Below are positions 1 to 64,000 of a stretch of 64,000 nucleotides of DNA, piece by piece. The DNA is from Candidatus Polarisedimenticolaceae bacterium. GTDB taxonomy: Bacteria; Acidobacteriota; Polarisedimenticolia; Polarisedimenticolales; DASRJG01. The DNA is taken from assembly GCA_036275915.1 (NCBI GenBank), contig DASUCV010000002.1, positions 124,001 to 188,000 of the forward strand, given 5' to 3'. The translations under genes were made by a program, and so were the position numbers. The notes beneath the pieces were generated by a model. The model was not told the origin of the DNA, made no database searches, and saw only the letters and a list, made by a program, of their open reading frames with translations. Numbering within the stretch: position 1 is the first letter of the stretch; the number at the start of each line of letters is the position of its first letter.

Positions 1-283
1 CCGGAACTCCGTTGAGGCGCGCCCGCACCTTCTCGGTCAGGTCGAGGCCGTGGAAGAGGAGCGGCGACCCGCGCTCGGTCCAGACCTTCTCGTACGCCTC
101 CCCCGATTTCTTCGGCCGGAACGGCAGAATGATGAAGTTGAGGAAGATGAAGCGCAGCACCGGGTTGACGTCGATCACGCGCGGGTCCGACAGGAACTCG
201 CGCAGGTAGCGGCGCACGTCCGCCGGCTTCGGCGAATCGGGGGTCCCGAGGTTGACGAGAAGGAGCCCGGTCGGCGTGGACAT
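1..283 (-). CDS. hemH: Ferrochelatase, N-terminal part (cut by window edge)
   Basis: The ATG at 283 opens a frame that stays open to the window edge (94 codons). The translation begins MSTPTGLLLVNLGTPDSP and continues VRRYLREFLSDPRVID, the conserved N-terminus of ferrochelatase, which inserts Fe2+ into protoporphyrin IX to make haem b. The later motif GSPLLFHG also fits the family. The catalytic His/Glu region lies outside the window. It starts 2 bp after the SCO gene in the same direction, so the two are probably co-transcribed. A haem synthesis gene suits a neighbourhood encoding more than a dozen c- and b/a-type haem proteins. Confidence 0.93.
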   Translation of the reverse strand, partial: MSTPTGLLLVNLGTPDSPKPADVRRYLREFLSDPRVIDVNPVLRFIFLNFIILPFRPKKSGEAYEKVWTERGSPLLFHGLDLTEKVRARLNGVP

Positions 284-285
284 CC

Positions 286-915
286 TCAATGCTCCGCCAT
301 CTGCCGGAGCACGTGCTGAGCCCTGTTGAAGACCTCGTCGAGCCCCATGTCGTCGGTGCCGTAATAGCCGCGGATGCCGCCGCTGCCGTCGACGAGGACG
401 ACCTTGCCGGTGTGGGCGATGTCGAGCGGCTCCGGCGGCGTAGGAGGCGCGGCCTGGAGCGGCGTCTTGAAATCGTCGACGACGACCCGGCGGATCGCGG
501 CGCCGTCACCCGTCAGAAGGGTCCATCGATCCCACTTCACGCCGAGGTCCTTCCCGTACGCGCGCAGCGTCTCGGGGCGGTCGTGCTCGGGGTCGACGGT
601 GATGCTGACGAGATGGACCCCTTTGATCCCGCGCTGCTCGAACCCGTCCTGAAGGCGCGCCATGCCGTGCATGATCGCGGGGCAGATCGAGCGGCAGCTC
701 GTGAAGAAGAAGCTCACGACGTAGATCTGGCCCTTCAGGTCGGCGCTGCCGAACGGGCGGCCATCCTGGTCCACGAGCGTGAAGTTGGGGACCTCGCCGA
801 TCACGGGGGGCGGCTCGGGCACGTGGCGCAGGAGCGGCCGGATCGCGGTGAGCGAGACGATGCCGATCAAGAACCCCCAGACGAACGGGTTCCGCAAGAC
901 CTCGCGCACCGTCAT
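286..915 (-). CDS. SCO1/SenC family copper-delivery protein
   Basis: 209 aa with an N-terminal membrane anchor (about residues 10-28) and a periplasmic thioredoxin fold. The SCO copper site is visible: Cys-x3-Cys in FTSCRSICP near residue 74, and the distal His in DIAHTGKV near 166. SCO proteins deliver copper to the CuA site of cytochrome oxidase subunit II or act as thiol reductants. The start overlaps the stop of the upstream small membrane protein by 4 bp (ATGA), and hemH follows after 2 bp. It lies apart from the two cox operons of this window, so which oxidase it serves cannot be told. A second, different SCO sits at 54304-55110. Confidence 0.9.
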   Translation of the reverse strand: MTVREVLRNPFVWGFLIGIVSLTAIRPLLRHVPEPPPVIGEVPNFTLVDQDGRPFGSADLKGQIYVVSFFFTSCRSICPAIMHGMARLQDGFEQRGIKGVHLVSITVDPEHDRPETLRAYGKDLGVKWDRWTLLTGDGAAIRRVVVDDFKTPLQAAPPTPPEPLDIAHTGKVVLVDGSGGIRGYYGTDDMGLDEVFNRAQHVLRQMAEH

Positions 916-1163
916 GACGGCGGGAGAAGCTGCTCGAGGATCGTCGCGTACTTGTACTGCCGGAGCTGCTGGCGGGCGTTCAGGAGCACCAACAGGATGA
1001 TGACCGCCCGCGGGCCGACATCGAACTTGTGGCCGATGAAGAACCAGGTGGAGTAAAGGACGATGAGGAACGCCGCGACGATGAGAGCGGCGGTCGACAT
1101 CCAGAAAAACAGCCGCTTGCGGCGCACGGCCCGCCGCGCGAAACGCTCTTCGATTTCGGTCAT
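912..1163 (-). CDS. Small two-helix membrane protein
   Basis: 83 aa. A basic N-terminus (RFARRAVRRKR) is followed by two hydrophobic segments, roughly residues 18-42 and 51-62. I do not recognise a family. It begins 10 bp after the DoxX gene and overlaps the SCO gene by 4 bp, so it belongs to a DoxX-small protein-SCO-hemH transcription unit and may take part in haem or copper handling. That role is only contextual. Confidence 0.7.
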   Translation of the reverse strand: MTEIEERFARRAVRRKRLFFWMSTAALIVAAFLIVLYSTWFFIGHKFDVGPRAVIILLVLLNARQQLRQYKYATILEQLLPPS

Positions 1164-1173
1164 GACCCCCAGG

Positions 1174-1617
1174 TTATTCGGGAGCGGGGGCGTTCTTCAA
1201 GTAGTGGTCGACCGAGAAGCGGCCGGGGCCCCAGATCAGGAGCACGACGAGCAGGAACAAGACGAGGGCGGTGAACTCGAGGCCCTGGTTCTCCTTGAAG
1301 AGCCCCTGGTCGAAATAAACGAAGAAGACGGCGCCAAAGAGCACGGGGACGTTCGCGATGATCGCCGTCCGGGTCCAGAGGCCGAGGGCCATCATCAAGC
1401 CGCCGCCGATGTGGGCGATCGGGATGTAATGGGTGAGGAGGAAGGCGAGCGGCTGGAATCTCTCGGACGTCATGAGGAGGCTCGACAGGGCCTCCATGTT
1501 GGTCAGGAAGAGAATCCCTTTCACGAAGAGCCCGATGCCGAGGTAGATCCTCAAGAGGTCGAAGCAGATGTCCTTCTTCGACTCGAGCCCGCGGAGCGTA
1601 TCGGACCAGGCCGACAT
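1174..1617 (-). CDS. DoxX family membrane protein
   Basis: 147 aa with four predicted hydrophobic segments. LLRIYLGIGLFVKGILFL in helix 1 and the Gly-rich HIGGGLMMALGLWTR segment are typical of DoxX/DoxD-like proteins, small quinone-linked membrane proteins of mostly unknown role. I chose the ATG at 1617 because it directly precedes MSAWSDTLRGLESKKD and has a G-rich stretch (GGGGGG) upstream. Reading further upstream would run into actA territory on the opposite strand. It is divergent from the actA operon and heads the unit that ends in hemH. Confidence 0.8.
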   Translation of the reverse strand: MSAWSDTLRGLESKKDICFDLLRIYLGIGLFVKGILFLTNMEALSSLLMTSERFQPLAFLLTHYIPIAHIGGGLMMALGLWTRTAIIANVPVLFGAVFFVYFDQGLFKENQGLEFTALVLFLLVVLLIWGPGRFSVDHYLKNAPAPE

Positions 1618-1701
1618 CGCACATCCCCCCTTGGTCATCACGCGAAAGCGCGGCCGAGTATAGGACCAACGTCGGAGCGCCATTTCTCCTTTTTTTGAGT
1701 C

Positions 1702-1731
1702 TTGACCCCTGTCCTTCCGGACGCTTAGACT
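1702..1731 (+). promoter_or_regulatory. Candidate sigma-70-like promoter for the actA/cydA-like operon
   Basis: TTGACC at 1702-1707 and TAGACT at 1726-1731 are separated by 18 bp, in the 204-bp gap between the divergent DoxX and actA genes. The -35 fits well (5 of 6), the -10 only moderately (4 of 6). Transcription would begin near 1738, giving a leader of about 84 nt before the actA start. No experimental support. Confidence 0.35.
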
Positions 1732-1821
1732 CGCCGACCCGAGGATTCCAGACCGAGGTTGTCGACAATAGGGAGGCCGGGCGAAAGCGGCGGCCCCTTT
1801 GGCTCTCTGGGGTGATCGCGC

Positions 1822-2465
1822 TTGGCCCAACCATTCCCCCGCTGGTTCAACAAGCTTCCCCTGGTCGTCGCCGTCGCCGGCATCGCCGCGCCCGTGCTCG
1901 CGACCGCCGGGATCTGGTACTGGGGCTCGCCGAAGTTCAGCGACGTCGGCTACCGCCCGATCCAACCGGTCCCCTATAGCCACAAGCTCCACGCCGGCGA
2001 TCTCGGCCTCGACTGCCGCTACTGCCACGCCTCGGTCGAGATCTCGGACGTCGCGAACGTGCCGCCGACGCAGGCGTGCATGAACTGCCATCGCCTCGTG
2101 AAGCGTGACAGCCCCGTGCTCGCCCCGATCCGCGACAGCGCGTCGACCGGGCGGCCAATGCACTGGATCCGCGTCCACAAGCTCCCCGACTACGCCTACT
2201 TCACGCATCGCGCGCACATCGCCGCCGGGATCGGCTGCGTCACCTGCCACGGCCGCATCGACCAGATGGAAGTCGTCACGCAGAACCAGCCGCTCTCGAT
2301 GAGCTGGTGCCTCGACTGTCACCGCAACCCCGCCCCGAACCGCAGGCCGGTCTCGGAGGTCACGAACATGAAATGGGCTCCGCCGAAGGATGCCGAGGCA
2401 TTCGCGGCGAAACTCTCGAGCGAGCACCCGGTCCACCCGCCGGAGAAGTGCTCCGGGTGCCACCG

Positions 2466-2469
<4 letters not shown>
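1822..2469 (+). CDS. actA: ActA: pentahaem c-type cytochrome of alternative complex III (locus 1)
   Basis: 215 aa. One N-terminal membrane helix (about residues 12-32) precedes a periplasmic domain with five CxxCH motifs: CRYCH, CMNCH, CVTCH, CLDCH and CSGCH. Five haems in about 220 residues with one anchor is the ActA pattern, and the PVPYSHKLHAGDLGLDCRYCH stretch is shared with the second copy at 62265-62933. ActA passes electrons from the ActB iron-sulfur domain towards ActE or the oxidase. The start is a TTG with GGGGTGA six bases upstream; the translation MAQP matches the MAQD start of the other copy. It overlaps actB by 4 bp (ATGA). Confidence 0.93.
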
Positions 2470-5380
<2,911 letters not shown>

Positions 5381-5384
<4 letters not shown>

Positions 5385-5971
5385 GGCGCGCGGCCGCGGT
5401 GACGCTCGTGACCGTGATGACCGCAGGGTGCGGCATCCTGCGCGGCTGCACGTCGAGCGAGCCGCCGCGCCACCCGAACCCGAGCATGGACGATCAGCCG
5501 AAGCTCTTGGCGCAGAACGAAAGCGCGTTCTTCTATGACGGCTCGGGGATGCGGCCTCCCGTCCCGGGAACGGTCGCGCGCGGCGAGCTCAGGGAGAACG
5601 ACGCATTCTTCCTCGGCAAGGGTCCCGACGGAAAGCCGGTCGCGACGATCCCGGTGCCGGTCGACGACACGTTCCTTTCGCGCGGGCGCGCGCGCTACGC
5701 GATCTACTGTCAGCCCTGCCACGACCCGCGCGGCGACGGCAAGGGGATCCTCTTCACGCGCGGCAACGTCCCGACGGCGTCGTTCCACACCGACAAGGTG
5801 CGCGGCTATCCCGACGGGCAGATCTTCGACATCATCACGAACGGGTCGGGGCTGATGCCGGCGTACAAGTGGCCGATCCCGCCCGCCGACCGCTGGGCGA
5901 TCATCGCGCACGTCCGCGAGCTCGAGAAGGCGCGGACGGCAGGGTCGACCGCCGCGGGGGCGCAGCCATGA
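5381..5971 (+). CDS. Monohaem cytochrome c, ActE-like (locus 1)
   Basis: 196 aa. The GTG at 5381 overlaps the actB stop (GTGA). The N-terminus has a hydrophobic stretch ending MTAGCGILRGC, a possible lipoprotein signal though not a perfect lipobox. One haem site, YCQPCHDPRGDGKG, lies near residue 111, and the C-terminal LMPAYKWPIPPADRWAIIAHVREL is the axial Met region typical of ActE. The ActE of locus 3 (56679-57335) shows the same layout: an N-terminal anchor, VARGEL/VARGHL, then CxPCH and the ADRWAI tail. It should be the mobile electron outlet of the ActAB unit. Its reading frame is open right through actB, but no fusion is implied. Confidence 0.87.
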
Positions 5972-7866
5972 CGAGCTGGAAGCTCAAGGCGTTCGCTGCC
6001 GCGGTCATCGCCGTCGTCGGCCTCCTCGCGGTCGGGCGGATCGCCGTCTACATGGTCGGCAAGCACGAGTACAAGCAGCCCGCGCGCGCCGCCGCGCAGG
6101 CTCCGGACACGACACCGCGCGAGAAGGGGATCGCCGACGAGCACACGGCCCAGGAGAACGCCGACAAGGCGAAGCCTTACGTCGAGGCCGAGTACCGGAC
6201 GTTCCCGGTCGTCGGGAGCCGTGTCGCGATCTGGGTCGTCGCGCAGCTCCACCTGCTCTTCGCGGCGTTCGTGCTCGCCGTGCCGATCTTCGCGCTCATC
6301 ATCGAGTTCATCGGCTACAAGACCGGGGACAAGCGGTACGACCACCTGGCGCAGGAGTTCACGCGCCTCCTCTCGGTGTCGTTCTCGTTGACGGCGACCT
6401 TCGGCGCGTTCCTGACGTTCATGCTCATCGCGCTCTACCCGAAGTTCACGAACTACCTGATGAGCGTCTTCTCGCCGACCTTCCTTCCCTACGTGCTCCT
6501 GTTCTTCCTCGAGGCCGGGTTCCTCTACACCTACTACTACGGCTGGGGGAAATTCTCCCCGCGCATCCACCTGCTCCTGGGCCTCGGCCTGAACGTCGTC
6601 GGCACCTGCATCATGCTGATCGCCAACGCGTGGCTGACGTTCATGACGTCGCCCAACGGGGTGTCGGAGAAGGGCGCGCTGATCTCGACCTGGGACGCCG
6701 TCCGCAACTACACGTGGATGCCGATCAACGTCCACCGCTTCATCGCGAACATCGCCTTCGGCGGCTCGATCGCCGGTGCGTACGCGGCCTTCAAGTACCT
6801 CTCCGCGAAGACCGACGAGGAGCGCGCGCACTACGACTGGATGGGCTACATCGGGAACTTCGTCGCGATCAGCGGCTTCCTGCCCCTCCCCTTCGCCGGC
6901 TACTGGCTCGCGAAGGAGATCTACGCGTACTCGCAGACCCTGGGGCTCACGATGATGGGCGGCGCGTTCTCGTGGCTCTTCATCATCCAGGCGGTCCTCA
7001 TCGGGAACCTCTTCCTCGGCGCGAACTACTACCTGTGGCTCGGGATGGGGCGCGTCGAGGGGGTGAACCCGTTCCAGAAGTACATCAAGTGGCTGCTCCT
7101 TGGGGTCGCCGCGTGCTTCATGGTCTGGGCAACCCCGCACTCGATCATCGCGACGGTCTCGGAAGTGCGTGCGATGGGCGGCTCGACCCACCCGATCCTG
7201 ACCTTCCTCGGTGTCATGTCGGCGAAGAACACCGCCGTCAACATCCTCATCCTGACGACCTACATGAGCTTCCTGCTCTACCGCCGCACCGGGAAGGTCC
7301 CGACCGTGTCGTGGGCGCGTGCGGGGAACACCGCGCAGCTCTCGATCTTCGCCGCGGCGGCCGCCTTCGTGATCTTCCTCGGCGTCTACGGCTACTTCGT
7401 CGAGGCGACGGTCCGCATCAAGCTGTCGGTGCCGCAGGTCAGCTCGGTCCTCTTCACCATGATCTCGGTGACGATCATCGACGTCTTCATGTACCGCAAG
7501 GCGCAGAACACCGGCGTCGTCCACTGGGGAAAGATCCCGGTGATCTCGCAGTACGTCCTCATCTTCATCGCCGTCACCTTCACCTGGCTCATGGGTCTGA
7601 TGGGTTACGTCCGCTCCGGCCTTCGCCAGCACTGGCACGTGTACGGCGTCATGCGTGACACCTCGGTCGACGCCTTCACGCCGACCCTCGGCTTCGCGAC
7701 GAAGGTCGTCTCGGTGACCGTCCTCATCTTCTTCGCGCTCATCGGCTTCGTCTTCTGGCTCGCGAGCCTGCACGACAAGCGAGACTGGGAGGCGAAGGGC
7801 GTTTCAGAGGGGACAGTCCCCTTGAAGACGGGGACAGTCCCCATGGGCGAGGAGGCGAAGGCGTGA
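5968..7866 (+). CDS. CydA-like protein (cytochrome bd oxidase subunit I superfamily)
   Basis: 632 aa, about 12-14 membrane helices with an extra N-terminal helix (8-30) before the CydA core (about 85-400). His95 (VAQLHLLFAAF) and His256 (NVHRFIANI) sit where CydA has haem ligands. Glu182 (FFLEAGF...YGW) matches the conserved FLE, and Glu317 (YWLAKE) matches the Glu before GRQPW. GRQPW itself is absent (YAYSQ), and Pro174 stands where I expect the second Glu of quinol-type CydA; both alignments are from memory. No CydB follows, only cytochromes c, so a non-quinol branch linked to ActAB is more likely than a bd quinol oxidase. The C-terminal tail (about 612-626) is made by a palindromic repeat. 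Confidence 0.75.
   Translation: MTSWKLKAFAAAVIAVVGLLAVGRIAVYMVGKHEYKQPARAAAQAPDTTPREKGIADEHTAQENADKAKPYVEAEYRTFPVVGSRVAIWVVAQLHLLFAAFVLAVPIFALIIEFIGYKTGDKRYDHLAQEFTRLLSVSFSLTATFGAFLTFMLIALYPKFTNYLMSVFSPTFLPYVLLFFLEAGFLYTYYYGWGKFSPRIHLLLGLGLNVVGTCIMLIANAWLTFMTSPNGVSEKGALISTWDAVRNYTWMPINVHRFIANIAFGGSIAGAYAAFKYLSAKTDEERAHYDWMGYIGNFVAISGFLPLPFAGYWLAKEIYAYSQTLGLTMMGGAFSWLFIIQAVLIGNLFLGANYYLWLGMGRVEGVNPFQKYIKWLLLGVAACFMVWATPHSIIATVSEVRAMGGSTHPILTFLGVMSAKNTAVNILILTTYMSFLLYRRTGKVPTVSWARAGNTAQLSIFAAAAAFVIFLGVYGYFVEATVRIKLSVPQVSSVLFTMISVTIIDVFMYRKAQNTGVVHWGKIPVISQYVLIFIAVTFTWLMGLMGYVRSGLRQHWHVYGVMRDTSVDAFTPTLGFATKVVSVTVLIFFALIGFVFWLASLHDKRDWEAKGVSEGTVPLKTGTVPMGEEAKA
7809..7842 (+). repeat. Two GGGGACAGTCCCC palindromes in the cydA-like 3' end
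   Basis: Perfect copies of the 13-mer at 7809-7821 and 7830-7842 are separated by 8 bp. They are translated in frame as GTVP...GTVP in the tail after the last membrane helix. The same 13-mer occurs at 21562-21574, and the GGGGACTGTCCCC form occurs within 12469-12520. Confidence 0.85.
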
Positions 7867-8381
7867 TCGACAAGATCCCCTCGCCGCTCAAGATCGGCGT
7901 GCTCGTCGTCGCGACGACGTCGTTCTACATGTACGTCGGCCAGATGGTCCCGCAGAAGGAGGTCTACCCGCCCGTCGAGGTCGTCCTCAAGGCCGACATG
8001 ACCCCCGCGGAGATGGCGAAGACCGGCCGCGAGATCATGGACGGGAAGGGCCTCTGCTTCACCTGCCACACGATCGGCAAGAAAGAGGGCCCGTTCCGCT
8101 TCCCCGATCTCGACGGCGTCGACGTGCGCGCGAAGACGCGGAAGCCCGGCTATTCCGACGTCGACTACATCGCCGAGTCGATCTACGACCCGAACGCCTT
8201 CATCGTGCCGGGGTTCAACCCGGGGATGCCGGTCATCAACAAGCCGCCGATCGGCCTGACCGACCAGGAGATCCTCTGCGTCATCGCCTACCTCCAGACG
8301 CTGGGCGGGCAGACGACCGTCACGATGCAGACGAAGATCAAGTTCCAGACCGGGCATGACACGGCGGAGGCGAAGCCATGA
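7863..8381 (+). CDS. Membrane-anchored monohaem cytochrome c
   Basis: 172 aa, GTG start overlapping the cydA-like stop (GTGA). An N-terminal anchor (about residues 9-24) is followed by one haem motif, CFTCHTIGKKEGPFRFPDL near residue 59. GMPVINKPPIGLTDQEILCVIAYLQTLGG is the C-terminal Met-ligand and helix region of class I cytochrome c. It lies between the CydA-like gene and two more cytochromes, so it probably belongs to the same periplasmic electron-transfer chain. Confidence 0.85.
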   Translation: MIDKIPSPLKIGVLVVATTSFYMYVGQMVPQKEVYPPVEVVLKADMTPAEMAKTGREIMDGKGLCFTCHTIGKKEGPFRFPDLDGVDVRAKTRKPGYSDVDYIAESIYDPNAFIVPGFNPGMPVINKPPIGLTDQEILCVIAYLQTLGGQTTVTMQTKIKFQTGHDTAEAKP

Positions 8382-9199
8382 AGCTCATGGTCGTCCTGCC
8401 GCTCCTGGCCGCGATCCTCGCTCTCCGCTTCATGAAGGCGAACCTCTTCACCTGGATCGCGACGATCTGGGTGGCCTTCTTTATCGCCGTCCGCTTCGGT
8501 TTTTCCGTGCCGATTCCCTCGTCGGTCGTCGGCATCTACGTGAGCGTCGCGTCGATCGCGCTCTTCACCTACGTGACGTCCGACCGCGGGCGCCTCAAGG
8601 CCTTCGTCGCACCGCTCGTGCGCCTCATGACCGAGAAGCGTTACACGATGCTCCTCGCCCTCGTCGTCCTCCTCGTGCCGACGCTCGTCGCGGGGAACGT
8701 CTACCGGACGATGTCGGCCGCGGTCGAGGGGCCGTTCTTCTCGCGCACCGTCCACCCGGCGCCGCCGGCCGAGATCACCGTCCACGACAAGAAGTTCGAC
8801 ATGATCACGCTCCAGAATCCGTTCCGGCCGCTCGAGAAGGACAACCCGGAGCAGTTCAAGGTCCATCTCCAGAACGGACGGAAGGTCTATTACCAGAACT
8901 GCGTCTTCTGCCACGGCGACAGCATGGCGGCGAACGGGATGTTCGTGCACGCGCTGAACCCGATCCCGACGAACTTCACCGACAAGGGCACGATCGCGAT
9001 GCTCCAGGAGTCGTTCCTCTTCTGGCGCATCTCGAAGGGCGGCCCGGGGCTTCCCGAAGAGGGCGGGCCGTGGGACACCGCGATGCCGGCGTGGGAGCAC
9101 TTCCTCACGGAAGACGAGATCTGGGACGTCGTCCTCTTCGTCTACGACTTCACCGGCCAACGACCGCGCGCCCGCGACGAGTCGGAGAAGCCCAAGTGA
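8378..9199 (+). CDS. Multi-helix membrane protein with C-terminal cytochrome c domain
   Basis: 273 aa, ATGA overlap with the preceding gene. The first 115 residues hold three or four hydrophobic helices. A periplasmic domain follows with one haem site, CVFCHGDSMAANG near residue 176, and a possible axial Met in DTAMPAWEHFLTEDEIWDVVLFVYDF. I know no named family for this fusion. Its position in the operon suggests a membrane-bound haem c subunit of the CydA-like complex. Confidence 0.8.
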   Translation: MKLMVVLPLLAAILALRFMKANLFTWIATIWVAFFIAVRFGFSVPIPSSVVGIYVSVASIALFTYVTSDRGRLKAFVAPLVRLMTEKRYTMLLALVVLLVPTLVAGNVYRTMSAAVEGPFFSRTVHPAPPAEITVHDKKFDMITLQNPFRPLEKDNPEQFKVHLQNGRKVYYQNCVFCHGDSMAANGMFVHALNPIPTNFTDKGTIAMLQESFLFWRISKGGPGLPEEGGPWDTAMPAWEHFLTEDEIWDVVLFVYDFTGQRPRARDESEKPK

Positions 9200-10878
9200 A
9201 GCGCGCGCTGGCTCTCCTCGTCGTGACGGCGGCCGCCTCGGCGGCGCTCGCGGCGTCTGCCGACCTCGGCAGTGACGCGCAGCGCACCAAGGGCAAGGAG
9301 CTGTACGGGAAGTTCTGCTCGCAGTGCCACGGCGACACCGGCGCGGGCGACGGCGTCGCCGCGGTCCACCTCCATCCGCTCCCCCGCAACTTCACCGCCG
9401 GCAAGTTCAAGATCCGCACGACGCCGTCGGGCGCGATGCCGACGACGCAGGATCTCAAGAACATCATCAAGAACGGGATGCCGTACTCGTCGATGCCGGC
9501 GTGGCCGAATTTCAGCGACGACGAGCTGACGTCGCTCGCCTACTTCGTCAAGAGCTTCTCGGCCGACTTCTCGAACCCGGACTTCCTGAAAGACCCGGTA
9601 CAGCTCCCGTCGGCGCCGTCGTACTCGAAGGACTCGGCGGAGAAGGGGCGCAAGGTCTACGAGGCGACCGGCTGCATCTCGTGCCACGGCAACCTCGGGC
9701 GCGGCGACGGCACCTCGGCCCCGACGCTCAAGGACGACCTCGGGCACCCGATCCACCCGGCCGACTTCACGCAGCGCTGGACGTTCCGCGGCGGCCCGAC
9801 GCGCGAGGACATCTTCCGCACGATGACGACGGGGCTGAACGGCACGCCGATGCCCGCGTTCGGCGACGCGCTCAAGCCCGAAGAGCGCTGGGCGATCACC
9901 GACTACATGTACTCGCTCGGGAGCGGCGACGACCCGCACTACGCGAGCCTGATCCATGTCGCGCACGTCGACGACACGATCGACGTCGCCAAGGGCGCCG
10001 CGCTCTTCGAGAAGGCCCCGCTCGCGCGTCTGCCGCTCCTCGGTCAGATCACGGAGCCGGGGCGTGAGTTCCACCCGCAGGCGACCTCGATCGAGGTCCG
10101 CGCGATCTACGACGCCGACTCGGTCGCCCTCCTCCTCCAGTGGGACGACATGAGCGCGCAGAAGACCGGGACGAACTCCCCCGCGCTCAAGGTCCCGATC
10201 GAAGAAGAATCGAAGCCGGTCGAGGCCCCCGGCGCCGAAGCCGCGGCCGCAGGCGGCGCCCAGAAGACCGACGAGTGGGGCCAGCCGATCGAAGAAAAGC
10301 CGGCGGAGAAGAAGGCCGCCGAGAAGCCCAAGGAAGAGGACGTTTGGGGCGAGAACACGCCGGCCGCAGGCGCCGCCGCCGGACCGGCCTCGACGTACTC
10401 CGACGCCGTCGCGGTCCAGCTCCCCATGACGATGCCGTCGGGCGTCCGCAAGCCGTACTTCATCTTCGGCGACGACGCGAACCCGGTCGACCTCTGGTTC
10501 GTCGACCTCGCGAAGGGCACCGCCTCGCAGTGGGTCGGGAAGGGCAGCGCCTCGGTCGAGCAGGCCGAAGCGGCCGATGTCACCTCGACCGCCACGTACC
10601 AGGACGGCCAGTGGTCGGTGATCCTGAAGCGCTCGCTCCATCCGGACGGCGGCGGCGTCACGTTCACGCAGGGCGCCTTCGTCCCCGTCGCCTTCTCGGT
10701 ATGGGACGGCTTCAGCAACGATCGCGGCAACAAGCGCGCACTGTCCGCCTGGTTCTCCCTCTACGTCGAGCCCGAGCACGTGGCCTCTCCGATCGGCCCG
10801 ATGCTCAAGGCCGGCCTGCTCGTCTTCGCTCTCGAGATCTTGGTCGTCGTGCTCGTTCGGCGACGTCAGACCGCCTAG
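9196..10878 (+). CDS. Dihaem cytochrome c fused to an ethylbenzene-dehydrogenase-type haem-binding domain
   Basis: 560 aa, GTG start with GTGA overlap. A signal peptide (1-20) precedes two class I cytochrome c domains, CSQCH at 41-45 and CISCH at 160-164. From about residue 265 a beta-rich region (VRAIYDADSVALLLQWDDMS ... VDLWFVDLAKG ... WSVILKRSL) resembles the EB_dh/DMSO-reductase gamma-type haem b domain. It is interrupted at about 335-398 by an acidic/Ala-Lys-rich insert holding the related motifs DEWGQP and EDVWGEN. A C-terminal helix (537-555) anchors the protein. It would bind two c haems and perhaps one b haem outside the membrane. It is the last gene of the 4-bp-overlap series. Confidence 0.8.
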   Translation: MKRALALLVVTAAASAALAASADLGSDAQRTKGKELYGKFCSQCHGDTGAGDGVAAVHLHPLPRNFTAGKFKIRTTPSGAMPTTQDLKNIIKNGMPYSSMPAWPNFSDDELTSLAYFVKSFSADFSNPDFLKDPVQLPSAPSYSKDSAEKGRKVYEATGCISCHGNLGRGDGTSAPTLKDDLGHPIHPADFTQRWTFRGGPTREDIFRTMTTGLNGTPMPAFGDALKPEERWAITDYMYSLGSGDDPHYASLIHVAHVDDTIDVAKGAALFEKAPLARLPLLGQITEPGREFHPQATSIEVRAIYDADSVALLLQWDDMSAQKTGTNSPALKVPIEEESKPVEAPGAEAAAAGGAQKTDEWGQPIEEKPAEKKAAEKPKEEDVWGENTPAAGAAAGPASTYSDAVAVQLPMTMPSGVRKPYFIFGDDANPVDLWFVDLAKGTASQWVGKGSASVEQAEAADVTSTATYQDGQWSVILKRSLHPDGGGVTFTQGAFVPVAFSVWDGFSNDRGNKRALSAWFSLYVEPEHVASPIGPMLKAGLLVFALEILVVVLVRRRQTA

Positions 10879-10888
10879 GAGATTCGCG

Positions 10889-12856
10889 ATGTATCAGTCG
10901 ATCTACGTCCCCGTCGACAACTCCGACTACAGCAACCGCGCCGTCGACGCCGCGCTCGACCTCGGCCGCGCCTTCAAAGCGAAGCTGACGGGCTGCCACG
11001 TCTACGCCGCCAGCATGCACGACTACCGCTTCCGCCAGATGGAGTACACGCTCCCCGAGGAATACCTCGACGAGACCGAGCTCGAGCGGCAGCGCAAGAT
11101 CCACGACTCGCTCATCACGATGGGCCTCAAGCTCATCTCCGAGAGCTACCTCGACGGCATGGCGAAGCGCTGCAAGGCGGACGAGCTCGATTTCACGCCG
11201 CGCATGATGGACGGCAAGCACCACGCGGAGATCGTGAAGGACATCCAGGACAGCCCGCACGACCTCATCGTGCTCGGCGCCCTCGGCATCGGCCGCGTCC
11301 GCGACAGCCAGATCGGCTCCGTCACCGAGCGCGTCACGCGCACCGTGAACCGCGACATCTGGGTCGTGAAGCACCTCCCGAGCGGCGACGAGAAGCAGGG
11401 CGACACGATCCTCGTCGGCATCGACGGTTCCCCGCAGAGCTTCGGCGCCCTCATGACCGCGATCGACCTCGCGCGGAAGTTCGACAAGAAGATCGAGCTC
11501 ATCGGCGTCTACGACCCCTACCTCCACTACTCCGTCTTCAACGGGATCGTCGGCGTCCTCACCGAGCAGGCCGCGAAGGTCTTCCGCTTCGAGGAGCAGA
11601 ACCAGCTCCACGAGGAGATCATCGACACCGGCCTCGCCCAGATCTACCAGTCGCACCTCGACGTCGCCGAGCGCATGGCCAAGGAAGACGGCGTCACGGT
11701 GACGAAGACCCTCCTCGACGGCAAGGCGTTCCAGAAGATCCTCGACCACATCAGGAAGACGAACCCGTGGCTCCTCGCCATCGGCCGCATCGGCGTGCAC
11801 TCCCCTGCCGACGAGCCCGGTCTCGGGTCGAACGCCGAGAATCTGCTCCGCGCCTGCCCGTGCGACGTGCTTCTCACGACGCGCCTCGAGGTCCCGCAGC
11901 TCGACGTGCGCGCCGAGGAGAGCATCCGCTGGACGCCCGAGGCCGAAGATCGGATGAAGCGCGTCCCCGCGCAGGTGAAGGGCATCGCCCGCACCGGCAT
12001 CCTCCGCCTCGCGATCGAGAAGGGCCACAGCGTGATCACGAACGCCGTGATCGACGACGCCATGGAGCGCTTCATGCCCAAGTCCGCCGCCGACCGTACC
12101 GCGGCGCTGGCGGAGGCCGTCGCGCTCGAGCGCGCCAAGAATCAACCCATCTCGATGTGCGCCGGCTGCGGCGTCACCGCGACCGACGCGAATCCCGTGA
12201 AGTGCGGCGTCTGCGGCGGCACCACCTTCGAGACGATCTCGCGCGAGATGATCGAGCGCATCGCCGCCGTCGAAGGCGCGCTCCAGGAAGAGACCACCTA
12301 CGACGGCCGCAAGCTCAAGTGGACCGAGGAAGCGAAGAAGGCGCTCTGGACGATGAAGGACGCCTACCAGCGCCGCCGCACCAAGGCTCGCGTCGAGAAG
12401 TCGGCGCGCATGAAGAAGATGGACGTCGTCACGCTCGACTTCGCGAAGAAAATCGTCGAGGACGAAACGGGGACTGTCCCCGTTTTTGAGGGGACTGTCC
12501 CCTCTGTGGGGACTCTCCCCTCTGATTCCGAGAAGAAGCTGATCGCTCGGGATTCGAAGAACGTTCCCCTCGTCTCCTCGTTCGAATGGACCGACGAGGC
12601 CGCCCAACGCGCCCTCCGCATCCCCTCCGGCTTCATGCGCAATCGCACGCAGGACCGCATCGAAGCGATCGCCGCCGAGCGAAACATGACCACGATCGAC
12701 CTCGCCGTCGTCGAGGAAGGGATCGAGTTCGGCAAGAAGGCGATGGCCGAAATGCTAGCGGCTCAGGGCGCGCAGACGCCTCACACGGGACTCCATGAAG
12801 TGGGAACGGTGGCGGCGATGGCGGTGGAGCGGAAAGAAATCGAGACGAAGCACTAG
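10889..12856 (+). CDS. Double universal stress protein with repeated PCP_red domains
   Basis: 655 aa, with AGGAG upstream of the ATG and 10 bp after the cytochrome gene. Two UspA-like domains occupy about 1-165 and 170-335 (YVPVDNSDYSNRAVDAAL; LVGIDGSPQSFGALMTAI). Then come a PCP_red-like segment (347-397, WTPEAEDRMKRVPAQVKG), a Cys4 zinc-ribbon-like segment (424-443), a second weaker WTEEAKKAL unit (478-524), and a third clear PCP_red unit (566-622, WTDEAAQRALRIPSGFMR). Residues about 525-545 are encoded by palindromic repeats. PCP_red is known from the BchB/ChlB C-terminus. The role is unknown; a cytoplasmic assembly or sensing factor for the upstream complex is an inference. Confidence 0.82.
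   Translation: MYQSIYVPVDNSDYSNRAVDAALDLGRAFKAKLTGCHVYAASMHDYRFRQMEYTLPEEYLDETELERQRKIHDSLITMGLKLISESYLDGMAKRCKADELDFTPRMMDGKHHAEIVKDIQDSPHDLIVLGALGIGRVRDSQIGSVTERVTRTVNRDIWVVKHLPSGDEKQGDTILVGIDGSPQSFGALMTAIDLARKFDKKIELIGVYDPYLHYSVFNGIVGVLTEQAAKVFRFEEQNQLHEEIIDTGLAQIYQSHLDVAERMAKEDGVTVTKTLLDGKAFQKILDHIRKTNPWLLAIGRIGVHSPADEPGLGSNAENLLRACPCDVLLTTRLEVPQLDVRAEESIRWTPEAEDRMKRVPAQVKGIARTGILRLAIEKGHSVITNAVIDDAMERFMPKSAADRTAALAEAVALERAKNQPISMCAGCGVTATDANPVKCGVCGGTTFETISREMIERIAAVEGALQEETTYDGRKLKWTEEAKKALWTMKDAYQRRRTKARVEKSARMKKMDVVTLDFAKKIVEDETGTVPVFEGTVPSVGTLPSDSEKKLIARDSKNVPLVSSFEWTDEAAQRALRIPSGFMRNRTQDRIEAIAAERNMTTIDLAVVEEGIEFGKKAMAEMLAAQGAQTPHTGLHEVGTVAAMAVERKEIETKH
12469..12520 (+). repeat. Three GGGGACTGTCCCC-type palindromes inside the stress-protein gene
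   Basis: GGGGACTGTCCCC at 12469-12481 and 12490-12502 and the variant GGGGACTCTCCCC at 12508-12520. All are read in frame, giving GTVP...GTVP...GTLP between the second and third PCP_red units. The insert keeps the frame open. Confidence 0.85.
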
Positions 12857-12860
12857 AGTT

Positions 12861-13499
12861 CTACGTGAAGCAGATCGCTACTCCGTGCTTGAGGCTGAGT
12901 CGCGCGGCCTCGAAGAGCGATAGCCAAACACATTTCTCGATCCAGAAGGCTCCCTCCGCGTCGATTGCCTGCGTCAAATGCTCCGCCTCGAGATCTGACA
13001 GTTCTCCCTCACTCAGTGTGATCCCGAGGTACGGGGCCAGGGCGACCAGTTCACGCTTCAGCTGAACGCTCGACCCCACCATCGCGCCCGGCACTTTCCC
13101 GCTCCCATCTACCAGAACTTCCTCGAAGTCGACAGGGAAGTAGAAACCTTCGGCATCGGAGTGCGACAGGAGATGACTCTTGAGGCGCATGGTTTCACGC
13201 TGCACGACCGGATCGCTGACTGGGTCCTCGTCGCTTCCTAGTTCGCGGAGCTGCCAGTTCGGGTCGGTCGTCACATGCGCGTAGACGCGACGGAGATAAT
13301 GGATGAAGGAATAGGGGTAGCTATCGATCGGGCAGCGACTGGATTCAGGCAGCGCGGTCTCCGGCTCTCTATGCGTAGGGATGCCATTGGCGGCAAGGAG
13401 CTCATTCGCGCTCTGCAGTGCCTTGCGGAACCACTCGGCACCCTCGACGTCGTCCTCAAAGAGTTCCGGGAGTACGCCTACGACGACGGCCAGTCCCAT
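12861..13499 (-). CDS. Hypothetical protein
   Basis: 212 aa, ATG at 13499 with GGAGG four bases upstream. No family recognised. It is acidic, without signal peptide or membrane helix, and rich in Leu/Ala/Glu, as in DVEGAEWFRKALQSANELL. It faces the stress-protein gene tail to tail with 4 bp between. The size and charge are compatible with an immunity or contact-inhibition protein, but nothing here proves that. G+C looks somewhat lower than in the respiratory operons, as for the next few genes. Confidence 0.6.
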   Translation of the reverse strand: MGLAVVVGVLPELFEDDVEGAEWFRKALQSANELLAANGIPTHREPETALPESSRCPIDSYPYSFIHYLRRVYAHVTTDPNWQLRELGSDEDPVSDPVVQRETMRLKSHLLSHSDAEGFYFPVDFEEVLVDGSGKVPGAMVGSSVQLKRELVALAPYLGITLSEGELSDLEAEHLTQAIDAEGAFWIEKCVWLSLFEAARLSLKHGVAICFT

Positions 13500-13655
13500 T
13501 CAACCTCCGGCTCGATCCGCGGCGCGGGAACCCGGTCCCTTCCAAGTCGCGGCGGCAGTCTCCGACGTCATCTCCGGAAGTGTGCCTGCACCTGATTCTT
13601 CCGCGTTGCGAATGAGCGGATTCTAGTGGGGTTTCGACTATTGGAGACGAAAGGT

Positions 13656-14165
13656 CTACTTGAATTCCGCCGCCTCGGGCAACGCCTCGCAGATCTGCGT
13701 GGCAAGCTCGGGCCGATCGCTCAGCAGCTCGAAGTCGGCGAACTCGAAACCCGGTGCGACCGCGCACCCGACGAGCGTGTAGGCGCCGAGCGAGCGCGCC
13801 GCTTGCCACGAGCCCGCCGCCACGCCATGGACCGGTTGCTGCCCCTCGGCGAGGGGGCCGAGGTGTGCGCGCTCGATCCGATGCTCGTTCGCCGGGATGA
13901 GAAGCAGCTCTAGTGGCGCTCCTTCGTAGTGGTGCCAGATCTCGTCGGATCGGACGCGATGCCATCGGCTGATCGCTCCCGTCGGCAGGAGGAAGTAGAT
14001 GGAGGTCAGCGCGGCTCGGCCTCCGCGCGCGTCGACTGGCTCGACACGGCCGTGGCTACGCCAGATCTCACGATAGAAGCCGCCCTCGGGGTGCGGCGCG
14101 AGTTCGAGGGTTCGGATTAGCTGATCGACGCGGCTCAGGAAGTGCCCCTTGCAGTCGACGGGCAT
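13656..14165 (-). CDS. Cupin domain protein, DUF985 family
   Basis: 169 aa. The start region RVDQLIRTLELAPHPEGGFYREIW and the later TSIYFLLPTGAISRWHRVRSDEIWHHYEGAPLELLL are the hallmark of the DUF985/cupin_5 family. HxxxSDEIWHHYEG is the cupin metal or ligand region. I use the ATG at 14165; an earlier in-frame codon at 14255 would overlap the next gene. Function in this family is uncertain (sugar or small-ligand binding). Confidence 0.8.
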   Translation of the reverse strand: MPVDCKGHFLSRVDQLIRTLELAPHPEGGFYREIWRSHGRVEPVDARGGRAALTSIYFLLPTGAISRWHRVRSDEIWHHYEGAPLELLLIPANEHRIERAHLGPLAEGQQPVHGVAAGSWQAARSLGAYTLVGCAVAPGFEFADFELLSDRPELATQICEALPEAAEFK

Positions 14166-14221
14166 GATAGCCGTTGCGAACGAGTCCAGCGGATGCTCGT
14201 TCGGTACGCGGGGTGGCAGCG

Positions 14222-14683
14222 CTAGGCGGACTTGACCACGAAATCGACTCTGCAATCCAGGATCTGGAGCAGCGACAGAAGCTGATCGATCGACTTCTTG
14301 TAATTCGTCTGGTCAAGCAGTCGATAGAACTGTGACGCGGACGTTCCCAGACGCCGGATGATCTCTCGTCGGGACAGTCGAGAGAGAGTTACCCGCTTCT
14401 GGGCTTCGATCGTCAGCTTGTAGAGCAGCGCATCGCGAAGGTACCCCGGGTCCCGGTTGTATTCGAGCACCTGATCCCCGTGAACCGTTCCCTCGGCACC
14501 GGACGCGAGGAAGTACGTGAATCCCTCCCGGCCGAGCTCATCGTCGACGAAAACCCGCCGGACGGGATCATTCGCCGTAGGAGCAGGACGCGCCTTCGCG
14601 AACGGAATCGTCCAGTCCTTCTTGGACGTGTGGATCTCGAACGCCCTGCGCCGGTTGTTTGCGACTACCGATCGGATCTTCAC
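14222..14683 (-). CDS. HTH protein, probable antitoxin-like partner
   Basis: 153 aa, GTG start overlapping the stop of the DUF4160-like gene (GTGA). The N-terminal half (KIRSVVANNRRRAFEIHTSKKDWTIPF ... FVDDELGREGFTYFLASGAEG) resembles the small DUF2442-like partners of DUF4160 proteins. The C-terminal half (LSRREIIRRLGTSASQFYRLLDQTNYKKSIDQLLSLLQIL) is an Xre-type helix-turn-helix. The overlapping pair and the palindrome upstream suggest an autoregulated toxin-antitoxin-like module. I infer this from organisation, not from a known toxin motif. Confidence 0.72.
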   Translation of the reverse strand: MKIRSVVANNRRRAFEIHTSKKDWTIPFAKARPAPTANDPVRRVFVDDELGREGFTYFLASGAEGTVHGDQVLEYNRDPGYLRDALLYKLTIEAQKRVTLSRLSRREIIRRLGTSASQFYRLLDQTNYKKSIDQLLSLLQILDCRVDFVVKSA

Positions 14684-14874
14684 AGCCGTCCCTCCGCGCG
14701 GAGTCGACGGATCAGATCGACGACTCTGGTCGTTGCTTGTCCTGACATTGCCCGATCCTTCTCCAAGTCCCACTTAACGACGAGGCGGCCTTCCCGGTAG
14801 ACGTGTACGTGCCGCGGGAGGTGATCGCTGATCCAAGAAACGAAGACATATCCACCTCGGCGGATCTTCCCCAT
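14680..14874 (-). CDS. DUF4160-like small protein, probable toxin-antitoxin component
   Basis: 64 aa. The short sequence DHLPRHVHVYREGRLVVKWDLE carries the PxHxHVxREG...W signature of DUF4160. I chose the ATG at 14874 because GGAGG lies ten bases upstream; a longer frame to 14907 would place the ribosome-binding site inside the gene. It is translationally coupled to the HTH gene. Confidence 0.75.
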   Translation of the reverse strand: MGKIRRGGYVFVSWISDHLPRHVHVYREGRLVVKWDLEKDRAMSGQATTRVVDLIRRLRAEGRL

Positions 14875-14880
14875 AGAAAC

Positions 14881-14898
14881 GTTACCTCCAATGGTAAC
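14881..14898. promoter_or_regulatory. Inverted repeat overlapping the ribosome-binding site of the DUF4160/HTH pair
   Basis: GTTACC (14881-14886) and GGTAAC (14893-14898) are perfect 6-bp arms with a 6-bp spacer. The GGAGG of the downstream gene on the minus strand lies inside the site, and the gene starts at 14874. The position fits an operator for the HTH protein or an mRNA hairpin that hides the ribosome-binding site. Confidence 0.6.
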
Positions 14899-15057
14899 AC
14901 TTGGCAAGAGGACGTCACGCGCCGGGCGAATATCTGATGGGAACGGGGCGCGAGCGACCAGATGGCGATTCGGTGGGGTTACCGGCCGGCAACGCTCAAC
15001 GAGGTGGAGCTCCGGAGGCGGTGCGACCTCTAGAACGGGCTGTGCTGCGCCCGACGT

Positions 15058-15618
15058 TCAGGGCTCGAAGATCTCCACAACGCGAACGCGGAACCCCGGG
15101 ACCACGTCCGCGCCTTCAAGAAGATCGCGCTCGTCGAGAACGTTCGGCGCGAAGATCGAAGGGTAGGTCGTGACCGTCCGGGACTCGGGATCGACGATCC
15201 AGACGAGCTGGGTACCGGCAGCCAGGTATTCCGCCACCTTCGTGCGGACCTCGGCAGGAACGTCGCTCGGTGAAAGCACCTCGACGGCGAGATCCGGGGG
15301 CCCCTCGAAGGCGCGCAGGTTGTCGCGCTGCTCGTCGGCACGCCGCTGCGATACGAACGCGATGTCCGGTCCGCGTAGCGTGTCGGGGTTCCGAGCGAGG
15401 ATGAACCCAGGATCGCCGGTGACGACCACGCCGAGCCGATGTGCTTTGACGTGCTCGTGAATTATCGCCGCAAGGTTCGCCACCAGGCGGCCGTGCCGGA
15501 ACCCAGGAAGCGGCTCGGACAAGAGCAGACCGGCCTGGAGCTCGTACCGGTAGCCGTGGTCGGGCATCGCGTAGAGCGCGTCGACGGTCAGTCTCTCCTG
15601 GCGATCGGGCGCTCGCAT
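15058..15618 (-). CDS. Uma2 family (DUF820) putative restriction-endonuclease-fold protein
   Basis: 186 aa from the ATG at 15618; a TTG at 15654 would add 12 residues. YRYELQAGLLLSEPLPGFRHGRLVANL, GPDIAFVSQRR and PPDLAVEVLSPSD are the standard Uma2 blocks. The acidic residues of the last two form the PD-(D/E)xK-like site. Uma2 proteins are abundant in cyanobacteria and other phyla and their role is unsettled. It is a lone gene among unrelated accessory genes. Confidence 0.85.
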   Translation of the reverse strand: MRAPDRQERLTVDALYAMPDHGYRYELQAGLLLSEPLPGFRHGRLVANLAAIIHEHVKAHRLGVVVTGDPGFILARNPDTLRGPDIAFVSQRRADEQRDNLRAFEGPPDLAVEVLSPSDVPAEVRTKVAEYLAAGTQLVWIVDPESRTVTTYPSIFAPNVLDERDLLEGADVVPGFRVRVVEIFEP

Positions 15619-15701
15619 GCCCGAAGAGTACGGCGTCTTGCGCGGGGCGGGCAACAGTTCGGGTTTCAGATAGACAACCCTTCCGTGGCGGCCGGAAGGA
15701 C

Positions 15702-16352
15702 CTAAGACTTCTTCTCCTGCCCCCCTTCGACGAGCGCCCCGGCACGCCTGAGGAGCTTGGCAAAGAGCGCCGGCCGGTAATTGATGATGAATCCGAGAAG
15801 CGATACAAGTCCTGCGAGCCTGACGTACTGCTGTTGACTCGGCGCGATCGGATCGTCACCCAGGAATAGGAGGCCAGCGATCACGAAGAGGTAGACGAGA
15901 AACCCGCGGAGCAACGCCGAGGAGTTCGGGGACGACCCGTCGCCGCCTTCCGTGTCTTCCGAATCGGAGCACAGACGCACTTTGGTGCCGAGCGTCCCCA
16001 GGAGCCCGGCAAGGAGGCAAAGGACGGCGACGTTGGTCAGGGTGTAGGTGAAGACCACAACCGATCCCGTCCGGACGATGCCCGCGATTCCGCCGTCGAG
16101 CGACGCCAAAGTGGCCCGATACGGCCTGGAGTCGACAATCGTTCCGAGTAGGAAGGTGGCGACCCACCCGCCGAGACCGAGCCAGAGCGAAACGACGTCG
16201 AGGGGGCGGAAGCGTGCCGTCGAGGCGACGGGAAGGCTTTCTGAGATTTCCATGTCGGTGAACTCCTGAAATGGCGCTTCGAGATCGCGGATGACGACTC
16301 GAGCGAGTTGCTGCCAGGAGTTGTACGCTGTGGTCTTGGTGCTGTCAAGCAC
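15702..16352 (-). CDS. Hypothetical membrane protein
   Basis: 216 aa from a GTG at 16352 (ATG alternative at 16253). Four hydrophobic segments alternate with short loops: LWLGLGGWVATFLLGTIV, VVFTYTLTNVAVLCLLAGLLGTL, FLVYLFVIAGLLFLG and YVRLAGLVSLLGFII. An acidic loop SDSEDTEGGDGSS lies between helices 2 and 3. No family recognised. Confidence 0.6.
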   Translation of the reverse strand: MLDSTKTTAYNSWQQLARVVIRDLEAPFQEFTDMEISESLPVASTARFRPLDVVSLWLGLGGWVATFLLGTIVDSRPYRATLASLDGGIAGIVRTGSVVVFTYTLTNVAVLCLLAGLLGTLGTKVRLCSDSEDTEGGDGSSPNSSALLRGFLVYLFVIAGLLFLGDDPIAPSQQQYVRLAGLVSLLGFIINYRPALFAKLLRRAGALVEGGQEKKS

Positions 16353-16363
16353 CAAACAGGAGG

Positions 16364-16930
16364 CTAGGCCCCGCCTTCGCTGATCTTCTCGAACAGCGCC
16401 GCGTCACCGAGCTGATACGTGCCCCCGGTCGTTCGCCCGGTGCGGAGGTCGACCTCGAAGCGCTCCCAGGTGTCGCCGGTGACGTTCGAAGCCTCGGCCG
16501 TCAGCTTGCCGTCCGAGAGGACGACCTTGCGAAAGCCGCTCCAGGAGATGCGCCTCGTGCGCCAGCGGACGCCCTCGGGACCAAACGCTTGAAACTGGAT
16601 CCCCTGGTCGTCGGAGACCAGCAGAGGAGGATCCGCCACCGCATGAAGCTGCAAGACGATGCCAGGCACGACGCTCGCGGTCCGCGCGTCGGGATCGACG
16701 ACATACATCTGTCCCGACGTGACCACGACGACCTTGGTGCCGTCGGGGTGAAGCACGATCTTCGTCGCCCCGCCGGGGCCCGGCTGGAAATTTCCGACCC
16801 ATGAGTTGCCAGACTTCGGCGTGAACTGAACGACGTAGCCGGCCTGCAGCCACGCCTTCTGCGTCGCGGAGAACGGTTTGGCCCTCGGGCCCTTGCCGGG
16901 GAGACCCGGCAGGATCTCGAACGTCGTCAT
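16364..16930 (-). CDS. Hypothetical beta-rich protein
   Basis: 188 aa, ATG at 16930. The sequence alternates short beta-strand-like blocks and turns (KIVLHPDGTKVVVVTSGQMYVVDPDARTASVV; FEVDLRTGRTTGGTYQL), similar to part of a beta-propeller. No signal peptide is evident. Not assigned to a family. Confidence 0.6.
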   Translation of the reverse strand: MTTFEILPGLPGKGPRAKPFSATQKAWLQAGYVVQFTPKSGNSWVGNFQPGPGGATKIVLHPDGTKVVVVTSGQMYVVDPDARTASVVPGIVLQLHAVADPPLLVSDDQGIQFQAFGPEGVRWRTRRISWSGFRKVVLSDGKLTAEASNVTGDTWERFEVDLRTGRTTGGTYQLGDAALFEKISEGGA

Positions 16931-16977
16931 GGTATCAAGCGTAGCGCGAGACAAGCGGAGCGCCCAGAGACGTCGTA

Positions 16978-17469
16978 TCAGGCGTGGTGTCGCAACGCGG
17001 CCCGCGCCCCGTTGCGACTGATCGCGTCGTGCTCGGCCGCGTGTTTCAGATCGATCGCGTAGGTCTCGAAGACCGGCCGCAAGCTCGCGAGCATGGGCTG
17101 GACGAGAGCGAAGACGACGCCGGAGAAGCGCTCTTCCATCGTGAACTTCGTCCAGCCGTCGCCGCGAGGCTCGAGGGTGAAGGTGCGCACGCGGCGGTAG
17201 AGAGGGACCACGCCGGCGCTCCACACCATGCGCCTCGAGGGAACGACGCCGGACACCCTCCGGGTGATGGTGCGCCGGCTGCCGGGTGCGTGAATGCGCA
17301 GACGCGCGCCCTCGCGAATGTCCCCTTCGATGAGTGTGATCGTCCTGTTCCAGTGCGGGAACGCCTTCGCGTCGGTCAGGACCCGCCACACCGTGCTCGC
17401 CTCCGCGTGGACGTCGGCTTCGACACGGCACGTCGTCGCGACGACTCCCTTGCTCCTCGTGAACGTCAT
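16978..17469 (-). CDS. SRPBCC (polyketide cyclase/START-like) protein
   Basis: 163 aa from the ATG at 17469. VEADVHAEASTVWRVLTDAKAFPHWNRTI is the typical SRPBCC start, followed by GARLRIHAPGSRRTITRRV, WSAGVVPLYRRVRTFTLEPRGDGWTKFTMEERFSGVV and a long C-terminal helix. These proteins bind hydrophobic small molecules; no ligand can be named. Longer upstream reading would add 15 residues lacking the fold. Confidence 0.82.
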   Translation of the reverse strand: MTFTRSKGVVATTCRVEADVHAEASTVWRVLTDAKAFPHWNRTITLIEGDIREGARLRIHAPGSRRTITRRVSGVVPSRRMVWSAGVVPLYRRVRTFTLEPRGDGWTKFTMEERFSGVVFALVQPMLASLRPVFETYAIDLKHAAEHDAISRNGARAALRHHA

Positions 17470-17600
17470 TTCTCTCACGCATCGATTGTCCCCCTCCGCC
17501 TCATCGGCCGCCACGCTTCGCTGAACGAACGATGAACCGAAGCCGGTGCTTGTCGTCGGTCGGAATCGGCGTATAAGGGTCGGAGCACGGGGGTGGAATC

Positions 17601-19112
17601 ATGGCCATTTGCAGGGCATTCCTCGTCCTTTCCCTGGCGAGCCTCGTCGCGCTGCCCTCGTTCGGCGCGACCGTCACGCGGCTCGTCGGGTTCACGTCGT
17701 CGACCGGGGGGCATCCCGTCACGCCGCTCATGCAGGCCTCCGACGGCAATTTCTATGGGACGACGACCACGGGCGGCGACGACGGCGCGGGGTGCGTGCA
17801 TACCTGCAACGGCACCGTGTTCAAGCTCACGCCGGCGGGGCAGCTCACGGTCCTCTACACATTCGCGTACGACACCGCTTCAGGGCTGTACGTGAACGGC
17901 TCGGATCCGCAGGGCGGTCTCGTCGAGGGCCCCGACGGCTGGCTCTACGGGACGACGCTCGAGGGTGGCGCGGGCTTGAGCTACGGGACCGTCTTCAGGA
18001 TCAGCAAGGCGGGCCAGTTCGTGAAGCTCCACGATTTCTGCGGGGCGGCGGGGCCATGCCCCGACGGCGTCAACCCGTGGGGCGAGCTGGCGCTCGGCCG
18101 CGACGGCTGGCTTTACGGCACGACCTCGGCACCGCTCGCGCACCCGCGCATCTATCGCATCAGCCTCGGTGGCAACTACGAAGCGCTCGCGGACCTCTCA
18201 ACGGTGAGCCTCTCCTATTCCAGGCGTGGGCTGGTGCTCGGCTCCGACGGCAATTTCTACGGCATCTCCGGAAACGCGATCTACCGCTACGCGCCCGGCG
18301 GCGGACTCACGGTGCTGCACGTCTTCTCCGGCTCCGACGGAACGGGCGGCCTCGGCCCGCCGATCCAGGCGACCGACGGCTATCTCTACGGCGTGACGTT
18401 CGAAGGAGGAGCGCACGGCTACGGGACGGTATTCAAGATCCACCTCGACGGGACGGGCTTCCTAAAGGTCTTCGACGTCACGAGCACGGTCCAGGGTGGC
18501 GGCGGAAACGAGCCGATCATGCAGTCGTCGGATGGCAACCTGTGGGCCTCGACGCAATCGACGGCGAATGGAAGCGCGTACGAGATCACGACGGCCGGCA
18601 CGTACCTGCAGAACGCGGTGTTCACAACCGACACCGGCAAAACGCCGTACGACCAGCTCATCGAGGCAAGCGACGGCAAGCTCTACGGCACAACGACGGA
18701 TCTCGGGCCAAGCGGCCTCGGCGCGGTCTACGTCGTGGACGCGAGCCTACCTCCCCCGGCGCCGAGCGAGGCGGCCGCGTCCGTACCGATGATCGTGACG
18801 GCGTTCGACAGGGTGGGCGGCGCGATCACCGTGAGCTACGGCAAGTCCTGCTACGCCCCGGACCATCACATCGTCTACGGCCCGCTCTCCGGCGTGTCGA
18901 CCTACGCGTACTCCGGCCAGGCGTGCGGGCTCGGCGCCACGGGCGTGGCCACGTTCAACCCCGGTGTGGGCGACGCGTTCTTCCTTCTCGTCGGCAACAC
19001 GCTTACGCGCGAGGGCTCGTACGGCACCGGCGTCGGTGGCGCGCAGCGCCCTGAAGCCACGGGTCTCGCCGGATGCGATTACCCGCAGGATCTGTCGGGA
19101 GGGTGTCCGTAG
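17601..19112 (+). CDS. Secreted GloVer-repeat protein with C-terminal FN3-like module
   Basis: 503 aa. A signal peptide (about 1-22) is followed by repeated units of the type SDGNFYGTTTTGG...GTVFKLTPAGQLTVLYTF. These are the GloVer tandem repeats (TIGR03803-type, beta-propeller-like). I count about seven units to residue 375. The last 110 residues (ITVSYGKSCYAPDHHIVYG ... EGSYGTGVGGAQRPEA ... C) form a separate module shared with the HAF protein at 33979-35379 and, more weakly, with the peroxidase at 21673-23247. Function unknown; extracellular or envelope location is likely. Confidence 0.83.
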   Translation: MAICRAFLVLSLASLVALPSFGATVTRLVGFTSSTGGHPVTPLMQASDGNFYGTTTTGGDDGAGCVHTCNGTVFKLTPAGQLTVLYTFAYDTASGLYVNGSDPQGGLVEGPDGWLYGTTLEGGAGLSYGTVFRISKAGQFVKLHDFCGAAGPCPDGVNPWGELALGRDGWLYGTTSAPLAHPRIYRISLGGNYEALADLSTVSLSYSRRGLVLGSDGNFYGISGNAIYRYAPGGGLTVLHVFSGSDGTGGLGPPIQATDGYLYGVTFEGGAHGYGTVFKIHLDGTGFLKVFDVTSTVQGGGGNEPIMQSSDGNLWASTQSTANGSAYEITTAGTYLQNAVFTTDTGKTPYDQLIEASDGKLYGTTTDLGPSGLGAVYVVDASLPPPAPSEAAASVPMIVTAFDRVGGAITVSYGKSCYAPDHHIVYGPLSGVSTYAYSGQACGLGATGVATFNPGVGDAFFLLVGNTLTREGSYGTGVGGAQRPEATGLAGCDYPQDLSGGCP

Positions 19113-19259
19113 GACTCTTGCGGTCGATCCGGCCGCGATGAGCTGACGAAACTTCCGTGAACGCTCCCTGAAGCCGGCATCGCCGTCTGGCTTGAATTCC
19201 GTTGCGACAACCCATTCCCGGGTGTTCAATGAGCGCATCGGTGCGGGAGGGACATCACG

Positions 19260-20042
19260 ATGCGTCTCGTTCGCGCGATCAGCCGCGCTGCGGCTGCTAT
19301 CTCCATCCTCGCCACCGTCACGCTCGCCTCGGCGGCGGTCCCCTACGTCCTGATCAACGGGAGCAACTACGAAGAGGGGTGCTTCGCGCCGTGCGCGTGC
19401 CCCGTCCTCATCGACGCTCCGCTCTTCGGAACGCTCCAGATGGACTTCGCCGGCCCCGGCGACACGTTCGACCTTTACTCCATTCCCGACGTGCATTGGT
19501 TCACGGCCAACGCGACCACGTCACGGCGCATCACGGGAAGCGGCACGTACAAGGTCGGCGAGCTGTCGACGGATCAGGACATGGAGCTCGACCTCTCGAT
19601 CGACGGCGCCGCTCTCGAGCACTTCTCGAGCGGTCTCGTCAACGCCAACGTGCCGTTCCCCGATCTCGCGGTGTCGATCTCGAAGCACGGCGGCGTCTGC
19701 CAGGACACCGTGATGGACCTGAAGGCCCGTCCGGTGCCGCACCTGGCGGTCGAGCGCGACTCGCTCGTGTGGGACGGCGGCCTCGAGATCCCCGGCTACG
19801 ACGTCGTCGTCGGGAAGCTCCGCGACCTGCGCGAGAGCGGCGGCGATTTCTCGCTGGCGATCACGCGCTGCGCCGCGAACGACCTCCACGATCACACGAT
19901 GCCGTTCCCCGATCCCACGGCGGCCGACGAAGCGCAATTCATCCTCGTCCGCGCCGCCGGCAGCACCTACGACACGTTCGCGCCGAGCCAGGTGCGCTCG
20001 CGCGATGCGGGGATCGCGGCGTCGCCGAACGCGTGCCCTTGA
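19260..20042 (+). CDS. Secreted hypothetical protein
   Basis: 260 aa with a clear Sec signal peptide (MRLVRAISRAAAAISILATVTLASA). The mature part has a Cys-rich beginning (CFAPCACPVL) and beta-rich segments, no membrane anchor and no catalytic motif I recognise. The first block FGTLQMDFAGPGDTFDLYSI and the second half look weakly duplicated. GGGAGG lies upstream of the ATG. The flanking gaps (19113-19259 and 20043-20216) hold no other recognisable feature. Confidence 0.7.
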   Translation: MRLVRAISRAAAAISILATVTLASAAVPYVLINGSNYEEGCFAPCACPVLIDAPLFGTLQMDFAGPGDTFDLYSIPDVHWFTANATTSRRITGSGTYKVGELSTDQDMELDLSIDGAALEHFSSGLVNANVPFPDLAVSISKHGGVCQDTVMDLKARPVPHLAVERDSLVWDGGLEIPGYDVVVGKLRDLRESGGDFSLAITRCAANDLHDHTMPFPDPTAADEAQFILVRAAGSTYDTFAPSQVRSRDAGIAASPNACP

Positions 20043-20216
20043 TCCGCCGTCCGTTGTAGAGTCCCGGTCCATGACGCCGCTTTCGCGACCCGGAGGGGGG
20101 AGCTGTGTAACCGTCCGCGCCCAGGGGCCCTCTAGCAGGTCGACAGCGGTTTCCCGGGCTTGCCGGGATGCCGACCGGAGGCACGCTTGGAATTGGTCTT
20201 CCCCTGGTCGTTGACG

Positions 20217-20747
20217 ATGACCCTCGGCCCGTTGCGCGATACGGCCGAGCGGGAGCTCGTCGCCGCCAGCCGGGAGGGCGACCGGGCGGCCTTCGGCGAG
20301 CTGATCCGGCGTCACGAGCACCGCGTGTTCCGGCTTGCGGGGCGCTTCTTTCGGGGGCGAGAGGATGTCGAGGAGGTCGCCCAGGAGACCTTCCTGACCG
20401 CCTGGCGCCGGCTGGGGACCTACGAAGCGCGAGCCCCCTTCGAGCACTGGATCACGCGGGTCTGCCTGAGGTCGTGCTACGCGCGCCTCGGCGCCGAGCG
20501 GCGGCGCCGGGAGCCGCTGTCATCCGTCGAGCCGGTGGCGCCGGCACGCGATCCGAACGCGGCGATCGAGGTCGAGCGGCTGCTGGCCAGGCTCGCCCCG
20601 GCCGACCGGTTCGTCCTCCTCCTCCTGGACGGGGAAGGTTGGAGCGTCCAGGAGATCGCCGCGCGGATCGGCTGGTCGGCGACCAACGTCAAGGTGCGCG
20701 CGTTTCGCGCCCGCCGGCGCCTCCGTGCACTCCTGGAGCAGGGATGA
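20217..20747 (+). CDS. ECF-type RNA polymerase sigma factor
   Basis: 176 aa from the ATG at 20217; a start at 20160 is also open. Region 2 is clear (FGELIRRHEHRVFRLAGRFFRGREDVEEVAQETFLTAWRRL), as is the region 4 helix-turn-helix (LARLAPADRFVLLLLDGEGWSVQEIAARIGWSATNVKVRAFRARRRL). It heads a three-gene operon with 4-bp overlaps. The second gene is a membrane protein suited to be its anti-sigma factor and the third a Spy/CpxP-like periplasmic protein, the layout of envelope or metal-stress sigma systems. Confidence 0.92.
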   Translation: MTLGPLRDTAERELVAASREGDRAAFGELIRRHEHRVFRLAGRFFRGREDVEEVAQETFLTAWRRLGTYEARAPFEHWITRVCLRSCYARLGAERRRREPLSSVEPVAPARDPNAAIEVERLLARLAPADRFVLLLLDGEGWSVQEIAARIGWSATNVKVRAFRARRRLRALLEQG

Positions 20748-21067
20748 AGCGCGAAGACCTCGAGCGCCGCGAGCGGGCGTTCCACGACGCCCTGCGCGAC
20801 CGCCACGCGCGGATCGATCCGGACGGGTCGTTCTCCCGGCGCGTTCTCGAGCGCCTTCCCGCCGAGCGCGAGTGGGGCCTCGATTGGGCGGCGTGGCGCG
20901 TTCTACCGGCTTCCGTGGCGCTCGCCGGTGTCCTCGCCGTCGCGGCGCTGATCACCCACGGGCGGACGGTGGCGGTGGCGACGAACGCCGCTCCGTCCAC
21001 GTCGGCGGCATCCTCCGAGTCCGATCCGCTCGAGTGGCTGCTCGAGGGCGGCCAGGTGACCCGGTGA
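20744..21067 (+). CDS. Single-helix membrane protein, probable anti-sigma factor
   Basis: 107 aa, ATGA overlap with the sigma gene. The cytoplasmic part (1-48) is highly charged. One membrane helix (about 52-67, LPASVALAGVLAVAALI) is followed by a short Ser/Thr-rich periplasmic tail. Position, coupling and topology fit an anti-sigma factor, but no zinc-binding anti-sigma motif is seen. Confidence 0.65.
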   Translation: MKREDLERRERAFHDALRDRHARIDPDGSFSRRVLERLPAEREWGLDWAAWRVLPASVALAGVLAVAALITHGRTVAVATNAAPSTSAASSESDPLEWLLEGGQVTR

Positions 21068-21555
21068 GCCGCTTCGTCGCGCTCGCTGCGGCGATCGCCC
21101 TCGTCCTCTCGGGGATGATGATCGGCGCCTTCGGGGCGTACCTGCTCCTCCACCGCCCCGGCGCGGGACCGATGGGGCCTCCCCCGCCCGGACCGATGCG
21201 TCCGATGGGACCGCCCGGGTTCGGTCCACCCGGACCTGGCGGGCCAGGCGGGCCCGGACAGCCATTCACGCGTGAGATGGACATGCGCCTCGAGCTGACT
21301 GCGGAACAGCGCGACAAGATCCAGGACATCCTCGAGGACAGCCGCAAGGAAGCCGACGCGCTCCGTCGCGAGCTGCGGCCGAAGCTCGAAGCGCACCTCG
21401 ATGCCGTTCGGCGGAAGATCGCCGACGTGCTCACTGCCGATCAGAGAAAAACGTTTGACGCGCTTGTGAAGGACGACAAGCGACGCGCCGACAAGCTGTT
21501 CCTCGACGGGCCGCCGATGGGACCGCAGGGGCCGCCGCCTCCCCCTCCCTTCTAG
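21064..21555 (+). CDS. Spy/CpxP-like periplasmic protein with Pro/Gly-rich region
   Basis: 163 aa, GTGA overlap. An N-terminal signal anchor (1-29) is followed by a Pro-Gly-Met-rich stretch (32-68). A helical domain then carries two LTxxQ motifs, LTAEQRDKIQDILEDSRKEAD and LTADQRKTFDALVKDDKRRAD, the hallmark of the Spy/CpxP/CnrX-type sensor fold. It ends with another PPMGPQGPPPPPPF tail. In related systems such proteins sense misfolded protein or metal and control the sigma/anti-sigma pair. Confidence 0.78.
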   Translation: MSRFVALAAAIALVLSGMMIGAFGAYLLLHRPGAGPMGPPPPGPMRPMGPPGFGPPGPGGPGGPGQPFTREMDMRLELTAEQRDKIQDILEDSRKEADALRRELRPKLEAHLDAVRRKIADVLTADQRKTFDALVKDDKRRADKLFLDGPPMGPQGPPPPPPF

Positions 21556-21557
21556 GG

Positions 21558-21578
21558 AAATGGGGACAGTCCCCATTT
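21558..21578. repeat. Palindromic GGGGACAGTCCCC repeat downstream of the sigma operon
   Basis: The 13-mer at 21562-21574 is extended to an almost perfect 21-bp palindrome by flanking AAAT and ATTT. It starts 3 bp after the stop codon of the Spy-like gene, a position where it could act as a transcript-end hairpin. Confidence 0.8.
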
Positions 21579-21672
21579 TCTTCTCAACTCAACTGTAACC
21601 GCCGGCTCGGCCGCGCGCTCTTCATGGGCACGGGCGCCGGATACGGCGAGCGTCCGGGAGAAGGGGGCGACC

Positions 21673-23247
21673 ATGAGTGCGAAGGCGATCCGGGCGGCGT
21701 TGGCGTTCGTCATCCTGTCGGGGGCCGGCGCGTTGACGTTTGCGCAGCAGGGTCCGCCGCCGCCTCCGCCGCCGCTGCCGCCGGTCCCCGTGCCCTCGGA
21801 GAACCCCATCACCGAGAACAAGCGCGTGCTCGGCAAGATCCTGTTCTGGGACGAGCAGGTCTCCGGAGACAGCACCGTCGCTTGCGGTACCTGCCACTCC
21901 TCGAATCGCTCCGGCACCGATCTCCGGATCGGGATCAATCCCGGCCCGGACGCGAACTTCAGCACCCCCGACGACAACATCCGCTCGTCACCCGGCGTGC
22001 GCCACGCCGACGTCAACGGCAACCTCGTCCAGGATCCCGTCTTCGGATTCAACGTCCAGGTGACGCGCCGCGCCGCGAACGCCGCGGTGCATGCGGCCTA
22101 CACGCCCGAGGCGTTCTGGGACGGCCGCGCCAAGACGAACTTCATCGATCCCGACACCGGCCAGACGGCGATCGCCACCGGCGGCGCCCTCGAGAACCAG
22201 GCGCTCGCGCCGATCCTGAGCTCGGTCGAGATGGGCCGCGACAGCCGCTCGTGGGCCGACGTCGTGAAGAAGCTCGCGATCAGCGAACCGCTCGGGAACG
22301 CGACGAAGGTCCCGGCCGACGTGATCCCCGCGATCGCCGCGCACGCGACCTACCCCTCGCTTTTCCAGGCCGCGTTCGGCGACCCGGCGATCACCGCCGA
22401 ACGGATCGCCTTCGCGATCGCGACGTATGAGCGGACGCTCATCCCGAATCAGACGCCGTGGGATCTCTTCGTCGCGGGCAACCCGACCGCGATGACCCCG
22501 GGCCAGGTGCAGGGCTGGAACTTCTTCCGCGGCTCGCCGTGCGCCGCCTGCCACACGCCGCCCAATTTCACGAATTACTCCTACCGGAACATCGGCGTGC
22601 GGCCGCCGACGGACGACACCGGGCGCGAAGAGGTGACCGGCTTCGATTCGGACCGCGGCAAGTTCAAGGTCCCGACGCTGCGCGGTGTGGGACTGAAGGT
22701 CTCCTACATGCACAACGGCGTCTTCTCGGACCTCCAGCAGGTCATCGCGCACTACCGGCCGAACAACCCTGCGATCTTCCTCGACAACATCGACCCGCTC
22801 CTCCCGGTGCCGGTGCCCCCCGACCAGGGGCCCGCCCTGGTCGACTTCATGGCGAACGCGCTGACCGACCCGCGCGTCGCCGCGGGGACCTTCCCGTTCG
22901 ATCAGCCGTCGCTCAGCGCCGGCGCGTTACCCCAGCTCTCGTTCGACGCGGACAAGGTGACCCTGCGTTGGCCCGCGATCGGCGGGATCGCCCTCTACAC
23001 CATGTACCGCGGCAACCTCGAGGACCTCGTCGACTTCAACGGCGACGGCCTTCCCGACCACGGCTACGGCGTCTGCATGAACGGGAGCGATCCCGACCCC
23101 ACGGACACGACGTACGTCGACAACGAGGTCCCGCTCGAGGGGCACGGGTTCTTCTACGTGAAGGGCGTGCGCGACGGCAGCGTCGATCGCGGCCTCGGCG
23201 TGACGTCGTCGGTGCAGGCGCGCGTGCCGGCGGCGAGCTGTCCCTAG
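21673..23247 (+). CDS. Di-haem cytochrome c peroxidase/MauG family protein with C-terminal FN3-like domain
   Basis: 524 aa. A signal peptide (1-25) and a run of prolines (28-40) precede the peroxidase domain. The first haem site is CGTCH at 71-75 within LGKILFWDEQVSGDSTVACGTCH, and the second is CAACHTPPNFTN near 290. PTLRGVGLKVSYMHNGVFSDLQQVIAHY is the conserved C-terminal lobe. From about 415 a beta-sandwich-like domain (VTLRWPAIGGIALYTMYRG ... ASCP) is added, which typical bacterial peroxidases of about 350 aa lack. It may reduce periplasmic H2O2 or oxidise a protein partner. Confidence 0.88.
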   Translation: MSAKAIRAALAFVILSGAGALTFAQQGPPPPPPPLPPVPVPSENPITENKRVLGKILFWDEQVSGDSTVACGTCHSSNRSGTDLRIGINPGPDANFSTPDDNIRSSPGVRHADVNGNLVQDPVFGFNVQVTRRAANAAVHAAYTPEAFWDGRAKTNFIDPDTGQTAIATGGALENQALAPILSSVEMGRDSRSWADVVKKLAISEPLGNATKVPADVIPAIAAHATYPSLFQAAFGDPAITAERIAFAIATYERTLIPNQTPWDLFVAGNPTAMTPGQVQGWNFFRGSPCAACHTPPNFTNYSYRNIGVRPPTDDTGREEVTGFDSDRGKFKVPTLRGVGLKVSYMHNGVFSDLQQVIAHYRPNNPAIFLDNIDPLLPVPVPPDQGPALVDFMANALTDPRVAAGTFPFDQPSLSAGALPQLSFDADKVTLRWPAIGGIALYTMYRGNLEDLVDFNGDGLPDHGYGVCMNGSDPDPTDTTYVDNEVPLEGHGFFYVKGVRDGSVDRGLGVTSSVQARVPAASCP

Positions 23248-23258
23248 GTCGTGGACTT

Positions 23259-24197
23259 TCACGGTTGCGTTGGCGCGATGCTTTCGCTTCGATCTCCGTG
23301 TAGCCACGCTTCCATCCGAACGCGCTGCGACTCGCGTTCCGCATCCCGCCGAAGGCGGTAGGTCGGCCCCTCGGTTTCGCGGTCGCGCCAGAATTGCTGC
23401 GCACGGCGAATGTCCGCCTTACACGCGTCGCAATAGTCGTGCATGAAGTGGTCCAACAGGCCTGGAAAGAAATTGCGAGCGATCACACGCGGCGTGGGAT
23501 GAGCCATCGGGCAGTCGAGCGATGTGCAATGTCCCTGGTGCTGTCCCCCGCGCTCGTGTTGCGGGTTCTGGACAAGTCCGAGCACATGTCCGAATTCGTG
23601 GACGAGGGTCATCTCCTCCATCCGGTCGAAGCTCAGCCATAGGTGTGCGTACCGTGCGTGCGCGTCGCGCGACACGCTGACGAAGGACACCGGGATCGCT
23701 TTGCCATCGTGCAGGGTCCACACGGTCGACGAATAACCGAAGTAGCCGGCGCCGAGCTCGGGAACGAAGAGCACGTACCGCCACTCGGTTCCCGCCACGA
23801 GTGCGCGCTCCGCCCTCGCGTACGTGTCGGCGATGCGCCGCATCGCGTCGCCCGAGCCCTTCAGCTCGTTCCATCGCGCGAGGGGAATCTCCTGATCGAC
23901 GATGACCTCGCAGGGATGTCGGTTCGGACTGTACTCGTGCAGGATCGCCTCGAGGCCACCGATCGTCTCCGGTCCCGGCTTGCACCCTTCGACCCAGGCG
24001 ATCTCGACCACCGTGACCCGGGAGAAACCGTCACCAAGCAACCACGGGTCGAGCTGCTCGGCGAGCTTCTCGACCGGGTACGGCGCGCTCGAATCCTCCA
24101 GGGAGGGATAACGTGGCAGCAGTCGAAAGCCAACGGCCAGGACGACCAGGGTCGTTGCTGCCGCGATCGAGATCCGGCGGAACGTCAGCGATGGCAC
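23259..24197 (-). CDS. Membrane-anchored archaemetzincin-like metalloprotease
   Basis: 312 aa, GTG start. An N-terminal helix (about 8-27) would hold it in the membrane. The zinc motif HEFGHVLGL is followed by a 15-residue spacer, then CTSLDCPM and further on CDAC. This matches the archaemetzincin pattern (HExxHxxG, C-x4-C-x-M, CxxC), but with a longer spacer before the first Cys and Gln where the third zinc ligand of metzincins is expected. A nearby His (QNPQH or HQGH) may replace it. It converges with the peroxidase gene, 11 bp apart. Confidence 0.72.
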   Translation of the reverse strand: MPSLTFRRISIAAATTLVVLAVGFRLLPRYPSLEDSSAPYPVEKLAEQLDPWLLGDGFSRVTVVEIAWVEGCKPGPETIGGLEAILHEYSPNRHPCEVIVDQEIPLARWNELKGSGDAMRRIADTYARAERALVAGTEWRYVLFVPELGAGYFGYSSTVWTLHDGKAIPVSFVSVSRDAHARYAHLWLSFDRMEEMTLVHEFGHVLGLVQNPQHERGGQHQGHCTSLDCPMAHPTPRVIARNFFPGLLDHFMHDYCDACKADIRRAQQFWRDRETEGPTYRLRRDAERESQRVRMEAWLHGDRSESIAPTQP

Positions 24198-24243
24198 GTA
24201 CGCCCTCGGAGCGGTTACCCCGTATCATGCGCCTCTCCGACCG

Positions 24244-25047
24244 ATGAGCTCCTATCGATTCTGCCGAACCGACGACATCCAGCTCCTCGTGGACGCGTTG
24301 AACCGTTGCGCGCCCGAGGGACGTGCCACCGTCGACGGCTTCAAGCGCGACATCCGCGAGCTGGGCGTCTGGTGCTCGAGCTGCATGGTCGCGTTCGATG
24401 GTCCCGAGCCGGTCGGCGTGCTCATCGGGTGCAAGCGGCCGCCGGAAACGTTCGTCCGCATGATCGCCGTGCATCAAGAACATCGCCGCAAAGGCCATGC
24501 GCGCCATCTCCTGACTTCGCTGTCGGCGAAGCTCGCGATCCTCGGGCCGCCGAGGCTCGTGGCCGAGGTGCCGGAGGACGATGCGGCTGCACAGGCGCTC
24601 TTCGCCGCTTGCGGCTGGCGCGAGACGGGACGGTTCGCCGATCTCGTGTTCGATGTCTCGTCGTCCCCCGCGCCACCTGACGGCCTGATCCATGACGCGG
24701 GATACGAGGAGCTGAAGGACACCTTCGCCGCGTCGGACGCGTCCTCTTGGGAACGTAGGCCGGCAACGCTCGACGCACGGTCGCAGCGCCTCCGCGGGCT
24801 CGTCTTCACGGGCGTGGAACGCGTTGATGCGTCGCTCGTCCACGACGCGGGAATAGTGTGGGCCATGAGCCATGAGCGCGATGTTGCCGGACGAACGGCG
24901 CTCCGCGCCCTGGCCGGGGAGCTCGTGCTGCGGAACGGAGGGGCGATCGCGCCGCGCGTCCTGCTAGGCGACGAGGTCGACGAGGCGCCGTGGATCCGGC
25001 CGGGAGCCGTGACGCTGCGCTTCGTTGCCGAAGCGCGGGGCGCGTAG
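24244..25047 (+). CDS. GNAT acetyltransferase, two-domain
   Basis: 267 aa. Residues about 1-140 form a GNAT domain, with VRMIAVHQEHRRKGHARHLLTSLSAKL giving the acetyl-CoA binding loop. The second half (150-267) repeats the same general pattern weakly (ERDVAGRTALRALAGELVLRNGG). Substrate unknown. It is divergent from the protease gene. Confidence 0.75.
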   Translation: MSSYRFCRTDDIQLLVDALNRCAPEGRATVDGFKRDIRELGVWCSSCMVAFDGPEPVGVLIGCKRPPETFVRMIAVHQEHRRKGHARHLLTSLSAKLAILGPPRLVAEVPEDDAAAQALFAACGWRETGRFADLVFDVSSSPAPPDGLIHDAGYEELKDTFAASDASSWERRPATLDARSQRLRGLVFTGVERVDASLVHDAGIVWAMSHERDVAGRTALRALAGELVLRNGGAIAPRVLLGDEVDEAPWIRPGAVTLRFVAEARGA

Positions 25048-25117
25048 AAGCTCGCTTTTTCGGCGGTTCTGGCACTTCCATCCTCCATCGCCATATTCGG
25101 GAGAGGAGGACCGCGCC

Positions 25118-25651
25118 ATGACGCGATGCGACTTCTGCGGATCGACGATTCTCTTCGGCGGCAAGTCGTCGAACGGTCACCGCTTCTGCAACGACCGGTG
25201 CGCGCAGCGGGGACTCTTGATCTCGATCTCGAACACGATTCCGGAAGCCGAGGTTCAGCAGCAGGTGTGGCAAACCCATCAGGGGCGCTGCCCGAAATGC
25301 GCCGGGCCGGGGCCGATCGACGTGCACGTCAGCCACCGCGTGTGGTCGGCGCTCGTGGTGACGAGCTGGCGGAGCCAGCCGCGGATCTCGTGCCGGTCGT
25401 GCGGAACGAAGGCGCAGGCGGGGGACCTGGCGTTCTCGCTCGTCTGCGGCTGGTGGGGATTCCCGTGGGGCCTTTTGCTCACGCCGGTTCAGATCGGCCG
25501 TGATGTCGCCGGCATGGTCAAGGGACCGGACCCGGCGCAGCCATCGGATTCGCTGAAGAAGATGGTGCGGATGCAGATGGCGGCGAATGCGGTGGCGGCG
25601 AAGGCGCCGGTGACTCCCGGCACGTCGCGCGTGCCGGTCGGCACGCGCTAG
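25118..25651 (+). CDS. Zinc-ribbon protein of unknown function
   Basis: 177 aa from the ATG at 25118, with GAGAGGAGGA upstream; the longer open frame from 25025 overlaps the acetyltransferase and is rejected. Several Cys pairs are present (CDFCGS, FCNDRC, CPKCAG, CRSCGT), so two zinc ribbons are likely. The following segment FSLVCGWWGFPWGLLLTPVQIG is hydrophobic and may touch the membrane. Confidence 0.72.
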   Translation: MTRCDFCGSTILFGGKSSNGHRFCNDRCAQRGLLISISNTIPEAEVQQQVWQTHQGRCPKCAGPGPIDVHVSHRVWSALVVTSWRSQPRISCRSCGTKAQAGDLAFSLVCGWWGFPWGLLLTPVQIGRDVAGMVKGPDPAQPSDSLKKMVRMQMAANAVAAKAPVTPGTSRVPVGTR

Positions 25652-25652
25652 G

Positions 25653-26033
25653 TCAGACGCGGCCCCCACCGCGCCCACGGCGGCTTTCGGCGACCGTGCG
25701 ATCGTGCGCCTCCTCCTCCGGCCTCTCGCTCTCGGCAGCGCGTGACGGCAACCCCGAATCGGCGGTCATGAGGCGGACGCCGCGCGCCATGAACGTGATG
25801 AGGAGCGGGGTCGCGGCGCCGACGTTGAAGGCGAGGATCCGCTTGTCGATTTCATAGGCGACGGCGAGCAGGCCCGCGAGCGCCGCGAGAACGGTCCGCG
25901 TCACCCAGAAGCCGGCCTTGCGATAGCGGGGCGGGAGCGAGCGGCGGGGCGACGAGTACAGAGCGACGAGCGTGACGACCTCGACCGCCGCGCTTCCGAG
26001 GAATCCCCAGCCGAACGTCTCGTACGCTGTCAT
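25653..26033 (-). CDS. Small membrane protein
   Basis: 126 aa. Three hydrophobic segments (about 8-27, 43-62, 68-82) are followed by a charged, Arg/Glu-rich C-terminal tail. No family recognised. It overlaps the next upstream gene by 4 bp, so the two are co-expressed. Confidence 0.62.
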   Translation of the reverse strand: MTAYETFGWGFLGSAAVEVVTLVALYSSPRRSLPPRYRKAGFWVTRTVLAALAGLLAVAYEIDKRILAFNVGAATPLLITFMARGVRLMTADSGLPSRAAESERPEEEAHDRTVAESRRGRGGGRV

Positions 26034-26338
26034 CCTCGATCGGTTTCCTCCACCGTGTCGGAGGCGAGGTCCGCTTCGGTCTCCTCGCGTGCCTCTTGAC
26101 GGATCAGCTCGCGCACGCCGTTCAGGAGCGCGTGCTCCTTCTCAGGCGACAGCTCGCGCGCCTGCATTTCCTGCTTGAACCAGTCGACCATCCGGCGCGC
26201 CCGATGGTTGACGCGCCGGTCGGGAATCGCCTCGGAGCTCTCGCTCCCCCGGGTTTGCTTTCCGTCGGCCGCGTCGAGGTTCGCCACGTACTCGACGAGG
26301 AAGCGCTTGAGCCGCTTATCGCGCCGCTGAGAGCTCAT
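26030..26338 (-). CDS. Hypothetical small charged protein
   Basis: 102 aa, highly charged, no signal or helix for the membrane. DRRVNHRARRMVDWFKQEMQARELSPEKEHALLNGVRELIRQE suggests a helical protein. It is coupled to the membrane protein by a 4-bp overlap. Function unknown. Confidence 0.6.
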   Translation of the reverse strand: MSSQRRDKRLKRFLVEYVANLDAADGKQTRGSESSEAIPDRRVNHRARRMVDWFKQEMQARELSPEKEHALLNGVRELIRQEAREETEADLASDTVEETDRG

Positions 26339-26574
26339 GCCATCGCTCCTTCCACCCCACCGTGAGTGTGGTCCCAGTTGTGCCGCGCCGCAATTTCATG
26401 CTCGTAACACTGCCGTGGCGCCGGCCGGCGGAACGGCGACGTCGCCGCTTTTCCACAAGAGCTCTGCCTTGCAAACGTCCCGCGGATCGCGAGGACGTGA
26501 CGCAGGACGGCATTGACGGAGCATGTCGAACGCCTCGATCGAAACGTCCCCGCCAGCAATCCGTATCATCCCCC

Positions 26575-27243
26575 ATGTCCGAGCAAGAAGACCGCCTCGC
26601 CGAGAAGCTCCGCGGCTTCGGACCGCTCGGGAGCGCCGCGTCGCTCGTCGTCCTCCTGTTCGGGCCGGTGCTCGAGCCGTTCAACTTGCTTCCGGCACTG
26701 GCGTGGATCCACTACTCGAAGACGCCGTGGAGCGACCTCGGCCTGGCGAGGCCAAAGAGCTGGCTCACGACGATCGCGGGCGGCGCACTCTTCGGGGCGG
26801 GACTGAAGCTGCTCTTCAAGAGCGTCGTCATGCCGCTCTTCGGCACGCCGACGGTCAACGCGGAGTACCACTACCTTTACGGGAACACCGCCGCGCTGGC
26901 GTCGATCATGATCGTCGCCGTCTTCGGCGCCGGGTTCGGTGAGGAGCTCGTCTACCGCGGCTTCCTCTTCGAGCGGCTCGGGAGGCTGTGGGGACGGAGC
27001 CCGCTCGCGAAGACCGCGATCGTCGCGGTGACGTCGCTTCTGTTCGGGGCGATCCACTACCCGGCGCACGGGATCTACAGCGCGACCCAGGCGGCGCTCG
27101 ACGGGGCGGCGTTCGGGACCGTCTTCGCGATCACAGGACGTCTCTGGCCGCTCGTCGTCGCCCATGCTGCGTTCGACGTGACGGCGGTCCTGATCATTTA
27201 CTTCGGTTGGGAGGAGCGGATCGCCGGCTTGGTGTTCCGCTGA
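26575..27243 (+). CDS. CPBP family intramembrane metalloprotease
   Basis: 222 aa from the ATG at 26575; the frame is open further upstream but the family N-terminus starts here. Six or so membrane helices carry the Abi/CPBP motifs: EELVYRGFLFERL (Glu123, Glu124, Arg128), FGAIHYPAH (His161) and HAAFD (His197, Asp201). These form the intramembrane metal site seen in Rce1-type proteases. Substrate unknown. Confidence 0.88.
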   Translation: MSEQEDRLAEKLRGFGPLGSAASLVVLLFGPVLEPFNLLPALAWIHYSKTPWSDLGLARPKSWLTTIAGGALFGAGLKLLFKSVVMPLFGTPTVNAEYHYLYGNTAALASIMIVAVFGAGFGEELVYRGFLFERLGRLWGRSPLAKTAIVAVTSLLFGAIHYPAHGIYSATQAALDGAAFGTVFAITGRLWPLVVAHAAFDVTAVLIIYFGWEERIAGLVFR

Positions 27244-27259
27244 GGTACGATACGCCGCG

Positions 27260-27712
27260 GTGAACATCGCTCTCCGCAAGGTCGAGCCGGGCGACCTGCC
27301 GACCCTCTTCGAGCACCAGCAAGACCCGGTCGCGAACGCGATGGCGGCTTTTCCCCCGCGCGACCGTGAGGCGTTCGACGCGCACTGGGCACGGATCCTG
27401 AGCGACCCGACCCTCGTCACGCAGACGATCCTCGTCGACGGCGACGTTGCCGGGAACGTCGTCATGTTTCCGAGGGACGGCCGGCATCTGATCGGCTACT
27501 GGATCGGGCGCGAGTGGTGGGGTCAGGGGATCGCGACGGCGGCGTTATGGCGCTTCCTCGAGGTGTTCACGATCCGCCCGTTGCATGCCTTCGTGGCCAC
27601 GACCAACGTCGGGTCGCGTCGCGTCCTCGAGAAGTGCGGCTTCACGCTCGTCGAGGTGCTGCCCCATGGTGACGACGGGGTGCAGGAGGTCCTGATGGTG
27701 CTCGAGCGGTGA
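27260..27712 (+). CDS. GNAT acetyltransferase (RimJ/RimL-like)
   Basis: 150 aa, GTG start. LIGYWIGREWWGQGIATAALWRFLEVFTIRPLHAFVATTNVGSRRVLEKCGF is the classic acetyl-CoA-binding and C-terminal block of the RimJ/RimL group. It overlaps the DUF1697 gene by 4 bp. Substrate unknown. Confidence 0.85.
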   Translation: MNIALRKVEPGDLPTLFEHQQDPVANAMAAFPPRDREAFDAHWARILSDPTLVTQTILVDGDVAGNVVMFPRDGRHLIGYWIGREWWGQGIATAALWRFLEVFTIRPLHAFVATTNVGSRRVLEKCGFTLVEVLPHGDDGVQEVLMVLER

Positions 27713-28248
27713 CCCGGTATGCGGCGTTCCTGCGGGGAATCAACGTCGGTCGCGCCAAGCGCGTCTCGATGGCGGACCTCGCGGGCCTCGTCGAGCGGCT
27801 CGGGTACCGGGAGGTCGTCACCATCTTGAACAGCGGAAACGTCGTGTTCACCGCGCCCGCGTCCCTGCGCGGCGATCCGGGACCCAGGATCGAGCGGGCG
27901 GTCACGGATCAGCTCGGCGTGAGCTCGCGGGTCACCGCCCTCACCTCCGCCGAGGTGAACGCGGCGATCGAGGCGAACACTCTCCTGGACATAGCATCGA
28001 ACCCGTCTCGGCTCCTCGTGGCGATCCTCTCCAAGAAGGTCGACCGCCGTGCGATCCAGGGGCTCGTCCGGCGCGATTGGGCCCCCGGGGCCCTCGTCCA
28101 CGACGGGCGGGCCGCCTTCCTCTGGTGCCCCGACGGGATCCTCGGGAGCCGCCTCGCCAAGGAGTTCGCCGCGGCGATCCGCGACGATGCCACGACCCGC
28201 AACTGGGCGACCATGCTCCGGATCCAGGCGGCGCTGCGGAGCTCGTAG
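27709..28248 (+). CDS. DUF1697 family protein
   Basis: 179 aa, GTG start (GTGA overlap). RYAAFLRGINVGRAKRVSMADLAGLVERLGYREVVTILNSGNVVF is the diagnostic N-terminus of DUF1697. The family has a known fold but no established function. Confidence 0.88.
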   Translation: MTRYAAFLRGINVGRAKRVSMADLAGLVERLGYREVVTILNSGNVVFTAPASLRGDPGPRIERAVTDQLGVSSRVTALTSAEVNAAIEANTLLDIASNPSRLLVAILSKKVDRRAIQGLVRRDWAPGALVHDGRAAFLWCPDGILGSRLAKEFAAAIRDDATTRNWATMLRIQAALRSS

Positions 28249-28298
28249 TCCGCAACACAGTTGACGCAGGCGTCCCCAGACCTAGATTTTCAACGGAT

Positions 28299-29168
28299 AT
28301 GACGCCGTCCACACCGAAGCCGCGGTTCCTGATCGGGGCCTCCCCCGACGATCGGGCGATCGCCGAAGCGCTCCGGACGGCGCTCGCGGATCTCGCCGAC
28401 GTCACCCTCTGGTCCCGAGGCGCCTTCGAGCCTGGGCTCACCGGCTCCGCCGGCCTCCTCGACGCGGTTCGCGGATTCGACTTCGCGGCGTTTGTCGTCG
28501 CGCCCGAAGGAACGGCGCCGAAGCGCGCGACACGGCGCGGCGACGCGTCCGACCCGGTCGCGCTGGCTCTCGGGATCTGTCTGGGCTCGCTCGGGCGTCA
28601 GCGAACGTTCGTCGTCTGTTCCGCCGAGAGTCCCTTGCCCGCCGAGCTTCGCGGCGTCGTCGCGGCGACGTTTCCGCCGCCGCGCTCGGCCGGCATCCCA
28701 CCGGCGGTCGGGTGCGCCGCGGCGATCCTCCGCGAGCAGATCCTGCGCCTCGTCCCGGCTCCGACGGCGGGCAAGGCCGCGCGCGCCGGCGCGACGAAGC
28801 CGAATCAGGTCGCCCGGAGGCGCCGCCGCCCCACGCTGGGGACGGCCTACCTGGCGGGACCGCGGCGCGTCCTCAAGATCGTCGACATCAGCATGACCGG
28901 CGCGCTCCTCGAGTCGTTCGGCGAGATCCCCGAAGGGCAGCTCCTCGATCTCGACCTCGCCCTCGAGAACGGCACCCGGATCCGGGTCAGCGCGCGCGTC
29001 GCCAGGAACCAGCACCCGCAGTGGGGCCGTTCGGGGGGCGTCGGCGTCGCGTTCCTCCGCTTCGAGGGGGACTCGCGCGAGCACCTCGCGCAGTACATCG
29101 ACGCCGACCCCGACGCGTCAACAGGCGAGCTCCACCTGCTCGCCGACGCGGACGTCCCCGCCCGCTAG
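28299..29168 (+). CDS. TIR-like (CAP12-type) domain fused to a PilZ domain; catalytic Glu apparently lost
   Basis: 289 aa. Residues about 9-135 match the predicted nucleotide-binding TIR-like family (Pfam TIR_like): FLIGASPDDRAIAEALRTAL, VTLWSRGAFEPG, GFDFAAFVVAPEG and SDPVALALGICLGSLGRQRTFVV. In active members the last block reads NVxFELGLFxGRLGRERTFIV with a catalytic Glu; here that position is Ala90. Residues about 170-270 form a PilZ domain with an Arg-rich start (ARRRRRP, 172-178), the DxSxxG motif DISMTGALLES (196-206) and GGVGVAFLRF, suggesting c-di-GMP binding. It was assigned by motif reading only. The neighbours are not defence genes. Confidence 0.75.
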   Translation: MTPSTPKPRFLIGASPDDRAIAEALRTALADLADVTLWSRGAFEPGLTGSAGLLDAVRGFDFAAFVVAPEGTAPKRATRRGDASDPVALALGICLGSLGRQRTFVVCSAESPLPAELRGVVAATFPPPRSAGIPPAVGCAAAILREQILRLVPAPTAGKAARAGATKPNQVARRRRRPTLGTAYLAGPRRVLKIVDISMTGALLESFGEIPEGQLLDLDLALENGTRIRVSARVARNQHPQWGRSGGVGVAFLRFEGDSREHLAQYIDADPDASTGELHLLADADVPAR

Positions 29169-29247
29169 CCCTCGCGCCAGAACGCGAACGCCTCCTCGAG
29201 GCGGTCGTTACCCCAGAAGATGACTCCATCGCCGTAGGATAGTCGAC

Positions 29248-29727
29248 ATGATCCGCGAGATCGACGCGTCCGAGTTCGAGATCGTGTGGCCGATCTACCG
29301 CGCGGTGATCGCCGGCGGTGACGCCTTCGCACCGGCTCCCGACACACCGTTCGAGGAAGCGCGGCGGACGTGGGCCGAGCCGCCGGCCCGCGCGTTCGTC
29401 GCCACCGAAGCGGGCGCGGTCCTCGGGAGCTACATGCTCCGCCCGAACCAGCCCGGCCTAGGCGACCACGTCGCGAACGCCGGCTACATCGTCGCCCCGA
29501 AGGCCCGCGGCCGCGGCCTCGCGCGGACGATGTGCGAGCACTCGCTCGAGACGGCGCGCGTGGCGGGATTCACGGCGATGCAGTTCAACTACGTCGTCGC
29601 GACGAACACGGGCGCGATCAAGGTCTGGGAGCGCTGCGGCTTCAAGGTCGTCGGACGTGTCCCCAAGGCGTTCCGCCACGCGACACTGGGACCGGTCGAC
29701 GTCCTCGTCATGCACCGTTTTCTCTGA
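29248..29727 (+). CDS. GNAT acetyltransferase
   Basis: 159 aa. NAGYIVAPKARGRGLARTMCEHSLETARVAGFTAMQFNYVVATNTGAIKVWERCGFKVVGRVP is a full GNAT core with the RGRGLA acetyl-CoA loop. The stop codon directly touches a 48-bp hairpin repeat. Substrate unknown. Confidence 0.86.
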   Translation: MIREIDASEFEIVWPIYRAVIAGGDAFAPAPDTPFEEARRTWAEPPARAFVATEAGAVLGSYMLRPNQPGLGDHVANAGYIVAPKARGRGLARTMCEHSLETARVAGFTAMQFNYVVATNTGAIKVWERCGFKVVGRVPKAFRHATLGPVDVLVMHRFL

Positions 29728-29775
29728 GGGGACAGCTTCCGAAACTCTGTGCTTCGAGTTTCGGAAGCTGTCCCC
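29728..29775. repeat. Perfect 20-bp inverted repeat of the GGGGACAG family
   Basis: The arms at 29728-29747 and 29756-29775 are perfect 20-bp complements around an 8-base loop (TGTGCTTC). They begin GGGGACAGCTTCC and end GGAAGCTGTCCCC, so this is a longer relative of the GGGGACAGTCCCC palindromes. A further half copy (ACTGTCCCCG) follows near 29784-29793. It lies between two convergent genes and could terminate both. Confidence 0.85.
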
Positions 29776-29781
29776 TCTTAA

Positions 29782-30999
29782 TTACTGTCCCCGTGTCGCC
29801 GCGCGGTAGATGAAGAAGCAACCGATCGTGAGCGCCCATGCGGCGAAGAACGCTGCGCCGGGAACGTGGACGCTCGATCCCGGCGCCGTGAACCGTCCGA
29901 AGAGCTGCGTCATGAGCGGCGGCCCGAGGATCGAGCTGACCGAGAAGAGGCTAGCGACGGCGCCCTGGAGCTCGCCCTGCGCGTCGGGCGGCACGCGGTG
30001 CGACATGAGGGCGTTCGTCGTCGGCATGACGATGGCACCGAAGAACCACGTCGGCAGGATCGCGAACATCATCCACCCGCTCGTGGCGAGCCCGTAGGCG
30101 GCGTAGCCGAGACCGCCCACGACGATCCCGGTGAGCGCCGCGCCGCGCTCGCCGAGCACCGGGACGACGAGCCGCGGGACCAGCGCCTGCGCCGACGCCA
30201 TGACGAGCCCCGCGAGGGCGAGCGAGGCGCCGATCGTTCCCTCGGCCCAGCCGAACCGGTACTTCGTGTAGAAGCTCCACGTCGACGGCATGACCTGATT
30301 CGCGAGCATCCAGAGGAAGAGCGCGACGAGCAGGCCCCAGACGGCCGGGTGCTTGCGGAGCTGCCGCATCGTTCCGAGCGCATTGGCCCGTTTCCAGTCG
30401 AACCGGCGCCGCCTCTCCGCCGGGAGCGACTCGGGGAGAACGAAGAGACCGTAGAGGAAGTTGATCGAGCTGAGCGCCGCGGCGGCGAAGAACGGCGCGC
30501 GTGGCCCGAGTCCGCCGAGGAGCCCGCCGAGCGCCGGCCCGGTGATGAATCCCACCCCGAACATCGCGCTGACGATCCCGAAGTTCTGCGCCCGCTTCTC
30601 CGGAGCGCTGATGTCGGCGACATAGGCGTACGCCGGGGTGAACGAGGCCCCCGCCATCCCGGCGATCGACCGGCCGAGGAAGAGCCACGGCAGCGTCGGC
30701 GCGAAACCCATGACCACGTAATCGACCCCGAGCGCGCCGATCGCCGCCAGGAGGACCGGGCGTCTCCCGAACCGGTCCGACAGCCCGCCGAGGATCGGAG
30801 CGCAGAGGAACTGCATCGACGCATAGACGAACGTCAGCCAGCCTGCGTCGAGGACCGCCACGCTCGCCGGCTTGCCCGTGAGCGTCTCGAGGAGCCGCGG
30901 CATGACCGGGACGATCAGCCCGAAGCCGATCGTGTCCAGGAGCAGCGTGATCGCGATGAAGGCGAGGGCGTGGCGCTGGCTGCGGGGGGGCGAGGTCAT
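29782..30999 (-). CDS. TetA-like MFS drug efflux transporter
   Basis: 405 aa, 12 membrane helices. IAITLLLDTIGFGLIVPVMPRLL, LGGLSDRFGRRPVLL (MFS motif A), GRSIAGMAGASFTPAYAYVADI and FGVGFITGPALGGLLGGL are close to the TCR/Tet family of proton antiporters. The substrate cannot be read from sequence; related chromosomal proteins export varied drugs. The ATG at 30999 has no obvious Shine-Dalgarno sequence. About 65 bp upstream lies a minus-strand terminator preceded by a putative leader peptide, suggesting control by attenuation. Confidence 0.87.
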   Translation of the reverse strand: MTSPPRSQRHALAFIAITLLLDTIGFGLIVPVMPRLLETLTGKPASVAVLDAGWLTFVYASMQFLCAPILGGLSDRFGRRPVLLAAIGALGVDYVVMGFAPTLPWLFLGRSIAGMAGASFTPAYAYVADISAPEKRAQNFGIVSAMFGVGFITGPALGGLLGGLGPRAPFFAAAALSSINFLYGLFVLPESLPAERRRRFDWKRANALGTMRQLRKHPAVWGLLVALFLWMLANQVMPSTWSFYTKYRFGWAEGTIGASLALAGLVMASAQALVPRLVVPVLGERGAALTGIVVGGLGYAAYGLATSGWMMFAILPTWFFGAIVMPTTNALMSHRVPPDAQGELQGAVASLFSVSSILGPPLMTQLFGRFTAPGSSVHVPGAAFFAAWALTIGCFFIYRAATRGQ

Positions 31000-31064
31000 G
31001 GCGGGTGGTTAGGTTCGTTGGGGCTGGTCGGTAGGTTTCCAACGGCTACTGACTGCCGACGATC

Positions 31065-31099
31065 AAATAAAAAGGGCCCCAGCCTTGCGACTGGGGCCC
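31065..31099 (-). terminator. Rho-independent terminator upstream of the MFS gene
   Basis: On the minus strand the arms GGGCCCCAG-type (31091-31099) and its complement (31074-31082) form a 9-bp G+C-only stem with an 8-base loop. It is followed directly by TTTTTATTT (31073-31065). This is a textbook intrinsic terminator, and it points towards the MFS gene in the same orientation. Confidence 0.85.
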
Positions 31100-31238
31100 C
31101 AGGAGCTGCCGGTGTCGATGACGTTGGGTTACCCCGCGTATTACGGGTCATCCCAGACGCAAACGGCGCCTTGAGCACCCTACGAGGACGCCACCTCCAC
31201 CGAACGGAAACTAAGGCTGTTCAATGGATCACCTCCTT
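31100..31238 (-). ncRNA. Candidate structured leader RNA of the MFS transporter
   Basis: This minus-strand stretch contains a 13-base perfect Shine-Dalgarno (AAGGAGGTGATCC, 31226-31238), a short frame, and a stem GATGAC/GTCATC (31147-31152 with 31117-31122) enclosing a CCCG/CGGG hairpin. It ends with the terminator at 31065-31099. AGGAG could also pair with CTCCT at 31101-31105, which would hide the ribosome-binding site. No known RNA family recognised. The gap 31000-31352 otherwise holds nothing else I can name. Confidence 0.4.
31180..31224 (-). CDS. Putative 14-residue leader peptide
   Basis: A TTG at 31224 is placed 7 bases after AAGGAGG and opens a 14-codon frame, MNSLSFRSVEVASS, ending with TAG at 31180. 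The Shine-Dalgarno is the strongest in the window (13 bases complementary to the 16S 3' end), far better than that of the transporter gene itself. Very short frames are easily fortuitous; the call rests on the ribosome-binding site, its spacing and the downstream terminator. Confidence 0.35.
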   Translation of the reverse strand: MNSLSFRSVEVASS

Positions 31239-31352
31239 CGTCGGGCGACTCGATGCGTGAGGGCCCCAACCCTCCGGCCCCCGAGCCCGCCCAAGGCCCG
31301 CGGACCGTCGCCCGGCGCCTTCGCCGTGCGGAATTAGTGTACGCTGCGGCGG

Positions 31353-32228
31353 ATGAAGTCGTACCACGAAATTATCGGAGATGGCGGCTCCAACGTTTTG
31401 GGCCAAGTACTCGAGCAGCGGGACCGGATCGCGCGCGCCCTCTCGGGGGTGCGCCACCGGGTCGCGGTCGGGTCGGGTAAGGGCGGCGTCGGCAAGAGCA
31501 CGGTGACGCGCGTCCTGGCTTCGGCGCTCGCGATGAAGGGGCGCGCGGTCGCGATCCTCGACGCCGACTTCAACGGGCCGACGCAGGCGCGCATGACGGG
31601 TCTCTCCGGCGCCGTGCCGGTGCCGGGTCGTGAAGGCCTCGCCCTCCCCCGCTCGAAGGACGGCGTCGGCGTCTTCTCCATCGGCGGCTTCCTCCCCGAA
31701 TCGAAGCCGCTCGAGTTCGACGCGGTCTCCACCGGCGAGGCGCACACCTGGCGGGCCACGCGCGAGTTTGCCGCCCTGGGCGAGGTGCTCTCGGCGGTCG
31801 CGTGGGGCGACCTCGACGTCCTCCTCTTCGACCTGCCGCCGGGAACCGAGCGCACGATGCAGTTCGCCGACGCGCTCGGGGCCGAGACGAGCTTCGTCCT
31901 CGTCACCATCCCGTCCGATGTCGCGCGCGGGGTCGTCGCCCGCTCGGTGAGCGCGCTGGCCAAGGCGTCGAACCCGGTGCTCGGCTACGTCGAGAACATG
32001 AGCGGCTACTTCTGCGCCGACTGCAACGAGGTCAAGCCGCTATTCCCGGAATCGAAGGACGCGGTGGCGCTCGACCTCCCCTGCCTGGGGCGCGTCCCGT
32101 TCGACCCGGCGCTCGCCTTCGCGTGCGACCGTGGCGTCTCCTTCGCCGACCTTCCCGAATCGGCCGCGACGCGGGCCCTCATGGCCGTCGCCGGCCGCCT
32201 GCTCGAGTCCCTGGAGACCGGCCGATGA
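31353..32228 (+). CDS. Mrp/NBP35-type P-loop ATPase
   Basis: 291 aa. Deviant Walker A VAVGSGKGGVGKST (37-50), Switch I DADFNGPTQ, Walker B-like VLLFDLPPGTERTMQ and YVENMSGYFCADCNE with a CxxC (about 220-223) identify the Mrp group, which carries or transfers Fe-S clusters. It overlaps the next gene by 4 bp and heads a three-gene operon with a zinc-ribbon/PCP_red protein and a radical SAM protein. This suggests a dedicated cluster carrier for that enzyme, not the housekeeping Mrp, although this is an inference. Confidence 0.88.
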   Translation: MKSYHEIIGDGGSNVLGQVLEQRDRIARALSGVRHRVAVGSGKGGVGKSTVTRVLASALAMKGRAVAILDADFNGPTQARMTGLSGAVPVPGREGLALPRSKDGVGVFSIGGFLPESKPLEFDAVSTGEAHTWRATREFAALGEVLSAVAWGDLDVLLFDLPPGTERTMQFADALGAETSFVLVTIPSDVARGVVARSVSALAKASNPVLGYVENMSGYFCADCNEVKPLFPESKDAVALDLPCLGRVPFDPALAFACDRGVSFADLPESAATRALMAVAGRLLESLETGR

Positions 32229-32659
32229 AATTCCTCTGCGTCCCCTGCGATCAGCCGATGAAGATGATGGCGGTCACGCCGCCTGACCGCGGCTCGGTCG
32301 CCGTCACGTACGGCTGCCCTGAGTGCGGCTACGAGATGGCGATGCTCACGAACCCGTTCGAGACGCAGCTCGTAACGTCGCTCGGCGTGAAGATCGGGCC
32401 GAACGAGGGAAAGGACGCCGCAACCGCGACGAGCGGCTCGAAGTGCCCGTTCGCCGGGATGATGGCCGGCGCCTCGGAGGAGGCGGAAGAGACGAAGGGT
32501 CCCAAGTGGACCGCCGAGGCCGAGGCACGGATGGAATCGGTCCCGAGCTTCGTCCGCTCGATGGCGAAGACCGGCATCGAGAAGTTCGCGGAGGAGAGCG
32601 GCTACACCGTCATCGACGAGAGGGTGCTCGACGAAGCCCGGTCGCGCTTCGGTATGTGA
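32225..32659 (+). CDS. Zinc-ribbon protein with C-terminal PCP_red domain
   Basis: 144 aa, ATGA overlap with the ATPase gene. Cys5/Cys8 and Cys31/Cys34 (LCVPC, YGCPECGYE) form a zinc ribbon. The C-terminal 53 residues KWTAEAEARMESVPSFVRSMAKTGIEKFAEESGYTVI fit PCP_red (W-x3-A-x3-M-x2-IP-x-FVR ... IE-xxA). The same domain recurs in the following radical SAM protein and in the stress protein at 10889-12856. Confidence 0.8.
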   Translation: MKFLCVPCDQPMKMMAVTPPDRGSVAVTYGCPECGYEMAMLTNPFETQLVTSLGVKIGPNEGKDAATATSGSKCPFAGMMAGASEEAEETKGPKWTAEAEARMESVPSFVRSMAKTGIEKFAEESGYTVIDERVLDEARSRFGM

Positions 32660-32660
32660 G

Positions 32661-33977
32661 ATGGATCCGTCCCCGTTCGAGCGCCCGTACGTCGTCTCCT
32701 GGAATCTGACCTACCGCTGCAATCTCGCCTGCGAGCACTGCTACCTCGACGCCGGCGGCAAGCCGCTCGTCCACGACGAGGCATTCTCGGACCGAAGCGA
32801 GCTGACGACCGCGCAGTGCTTCAAGGTGGTGGGCGACATCGCGGCGTTCGCGCCCGAGGCCGTGACGATCCTGACCGGCGGCGAGCCGCTCCTCCGGCGG
32901 GACATCCTCGAGATCGTCCGCCACGCGAACGCGAAGGGCCTCTGGGTCGTCGTGGGCACGAACGGCGTGAAGATCACGCCGACCCTTGCCGCGCTCCTGG
33001 TCAAGGAAGGCGTGCGCGGGATGTCGCTCTCGCTCGACGCGCTCGATCCGGCAAGTCACGACGCCTTTCGGCGCGTGAAGGGTGCGTGGCAGAACACCGT
33101 CGACGGCGCGAAGATCCTCGGGGCGGCCGGGCTGCCGTTCATCGTGCAGACGACGATCGGCGCGCACAACGTGAACGAGCTCGAGGCAATCGCCGCCTTC
33201 GCGCATGACGAGCTGGCGGCAAAGGTGTGGAACCTCTACTTCCTCGTCCCCACGGGCCGCGGCGCGTTCGTCTCCGACATCGCGCCCGACGCCTACGACC
33301 GGATCCTCGAGGGGCTGAACCGCATCCAGAAGCATTACGCCGGACGGATGCTCGTCAACGCCAAGTGCGCCCCGCACTACGTGAAGACCTTGATCGAGCA
33401 GGATCCGGACTCGCCGTTCCTGAAGACGTACACAGGCGGAGCCGGCGGCTGCCCCGCCGGCACGCACTACCTCGGGATCCGTCCGAACGGCGACGTCACC
33501 CCCTGCCCCTACCTCCCTGTCTTCGGCGGCAACCTCAAAGAAGAAACTCTCGCGAGCGTGTGGGCGGCCTCGGAGCCGTTCGTCGCGATCCGGCGGCGCA
33601 CGAGCCTCGGCGGGCGCTGCGGCGCCTGCGAGCTGAACGCGATGTGCGGCGGCTGCCGCGCTCGCGCCTACGGCGCGACCGGCGACATCATGGCCGAAGA
33701 TCCCTTGTGCACTCATACGCCGGGCAAGTTCGCCGGCTCCCCGCTCATCTCGATCAAGCCCGTGGAATACGGAAAGTCCTCCATCACCGAGATCGCGTGG
33801 GACGACGACGCGCGCGAGCGCATGAAGCGTATCCCCGCGTTCGTTCGCGGCATGGTCGTGAAAGCGGTCGAGGACTCGTGCCGGAAGAGCGGCGTGTCTC
33901 GCGTCACGCTCGCGGAGCTCGAGGCGATTCGGTCGAAGGTGCCGGCGCGATATTCGATCTTCGGGAAGCGGGGCTAG
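32661..33977 (+). CDS. Radical SAM/SPASM protein with C-terminal PCP_red domain
   Basis: 438 aa. The radical SAM cluster motif is CNLACEHC (Cys20, Cys24, Cys27), followed by GGEPLLRRDILEIV. The SPASM-type C-terminal part (about 315-350) reads CGACELNAMCGGCRARAYGATGD...CTH, very like NirJ/AhbC/AhbD enzymes that modify haem or haem precursors. The last 60 residues (IAWDDDARERMKRIPAFVRGMVVKAVEDSCRKSG) are PCP_red. The gene begins 1 bp after the preceding stop. A tetrapyrrole or peptide substrate is possible. The NirJ resemblance plus a domain from protochlorophyllide reductase favours tetrapyrrole, but this is not proven. Confidence 0.85.
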   Translation: MDPSPFERPYVVSWNLTYRCNLACEHCYLDAGGKPLVHDEAFSDRSELTTAQCFKVVGDIAAFAPEAVTILTGGEPLLRRDILEIVRHANAKGLWVVVGTNGVKITPTLAALLVKEGVRGMSLSLDALDPASHDAFRRVKGAWQNTVDGAKILGAAGLPFIVQTTIGAHNVNELEAIAAFAHDELAAKVWNLYFLVPTGRGAFVSDIAPDAYDRILEGLNRIQKHYAGRMLVNAKCAPHYVKTLIEQDPDSPFLKTYTGGAGGCPAGTHYLGIRPNGDVTPCPYLPVFGGNLKEETLASVWAASEPFVAIRRRTSLGGRCGACELNAMCGGCRARAYGATGDIMAEDPLCTHTPGKFAGSPLISIKPVEYGKSSITEIAWDDDARERMKRIPAFVRGMVVKAVEDSCRKSGVSRVTLAELEAIRSKVPARYSIFGKRG

Positions 33978-33978
33978 G

Positions 33979-35379
33979 TCAGTTGCAGCCCGTGAAAACC
34001 TGCGGCCGGCAGCTCGTCGCGCTCGGTGGACGCTGGTTGCCGTCGCTCGCCGTGCCGTAGGAACCCTCGGCACCGTCGGAGTTCAGCGGTACGACCAGAT
34101 AGTAACGGCCGTCGGACGCCGGTGTCAGGGACATCGAGGTCGCCCCTCCTGTGGTGCAGCGTCGCGGCACGTGACTCGCGAAGCTGCCGAGCAGACCCTC
34201 GTAGATCGCGTAGTCCGAGTCCGTGGGCCGACACGAGTGCCCCCACGACAGCTCGAGATCGCCGGGAGTGCTCGCCTTGCCGATCATGAGAGGCATCCCC
34301 GGGACGTCGCCGCCGTCGGGCACGCCGCCCGCGGCGGACGGTGAGGAGAGATGCGCCACCCACCCCTCGGTCAGCCCGTTGTGCGTGCCCGTGCCGACCA
34401 GCGTTCGCCCGTCACCGCTGACTCCGTTGGCAGCGGTCAAGACCCAACCCGTCAAGTTGATTCCGATCGAGGGGAGGTACGTGTTGAGGTCCACCATGCC
34501 CAGGGCGGACGTCGAGAGCATCGCGTGGTCGGGGGACATGAGGACACCCACGACGATCTGGCCGTCGCCGCTCACGCCGTAGGCGCGCGAAGCCATTCCT
34601 GGCAACGTTCCGAGGTTGACCATGCCGCCGACGCTCGTCCAGCGGAACGCGCGGATTTGTGCGAACCCGCTGGTGCCGCCGTAGCCCACCACGGTCGCGC
34701 CGTCGTCGCTCACGCCGGACGCATGCGAGGTGGTGCCTCCCGGCATCGTGCCGAGGTCGGCCAAGCCGCCCGCGAGCGACCAGCGGAACGCATGGTCATC
34801 GGAGGACCCGGTGCTCTCGCCGACGACGATCGAGCCGTCCGAGTTGCAGTCGCGGGCGATCGAATAGCCCACGCCCGTCAGCGTGCCGAGACTGTGCATG
34901 CCGCCGGCGCTCGTCCACCGGAACGCGTCGTTGACCGGATCGCTGAAGCCGGCGACGACGAGGCCATCCCCACTGACGGCTTCCCCGTACGAGCTCAGAG
35001 CCTGCCCGTCTCCGCCGCCATCCAAGGGAAGGCCGAGATCGACCATGCCGCCCGAGATCGTCCAGCGGAAGGCGCGGGTGCCGGCGGTTCCCGTCACCAC
35101 GGTGCCGTCATCGCTCACATCGGCGGCGCTCGAGCCCGTTTGTCCAGGCAGTGTCCCCAGATCGACCATGCCTTGTGAGCTCGTCCAGCGGAAGGCGCGG
35201 TTGCCGCTCGCGCTGCCCACGACGACCGATCCGTCGCGGCTGACTCGCGACGCCGAGGATTGCGTTCCTCCTGGAAGAAATCCCATCCCGGAGAGGCTCT
35301 GGGCATGGACCACGGGCTCGCCGAGGCGCACGAGGATGAGCAACGGCGTCACGACAAAGGCGCGTTGGGTCGCGTTCAA
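33979..35379 (-). CDS. Secreted HAF-repeat protein with C-terminal FN3-like module
   Basis: 466 aa from the TTG at 35379, which gives a clean signal peptide (MNATQRAFVVTPLLILVRLG...VHAQ). An ATG at 35514 would add 45 polar residues. About seven HAF-type repeats (GGMVDLGTLPG...SxAxxVSxDGxxVVGxxxxxxAFRW) form a probable beta-propeller. The last 95 residues (LELSWGHSCRPTDSDYAIYEG ... YYLVVPLNSDGAEGSYGTASDGNQRPPS ... C) match the tail of the GloVer protein at 17601-19112. The gene converges with the radical SAM gene at 1 bp distance. Confidence 0.8.
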   Translation of the reverse strand: MNATQRAFVVTPLLILVRLGEPVVHAQSLSGMGFLPGGTQSSASRVSRDGSVVVGSASGNRAFRWTSSQGMVDLGTLPGQTGSSAADVSDDGTVVTGTAGTRAFRWTISGGMVDLGLPLDGGGDGQALSSYGEAVSGDGLVVAGFSDPVNDAFRWTSAGGMHSLGTLTGVGYSIARDCNSDGSIVVGESTGSSDDHAFRWSLAGGLADLGTMPGGTTSHASGVSDDGATVVGYGGTSGFAQIRAFRWTSVGGMVNLGTLPGMASRAYGVSGDGQIVVGVLMSPDHAMLSTSALGMVDLNTYLPSIGINLTGWVLTAANGVSGDGRTLVGTGTHNGLTEGWVAHLSSPSAAGGVPDGGDVPGMPLMIGKASTPGDLELSWGHSCRPTDSDYAIYEGLLGSFASHVPRRCTTGGATSMSLTPASDGRYYLVVPLNSDGAEGSYGTASDGNQRPPSATSCRPQVFTGCN

Positions 35380-35574
35380 GTGTTCTTGATGGTACGCCGA
35401 GCTCGCGACGATGGCGCTGAAATCGAATCGGGGCGAGGGGCCACAATCGGGTGACGCCCGGAGGGCGCGGCGCTCCTTTTCGCAGCCCTCGGGTGAATCT
35501 CCGAGCGAATTCATGGATGTCGCCCTGGATCGATTTTCGCATGCGTTCGACCATGGAATCACTCGGAGGTGACC

Positions 35575-35832
35575 ATGGCCAAGCGAGCCCGCGTCGTCTA
35601 TGACGTCGCATCGGACGGCCGACGATGGAAGATCACCGCGGAGGGCGGCGCTGTCCGCAGCCTCCACTCGACCAAGGATCAGGCGGTCAATACCGCGCTC
35701 AAGGTCGCGAAGCAGAACGCGCCGTCGCAGCTCCGCATCCACAAGCTCGACGGATCGATCGAGAGCGAGCGGAGGTACGAGGAAGACCGGTTCCCGCCGC
35801 ACCCAGGTGCAAGGCAGTCGCGAGAGGAGTAG
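35575..35832 (+). CDS. DUF2188 family protein
   Basis: 85 aa from the ATG at 35575 with GGAGGTG upstream. VVYDVASDGRRWKITAEGGAVRSLHSTKDQAVNTALKVAKQNAPSQLRIHKLDGSIESERRY is the whole DUF2188 domain. Function unknown. Confidence 0.85.
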   Translation: MAKRARVVYDVASDGRRWKITAEGGAVRSLHSTKDQAVNTALKVAKQNAPSQLRIHKLDGSIESERRYEEDRFPPHPGARQSREE

Positions 35833-35860
35833 TCTCCCCGCATCGAGCGGGAGGACACCC

Positions 35861-36232
35861 ATGGTGGCTTCAGGAGACGTGGTCCGCAGCTTCTACCGGG
35901 CGGTTGTCGCGCGTGACTTTGCGTCGGCGCGCAAGTACCTCAGCGACGATCTCGTCTTCGAGGGCCTCTTCGAGACCTATCGCAACCCCGAGTCGTATCT
36001 CCGGACTCTCGAGGGGTTGATGGGGATCACGACCCGCCTCGACATCAAGGTCGTGGTGGGGGAAGGGAACGACGCCGCGGTGTTCTTCGAGCTCGAGACG
36101 AAGGCGCCGGCCGAAGCGGTCACGCTGGTGGCCGAGTGGCACCAGGTGCGTGACGGGAAGATCGACCACGTTGCCTCGGCGTTCGACGGGCGGCCGTTCG
36201 CCGCGATGTTCGCGGGGGCGAAGAAGGCGTGA
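35861..36232 (+). CDS. SnoaL/NTF2-like protein
   Basis: 123 aa. VVRSFYRAVVARDFASARKYLSDDLVFEG and VAEWHQVRDGKIDHVASAFDGRPFAAMF are the typical first helix and last strands of the SnoaL-like fold. A ligand or reaction cannot be stated. It overlaps the next gene by 4 bp (GTGA). Confidence 0.82.
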   Translation: MVASGDVVRSFYRAVVARDFASARKYLSDDLVFEGLFETYRNPESYLRTLEGLMGITTRLDIKVVVGEGNDAAVFFELETKAPAEAVTLVAEWHQVRDGKIDHVASAFDGRPFAAMFAGAKKA

Positions 36233-36720
36233 CGAGAATCGTGTATCTCGCCATGACGTTGCTCTTGGGCGTGTCCTCGGCCGCTCACGGAACAGCGGCA
36301 ACGTTCGAGGCAAAGGGCGATCTTTACACGCTCGACACGGGGCATCTCACCGGCGAATGCCACGTCCTCGATCGCGGAAGCGCGGGGGTCGACGTCGATT
36401 GCTACGACGACGACGGCCACCGGGCGTTCGGCAATTCGAAGCTGGGCTGCATCACAACCTCGCACGGCGGGACGTGCCGTAAGGGGCCACGCCTGGAGTT
36501 CAAGTCGGCCGTCATGTTGACGTGCGGGAAGACTGACTACGTGATCGGCACGAAGAGCGAAGGGACGATCTGCCAGGTGACGTACGACGTCTCGGGGCAC
36601 GCCGAAAGCGGCGTGTGCGACGACCGGGAGAAGAGCTCGGCGAAGGTCGACTGCTCGAAGAACAAGGGCGAGGGAGCCTGCGATCGCACGACCGGAAGCG
36701 GCGGCTGCCTGATGCCCTAG
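36229..36720 (+). CDS. Secreted Cys-rich hypothetical protein
   Basis: 163 aa, GTG start, signal peptide about 1-23. The mature part holds about eleven Cys (GECHVL, VDCYD, LGCITT, GTCRKG, LTCGK, TICQV, GVCDD, VDCSK, GACDR, GGCLMP), so a disulfide-stabilised extracellular protein is likely. No family recognised. It converges with the coxB gene, 1 bp apart. Confidence 0.7.
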   Translation: MTRIVYLAMTLLLGVSSAAHGTAATFEAKGDLYTLDTGHLTGECHVLDRGSAGVDVDCYDDDGHRAFGNSKLGCITTSHGGTCRKGPRLEFKSAVMLTCGKTDYVIGTKSEGTICQVTYDVSGHAESGVCDDREKSSAKVDCSKNKGEGACDRTTGSGGCLMP

Positions 36721-36721
36721 C

Positions 36722-37525
36722 TCAGTTCCAGGCGGCGTCTTCGCCGGTGAGTTTCTTCTCTTCGCCGTCGATCCACGCCTGGAACTGCTCCGGCGTGTCG
36801 ATCGTGACGTAGCCGCGCATCGAGTAGTGGCCGAGGCCGCAGAGCTGCGCGCAGGCGATCTCGTAGACGAACTCGGGATCGTTCACCTGCTTGCGCATGT
36901 CGTCGGTCGTGATCGTCGGCACGAACCAGAGCGGGATCTGGAGGCCGGGGATGGCGTCCTGCTTGACGCGGAACTCGGTGAGATTGAAGCTGTGGATGAC
37001 GTCCTTGCTGGACAGCTCGACGATGACCGGCTTGCCGACGGGGAGGTGGAGCTGGTTCACCGTCGTGATGTCGTCCTTGGCATCGGGGTCGCTCCGGTCG
37101 AGGCCGAGCGGGTTGTTCTGGACGTCGATGAGCTTGATGTCAGTCTTGCCGAACTTCCCGTCGGGGCCCGGGTAGTGGATGTTCCACGCGAACTGCTCGC
37201 CGACGACGCGGACGACCGTCGCGGTTTCGCGCGGCGGGAACTGATCGACGCGCTTGGCCCAGAGAGGGATGGAGAACCCGATCAGCAGCACGGCCTCGGC
37301 GATCGCGACGGCGACCTCGAGGTACGTCGAGGTGTGGCTCTTGACGCCGGCGTAGTCCGCGACCGGGTGCTTCTTCGCGCGGAAGCGGTAGAGGACGTAC
37401 GCGAAGAAGGCGATCCATCCGACGAAGAGCACCGCCATCAGGACGTGCACGATGACCATCGTGCTGTCGACCTCGGCGGCGTGCGCCGATGCCGCCACCG
37501 GAAGCCCCATCGTTCCAAGCATCAT
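36722..37525 (-). CDS. coxB: Cytochrome c oxidase subunit II, without fused cytochrome c (locus 2)
   Basis: 267 aa. A signal-like start and two membrane helices (about 22-45, 70-88) precede the CuA domain. CuA ligands are visible: His in SKDVIHSFNL and Cys-x3-Cys-x3-His-x2-Met in CAQLCGLGHYSM. The residue between the Cys pair that is Glu in most subunits II is Gln here. VGEQFAWNIHYPG is the conserved aromatic region for electron entry. It ends at DAAWN with no haem c domain, unlike the locus-3 subunit. It is the last gene of locus 2, and its start overlaps the small protein upstream (ATGA). Confidence 0.92.
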   Translation of the reverse strand: MMLGTMGLPVAASAHAAEVDSTMVIVHVLMAVLFVGWIAFFAYVLYRFRAKKHPVADYAGVKSHTSTYLEVAVAIAEAVLLIGFSIPLWAKRVDQFPPRETATVVRVVGEQFAWNIHYPGPDGKFGKTDIKLIDVQNNPLGLDRSDPDAKDDITTVNQLHLPVGKPVIVELSSKDVIHSFNLTEFRVKQDAIPGLQIPLWFVPTITTDDMRKQVNDPEFVYEIACAQLCGLGHYSMRGYVTIDTPEQFQAWIDGEEKKLTGEDAAWN

Positions 37526-37758
37526 GCCTCTCCCGCTTCGCTCTGCTGCTGGAGCTCGGACCACTCGGCCGCGAGCTGGGCCGCTTGCGCGCGTTTCGCG
37601 TGGCGGCGGAGGTGGATGAAGAAGGCGGCGAACCCGCCCTGGACGCTCACGGTCACGCCGAGGAGGAGCCACACGCCCGTGCGGGCTCCGTCGGTCAGGG
37701 GCGACTGCACGTCCCCGGTGAAGCAGGCGGCGCAGGCGAGGATCGGGGCGGCGATCAT
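37522..37758 (-). CDS. Small membrane protein of the oxidase operon
   Basis: 78 aa, overlapping both neighbours by 4 bp. One hydrophobic helix (about 27-48, GVWLLLGVTVSVQGGFAAFFIHL) is followed by a basic, helical tail. It is too short to assign, but the tight coupling marks it as an oxidase accessory or small subunit. Confidence 0.65.
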   Translation of the reverse strand: MIAAPILACAACFTGDVQSPLTDGARTGVWLLLGVTVSVQGGFAAFFIHLRRHAKRAQAAQLAAEWSELQQQSEAGEA

Positions 37759-37937
37759 GGCACCCTCCGGGACTTCTTGAGGAACCACGTCTCGTAACCG
37801 ACGAGGAGCGCGCCGACGGCGAACGCGGCGAACGCCGCACCGCGGTTCTGCGGCAGGTACCAACACCCCAGCCCCACGGCCAGGAGCACCGAGGCCGAGA
37901 TGAAGAGCACGTGGAACGCCTTCAGCGACAAGGTCAC
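37755..37937 (-). CDS. Two-helix small membrane protein of the oxidase operon
   Basis: 60 aa, GTG start, coupled on both sides (GTGA and ATGA). Two helices: FHVLFISASVLLAVGLGCWYL and AFAAFAVGALLVGYETWFL. Not assigned to a named family; probably an oxidase assembly or accessory subunit. Confidence 0.65.
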   Translation of the reverse strand: MTLSLKAFHVLFISASVLLAVGLGCWYLPQNRGAAFAAFAVGALLVGYETWFLKKSRRVP

Positions 37938-38233
37938 CGTCCGATCCGATCGTGGACCGTAAACGCCGGAACCGCAAGGAGCACGAGGAAGAAGACGACG
38001 GTCAGGAACATGACCCAGAGGATCAGCTTCTTCTCGGAGATCAAGTGCATGAAGTAGCAGGCGACGAGCGAGCCCTTCACCGTCGCGATGATGAGCGCGA
38101 CGATGATCGCCTGGTGGACCTCGAGATGCTGCGTCGAGACGGCGACGGTGACGAGCGTCAGGAACATCAGGGTGACGAAGACGAGGATGTAAGCCCGGAC
38201 GTGCTTCTTGAGATCGGCGGCGTGGTCGCTCAT
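37934..38233 (-). CDS. Cytochrome c oxidase subunit IV (locus 2)
   Basis: 99 aa, three helices. HVRAYILVFVTLMFLTLVTVAVS, QAIIVALIIATVKGSLVACYFMHL and KKLILWVMFLTVVFFLVLLAV give the pattern of bacterial subunit IV (COX4_pro), with the family motif ATVKGSLVACYFMHL. Its place between subunit III and the small proteins is usual. Confidence 0.86.
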   Translation of the reverse strand: MSDHAADLKKHVRAYILVFVTLMFLTLVTVAVSTQHLEVHQAIIVALIIATVKGSLVACYFMHLISEKKLILWVMFLTVVFFLVLLAVPAFTVHDRIGR

Positions 38234-38243
38234 CGCTCGGCTC

Positions 38244-38843
38244 CTAGAGCAGGTACAGGACGGGGAAGAGGAAGATCCACACCAGGTCGACGAAGTGCCA
38301 GAACAGGCCGGAGTTCTCGACGCGGTTCGTGAACTGCTCCTTGTCGGTCTTCCACAGCTTGGCCCCCGGACCCCAAAGATAGGCGTTCACGCACGCGCCG
38401 CCCACCACGTGCAGGCCGTGGAGCGCCGTCATGGTGAAGTAGATCGCGAGGAAGGTGTTCGTCTTCGGGTAGAGGCCGAGCTCGAACTTGTGCGAGTACT
38501 CGAGATACTTGATGAACATGAAGCCGAAGGCGCAGAGGATCGTGAGGCCGAGGTAGATCCGGAACTGCGTGAACCGGTCCATCTTGAGCGAGTACCACGC
38601 CATGACCATCGTCACCGAGCTCGTGATGAGGACGATCGTGTTGGTCGTGGCAAGCGGGATGTTGAGGAACTCGCGGCCGTGAGGCCAGACCGTGGCACCG
38701 GTGCGCAGCAGGATGTAGGTCGCGAAGAGCGCGCCGAAGAGCATCACCTCGGAAGCGAGGAAGAGCCAGATGCCGATCTTGCCGTTGTTGAGGCCGGTGT
38801 CGGGCCGCGGGGCGACGGTATACGGAATCGGGATGTCGCTCAC
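38244..38843 (-). CDS. coxC: Cytochrome c oxidase subunit III (locus 2)
   Basis: 199 aa, GTG start 1 bp after coxA. Five helices. KIGIWLFLASEVMLFGALFATYILLR, MTALHGLHVVGGACVNAYL and ENSGLFWHFVDLVWIFLFPVLYLL are conserved in five-helix subunits III. The Glu in ASEVMLFG and HGLHV are the family residues. Confidence 0.93.
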   Translation of the reverse strand: MSDIPIPYTVAPRPDTGLNNGKIGIWLFLASEVMLFGALFATYILLRTGATVWPHGREFLNIPLATTNTIVLITSSVTMVMAWYSLKMDRFTQFRIYLGLTILCAFGFMFIKYLEYSHKFELGLYPKTNTFLAIYFTMTALHGLHVVGGACVNAYLWGPGAKLWKTDKEQFTNRVENSGLFWHFVDLVWIFLFPVLYLL

Positions 38844-38844
38844 G

Positions 38845-40620
38845 TCAGCTCCTCTGATCCTGCGGGGTGAAGTCCTTCGCGGCGCCCGGCACGCTGTACT
38901 CGTACGCGCCGCGGTAGACGGTCGGGATCGTCTTGAAGTTCCCGTGCCCGGGAGGCGATCCGGCGGCCGACCATTCGAGCGTCGTCGACTGCCAGGCGTT
39001 CGAATCGACCTTCTCGCCGTTCTTCATGCTCCAGAAGAAGTTGATGATGAACGGGATCTGGAAGAGGGCGAGCCCCCACGCCGAGAACGACGACCACTGG
39101 TTGTAGTGGAGGACCGGCTTCGTGAAGGCGTACGTGGCGCCGCCGTCGGCGAGCCGCCGCGACATGCCAGCAAGGCCGGTCAGGAACATCGGCATGAAGA
39201 TGCCGTTCATGAGCAGGAGCGACGGCCAGAAGTGCCAGCGCCCCAGCGTCTCGCTCATCTTGCGGCCCGTCGCTTTCGGGTACCAGTAGTAGATGCCGGC
39301 GAAGAGGGCGAAGATCGTCCCCGGCGCCACGACGTAGTGGAAGTGACCGATGACGTAGTACGTGTCGTGGAGGGGGATGTCGGTGATGTTGAGCCCGAGC
39401 GGCAGCCCCGTGAGGCCGCCGATCCCGAACATCGGCAGGAACGCGAGGGCGAAGAGCATCGGCGTGTTGAAGCGGATCGACCCGCCCCACAGCGAGATGA
39501 TGAGCGACGTCAGAATCGCGACCGACGGGATCGAGATGATCATCGTCGTCGTCTGGAAGAACGCGGCCATCGTCGTGCCCATGCCGGTCATGAACATGTG
39601 GTGCGCCCACACGATGAACGACATGAAGCCGAGAAAGATCAGCGAGTAGACCATCGTGCGGTAGCCGAAGAGCGGCTTCCTCGTGTTGTTGGCGATGATC
39701 TCCGCGACGATCCCCATCGCGGGGAGGATGAGGACGTACACCTCGGGGTGCGCCAGGAACCAGAACAGGTGCTGCCAGAGGAGCGGGTTCCCGCCTCCCG
39801 ACACCTGGAGCGCCTGGCCGGAGACGACGAGGCCCGACGGGAGGAAGAAGCTCGTCCCCGCGACGCGGTCCATGAGCTGGAGCACGCCCGCCGCCTCGAG
39901 GGGCGGGAAGGCGAGGAGGAGCAGGAAAGCGGTCACGAACTGCGCCCAGCAGAAGAACGGCAGCCGGAAGAACGACAGCCCCGGCGCCCTGAGCTGGATC
40001 GTCGTCACGATGAAGTTGATCGCGCCGAGGAGCGACGACGTGATGAGGAGGACCATCCCCATGATCCACCACGTCTGTCCGCTGCCGGCGATGTCGGAGA
40101 GCGGCGCGTACGAGGTCCAGCCGGACTGCGCGGCGCCCCCCGGCGGGATGATGAACGACAGGAGCATCGTCACGCCGCCGAGGAAGAAGAACCAGTAGCT
40201 CGCCATGTTGATGCGCGGGAACGCCATGTCCGGCGCCCCGATCTGGAGCGGGAGGACGAAATTCCCGAAGCCGCCGACGGCGAGCGGCACGATGCCCAGG
40301 AAGACCATGATCGTGCCGTGCATCGCGCCCAGCTCGTTGTAGAACGTCGGCAGCATCGTGCCGCCGGGGGCCCGGCCCTCGCCGAAGAGCCCTCCGATGA
40401 GCGGGATCGCCTTACCGGGGAAGGCAAGCTGCCATCGCATGAGCATCATCAGGAAGAAGCCGAAGAGCAGGAAGCAGAGCGCCGTCACCGCGTACTGGAT
40501 ACCGATCGTCTTGTGATCGGTCGAGAAGACGTACTTCTTCCAGAACGACAGGTCGTGCGCGCCGTGCTCGTGGACGTCCGCATGCCCCGCATGCGGAGTC
40601 GTGGTGCCGGTCGACGCCAT
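38845..40620 (-). CDS. coxA: Haem-copper oxidase subunit I, A1-type (locus 2)
   Basis: 591 aa, 12 or more helices. WFLAHPEVYVLILPAMG holds the CuB His, the cross-linked Tyr and the D-channel Glu, so this is an A1-type enzyme. WAHHMFMTGM supplies the two further CuB His, and LHDTYYVIGHFHYV the haem ligands. GNPLLWQHLFWFLAHP is standard. It reduces O2 to water and pumps protons. It is preceded by the cupredoxin-like gene and followed at once by subunit III. The other subunit I in the window is of a different type, so two terminal oxidases are present. Confidence 0.95.
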   Translation of the reverse strand: MASTGTTTPHAGHADVHEHGAHDLSFWKKYVFSTDHKTIGIQYAVTALCFLLFGFFLMMLMRWQLAFPGKAIPLIGGLFGEGRAPGGTMLPTFYNELGAMHGTIMVFLGIVPLAVGGFGNFVLPLQIGAPDMAFPRINMASYWFFFLGGVTMLLSFIIPPGGAAQSGWTSYAPLSDIAGSGQTWWIMGMVLLITSSLLGAINFIVTTIQLRAPGLSFFRLPFFCWAQFVTAFLLLLAFPPLEAAGVLQLMDRVAGTSFFLPSGLVVSGQALQVSGGGNPLLWQHLFWFLAHPEVYVLILPAMGIVAEIIANNTRKPLFGYRTMVYSLIFLGFMSFIVWAHHMFMTGMGTTMAAFFQTTTMIISIPSVAILTSLIISLWGGSIRFNTPMLFALAFLPMFGIGGLTGLPLGLNITDIPLHDTYYVIGHFHYVVAPGTIFALFAGIYYWYPKATGRKMSETLGRWHFWPSLLLMNGIFMPMFLTGLAGMSRRLADGGATYAFTKPVLHYNQWSSFSAWGLALFQIPFIINFFWSMKNGEKVDSNAWQSTTLEWSAAGSPPGHGNFKTIPTVYRGAYEYSVPGAAKDFTPQDQRS

Positions 40621-40647
40621 GCGTGAACCCCCGGTCGGCCGCCCGCG

Positions 40648-41370
40648 CTACTTCGCGCCGGGCGCCGTGAACTTGAAGTTGATCGTCTTCGTGTCGCTCG
40701 CGCCGACCGTCACGGTCTGCTTCTGGACGCCGAGCTTCTCGTGCCACGCGTCGATCTCGTAGGTCCCCGCGGGGAGGTCGGAGATCGTGAACTTGCCGTC
40801 GGTCTTCGTCACCGAGAAGAACGGATTGTCGAAGACGCCGGCGTACGAGCTCATCCACGGGTGGACGTCGCACTTGATCATGAACATCCCCTCGGCCTTG
40901 CCGAAGGTCTTGCTCGACTCCTTCACCGTCGGCGGCATCGCCATGTTGAACTGCGAGTTCACCTTGGGGAGCGCGTGGACGTTGTGGAGAATCCCGTCCG
41001 AGTTCAGGACCTTGAACGGCTGGTTGACCATCAAACCGAAGACGTGCGGATCGTAGTGGCAGCCCTTCTGGTCCATGACGACCGGGGTCGTCGGTGTCGG
41101 GTAGGTCTTCCCGGCGGGAAGGCCGCTGCCCACGCTGACCATGATATTGGCCATCGTGTTGCCGGAGCCGAGGACGAGGAGATCGCTCGGCTGCGGATTG
41201 CCGCCGTGCATCTTGGCGCAGTTGGCGTCGGCGGTCATGTCGATCGGCTTCAGGGTCGGGACCTTGCCGTCGTACGTCACGGTACCGGTGATCGTCGCGG
41301 CGAAGAGCGTGCCGCCGGTGAAAGCAGCGGCGAGGGCGACGGCGATGGTCGGAGTCACGAGACGGCGCAT
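40648..41370 (-). CDS. Secreted cupredoxin-like copper protein
   Basis: 240 aa with a signal peptide (1-24). A copper site like that of type I copper proteins is visible: His129/His132 (LHNVH), then Cys167, His170 and Met173 in MFMIKCDVHPWMSSYAGVF. The C-terminal part (ISDLPAGTYEIDAWHEKLG) resembles carboxypeptidase-regulatory-like domains. The family is often annotated as methylamine utilization protein-like. Lying between actF and coxA, it is a good candidate electron carrier between complex III and an oxidase that lacks its own cytochrome c. Confidence 0.82.
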   Translation of the reverse strand: MRRLVTPTIAVALAAAFTGGTLFAATITGTVTYDGKVPTLKPIDMTADANCAKMHGGNPQPSDLLVLGSGNTMANIMVSVGSGLPAGKTYPTPTTPVVMDQKGCHYDPHVFGLMVNQPFKVLNSDGILHNVHALPKVNSQFNMAMPPTVKESSKTFGKAEGMFMIKCDVHPWMSSYAGVFDNPFFSVTKTDGKFTISDLPAGTYEIDAWHEKLGVQKQTVTVGASDTKTINFKFTAPGAK

Positions 41371-41412
41371 GGTTGTTCTCCTGAAAGAGGCCGGTTCAAA
41401 GTCTCGACTTTA

Positions 41413-42633
41413 CTACATATTTTCGAACGAGAGGGACTCGGGCAGGCGCGGGTCGCCCACGGGGACGAGGGGCGCCCCCGAAAGGAGCCGGAACAGGAGC
41501 CCTTTGAAGAGGGCCGCGACCGCGATGACCGCGAAGAAGTCCGAGAGGTGGATGAGGTGCACGCGGGTGACGATCGGCCGCACCGTCGGCATGATGAGCC
41601 AGAAGACGTCGACGAGGTGCATGAAGAGGATCCATGCGGCGCCGGCGGTCAACAGCTTCGCGTTCCGCTTCACCGTGCGCGGCATGAGGAAGAAGAACGG
41701 CACGATGAAATGTCCGACCGCGAGCAGCATCGACACGCCGGACCAAGCGCCGATGAGACGGTTCCGGAAGAAGACCGTCTCCTCGGGGATGTTGCCGTAC
41801 CAGATCAGGAAGTACTGAGAGAACCCGATGTAGGCCCAGAACACGGTGAAGGCGAAGATCATCTTCCCGAGGTCGTGGTAGTGCTCGACGCCGACGACGT
41901 CGGTCATGAGCCCCCACCGCTTCAATCCCATGACGAGCAGCGTGAGGAAGGCGAAGAAGCTCACGAAGCATCCGGCGAACCAGTAGACGCCGAACATCGT
42001 CGAGTACCACTCGGGTGACAGCGACATGACCCAATCGATCGACGCGAAGGTCTGCGTGAGCGCGAGCACGATGATCGCCGGACCGGCGAGACGCTTCAAG
42101 GTCACCGAGGTCGCGGCATCGCGCGTCGTGTCCTGCCGCCGGCTGGCGCGCGCGAAGAAGAGCGCGATCGCCGACCAGACGACGAAGTAGATCACGGCGC
42201 GGGCGACGAAGAACGACGTGTTCAGGAACGCCGCCTTCCCGGCGAGGACGGCGTTGTGGCCTTCGGCTTGCTCGTGGATCCAGGGGAAGACGTCGCCCAT
42301 CAGGAGCAGGATCGGGGCGAAGAGGAGCGCGAAGAGCGGCATCGTCGCCATGACGTTCTCGCCGAGCCGCCGGACGACGATCCCCCACCCCGCCTGCGTC
42401 GCGTAGTGGATGAGGACGAACCACATCCCTCCGAGCGCGAGCGACAGGCAGAAGAGCACGGCGAGGAGCCACGAGAACGCGAACTCCCGCGGCCCACCGG
42501 CGGTCGCGTAGGCGAGCACTGCCGCGGCGAGGCCGACGCCGAGCCCGATCAGCGGAACTCGGGACAAGAAATGCCCGGGCGGGATCTTGATCTGGTCCTT
42601 GGCGAGCTCGCCGGCCCCGATCTCGTGACTCAC
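41413..42633 (-). CDS. actF: ActF: integral membrane subunit of alternative complex III (locus 2)
   Basis: 406 aa, GTG start overlapping actD (GTGA). About ten helices. FCLSLALGGMWFVLIHYATQAGWGIVVRRLGE, FASIDWVMSLSPEWYSTMFGVYWFAGCF, HYHDLGKMIFAFTVFWAYIGFSQYFLIWYGNIPEET and the C-terminal VPVGDPRLPESLSFENM match ActF, an NrfD-like subunit. The locus-3 copy (55471-56682) is alike throughout. Confidence 0.92.
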   Translation of the reverse strand: MSHEIGAGELAKDQIKIPPGHFLSRVPLIGLGVGLAAAVLAYATAGGPREFAFSWLLAVLFCLSLALGGMWFVLIHYATQAGWGIVVRRLGENVMATMPLFALLFAPILLLMGDVFPWIHEQAEGHNAVLAGKAAFLNTSFFVARAVIYFVVWSAIALFFARASRRQDTTRDAATSVTLKRLAGPAIIVLALTQTFASIDWVMSLSPEWYSTMFGVYWFAGCFVSFFAFLTLLVMGLKRWGLMTDVVGVEHYHDLGKMIFAFTVFWAYIGFSQYFLIWYGNIPEETVFFRNRLIGAWSGVSMLLAVGHFIVPFFFLMPRTVKRNAKLLTAGAAWILFMHLVDVFWLIMPTVRPIVTRVHLIHLSDFFAVIAVAALFKGLLFRLLSGAPLVPVGDPRLPESLSFENM

Positions 42634-43202
42634 TGCGGGTTCTCCACGAGGTCCACATGGACCGCCCCGGCCTGCTTCAGGAGCTGAACGGTCCCGGCCG
42701 CGTCGAACTTCGGGTCCCACGACTCGATCGAGATGAAGAAACGGTCGTCGGCGAACCGTGCGAACCGCGACGCCTCGAAGAGCGGGTGGTGGTGCATCGG
42801 CAGCTTGTTGAGGGCGAACATCCCGAAGACCGCGCCGAGCGCGCCGCCGAGCACCCCGAGCTCGAACGTGATCGGGATGAAGGCGGGCCACGTGAAATAT
42901 GGCTTGCCGGAGATCGTCAGCGGGTAAGCGTACATGTGCACCCACGTCTGAAGACCGAACCCCGTGGCCGCACCGCCGAGCGCCATGACGAGCACGATCC
43001 ACGGCAGCTTCGAGCGCTTCATCCCCATCGCCCCTTCGAGGCCGTGGACGGGGAACGGGGTGTGCGCGTCCCACTTCGTGAACCCGGCGTCGCGGACGAG
43101 CTCGCACGCCTTGTAGAGCTGCGCCGGGCTCGTGAACTCCGCGAGCGCGCCGTAGACGCGTCCGGGCGGGAGCGGGGCCTCCATGAGGTCCGCGAGCGCC
43201 AT
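42630..43202 (-). CDS. actD: ActD: membrane subunit (DUF3341) of alternative complex III (locus 2)
   Basis: 190 aa, ATGA overlap with actC. An N-terminal cytoplasmic domain ([46 protein letters not shown]) is followed by two membrane helices and the loop LPMHHHPLF. It ends with FFISIESWDPKFDAAGTVQLLKQAGAVHV. The domain order and the TPFPVHGL motif are diagnostic of ActD. Confidence 0.93.
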   Translation of the reverse strand: MALADLMEAPLPPGRVYGALAEFTSPAQLYKACELVRDAGFTKWDAHTPFPVHGLEGAMGMKRSKLPWIVLVMALGGAATGFGLQTWVHMYAYPLTISGKPYFTWPAFIPITFELGVLGGALGAVFGMFALNKLPMHHHPLFEASRFARFADDRFFISIESWDPKFDAAGTVQLLKQAGAVHVDLVENPQ

Positions 43203-44632
43203 CAGTGGGCACCCTCTTCCGCCAGGTGCGCGGAAGGCGTGCGCTCGGGGCCCGGGTGGGCGTGCGGATCGGCCTGCGGCAGCACCGTCTTGACCTCGGC
43301 GGTCGCCACCATCGGGAGGAACCGCACGAACAGGCAGAACATCGTGAAGAAGAGGCCGAAGCTCCCGAGGAGGCACGAGACGTCCCAGACCGTCGGCCGG
43401 AAGTAGCCCCACGACGACGGCAGGAAGTCGCGGTGCAGCGACGTCACGATGATGACGAAGCGCTCGAACCACATCCCGATGTTCACGAAGATCGACATGA
43501 CGAACAGGATCGGGATCGACGTCCGCGCCTTCTTGAACCAGAAGATCTGCGGGCTGATGACGTTGCAGGAGATCATCGTCCAGTACGCCCAGGCGTACGG
43601 CCCGAACGCGCGGTTCTTGAAGGTGAACAGCTCGTACGGGTTGCCGCTGTACCAGGCGATGAAGAACTCCATCCCGTACGCGTACCCGACCATCGACCCC
43701 GTGACGAGGATGATCTTCGCCATGTAGTCGAAGTGGCGGATCGTGACGATCTCCTTCAGGCCGAACGCGCTCCGGCAGATCACCATGAGGGTGACCACCA
43801 TCGCGAACCCCGAGAAAATCGCGCCGGCGACGAAGTACGGCGGGAAGATCGTCGTGTGCCACCCCGGCAGCTGCGACACGGCGAAGTCCATCGAGACGAT
43901 CGAGTGGACGGAGAGCACGAGCGGCGTCGCCAGGCCCGCGAGGATCAGGTAGGCGACCTCGTAGTGCTGCCAGTGGCGGTTCGAGCCGCGCCACCCCAGG
44001 GCGAAGAACCCGTAAATCTTCTTCTTGAGGCCGGTCGCCCGGTCGCGGATCGTGGCGAGGTCGGGGATCAGGCCGACGTACCAGAACAGCGCCGAGACGG
44101 AGCCGTAGATGCTCACCGCGAAGACGTCCCAGAGGAGGGGGCTCCGGAAGTTCGGCCAGACTCCCATCTGGTTCGGAATCGGGAACATGAAGTAGGCGAC
44201 CCAGACGCGCCCGACGTGGATCCCCGGGAAGATGAGCGCGCACATGACGGCGAAGATCGTCATCGCCTCGGCCGACCGGTTGATCGACGTGCGCCACTTC
44301 TGCCGGAACAGGAAGAGGATCGCCGAGATCAGGGTGCCGGCGTGCCCGATGCCGACCCAGAAGACGAAGTTCGTGATGTCCCAGGCCCAGCCGACCGGGA
44401 TCATCAGGCCCCAGACCCCGATCCCCTCCCAGAATAGCCAGGACACGGCGATGCCGAGGAGGCCCAGGAGCGCCAGCGACGGGATGAAGAAGAACCACCA
44501 GGCCTTGGGAGTCGGCCGCTCGAGCGGGCGGGCGACCGCCTCGGTAATCGAGTGGAAATCATGCCCCCCGAGGATGAGGGTGGGGCGGCCCGCGACCGGA
44601 TCGTAGATGTCTTTGCCCCCGGTCACCGCCAT
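43202..44632 (-). CDS. actC: ActC: NrfD-like membrane subunit of alternative complex III (locus 2)
   Basis: 476 aa, about ten helices. [64 protein letters not shown] and [24 protein letters not shown] are signature regions of ActC, which is thought to carry the quinol site. It heads locus 2: no actA, actB or actE lies here. The predicted promoter would leave only about five bases before the ATG, so its mRNA may be nearly leaderless. Confidence 0.94.
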
Positions 44633-44643
44633 AAGGGGCCGTT

Positions 44644-44671
44644 ATTATCAAAAAGGGACCCTTAGGGTCAA
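44644..44671 (-). promoter_or_regulatory. Promoter of the actC-actD-actF-cox operon
   Basis: On the minus strand TTGACC (44671-44666) and GATAAT (44649-44644) are spaced by 16 bp, both 5 of 6 to consensus. The expected start near 44637 lies about five bases before the actC ATG at 44632. Confidence 0.6.
44657..44669. promoter_or_regulatory. Palindrome GACCCTTAGGGTC within the actC promoter
   Basis: Perfect 6-bp arms around a central T. The site overlaps the 3' part of the -35 box and the spacer, an ideal place for a repressor or activator. Confidence 0.45.
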
Positions 44672-44703
44672 GAACGAGAGCGGAAAAAGGCGGAGGAGTC
44701 GCG

Positions 44704-45846
44704 TTACAGCGTCACGCGCGCCAGCATCTCGGCCAGCTCGTTTCCCGACGCCGGCAGGCACGGCTTGATCTGGGAGCGCGGATCCCCGGCCCTGGGCTCA
44801 GGCGCGAAGAGCGCGTTCCACTCGGACATGCGGGACGCGCCATACCGCTCGAGGGCGCTGGCGTCCCGGCCGTTGCCGGCCGAGTCGATCGCCGAGGCCA
44901 GCTCCTTCGCCTCGCGGAGGCCGACGTTCATGCTCTGAGCGCCGATCGGACCGGTGAGATGCGCGGCGTCGCCGGCGAGCCAGACCCGCCCGCTGCCGAA
45001 CGACGTCGCGAGCTTGCGCTCGAATAGGCCGACCGCCGTCCAGTCGAGCCTGCCGACGTGCCCCTTGAACCACGGCGCGCGCTCGGCGATGAGCTGGCGC
45101 AGGCGGGTATCGTCGGCGTGGTGCTCGCTCTCGAGATCGATCGGAAAGCTGAAGCGGGCGTGGCCGCCGGGGAGGGGCCAGTACGCGCCGACACGCTGGG
45201 GCTCGAGCATGAGGCGCCCGTCTCCCGGCACGTCGCCTGTGGTCTCGAACTGGAAGACGGAGAAGAGCTGTCCCTTCCCCATCCTGGTGTCGGAGATGTT
45301 CAGCCGGCGCCTGACGAACGAGTCGTAGCCGTCGGCGGCGACGATGTACGACGCTTCGACGTCGAACGTCTTGTCGACGACGACCTCCGTGTGCGCCACC
45401 GGGTAGCCGGTTGAGACCTTTTCGAGCTTCGCCACGCCGATCTTCACGCCGGCCGCGTGCGGGGCGATGTCCTGGACGCGGTGGTCCCAGTGCACCTTGA
45501 TGCCGCGCTTGTCGAGCGCCGCCTCGAGGAGCGCCTCGAGCTTGCTCTGCGGGAGAACGACGACCGGCGTGCCGAGCTCGATGTCGCCGAGACGCTTCCC
45601 GCCGTCGAACAGACCGAGCTTCGCGATCGGCCGTCCCTCGTTCCGGATCGCGTCGCCGAGCCCGCCGGCCGCCAGCATCGCGAGGGTGTCGGCGTGGAGC
45701 ACGAGCGCGTAGCTGTGCATGGCGCGGCGGCGCCCGGCGTCGTAAACCTGAACGCCCACACCGGCGCCGTGGAGCTCGAGCGCCGCGAACATTCCTACCG
45801 GCCCCCCGCCGATCACCACGACGTCGGACTTGAGCTCTTGCGCCAT
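44704..45846 (-). CDS. FAD-dependent monooxygenase/hydroxylase (PHBH fold)
   Basis: 380 aa from the ATG at 45846 with GGAGGGCAC upstream. DVVVIGGGPVGMFAALELHGAGVGVQVYD is the FAD-binding Rossmann motif, AADGYDSFVRRRL the DG motif, and VWLAGDAAHLTGPIGAQSMNVGLREAKELA the GD motif. These are typical of aromatic-ring hydroxylases such as UbiH, PobA or TetX relatives. Substrate unknown: no ubiquinone or catabolic genes lie near. It stands between the act operon promoter and the BNR gene, on the same strand but with its own upstream palindromes. Confidence 0.85.
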   Translation of the reverse strand: MAQELKSDVVVIGGGPVGMFAALELHGAGVGVQVYDAGRRRAMHSYALVLHADTLAMLAAGGLGDAIRNEGRPIAKLGLFDGGKRLGDIELGTPVVVLPQSKLEALLEAALDKRGIKVHWDHRVQDIAPHAAGVKIGVAKLEKVSTGYPVAHTEVVVDKTFDVEASYIVAADGYDSFVRRRLNISDTRMGKGQLFSVFQFETTGDVPGDGRLMLEPQRVGAYWPLPGGHARFSFPIDLESEHHADDTRLRQLIAERAPWFKGHVGRLDWTAVGLFERKLATSFGSGRVWLAGDAAHLTGPIGAQSMNVGLREAKELASAIDSAGNGRDASALERYGASRMSEWNALFAPEPRAGDPRSQIKPCLPASGNELAEMLARVTL

Positions 45847-45876
45847 CGTGCCCTCCTCAGGAGAGGCCAACGGTAG

Positions 45877-45916
45877 TTCACGACTCTAGTCGAAAACGGA
45901 CCGTTTGAGTCGTGAA
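45877..45916. repeat. Nested inverted repeats upstream of the FAD monooxygenase
   Basis: Outer perfect arms TTCACGACTC (45877-45886) and GAGTCGTGAA (45907-45916) enclose an inner palindrome AAACGG-A-CCGTTT (45894-45906). It lies between the BNR gene end and the monooxygenase start, so it could be a terminator of the former or an operator of the latter. Confidence 0.65.
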
Positions 45917-45921
45917 ACCCG

Positions 45922-48900
45922 CTACTTGTCCTCTCCCTTGGTCTTGATGTCGGGCCCGATCTTGGGCAGCCCCTTCTTGGCGAGCTCCGCATCGACCTTG
46001 GCGACCTTGTCCTTGCGGAACGCCTCGAACTCGTTGGAGACGTCGCCGAGCTCGCGCTTCAGGGCATCGGAGTAGGAGATGAGGGTCTCGGCCGGCTTGC
46101 CCTCGTAACCGACGATGGCGCCGTAGAGATCGTCCATGTGCTCGCGCAGTCGTTCTTCACCGGTGATGGCGCCGCCTTCCTTGGTGGCGACGATCTTCTT
46201 GCGGATCGTGTCGGCCCCGTCCGAGACATCGGCGAGATCCGTCTTGAGCGGGTCACCGTCTTGCACCTGCGTCGACACGGCGAGTGCGCCCTGACGGACG
46301 GCCATGACCTGCGCCGTCAGGTCGGTCATCTCGCCGAACATGCCGTGGACCTTCATCGCGGCGTCGAACTGGGCCTTGCGGTCGGCGGCGGTGAACGGCG
46401 AGCGCGGGTCGAGCCCGATGGCGATCTTCGTCTCGTAGGTATTCTTGCCTTTGGTCATGCGCACGGTGTAGGTGCCGGGCACGACGCGCGGACCGGAGAA
46501 CGCGCTCCGCGCCAGCTGGGCCGCCGTCGGAACGCGCGGCGGCTTAACGCTCATGTTCCAGGTGACGCGATTGATCCCGCGCCGCTTGCTCGCCGGGAGC
46601 GTATCGAGGACGTTGCCCTTGTCGTCCAAGACCTCGAGCTTGAGCTTGCCGAAGATGTGGCGCGATTTCTGGTAGTAGGTGATGTCGACGCCGTTCGACG
46701 GGTTCGGCCCCGACCACGCGGCGTCGCCGTCGACCCATCCCCCGCCCGCCCGGATGCGCTGCTGCTGCGGCCGGATCGGAAGGAAGACAGCCTCCTGCGC
46801 CATCACGTCGGGGGTCAGCGCGCGCAGCGGCGTGAGATCGTCGATAATCCAGATCCCGCGGCCGTGCGTCGCCACGACGAGATCGCGGTCGCGCACCTGG
46901 ACCGCGAGGTCGCGCACGGCGACCGACGGGAAGTCGCCGCCGGTGAACTGTGCCCACGTCGCGCCGTCGTCGTTCGAGATCCACAGGCCGAACTCGGTGC
47001 CGGCGTAGAGGAGGCCCTTCTTCACAGGGTCCTCGCGCACGACGTGCGCGTAGCCCCGGAGGCCCTTCGCCTTGTCCGGCGTGACGAGCGGCGTCCAGCT
47101 GTCGCCGTAGTTCGTCGTCTTGTAGATCATCGGGCGCATGTCGCCGAAGGTGTGGCGGTCGAAGGTGACGTACGCCGTCCCCGCGTCGAACTGCCCGGCG
47201 TCGACGTAGGACACCCAGGAATTGGCCGGCACGCCCGACTTTGCGGTGACGTTCTTCCAGCTCTTCCCGCCGTCCTTCGTGACCTGGACGTTGCCGTCGT
47301 CGGTGCCGACCCAGACGACCTTGCCGTCCTTGGGCGACTCGCTGATCGCGTAGATCGTCGTGTGCATCTCGGCGACGGAGTTGTCGACGGTGATCCCGCC
47401 CGACTCCTCCTGCTTCTGCTTCTCCGGGTCGTTCGTCGTGAGGTCGGGCGAGATCCGGTCCCATGTCTGGCCGTGATCGCGGCTCTTGAACAGGAACTGC
47501 GAGCCGACGTAGAGGGTCCCCTTCTCGTTCCTGGACATGTGGATCGGCGTGTTCCAGTTCCAGCGCAGCTTCTCGTTGTAGTTCGCCCGCGGCTGGATGT
47601 CGCGCGCCTCGTGCGTCTTGCGGTTGACGCGGCCGATCGATCCGCCCTGCGCCTCCGCGTAGAGGTAGTTGGGATCCGACGGGTCGGCGAACATCCAGAA
47701 GCCGTCGCCGCCGTACATGTTCTCCCACTGCTGGTTGCCGATGCCGCCCGGGTACGCCGACGGCGCGACCCACGAGCTGTTGTCTTGAAGGCCGCCGTAG
47801 ACGTTGTACGGATCCTGGTCGTCGACGCTCACGTGATAGAACTGCGAGACCGGCAGGTTGTTCCCCTTCCACCAGCGGTCGCCGCCGTCCTTCGAGAACC
47901 ACAGGCCGCCGTCGTCCCCCGTGATGACCTGCTTCGGATTCTCGGGATCGATCCAGACGTCGTGGAAGTCGCCGTGCGCGCCGCCGCCGACGTTGGCGAA
48001 CGTCTTGCCGCCGTCGAGCGACTGGATCAGCGAGCCGTCCGGCTTGAAGAGCCGGTCGGGGTTCGTCGGATCGACGATGAGGTTCGCGAAGTAGAACGGG
48101 CGCCAGACCATGTTCTGGCTGTTGTCGCGGCGCTCCCACGTGGCTCCGCCGTCCGCGCTGCGGTAGATCGCACCGGATACGGATTCGACGAAGGCATAGA
48201 CGACCTTGGGGTCGGACGGTGCGACCGCGACCGCGATGCGCCCGTACGGCTTCGCGGGGAACCCCTTGTTCGCGGCTTCCGTGATCTCGGTCCAGTGGTC
48301 GCCGCCGTCGTCCGTGCGGTAGAGGCCGCTCATCGAGACGGCCGAGGCATTCTCGCCGCCCGAGCGGAACGTCCAGCCCTTGCGGCGGAAGTCCCAGAGC
48401 GAGGCGTAGAGCGTCCCCGGGTTCTTCGCGTCCATCGACATCCCGCCGCAGCCGGTCGACGCATTTCCACCCTTCAGGACCTGCGTCCAGGTGGTACCGC
48501 CGTCCTTCGTGCGGTAGACGCCGCGATCGGTCGAGTCGCTCCACAGCTTGCCGGTCACGCAGGCGTAGACCGTCTTCCCGTCTTGCGGGTGGATCGCGAT
48601 CTTGACGATGCGCTCCGACTCCGGAAGCCCCGTGTTCGTCCAGGTCTCACCGCCGTCCTTGGACCTGTAGATGCCGTCGCCGATCGAGACCGAGTTCCTG
48701 GTCCAGGCCTCGCCGGTGCCCACCCAGATCGTCTCGTGGTCGCTCGGGTCGATCGCAACCGCACCGATCGACTGAACCTTCTCATGGTCGAACTTCGGCG
48801 TGAACGTCGTGCCGCCGTCGGTCGACTTCCAGACGCCGCCGCTCGCGGCGCCGACGTAGACGATCGTCTCGCCGTCCTTCCCGTGCGTCGCCGCGACGGC

Positions 48901-49044
48901 CGCGATACGGCCGCTCATCGTCGCCGAGCCGATGTTGCGGATGCCGAGCCCCGAGATGACGCCGGCGTCGAGCCCGGGGGCCTTGTCGGCGGCGAACGCC
49001 GCGAGGCCGGCGAGGAGGACGAAGGGAATCATGGACCGTCTCAT
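45922..49044 (-). CDS. Secreted sialidase/BNR (Asp-box) repeat beta-propeller protein
   Basis: 1040 aa with a signal peptide (1-19). More than ten Asp-box motifs of the type SKDGGETW (also TKDGGTTW, SADGGATW, SRDHGQTW, TKDGGKSW) run from about residue 65 to 650. They indicate two beta-propellers of the sortilin/VPS10 or xyloglucanase-like type. The C-terminal 250 residues (VTWNMSVKPPRVP ... VPGTYTVRMTKGKNTYETKIAIG ... helices) are a domain usual in such large proteins of this bacterial group. No glycosidase catalytic residues could be assigned. Coupled to the preceding gene by ATGA. Confidence 0.82.
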   Translation of the reverse strand: MRRSMIPFVLLAGLAAFAADKAPGLDAGVISGLGIRNIGSATMSGRIAAVAATHGKDGETIVYVGAASGGVWKSTDGGTTFTPKFDHEKVQSIGAVAIDPSDHETIWVGTGEAWTRNSVSIGDGIYRSKDGGETWTNTGLPESERIVKIAIHPQDGKTVYACVTGKLWSDSTDRGVYRTKDGGTTWTQVLKGGNASTGCGGMSMDAKNPGTLYASLWDFRRKGWTFRSGGENASAVSMSGLYRTDDGGDHWTEITEAANKGFPAKPYGRIAVAVAPSDPKVVYAFVESVSGAIYRSADGGATWERRDNSQNMVWRPFYFANLIVDPTNPDRLFKPDGSLIQSLDGGKTFANVGGGAHGDFHDVWIDPENPKQVITGDDGGLWFSKDGGDRWWKGNNLPVSQFYHVSVDDQDPYNVYGGLQDNSSWVAPSAYPGGIGNQQWENMYGGDGFWMFADPSDPNYLYAEAQGGSIGRVNRKTHEARDIQPRANYNEKLRWNWNTPIHMSRNEKGTLYVGSQFLFKSRDHGQTWDRISPDLTTNDPEKQKQEESGGITVDNSVAEMHTTIYAISESPKDGKVVWVGTDDGNVQVTKDGGKSWKNVTAKSGVPANSWVSYVDAGQFDAGTAYVTFDRHTFGDMRPMIYKTTNYGDSWTPLVTPDKAKGLRGYAHVVREDPVKKGLLYAGTEFGLWISNDDGATWAQFTGGDFPSVAVRDLAVQVRDRDLVVATHGRGIWIIDDLTPLRALTPDVMAQEAVFLPIRPQQQRIRAGGGWVDGDAAWSGPNPSNGVDITYYQKSRHIFGKLKLEVLDDKGNVLDTLPASKRRGINRVTWNMSVKPPRVPTAAQLARSAFSGPRVVPGTYTVRMTKGKNTYETKIAIGLDPRSPFTAADRKAQFDAAMKVHGMFGEMTDLTAQVMAVRQGALAVSTQVQDGDPLKTDLADVSDGADTIRKKIVATKEGGAITGEERLREHMDDLYGAIVGYEGKPAETLISYSDALKRELGDVSNEFEAFRKDKVAKVDAELAKKGLPKIGPDIKTKGEDK

Positions 49045-49748
49045 GGCTTCACCGCCGTGGGGAACGCGAACGGCCTATCGACCGGCACGTTGATCTCGAC
49101 CTTGTCGATCTGGTTGCGCCCGACCTCGAACGGGAAGTAAACACCGCTCACCTGCTCGTACTCGCCCAGGTCGGTCGTCTGCACCTGCTCCTGGCCGCGC
49201 ACCATGCGGTGGTTGACCGTGCGGATCTCGAGGAACGAATCGGGGTCGAGGAAGACGACGACCGAGTCGCCGTTCTTCTGCGTCAGGCGGAGCTTGTAGG
49301 CGTCCGTGCCGTCGATGTCCTCGGTGCCGAGCGACTCGAGCTTCGACCCCTTCGCCTGCCAGTCGAAGAGGGGTCCCGTGAGGTCGGCCGCCTCGACGAG
49401 CGCCTTCCCGTCGTCGGCGGAGAGCTTCTGCGGGTCCTTCCGGCCGCCGAACGGGCTGATCGACCACGCCTGTTGACCGTCCCACGCCTGGACCGCCGTC
49501 ATCCCCTGGAGGCTGAATTCGCTCCGGTACTTGTCCGGCGCCACCCCCCAGCTCTCGGTCTTGGCCTCCGAGCCTCCGCCGACCCGGACCTTCCCGACGG
49601 TATGGATCGACGTGATCGCGCGCAGCTTGGCCGTGCCGCCCCGCGCCTCGATGTTCTTCTTCACCAGCTCGTCCGCCGTCATCTTCGGCGGCTCCGCTGC
49701 GGCGCCGAGCGCGAGCAGGACCGTGAACGCCACAAGGGTCGGCCTCAT
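49041..49748 (-). CDS. LolA-like outer-membrane lipoprotein-sorting protein
   Basis: 235 aa from the ATG at 49748 with GGAGGTGC upstream. A signal peptide (1-20) is followed by MTADELVKKNIEARGGTAKLRAITSIHTVGKV and later VFLDPDSFLEIRTVNHRMVRGQEQVQTTDLGEYEQVSGVYFPFEV, the half-barrel pattern of LolA/LolB-like (outer-membrane lipoprotein sorting) domains. It is probably a periplasmic lipid or lipoprotein binder acting with the large BNR protein it is coupled to. Confidence 0.78.
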   Translation of the reverse strand: MRPTLVAFTVLLALGAAAEPPKMTADELVKKNIEARGGTAKLRAITSIHTVGKVRVGGGSEAKTESWGVAPDKYRSEFSLQGMTAVQAWDGQQAWSISPFGGRKDPQKLSADDGKALVEAADLTGPLFDWQAKGSKLESLGTEDIDGTDAYKLRLTQKNGDSVVVFLDPDSFLEIRTVNHRMVRGQEQVQTTDLGEYEQVSGVYFPFEVGRNQIDKVEINVPVDRPFAFPTAVKP

Positions 49749-49800
49749 GAGCACCTCCGCTGGGGATCTACGAGCGCGGATAGTAAATGGTTTAGAAGAA

Positions 49801-49838
49801 AGTCAGTAGTCGGTAGTCTCGACTATCGACTATCGACT
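49801..49838. repeat. AGTCGRT heptamer hairpin after the oxidase operon
   Basis: The arms at 49801-49818 and 49821-49838 are complementary with 15 Watson-Crick pairs, two G-T wobbles and one mismatch. The right arm is a tandem of the 7-mer AGTCGAT on the minus strand. It touches the stop codon of the last gene of locus 3 and so may serve as the operon's end hairpin. It is related to the in-frame array at 4106-4137. Confidence 0.65.
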
Positions 49839-50432
49839 TCAGGCGAAGATCAGAAGCACCCCAAAGAGCACGCACCAGACGACTCCGAGAAAGTGCCAGT
49901 ACATGACCGCGTAGGTAATTCCGTCGTGGTGGCCGCTCCCGTAGCGGTCGCGGCGCGTGCGGGAGAGCACGACGGCGAGGAGGATGAGGCCCCCGCTCAC
50001 GTGGGCGGCGTGCAGGCCGGTCAGCATGTAGAAGGTGAAGGCGTAGAGGTTCTTCGTCGTCGCGGTCATCTGCGCCGTGACCAGCCCCCACCAGTTGGCC
50101 ATCTGCGAGACGAGGAAGAGCACGCCGAGGATCAAGGTCGTCGTCAGCCAGCGCGCCGAATTCCGGATCTGACCGAGGCGGATCGAGACGAGCGCGCGCT
50201 GGATCGTGAAGCTCCCCGCGAGCAGGATCGCGGTCGTGATCCAGAGACCGTTCGGCAGGCGCGGCATGCCGGGCGGCGGCCACGCCTCGGCCTTGAGGCG
50301 GACGACGAGGAACCCCGCGATCGAGGCGGCGAAGAGCATCCCGAGCGCCCCGAGGAAGATCCACATCCCTAGAACGCCGGCACCGGGGATGTGCCCCCCG
50401 CGCGCCGCCCGCGGATCGCCGGGTGGGGTCAC
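49839..50432 (-). CDS. Second subunit-III-like protein of the caa3 oxidase operon (locus 3)
   Basis: 197 aa, GTG start overlapping the subunit IV gene (GTGA). Five helices. LGMWIFLGALGMLFAASIAGFLVVRL, FYMLTGLHAAHVSGGLILLAVVL and GITYAVMYWHFLGVVWCVLFGVLLIF match cytochrome oxidase subunit III. The first-helix Glu usual for the family (SExxLFG) is replaced (GALGMLFA). Another subunit III lies three genes upstream, so this operon has two. Confidence 0.85.
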   Translation of the reverse strand: MTPPGDPRAARGGHIPGAGVLGMWIFLGALGMLFAASIAGFLVVRLKAEAWPPPGMPRLPNGLWITTAILLAGSFTIQRALVSIRLGQIRNSARWLTTTLILGVLFLVSQMANWWGLVTAQMTATTKNLYAFTFYMLTGLHAAHVSGGLILLAVVLSRTRRDRYGSGHHDGITYAVMYWHFLGVVWCVLFGVLLIFA

Positions 50433-50779
50433 TGCGGGTTGGTCGTGATGCTCGGCGCGTATCCGGGGATCTGGTTGGGCAGGTATTCCCTCGTGTCGTC
50501 GAGCGCGATCACGATGAAGAGCATGAGCAGGGCGAGGGACGTGATGACGATCACGGCGTTGAACGGCTTGTCGTACTTCAGGTGCATGAAGAAGAGGAGG
50601 ACGATCGAGGCCTTGACGACGGCGATCCCGATCGCGATCCACAGGTTGTACCGTCCGAAGTCCCTCCAGCTGACCGCGACGGTGACGTAGGTCAGAATGA
50701 GGAGGGTCGCGAGCACCCCGAAGAGAACGCGCAAGGGAACCACGTGGCCGACGCGGCTGTGGGCGGTTCTGTGTCCCAT
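50429..50779 (-). CDS. Cytochrome c oxidase subunit IV (locus 3)
   Basis: 116 aa. Three helices; LWIAIGIAVVKASIVLLFFMHLKYDKPFNAVIVITSL is the COX4_pro signature. Its C-terminus (EYLPNQIPGYAPSITTNPQ) is longer than that of the locus-2 homologue. Overlap GTGA with the downstream subunit-III-like gene. Confidence 0.86.
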   Translation of the reverse strand: MGHRTAHSRVGHVVPLRVLFGVLATLLILTYVTVAVSWRDFGRYNLWIAIGIAVVKASIVLLFFMHLKYDKPFNAVIVITSLALLMLFIVIALDDTREYLPNQIPGYAPSITTNPQ

Positions 50780-50784
50780 GGTCG

Positions 50785-53308
<2,524 letters not shown>

Positions 53309-53312
<4 letters not shown>

Positions 53313-54307
53313 CGCGACTCCCCCGGCTGCTTGAGGGTCTTCAGATACTCGATGATCGCGGTGATCTCCTTGTCCTTGAGGCGCCCCTGGAAGGTCGGCA
53401 TGGCGCTCGGCGGACCGAAGCCCGCGACGACCTTCGCTTGCGGATTGACGATCGACTCGCGGACGTAGTTCTCGTCGACGGTCACCTTCGAGCCGTCGCT
53501 CAGCGTGACCTCGTGCCCCCAGACGCCCTTGAACGTGGGACCGATGCTGGCCGATCCGTCGATCGAGTGGCACTGCTTGCAGCCGCGCTGGTTGTAGAGC
53601 TTCTGCCCGCCCTCCCAGAGCTTCTCCGGCGGCAGCTTCTCGATGAAGTTCCCCTCGTCGGCGAGCCACTTCTCGAACGCCTGGGGCGTCTGCACGACGA
53701 CCGAGCTCAGCATCGACGAATGCTGCGTCCCGCAATACTCGGCGCAGAAGATCTGGTACTGGCCGACCGCCGTCGCGTGGAACCACTCCTTCTCGTAGCG
53801 CCCCGGCACCGCGTCGCGCTTGATGCGGAAGTCGGGGATGTAGAGGCTGTGGATCACGTCCTGCGAGGTCATGACGAGCCGCACGTCGGTGTCGACCGGG
53901 ACGTGCAGATCGGGGCTCACCACGCCGTTCGGGTAGGTGAACGTCCAGTTCCACTTCTGGCCGAGCACCTGGACCTCGTACGCGTTGTCCGGCGGCGTCG
54001 CGAGGTGGATGAACCCGGTGACCCCTTCCCAGAAGATGTAGATCACGATGAGGACCGGGATCACGGTCCACGTGACCTCGAGCGGGGTGTTGTGGGTCGG
54101 GGACGGCTGCTCCTCGTGGCCCGGCCGCGCGCGGTACTTCCAGATGAAGACGACGAGCAGACCGACGATCAGGGCGAAGAAGAACGCGCTGATCCAGGTG
54201 ATGAGCTGGAAGAGGGAGTCGACCGCGGGCGCCGTCGTGCTTCCCTGGCGCGGAAGCCAGAAGCTGGCACCGGTGTCGACGGCGGAGAGGAGAGACGTCC
54301 ACGTCAT
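53309..54307 (-). CDS. coxB: Cytochrome c oxidase subunit II with fused cytochrome c (caa3-type, locus 3)
   Basis: 332 aa. Two helices (about 32-57, 75-97), then a CuA domain with [14 protein letters not shown] and [13 protein letters not shown] (all ligands present). A class I cytochrome c follows, with CKQCH at about 246 and the axial Met in [25 protein letters not shown]. Such caa3 enzymes take electrons through the fused haem c directly, here probably from the ActE of the same operon. Confidence 0.94.
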
Positions 54308-55110
54308 GCGGCACGACCCCGCGCGCGCTCGCGCAGCCAGAACGATCCCACGACCGAGCCGAGGACGAGCACGGTGAGCGCCCCCGCGGCGCGCATGAGC
54401 GTCACGGCGGCGAGGACGTAGCGGCCGCTCTCGACGTCGTAGTGGTAGCAATACAGGAGGAACCGATCGACGGCCGAGCCGATCTTCCCCCGCGACGCCT
54501 CGAGGAGGCCCATCTTCAAGGTCGGCGCGTCGAAGCGCACGCCGTAGAGGTAGCGCGAGACCCGGCCTTCGGGCGTCAGCAGGAAGATCGCCGCGGCGTG
54601 GCCGTACTGGTCGGTGCCGGCATCGTACTGATACCGGAAGCCGACGGCCTGCGCGAGCGCCTCGATGCTCGAGCTCGATCCCGTGAGGAAGTGCCATCCG
54701 GCCTCGGCCGAGGGACGGCCCAGCGCCGAGAGGTATTCCACGCGCTTCGCCGCGGCGAGCGGCGGCATCTCGCGCGGGTCGATGCTGACCGTCACGACGT
54801 CGAACTCGTCGCCGGGCGACCACGCGAGGTTCTTCATCCCGTCGACGAGCCCGTTCAGCTCGAGCGTGCAGAGCATCGGGCAGCGGTAGTAGTTGAGCGT
54901 GAGGATGACCGGCCGCCCGGGTTTGAAGTAGGAGCCGAGCGTCACGTCCCGTCCGCGCTCGTCCTTGAAGAGGAGCTGGAGAGGGAGCGCGGCATCCCGC
55001 TTCTCGTCGACGCCCACGCCCTCGAGCGCCTTCGGGACGGGGTCGCTACGGTCCTGGGCGAGCGCCGCCGGGACGACCGCGAGAACAAAGAGGAGAACGA
55101 CGGCTCTCAT
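54304..55110 (-). CDS. SCO1/SenC family protein with C-terminal membrane anchor (locus 3)
   Basis: 268 aa. Signal peptide (1-18), SCO fold with CPMLC (Cys-x3-Cys within [17 protein letters not shown]) and the distal His in [12 protein letters not shown]. Unlike the SCO at 286-915 it has a C-terminal helix (about 242-258). It lies between the act genes and coxB with 4-bp overlaps on both sides, so it should mature the CuA site of this oxidase. Confidence 0.9.
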
Positions 55111-55478
55111 TTCTTCGCACCGCCGGCGGGGGCGGCCGCGGGGACGAGCGGCAGCGGAACCGCCTTGAGGTCCGGGTCGCGCGCGAGGAGGTCCATCGCG
55201 CGATCGATCGGGATCGAGACGGCGCCCGCGGCCCGGTCGACCCACGCCTGCGCCTGGAGGACCTCTTGCTGGTGGACCCTCAAGGTCTGGAGCTCGAGCG
55301 GGGTCACGTCGACCACCTTACGCTGCACCTCGGCACGCTGCACCCGCTCGTAGAGGCCCTGGAGGAAGGCGACGGCGGTGACGAGGAGGATCGTCCCGAT
55401 GATCCCGACGAAGGCGATCTGGAGGGTGTCCGGCTCGGACTCCTCGACCGCGGAGGGCGCGCGCACCGGCTCAGACAT
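55107..55478 (-). CDS. Membrane protein of the act-cox junction
   Basis: 123 aa, overlapping actF by 8 bp and the SCO gene by 4 bp. One helix (about 21-42) is followed by a coiled-coil-like region (YERVQRAEVQRKVVDVTPLELQTLRVHQQEVLQAQAWV) and a Pro/Ala-rich end. PIDRAMDLLARD resembles the small helical tails found after act operons. Family unknown; a supercomplex linker is conceivable. Confidence 0.68.
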   Translation of the reverse strand: MSEPVRAPSAVEESEPDTLQIAFVGIIGTILLVTAVAFLQGLYERVQRAEVQRKVVDVTPLELQTLRVHQQEVLQAQAWVDRAAGAVSIPIDRAMDLLARDPDLKAVPLPLVPAAAPAGGAKK

Positions 55479-56682
55479 TCTCGAACCCCAGGGACTCGCC
55501 GAGGCGCGGGTCCTTCACGGGAACCAGCGCCGAGGCTCCGAGGCGCCGGATCGCGACCGCGAAGAAGATGCCGCCGATCCCGACGAACGTCGCCACGTCG
55601 ACGAGCGACGGCGAGAAACCGTCCGGCGTCTTCGACGGCATGACGAGCCAGTAGATGTCGAGCCACTGCATGACGAGCATCCACACGGCGCCGGTGACGA
55701 TGAGCGGCCGCCGGCGTTTGACGTTACGTGACATGAGGAGGAGGAACGGGAGGAAGAAGTGCCCGAAGAGGAGGACGACGCTGACCGTCGTCCACGACCC
55801 GTGCTGCCGCGCGGCGTACCAGGCGGTCTCCTCGGGGAGGTTCGCGTACCACATGAGCATGTACTGCGAGAAACCGATGTACGCCCAGAAGATGGTGAAC
55901 GCGAAGAGGAGCTTCCCGAGGTCGTGATAGTGCTCGGCGGTGATCGCGTGGACGAGACGGCCCCCGCGCTGCACGGCGGCCGAGACGAGGAGGAGGAGCG
56001 CGAAGCAGCCGAGGATGCAGCCGGCGAAGAAGTAGACGCCGAAGATCGTGCTGTACCAGTGAGGCGTGAGCGACATGATGAAGTCGAACGCGAAGAAGGT
56101 CACCGAGAAGGCGAAGAGCACGAGGCCGGTCGTCGACGCCGCCTCCATCGCACGGGTCGGCGCGATCGTGCCCACCGTGTCCTGCTCGACCGAGCGGCGA
56201 TGGAACCACACCGACAGGATCGTCCACACGGCGAAGTAGAGGACGGCGCGGATGGAGAAGAACGTGTCGTTGAGCCACGGCGCCTTCGCGTGGAGCGCCG
56301 GATCCGCGGCGACCTTGGCGGCGTCGGTCCACGGGTAGAGCGCATGCAGGCCCGCCAGGACGGGAAGCACGAGGACCGCCATCGGCAGGAAGACGTTCGG
56401 CGCGAACACCTCCGCGAACCGCCGGATGACGACGCTCCACCCCGCGCGGGTCACGTGCTGGATGAGGACGAAGACGAGCGACCCGAGCGCGAGCGAGAGG
56501 AAGAACAGGAAGCTCGTGAGGTACGAGGCGTAGAAGCGGTCCCAACCGACGGCCGGTGCGAGAGCTGCGGCACCGCCGAGGCCGGCGATTCCGAGGACCG
56601 CGGCGATCCTGAACGCACGCACGCCTCCGGCGCCGAGGACGACGTCTTCGCGGCCGATCTCGACGGTCGACGGCGCGCTCAC
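55471..56682 (-). CDS. actF: ActF: integral membrane subunit of alternative complex III (locus 3)
   Basis: 403 aa, GTG start overlapping actE (GTGA). About ten helices; FFLSLALGSLVFVLIQHVTRAGWSVVIRRFAEVFAPN, FDFIMSLTPHWYSTIFGVYFFAGC, HYHDLGKLLFAFTIFWAYIGFSQYMLMWYANLPEET and VPVKDPRLGESLGFENV are shared with the locus-2 copy. The two paralogues differ mainly in the N-terminal 40 residues and loop lengths. Confidence 0.93.
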   Translation of the reverse strand: MSAPSTVEIGREDVVLGAGGVRAFRIAAVLGIAGLGGAAALAPAVGWDRFYASYLTSFLFFLSLALGSLVFVLIQHVTRAGWSVVIRRFAEVFAPNVFLPMAVLVLPVLAGLHALYPWTDAAKVAADPALHAKAPWLNDTFFSIRAVLYFAVWTILSVWFHRRSVEQDTVGTIAPTRAMEAASTTGLVLFAFSVTFFAFDFIMSLTPHWYSTIFGVYFFAGCILGCFALLLLVSAAVQRGGRLVHAITAEHYHDLGKLLFAFTIFWAYIGFSQYMLMWYANLPEETAWYAARQHGSWTTVSVVLLFGHFFLPFLLLMSRNVKRRRPLIVTGAVWMLVMQWLDIYWLVMPSKTPDGFSPSLVDVATFVGIGGIFFAVAIRRLGASALVPVKDPRLGESLGFENV

Positions 56683-57335
56683 TTCGCGACCTCCTTGAGC
56701 GCCGCACGCTCGTCTTGCGTGAGGAGCGCGACCGGAGCGCGCTGGCTGAGCTGGAGCGCCCGCACGTACGCGACGATCGCCCAGCGGTCGGCCTCCGGGA
56801 TCTGCGGCCCGTAGGAGGGCATCGTGCGGATCCCGTTCGTGATCGTGTTGTAGATGTGACCCACCGGCCTCGCCAGGACCGTCGCATCGTGCATGGATGT
56901 CGGGGGCACCCATGTCCCCTCTTGCAGGCGATCGGCGCGCGCCGCGACCATCCCGTCGCCGAAGCCGGCGAGGCCGTGGCACGGCGAGCAGTAGATCCCG
57001 AATCGCTCCTGCCCGCGATGGAGCAGGGTGGCGTTGACGGGAAGCGGGATCGCCTCGACCCACGCCCCGTCCTTGATCCCGAGGCGGACGGCGTCGTCGG
57101 ACGGCAGGTGGCCGCGCGCGACGGTGTTCGCGACCCAGGGCCTCTCCTCGCGCGCGTCGACGAAGAGCGGGTTCACCTGCTGGCTCTTGAACCGGCCCTG
57201 ATTGTCCATCCCCTGGATCGGGTGGACGCGCGGCAGGGCCGACAGGGTCGCGCGTGCCCTGAAGACGAAGGCGAACGGCAGCAGCGCCAAGCACGCCGCA
57301 AGGACGAAGATCGTCGGGAGCCGCTTGCGCAACAC
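56679..57335 (-). CDS. actE: ActE: monohaem cytochrome c of alternative complex III (locus 3)
   Basis: 218 aa, GTG start 3 bp after actD. An N-terminal hydrophobic region contains the lipobox-like LAAC at 12-15. One haem motif, YCSPCHGLAGFGDG near residue 120, and the C-terminal TMPSYGPQIPEADRWAIVAYVRAL (axial Met) are typical of ActE. It should pass electrons to the fused haem c of the caa3 oxidase. Confidence 0.9.
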   Translation of the reverse strand: MLRKRLPTIFVLAACLALLPFAFVFRARATLSALPRVHPIQGMDNQGRFKSQQVNPLFVDAREERPWVANTVARGHLPSDDAVRLGIKDGAWVEAIPLPVNATLLHRGQERFGIYCSPCHGLAGFGDGMVAARADRLQEGTWVPPTSMHDATVLARPVGHIYNTITNGIRTMPSYGPQIPEADRWAIVAYVRALQLSQRAPVALLTQDERAALKEVAK

Positions 57336-57338
57336 CGC

Positions 57339-57890
57339 CTACTCCTCGATCCACTCGACGCGGGTGCCGCCGGCGCCGCGGAGGAGACGGTCGGTCTCCT
57401 CCACGTCGAACCGAGGGTCCTTCGCGTCGATCGCGATGAAGAATGCGTCGGTCGTCGTGCGTCGGAACCGCTCGTTCCGGAAGAGCGGGTGGTGGAGCTG
57501 CGGCAGCCCGTTGAACACGAGCATCGCGAAGAACGCGGTGAGCGAGGCGAGCAGGATCGTCAGCTCGAAAGCGACCGGGATGTTCGCCGGCAGGCTGAAG
57601 AACGGCTTGCCGCTGATGATGATCGGGTAGTCGACGGCGTTCATCCACCACTGCATGAGCACGCCGCCGAGACAGCCGGTCGCCCCGGCGAAGAAGACGA
57701 GCCACGGGATGCGCGTCGGCCGCACGCCCATCGCGTCGTCCAGGCCGTGGACCGGGAACGGCGTGTACGCGTCCCAGCGCACGTAGCCCGCATCGCGGAC
57801 ACGCGACGCGGCGTGGGTCAGCGCGTCGGCGTCGGGGAACTCGGCGAGCAGTCCCCAGAGCGCGCGCTCGGCCTTCGGCGCCGCGCTCAT
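57339..57890 (-). CDS. actD: ActD: membrane subunit (DUF3341) of alternative complex III (locus 3)
   Basis: 183 aa, ATGA overlap with actC. The N-terminal domain ([46 protein letters not shown]) is followed by two helices (about 63-82, 102-124), LPQLHHPLF and [26 protein letters not shown]. It matches the locus-2 ActD block by block. Confidence 0.93.
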
Positions 57891-59292
57891 CGGTGGGCCT
57901 CGCGGTGCGGGCGCGGCATGACCGCCTTGACCTCCGCCATCGCGACCATCGGCAGGAAGCGGAGGAAGACCAGGAAGAGGGTGAAGAAGAGGCCGAACGA
58001 CCCCATGAGCGTGAGCACCTCGACCCAGGTCGGGGTGTACGATCCCCAGCTCGAAGGCAGGTAGTCGCGCGAGAGCGTCGTCACGATGATGACGAACCTC
58101 TCGAACCACATGCCGACGTTCACGGCTGCCGCGACGCCGAAGATGATCCACGGGTTGCTGCGGGCGCGGCGCGACCAGAACACCTGCGGCGCCGCGACGT
58201 TGCACATGACCATCGTCCAGTACGCCCACGCGTAGGGGCCGAAGGCGCGGTTCACGAAGACGAACCCCTCGACGGGGTTGCCCGAGTACCAGGAGATGAA
58301 GAACTCGATCGCGTAGGCGTAGCCGACCATCATCCCGGTCGCGAGGAGGATCTTGCACATGTTCTCGAGATGGCGCGGCGTGATGAGGTCCTTGAGGCCG
58401 AACCACGCGCGGCACGGCACCGAGAGCAGGAGCACCATCGCGAACCCGCCGAAGATCGCCCCGGCGACGAAGTACGGCGGGAAGATCGTCGCGTGCCATC
58501 CCGGCAGCATCGACGTCGCGAAATCGAAGCTGACGACGCTGTGCACCGAGAGCACGAGCGGCGTCGCGAGCCCGGCCAGGAGCAGATAGGAGCGCTCGTA
58601 GCGGTGCCAGTGCCGGTTGCTCCCTCGCCAGCCGAGAGCCGCGATCCCGTAGGCGATCTGGCGCACCTTCGTCTTCGCGCGGTCCCGGATCGTCGCGAGA
58701 TCGGGGATGAGCCCCATGTACCAGAAGCACAAGGAGACGGTGAAGTAGGTCCCGACCGCGAAGAAGTCCCAGAGGAGCGGGCTCCTGAAGTTCGGCCACA
58801 TGTCCATCTGGTTGGGGAGCGGCGCGATCCAGTACTCGAACCAGATGCGGCCGACATGGATGCCGGGGAAGAGCAGCGCGCAGATGACGGCGAAGATCGT
58901 CATTGCCTCCGCGAAGCGGTTGATCCCCGTGCGCCAGCGCTGCCGGAAGAGGTAGAGGATCGCCGAGATGAGCGTGCCGGCGTGGCCGATCCCGACCCAG
59001 AAGACGAAGTTCGTGATGTCGAAGCCCCAGGAAACCGGCTTGTTGAGCCCCCACACGCCGACGCCCGTCGTGATGAGGTAGAGCACGACGAGGCCGAGGA
59101 TCCCGGTGAACGAGGCCGCGATGGCGAAGGCGACGTACCAGGCCTTCGGCGGCTTCGGAGCCTCGACGATCGCGCAGACACGCTCGGTGACCCCCGCGTC
59201 GTCGAGCCCACCGAGGACGAGCGGCTGACGGGCGGTCGGATCTTGCGACGTGTTGTCGCGCCCGGCCCGCGGATCGAGGGCGGCGACGCCCA

Positions 59293-59293
<1 letters not shown>
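57887..59293 (-). CDS. actC: ActC: NrfD-like membrane subunit of alternative complex III (locus 3)
   Basis: 468 aa. About ten helices; [67 protein letters not shown] and [25 protein letters not shown] are the diagnostic blocks, nearly the same as in locus 2. Coupled to actB and actD by 4-bp overlaps. Confidence 0.94.
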
Positions 59294-62264
<2,971 letters not shown>

Positions 62265-62277
<13 letters not shown>

Positions 62278-62933
62278 GTGCTGCAGTCCTCGGAAGGGTT
62301 CAGGTGGTACTGCTCGCGGACCTTGCGGCCGATCGCCAGCCGGTCGGTGCCCGGCGGCGGCCAGTCCATCTTCGTGACGAGCTCGGGAGGGCGGAGGTGC
62401 GCGTCGGGGTTGCGGTGGCAGTCGAGGCACCACCCCATCGACAGCTTCTTCGCCTGATAGACGACCTCCATCTTGTCGACGCGGTCGTGGCACTCGGCGC
62501 ACCCGACGCCGCGCTGCACGTGGGCGCTGTGATTGAAGTAGACGAAATCGGGAAGGTCGTGGACGCGCACCCAAGGCACCGGCATCCCGCTCGCGTTGCT
62601 CTCACGAACGGTGAGGAGCTTCGGCGACGCCGACTTGATGTTGGTGTGGCAATTCATGCAGGTCTGCGTGGGCGGGATCGCGGCGTGGGCGGCGATCTCG
62701 ACCGTCGTGTGGCAGTAGCGGCAGTCGATGCCGAGCTGCCCGGCGTGGAGGAGATGCGAGTACGGGACCGGCTGCACGGGCGCGTAGCCGACGTCGGTCG
62801 TCGCGGGCGATCCGCCGTACCAGACCAGGAAGACGAGGAAGACCGGCACGCCGAGGGCGAGGCCCGCGAGCAGGGGCTTCAGATCGTCGACCCACTTGGG
62901 GAAGACGAACGGACGATTGCCGTCTTGTGCCAT
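62265..62933 (-). CDS. actA: ActA: pentahaem c-type cytochrome of alternative complex III (locus 3)
   Basis: 222 aa. One N-terminal helix (about 18-38) and five haem motifs: CRYCH, CMNCH, CAECH, CLDCH, CSTCH. DVGYAPVQPVPYSHLLHAGQLGIDCRYCH is nearly the same as in the locus-1 copy. It opens the complete act-cox operon of locus 3. The ATG at 62933 has no clear Shine-Dalgarno, and the likely promoter leaves about five leader bases. Confidence 0.94.
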
Positions 62934-62944
62934 GCGGACCGCGC

Positions 62945-62974
62945 ACTATATCGAGAGGCACGATCCGGGTGCAA
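62945..62974 (-). promoter_or_regulatory. Candidate promoter of the actABCDEF-cox operon
   Basis: Minus strand TTGCAC (62974-62969) and TATAGT (62950-62945), 18 bp apart. The -10 is good (5 of 6), the -35 weak (3 of 6). The expected start near 62938 would leave about five bases before the actA ATG. Confidence 0.45.
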
Positions 62975-63004
62975 GCGAACGGAAACGGTGAAATCGTTGG
63001 GACT

Positions 63005-63038
63005 GGCACCGATTTTCGTCCTTCAGAAAATCGGTGCC
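63005..63038. repeat. Inverted repeat GGCACCGATTTTC / GAAAATCGGTGCC
   Basis: Perfect 13-bp arms (63005-63017 and 63026-63038) with an 8-base loop, flanked by GGACT on the left and TGTCCTC on the right. It thus resembles the GGGGACAGGCACC-type members of dispersed palindromes. It lies 12 bp after the redoxin gene's stop, in the gap before actA. Confidence 0.8.
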
Positions 63039-63050
63039 TGTCCTCTTATT

Positions 63051-63659
63051 TCACGAACGGAACTTGATCCCGCAACCGACCGACTTGGTCTCTTTGACGG
63101 CGACGTCCTTACCGGAGGTGACCGCCTCGAGGGCGTTCTTGAGATAGGGGCTCGTCACGGCCTTCGCGTCTTCCTTGTTGTCGTCGATCGCGCCGTGGTA
63201 GACGAGCTTTCCGCCCTTGTCGAAGAGGAACGCTTCGGGGGTCCGCGTCGCCCCGAACGCCTTCGCGACCGACGAGGTCGCGTCGACGACGTACGGGAAG
63301 TTCATGCCGTCTTCCTTCGCTTTCGCCTGCATCGTGCCCATGTCGTCCTCGGGCGCGACGTTGGGATCGTTCGAGTTGATCGCGACGACGCCGATCCCCT
63401 TCGCGGCGTACTCGTTGCCGAGGGCGACGATCCGCGATTCCCACGCCTTGGCGAACGGGCAATGGTTGCAGGTGAAGACGACGAGGGTTCCCGCCGGCTT
63501 CTGAACCTGGGCGAGGGTGACGTCCTTGCCGTCGACGTTCTGCATCTTCACGTCGGTCGAGGGCATCTTGCCGCCGATCGTGAGCGGATCGCCGGCGAGG
63601 ATGAATCCCGCCGCGGCCGCGAGGACGAGCGGAACTGCCAATAGTGCCTTCCGGTTCAT
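63051..63659 (-). CDS. Periplasmic thioredoxin-fold (redoxin) protein
   Basis: 202 aa with a signal peptide (1-22). AGTLVVFTCNHCPFAKAWESRI holds the active-site Cys-x2-Cys of a peroxiredoxin-like/thioredoxin-like family common in many phyla. AFGATRTPEAFLFDKGGKLVYHGAIDDN supplies the cis-Pro loop and the conserved C-terminal strands. The Cys-containing end (SVGCGIKFRS) is usual for this family. Coupled by ATGA to the TlpA-like gene upstream; together they may serve cytochrome c or CuA maturation. Confidence 0.87.
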   Translation of the reverse strand: MNRKALLAVPLVLAAAAGFILAGDPLTIGGKMPSTDVKMQNVDGKDVTLAQVQKPAGTLVVFTCNHCPFAKAWESRIVALGNEYAAKGIGVVAINSNDPNVAPEDDMGTMQAKAKEDGMNFPYVVDATSSVAKAFGATRTPEAFLFDKGGKLVYHGAIDDNKEDAKAVTSPYLKNALEAVTSGKDVAVKETKSVGCGIKFRS

Positions 63660-64000
63660 GGAGCCTCCTTGGATGCAAGCGCCGCCTCGGCGCGCTTCTT
63701 GATGGTCGCGTAGTCGGCCTTCCCCTCCCAGTAGCGGACGAGCTTCCCGTCCTTGCCGTAGAGGAACGTCGCGGGGATCGAGCCGGTCCACCGCCGGTCG
63801 AGGCCATCGATGAATTTCTGATCGGTCTCCGCCTGGATGAAGGTCGGGAAGTCGACGCCCTGCTCGGTGAGGAACGTCTTCACATCGGCCGCGGAGTCCG
63901 ACATGTCGGCCGAGACGAGGACGAGGCGGAGTCCCTTCGGCGCGAGCTCGCGGGCCGCCTTGATGAGATCCGGGAACTCCTCGCGGCACGGCATGCACCA
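63656..64000 (-). CDS. TlpA/ResA-like thioredoxin, C-terminal part (cut by window edge)
   Basis: The frame is open to the right edge and starts in the active site WCMPCREEFPDL (Cys-x2-Cys). Then follow a helix, RLVLVSADMSDSAADVKTFL, the cis-Pro GSIPATFLYGKDGKLVRYWEG and a helical end. This is a membrane-anchored or exported thioredoxin such as TlpA/ResA, known to reduce apocytochrome c or CuA cysteines. The N-terminal part lies outside the window. Confidence 0.86.
   Translation of the reverse strand, partial: WCMPCREEFPDLIKAARELAPKGLRLVLVSADMSDSAADVKTFLTEQGVDFPTFIQAETDQKFIDGLDRRWTGSIPATFLYGKDGKLVRYWEGKADYATIKKRAEAALASKEAP

Follow-up and report, generated by a model that had tools for sequence, protein, structure and literature searches.

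A CAP12-type TIR domain that has lost its catalytic pocket is fused to a PilZ domain in a Polarisedimenticolaceae genome

TIR domains of the CAP12 type are known to act as effectors that destroy NAD+ when an attached STING or CNBD domain senses a cyclic nucleotide. The locus described here lies in a window of 64,000 nucleotides, the whole stretch of DNA that was analysed, and joins such a TIR domain to a PilZ domain, usually a c-di-GMP sensor, in one gene, with Ala at the position of the catalytic Glu. What can a TIR domain altered in this way do under a PilZ partner?

The fusion gene and its two folds

The gene (28299..29168, + strand) is an open frame from ATG to TAG and encodes a protein of 289 aa (P0001). 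Its GC content at the three codon positions was 0.75/0.57/0.90, which is of the coding type. A frameshift or an overprediction was ruled out by the open frame together with this composition, and a full-length homologue with 34% identity was present in the same genome. A long overlapping frame of 264 aa on the antisense strand is expected at 67% GC. A sequence-only reading had proposed that a TIR-like domain and a PilZ domain share this frame, which was confirmed by Pfam matches and predicted folds; the motifs it had quoted, WSRGAF (residues 38-43) and LGSLGRQRTF (95-104), were all found.

The TIR domain of the CAP12/Pycsar type occupies residues 8-150 (28320..28748, +) as judged from Pfam and the AlphaFold2 model. 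The Pfam family CAP12-PCTIR_TIR (PF10137) matched residues 11-125 with an E-value of 4.3e-10 and 40.1 bits (curated cut-off 24.7), and NCBIfam gave a partial Cap12 match (4.4e-12) that was far under the equivalog cut-off. When P0001 was compared with the PDB by phmmer, the best match was PycTIR (8jsj, E 3.6e-8), followed by the TIR-STING proteins SfSTING (7un8) and 9lmq. The AlphaFold2 model, built from a 26-row alignment and having a mean pLDDT of 81.5, contained a TIR fold and a PilZ fold, both confident, connected by a poorly ordered linker. The pLDDT of the TIR core was mostly 85-96, with a weak loop at 70-90, while the linker (residues 151-172; 28749..28814, +) was mostly of low confidence, with pLDDT below 50 at residues 157-159 and 161-174. 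The closest fold to the TIR half was TIR-STING 9lmq (VIA Z 14.6 over 142 residues, rmsd 3.5), and SfSTING 7un8 gave a Z of 14.4 over 121 residues; other TIR domains and DNPH1-like proteins scored lower, with Z of 11-12.5. The CAP12-type TIR fold claimed from the letters was thus upheld by structure prediction, and a model with no TIR fold, the outcome which that reading had set against itself, was not obtained.

The PilZ domain covers residues 173-272 (28815..29114, +), as placed by Pfam and the domain model. The Pfam match (PF07238) extended over residues 183-268 with an E-value of 4e-9 and 37.2 bits (cut-off 22.5), and NCBIfam gave a partial match to the PilZ-type family TIGR02266. Modelled alone, this half was closest to MotI (VIA Z 14.3), followed by MrkH (about 13.2). 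The c-di-GMP-bound structures of Alg44, MapZ and YcgR matched with Z of 11-13, and XC1028, a PilZ protein with trivial c-di-GMP binding, matched less well than these (Z 7.4).

The NAD pocket of the fusion and its Glu-bearing paralogue

In the NAD+ pocket of SfSTING, F6, W33, F37 and L47 stack the nicotinamide, S10, R78 and N80 contact the phosphate and ribose, E84 is the catalytic residue and D110 is supplied by the dimer mate (PMC9402430). These positions were compared across an alignment with 29 further TIR domains of the CAP12 type, of which 28 come from other genomes of the phylum and one from Longimonas. Four of the positions, the Arg, Asn, Glu and Asp, did not vary among these relatives, and all five polar pocket residues were retained in 26 of the 29, the other three retaining four.

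In P0001, the catalytic Glu of helix alpha-C, found in 29/29 relatives and in the paralogue, is replaced by Ala90 (codon GCT; 28566..28568, +). The assignment of Ala90 to this position, already made from the letters, agreed with the phmmer alignments, in which Ala90 faced the Glu of PycTIR 8jsj, SfSTING 7un8 and 9lmq. The loss was wider than had been seen before, since the RDN motif reads SDP (residues 84-86; 28548..28556, +), so that the Arg and Asn equivalent to R78 and N80, each present in 29/29 relatives, are also gone. The replacements are Ser84 for Arg, Pro86 for Asn, Ala90 for Glu, Glu116 for Asp and Leu11 for F6. A substitute active-site Glu was looked for; none was present between Glu70 and Glu110, nor in the sequence VALALG around position 90. 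Within WSRGAF (28410..28427, +), alignment to SfSTING (PMC9402430) equates Trp38 and Phe43 with W33 and F37, two residues of the cradle that stacks nicotinamide. Both are kept, as are Leu53 and Ser15, the latter being the sole polar pocket residue left. P0001 retains one of five polar pocket residues, 4/9 of the whole pocket and 9/13 of the other conserved positions, among them G92, R102, P114, L117 and G119.

The enzymatically dead appearance of the TIR site was borne out by the break in RDN besides the loss of Glu. Having lost most of the polar pocket residues that its relatives keep, the TIR domain is very probably not a conventional NADase, that is, one working by the known mechanism. The TIR-PilZ architecture combined with the loss of the catalytic pocket is well supported.

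The search proposed earlier for a TIR-PilZ fusion that keeps the Glu found one, in the same genome, which the sequence-only reading had missed. This paralogue (contig C10, 3948-4763, - strand) is 34% identical to P0001 over 268 aligned residues, and Pfam detected both domains in it (1.8e-21 and 7.4e-12). It retains Phe14, Ser18, Trp41, Phe46, Leu56, Asn89, Glu93 and Asp120, giving four of five polar pocket residues, 8/9 of the whole pocket and 9/13 of the other conserved positions. Its pocket Arg has become A87 and the Asp of its RDN motif G88, so the paralogue may be impaired too. P0001 and the paralogue may represent dead and live forms of the same unusual sensor. PADLOC scored it against the CBASS TIR effectors with 7e-32. 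In the TIR tree, in which placement was poorly supported, the branch of P0001 was about three times as long as that of the paralogue (2.03 vs 0.63); the PilZ tree was too weak for a comparison of rates. P0001 and the paralogue are not linked and neither has a conserved partner; the paralogue lies beside MuiA-like and Spy-like genes. A TIGR03436 match, under its cut-off, hints at Acidobacteriota.

The PilZ motif, the gene neighbourhood and the distribution of the fusion

The Arg cluster and DxSxxG motif described earlier are present as RRRRR (residues 173-177; 28815..28829, +), a candidate RxxxR whose register is ambiguous by about one residue, and DISMTG (residues 196-201; 28884..28901, +), identified by sequence and alignment. 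Compared with the canonical PilZ protein L034 of the same genome (ERRSHAR), R173xxxR177 is offset by one position, and Pro178 takes the position of the second Arg; the start points of the structural matches placed the motif within one or two residues. In the paralogue the run is RRR and the second Arg of RxxxR is absent. Given the shifted motif of P0001 and the missing Arg of the paralogue, the ligand may be something other than c-di-GMP. PilZ proteins that lack the motif and show little or no c-di-GMP binding are known (XCC6012, PMC3131395), and PlpA was also reported not to bind it (PMC8316039). From the motifs, c-di-GMP binding by P0001 is plausible; by the paralogue it is doubtful. The genome contains ten GGDEF and ten PilZ stretches, so c-di-GMP is probably made and c-di-GMP signalling probably exists. 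Elsewhere in the class, PAS-GGDEF-PilZ proteins (L003-L006, L029) have a shortened Arg motif, RRPR, with no RxxxR, ahead of D/NLSxSG.

Pfam identified the neighbourhood, in order, as CAAX-protease-like, GNAT, DUF1697, the fusion, GNAT, MFS and Mrp/ParA. A sigma-70-like promoter match, TTGACG-16-TAGATT (28261..28288, +), ends 10 bases upstream of the start codon; it is a consensus match only, one being found against 0.0 expected in shuffles. The GNAT acetyltransferase gene (29248..29727, +; Pfam E 4.6e-16), possibly co-transcribed, starts 79 bases past the fusion gene and is followed by a strong terminator-like hairpin (29728-29775), again a consensus match only. With the promoter match upstream and the hairpin after the GNAT gene, the fusion and this gene would form one transcription unit.

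The suggested tie to CBASS was not supported. No cyclase genes were found among the six identified neighbours by Pfam, and no defence genes adjoined the fusion among them. A genome-wide SMODS search returned only one CD-NTase candidate, on contig C22, where the locus has its own HNH-SAVED effector; neither TIR-PilZ fusion is linked to it. That CBASS-like operon (L039:4926-9508; C22, about 470900-475500) lies in a lower-GC island (57% GC) with a serine recombinase and encodes a CD-NTase, the HNH-SAVED effector, a DUF6791-ThiF (E1-like) protein, an E2-like protein with a SEC-C motif and a multiubiquitin protein. CBASS genes are thus mixed there with multiubiquitin conjugation genes.

About 660 genomes of the phylum, among them the other 40 of the class and the only other one of the family, yielded no further TIR-PilZ fusion; in the large draws only the top candidates of each genome were scored, and a weak fusion might have escaped. 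The other TIR-bearing proteins fetched were checked for PilZ with a home-made profile and none was positive; later rounds added no TIR proteins to this set. The fusion was likewise absent from the plasmids searched (25 TIR matches, none spanning most of the query), from phages and viral contigs, and from the species-genome contig scans, which yielded one TIR domain without PilZ. No description was found in the literature covered, most subscription journals being outside that coverage.

Other CAP12-type TIR relatives are joined to TPR, HAD, methyltransferase, apparently CNBD-like or unnamed partners. One (L016:454-1968) carries a histidine-specific methyltransferase domain (PF10017, 1.3e-21) and has RDN and Glu intact. 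Two long proteins of different families (L059:1369-3360 and L050:1480-3438) have an N-terminal CAP12-type TIR and a C-terminal HAD-type hydrolase, the latter from Pfam on L059 only. Two further sets (L018, L019, L049, L051 and L014, L055) each have their own C-terminal region, and Pfam named the TIR domain alone in L018 and L014. In L042:973-1971 a receiver-like domain (weak Response_reg match) is N-terminal to the TIR domain.

Possible roles and likeness to known systems

We tentatively favour the explanation that the TIR domain of P0001 has become a pseudo-NADase governed by its PilZ sensor, and that its role is that of a scaffold or a regulatory partner, possibly for the Glu-bearing paralogue. 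Either c-di-GMP or a partner protein may act on the PilZ half, and the TIR half would then shift its oligomeric state; no longer able to cut NAD+, it would work as a scaffold. The likeliest partner would be the paralogue. Since the SfSTING site is completed by D110 of the dimer mate and P0001 is still acidic at that position (Glu116), a mixed TIR assembly could tune the NADase of the paralogue. Among the roles suggested earlier, adaptor, decoy or inhibitor, an adaptor or regulatory subunit fits best because a Glu-bearing paralogue exists.

The main rival is decay of the TIR half. As a lineage-restricted, fast-evolving gene, it could be drifting. On this view P0001 would by now be a PilZ protein of the ordinary sort, carrying at its N-terminus a decaying remnant or a simple dimerisation module and having no NAD-related partner. 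The long TIR branch, the loss of 9 of the 22 conserved TIR positions, the persistence of both PilZ motif elements and the lack of defence neighbours are consistent with this. However, the TIR core was confidently modelled by AlphaFold2, the cradle (W38, F43, L53) and the five conserved residues G92 to G119 named above are retained, and the frame is open over its full length. We consider such decay possible but somewhat doubtful.

Both fusions might instead serve, or once have served, as effectors against phages that carry PilZ in place of STING or CNBD as the cyclic-nucleotide sensor, P0001 being a dominant-negative form or decoy that damps the paralogue. The logic would be that of TIR-STING and PycTIR, in which a cyclic nucleotide sensor is joined to a CAP12-type TIR (PMC9402430, PMC11224242). 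The Glu, Asn, Ser and Asp kept in the paralogue pocket and its PADLOC score also point this way. The neighbourhoods argue against it, since no cyclase or defence genes adjoin P0001 and MuiA-like and Spy-like genes adjoin the paralogue, and the fusion occurred in no phage or plasmid record searched. This role appears unlikely.

The nucleoside hydrolases DNPH1/Rcl and MilB, which share the TIR-like fold, also use an acidic catalytic residue. It is distinctly improbable that P0001 still binds or processes a nucleotide in another way, gated by its PilZ half, because its pocket has lost the Arg, the Asn and the catalytic Glu, although the model matches DNPH1/Rcl at a Z of about 11, Ser15 and the hydrophobic cradle are kept, and TirD, an amoebal CAP12-type protein, is toxic independently of its putative catalytic Glu (PMC13142454).

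To return to the pseudo-NADase, its most unusual form would pair two proteins as a switch: a pseudo-TIR that binds c-di-GMP and the paralogue with its Glu, each carrying a PilZ domain, would assemble together, and the housekeeping messenger c-di-GMP would in this way set NAD+ consumption. We give this form little credence. If true, it would be a TIR NADase that PilZ gates and that a dead subunit controls. A PilZ partner would connect CAP12-type TIR effectors with c-di-GMP, a general messenger. Having a TIR without its catalytic residues and another with its Glu in a single genome would make it possible to test directly whether pseudo-TIR domains of bacteria regulate the assembly of TIR proteins.

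Among known systems, P0001 resembles TIR-STING/Cap12 of CBASS (SfSTING 7un8; 9lmq) in its PF10137 family and fold (Z 14.4-14.6) and in the order of an N-terminal TIR followed by a domain able to sense a cyclic dinucleotide. It differs in having PilZ in place of STING, in the absence of the catalytic Glu, Arg and Asn, and in lying outside a CBASS operon. PycTIR of Pycsar (8jsj) shares the TIR family and the single chain of sensor and TIR, whereas its sensor is an N-terminal CNBD that binds cUMP, its catalytic Glu is present and the domain order is reversed. DNPH1/Rcl nucleoside hydrolases have a related fold (Z about 11) but belong to a different family, and no residue matching their acidic catalytic residue was seen in P0001. 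With the PilZ receptors MotI/DgrA, MrkH, Alg44 and MapZ, P0001 shares the PilZ fold, DxSxxG and an Arg-rich segment preceding the first strand; unlike them, it is joined to a TIR domain and the register of its RxxxR is uncertain.

Follow-up and report, generated by a model that had tools for sequence, protein, structure and literature searches.

A 64,000-nt stretch of DNA (the window) carries on its minus strand, between positions 31238 and 31066, an element that reads as a complement of the 16S rRNA tail, a TTG-initiated frame and a terminator, in that order. We favor, by a modest degree of belief, the view that this element is a single-copy, stand-alone RNA gene (~250 nt) of Acidobacteriota that works as a ribosome-operated switch, either acting in trans or holding 30S subunits. 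The autonomy and structure of the RNA are well supported by comparison of its relatives; ribosome loading and a conformational switch are presumed, from the same comparisons, to take place in cells, and the output of the RNA (trans action or 30S holding) is likewise presumptive. The window copy and its neighbor comprise the following parts.

31336..31341, minus: candidate -10 hexamer TACACT of the RNA gene, called from sequence and weak in the window copy
31288..31292, minus: outer 5' helix, upstream strand GGGCG, pairing with CGCCC at 31243..31247 (covariation)
31258..31275, minus: upstream hairpin GGAGG-GTTGGGG-CCCTC-A (covariation)
31243..31247, minus: outer 5' helix, downstream strand CGCCC, pairing with 31288-31292 (covariation)
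31225..31238, minus: extended Shine-Dalgarno (SD) AAGGAGGTGATCCA, 14 nt, exact complement of the universal 16S 3' tail
31180..31224, minus: mini-ORF TTG...TAG, MNSLSFRSVEVASS, 14 codons, its open frame kept in homologs
31196..31199, minus: TGGA within the ORF, short start-codon helix, pairing with TCCA at 31225-31228 (covariation)
31188..31195, minus: long-range helix, 5' strand GGTGGCGT, codons of E-V-A-S (covariation)
31182..31187, minus: inner helix, 5' strand CCTCGT, last codons (covariation)
31132..31137, minus: inner helix, 3' strand GCGGGG (covariation)
31117..31124, minus: long-range helix, 3' strand ACGTCATC (covariation)
31066..31100, minus: intrinsic terminator, 12-bp stem at 31100-31073, then the T tract TTTTTATTT
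29782..30999, minus: TetA-like MFS transporter, a neighbor outside the element (scoring 322 bits for NCBIfam Tet(A)/(B)/(C), cut-off 475)

A preliminary description of this region had listed several of these landmarks. The 14-codon minus-strand frame is indeed found at 31224-31180, starting in the window copy with TTG instead of ATG, and the perfect intrinsic terminator ends ~70 nt ahead of the transporter ATG at 30999, where, in keeping with that description, the transporter has no SD. The SD of the element had been given as 13 bases; it is present, but its length is 14 nt. The structured stretch was correctly recognized as well, since the 181-nt RNA folds better than its shuffles (z = -3.9) and its stems covary among relatives.

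We set several of these parts against chance. The 14-mer has one exact match in the 4.5-Mb genome and its reversed control none, but with one mismatch allowed the counts are 1 and 2, so that the 14-base match alone is not decisive. Similarly, two terminator-like sites were found in 4.5 kb versus 2.0 expected, and the terminator count alone is therefore not significant. It is conservation in relatives that places the element above chance.

Occurrence of the RNA in the sampled phylum

Exact searches with the 14-mer returned matches in 39 of 149 related genomes. The matching loci that were read were mostly 16S ends, with a few unrelated sites and three relatives of the element from the same order (G001, G002 and G004), in which the same RNA, with upstream hairpin, frame and terminator, lies next to other genes. 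A fifth copy (G007) was found through the motif GGTGGAGGTGGCGT. Within the class, the first covariance model (R1), built from five sequences, matched 8 of 41 genomes; across the phylum it matched 41 of 396, always with one RNA per genome, although one of these matches (G348) was later rejected on reading. This phylum we take to be Acidobacteriota, because the Acid31F site is present in the 16S genes of three members. The second model (R2), built from 26 sequences, matched 43 of the 396 genomes, three of which were rejected, leaving the same 40; G016, held out of this model, scored 55 bits. Near-duplicates of L172 (L174 and L175) were excluded from the alignments, and the hold-out L167 also from R2. 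On reading, the weak model matches in G348, G068, G080 and G103 were protein-coding look-alikes.

A permissive model run over 38 genomes without a match yielded weak scores only, 17 of them at E up to 1. Ten weak matches were read, and four were clear relatives with an extended SD (G019, G022, G024 and G028), whose frames end TREVAAT or TREVPV-T/P. The search pattern for divergent members, an extended SD and then GAGGTG, was found in 43 of 396 genomes versus 8 for its reversed control. These 43 comprise 25 known carriers, 15 new members and three genomes (G348, G129 and G080) whose matches, like a second place in G062, were judged to be chance. The new members belong to families f8 and f12 (ten genomes), f18 (two) and f47 (three); the surrounding sequence was read for 14 of them, G038 being included on its pattern match. 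By eye, divergent members retain the design of extended SD, frame and stop codon in a helix, and their frames end EVPVT, EVSEA or EVADA. At the f8 and f12 loci (L259-L268), the stop codon lies by eye within a long helix formed by CUUAGGCGGA and UCCGCCUGAG. Frames at these loci are longer, at 16-20 codons; the 5' domain is seemingly missing, and the SD is close to a -10-like AGTATATT.

Altogether, accepted members were found in 55 of 396 genomes from 18 families, 40 by covariance model and 15 more divergent ones by pattern and reading; the remaining 341 sampled genomes have no accepted member in searches that are insensitive to divergent ones. Viral contigs, plasmids and phages searched for the element gave no match.

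Outside the phylum, the pattern matched two of 50 genomes reached via other loci, both Rhodobacterales. At these loci (L289, a Planktomarina MAG, 929-1542, minus; L290, Roseivivax halotolerans, 1501-2112, plus), AAGGAGGTGATCCAGTG is followed by an 18-codon frame (VSRKVLERGVVTGFGGAL, VSREALERGVGTIRRTRP), a GC-rich terminator and then arfB, whose product, a ribosome-rescue hydrolase, scored 177 and 179 bits (cut-off 100). Their mini-ORF and terminator differ from those of the acidobacterial element, and the arrangement looks like a separate, possibly genuine, leader-peptide attenuator of the ribosome-rescue gene.

Covarying helices of the RNA

The 26-sequence alignment contains 28 pairs in five helices, with 93.4% of cells paired. 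Double changes were scored at 15 of the 28 pairs and in 46 cells, versus shuffle means of 6.2 and 12.9, and none of 500 shuffles reached these values; slid control structures were about half paired and showed far lower covariation. Covariation in relatives, the check put forward in the preliminary description, thus speaks for conserved stems, and the frame proved to be protected too. Compensatory changes were evident in the outer 5' helix GGGCG/CGCCC (3/5 pairs changing on both sides, 97.7% of cells paired, 26 sequences), the upstream hairpin (4/5 pairs, 26 sequences), the long-range helix GGUGGCGU/ACGCCACC (3/8 pairs, 98.1% of cells paired) and the inner helix (3/6 pairs, 83.2%). The start-codon helix TGGA/TCCA has 2/4 pairs changing on both sides and 90.4% of its cells paired.

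Three other pairings were discarded. In our first model (A2), CGCCC paired with the SD, which covariation in the 26 sequences replaced by pairing with the upstream GGGCG. The earlier suggestion that AGGAG pairs with CTCCT at 31101-31105 fails in the relatives read, where this pairing is not kept. A CCUCC-like intramolecular anti-SD downstream of the stop codon catches the eye but reached a mean z of only -1.0 against mononucleotide shuffles.

One strand of the conserved long-range helix is the 3' half of the frame plus the stop codon, and the final T of the inner-helix strand CCTCGT is the first base of that codon. Since the E-V-A-S codons and the stop sit in the 5' strands of the long-range and inner helices, translation to the stop must open both. 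Two alternative helices are seen at the stop codon. A local hairpin there, incompatible with the inner helix, scored 163.5 versus 150.2 (sd 5.3), with 3/500 shuffles as high; these shuffles leave relatedness uncontrolled, and the hairpin is therefore only suggestive of a real alternative.

A protected short reading frame

In the 27 frames tabulated, the start codon lies 4-10 nt (mostly 7) after GGAGG, and 13-15 codons are closed by UAG (18) or UAA (9), never by UGA. Start codons vary among homologs (UUG, GUG or AUG), with start and stop retained, and indels within the frame come in multiples of three. Across 24 ungapped sequences (192 codons; L173, L176 and L184 were left out of this test for their in-frame indels), the eight codons ahead of E-V-A contain no stop. 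The other two frames have 18 and 14, and column permutations of the frame produced 5.9 stops on average, with none of 200 as low as zero. From this conservation of the frame we infer that the mini-ORF is translated.

Such a frame might instead belong to a dedicated micropeptide mRNA, in which the 13-20 residue product is what acts and RNA structure only tunes its synthesis. The protected frame, start and stop, the E-V-A ending in 26 of the 27 frames tabulated and a D-K-H-G common to the frames of several families would all suit this reading. However, the E-V-A codons coincide with a strand of the long-range helix, which explains their conservation; outside E-V-A, amino-acid conservation is weak and the N-terminal residues vary widely; and the divergent members described above have endings of their own. 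Selection at the amino-acid level was not clearly detectable either, the synonymous excess being no clearer in the true frame than in +1. We hence regard an active micropeptide as unlikely, and the last result suggests that the act of translation may matter more than the peptide. Read as the arrest motif of a putative ribosome-arrest peptide, the conserved E-V-A ending would show the same overlap with the RNA helix.

Complementarity to the 16S rRNA tail

The SD stretch forms 13-17 contiguous pairs with the 16S tail (GU allowed) in 28 of 29 copies, a complementarity that reaches within about one base of the start codon. In three RNA-carrying genomes of the phylum (G047, G122 and G147) this tail is GGATCACCTCCTTTCTAA. 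Substituted cells in the stretch keep 16S pairing in 29 of 30 cases, a result that is modest under a transition-only null. Further, the TCC of the SD is also paired intramolecularly with GGA of the ORF, which offers an alternative explanation for part of the SD conservation. Given that the changes are of the transition type and that a portion of the stretch lies in a helix, the substitution test provides support, not proof, that the stretch is kept for 16S pairing. The element is no 16S rRNA fragment, since real 16S ends continue GCC[AG]CA and the element does not.

The length of this complementarity, and its extension almost to the start codon, are what would be anticipated if the extended SD mainly sequestered 30S subunits and the short ORF only kept turnover going. 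Yet such a trap would demand very high abundance of the RNA and would leave both the covarying long-range helix and the protected frame unexplained, and we consider it quite improbable.

Apart from the match in the element itself, the assembly from which the window derives (G000) contains no 16S 3' end, and no tmRNA in it exceeds the cut-off. The 16S gene of this genome, which should contain the 14-mer, thus seems to be missing, and rRNA and tmRNA regions are probably absent from the assembly.

Genomic context, promoter and terminator

Neighbors were compared at 29 loci, after removal of 12 near-identical ones. No adjacent gene family is shared within 5 kb of these loci; ORF clusters connect the flanks of three families at most, and none of them adjoins the element. 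Downstream, the closest predicted gene shares the strand of the element in 14 of 26 cases. A promoter-like site that matches at 9 or more of 12 positions and includes an exact TTGACA occurs ~83-135 nt upstream of the core in 16 of 27 copies. Terminator-like hairpins were found after the core in 20 of 27 homologs, versus 2.8% of shuffles. Most copies therefore have what is looked for in a dual-function small RNA, namely their own promoter and terminator together with a protected ORF. Of these two signals, only the terminator is clear in the window copy, in which a promoter scan found no clear -35 upstream of the candidate -10.

These comparisons bear directly on the attenuator proposed in the preliminary description, that is, a cis-acting leader peptide on which drug-stalled ribosomes would relieve termination ahead of the TetA-like transporter. 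Much of its logic stands: the mini-ORF is of the leader type and presumably translated, translation would disrupt conserved stems, and a terminator precedes an efflux gene devoid of an SD. Control of the transporter does not, because linkage is absent: at the other loci examined the same RNA occurs without a transporter, and no downstream gene conserved with the leader was found in the loci compared. Moreover, neither the 26-sequence consensus nor reading of the relatives disclosed a conserved antiterminator, the terminator hairpin being self-contained. We reject this reading as very improbable. The transporter next door is probably incidental, although the window copy may have been co-opted for it by read-through. 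A shade less credible still is a structural RNA whose open frame is an untranslated by-product, as structural constraint strongly overlaps the last third of the frame, but the first eight codons, which the consensus leaves mostly unpaired, are stop-free only in the true frame, indels come in 3-nt units, and start and stop codons are interchangeable.

Two further observations concern the surroundings in the window. A perfect 20-bp hairpin followed by TCTTAATTAC (29728-29775, plus), between a small acetyltransferase-like ORF and the TetA-like 3' end, is likely a terminator common to the convergent genes. On the other side (31353-34000, plus), a divergent gene codes for an Mrp/ApbC-like ATPase and a more distant one for a radical SAM/SPASM protein akin to enzymes of heme biosynthesis (AhbD/NirJ); none of the scores reaches its curated cut-off.

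Comparison with known RNAs

Rfam 15 contains no family that reaches its gathering score in the window, and in eight representative loci nothing but tRNA did so; the best sub-threshold match was BjrC68 (22.5 versus 39 bits), on the terminator. The element is also distinct from tmRNA (RF00023), as 9 of the 10 genomes tested, among them 7 carriers by R1/R2, have a separate tmRNA above the cut-off. Literature searches found no paper on this RNA.

The attenuator of the trp genes, rnTrpL, is among the RNAs that resemble it. In Sinorhizobium meliloti, the leader peptide peTrpL is reported to act in trans (PMC7298713). Like rnTrpL/peTrpL as portrayed there, the element is a short leader-peptide RNA closed by a terminator (PMC7298713), but it is linked to no gene, its complementarity to 16S is much longer, and it lacks a run of regulatory codons. 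With leader-peptide attenuators in general it shares the mini-ORF, candidate alternative helices and terminator, but not a conserved downstream gene, and no antiterminator is seen in its consensus; among attenuators predicted in Acidobacteria, almost none has an associated function (PMC2965389). Extended SD motifs of Staphylococcus aureus, presented as a general feature of initiation, likewise pair with the antiSD over an extended, start-proximal stretch and go with small ORFs and non-canonical starts (PMC13009471), whereas here a single conserved structured RNA gene of another phylum shows up to 17 contiguous pairs. Finally, Acido-1 (RF01686) is also a candidate non-coding RNA of Acidobacteria (PMC2864571), but the element has no Rfam match at the gathering score, RF01686 included.

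Proposed mode of action

We propose a ribosome-operated RNA that acts in trans or holds 30S subunits because the element displays leader-peptide logic without a gene to lead. A ribosome would load through a 13-17 bp duplex with the whole single-stranded 16S 3' tail and read a frame of 13-20 codons, mostly ending E-V-A/P-x-x and then UAG or UAA. On arriving at the stop it would open the long-range helix, which would close if translation did not occur. The RNA's own terminator would release it as a free small RNA, which might then act in trans or hold 30S subunits. As a more tentative and rather speculative extension, the RNA may be a phylum-wide reader of ribosome state: it would capture the 30S subunit by the complete 16S tail, its long-range helix would report, by opening or closing, the capacity for initiation, elongation over 13-20 codons and termination, and its free or closed form would regulate in trans.

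If this proposal is correct, leader-peptide logic would not be bound to an adjacent gene, and much of the phylum would carry an autonomous, ribosome-driven RNA switch outside every Rfam family. The RNA would also offer a system in which to test the full-length SD-antiSD duplex as a promoter or a blocker of initiation, and a handle on translation sensing in abundant, poorly studied soil bacteria.
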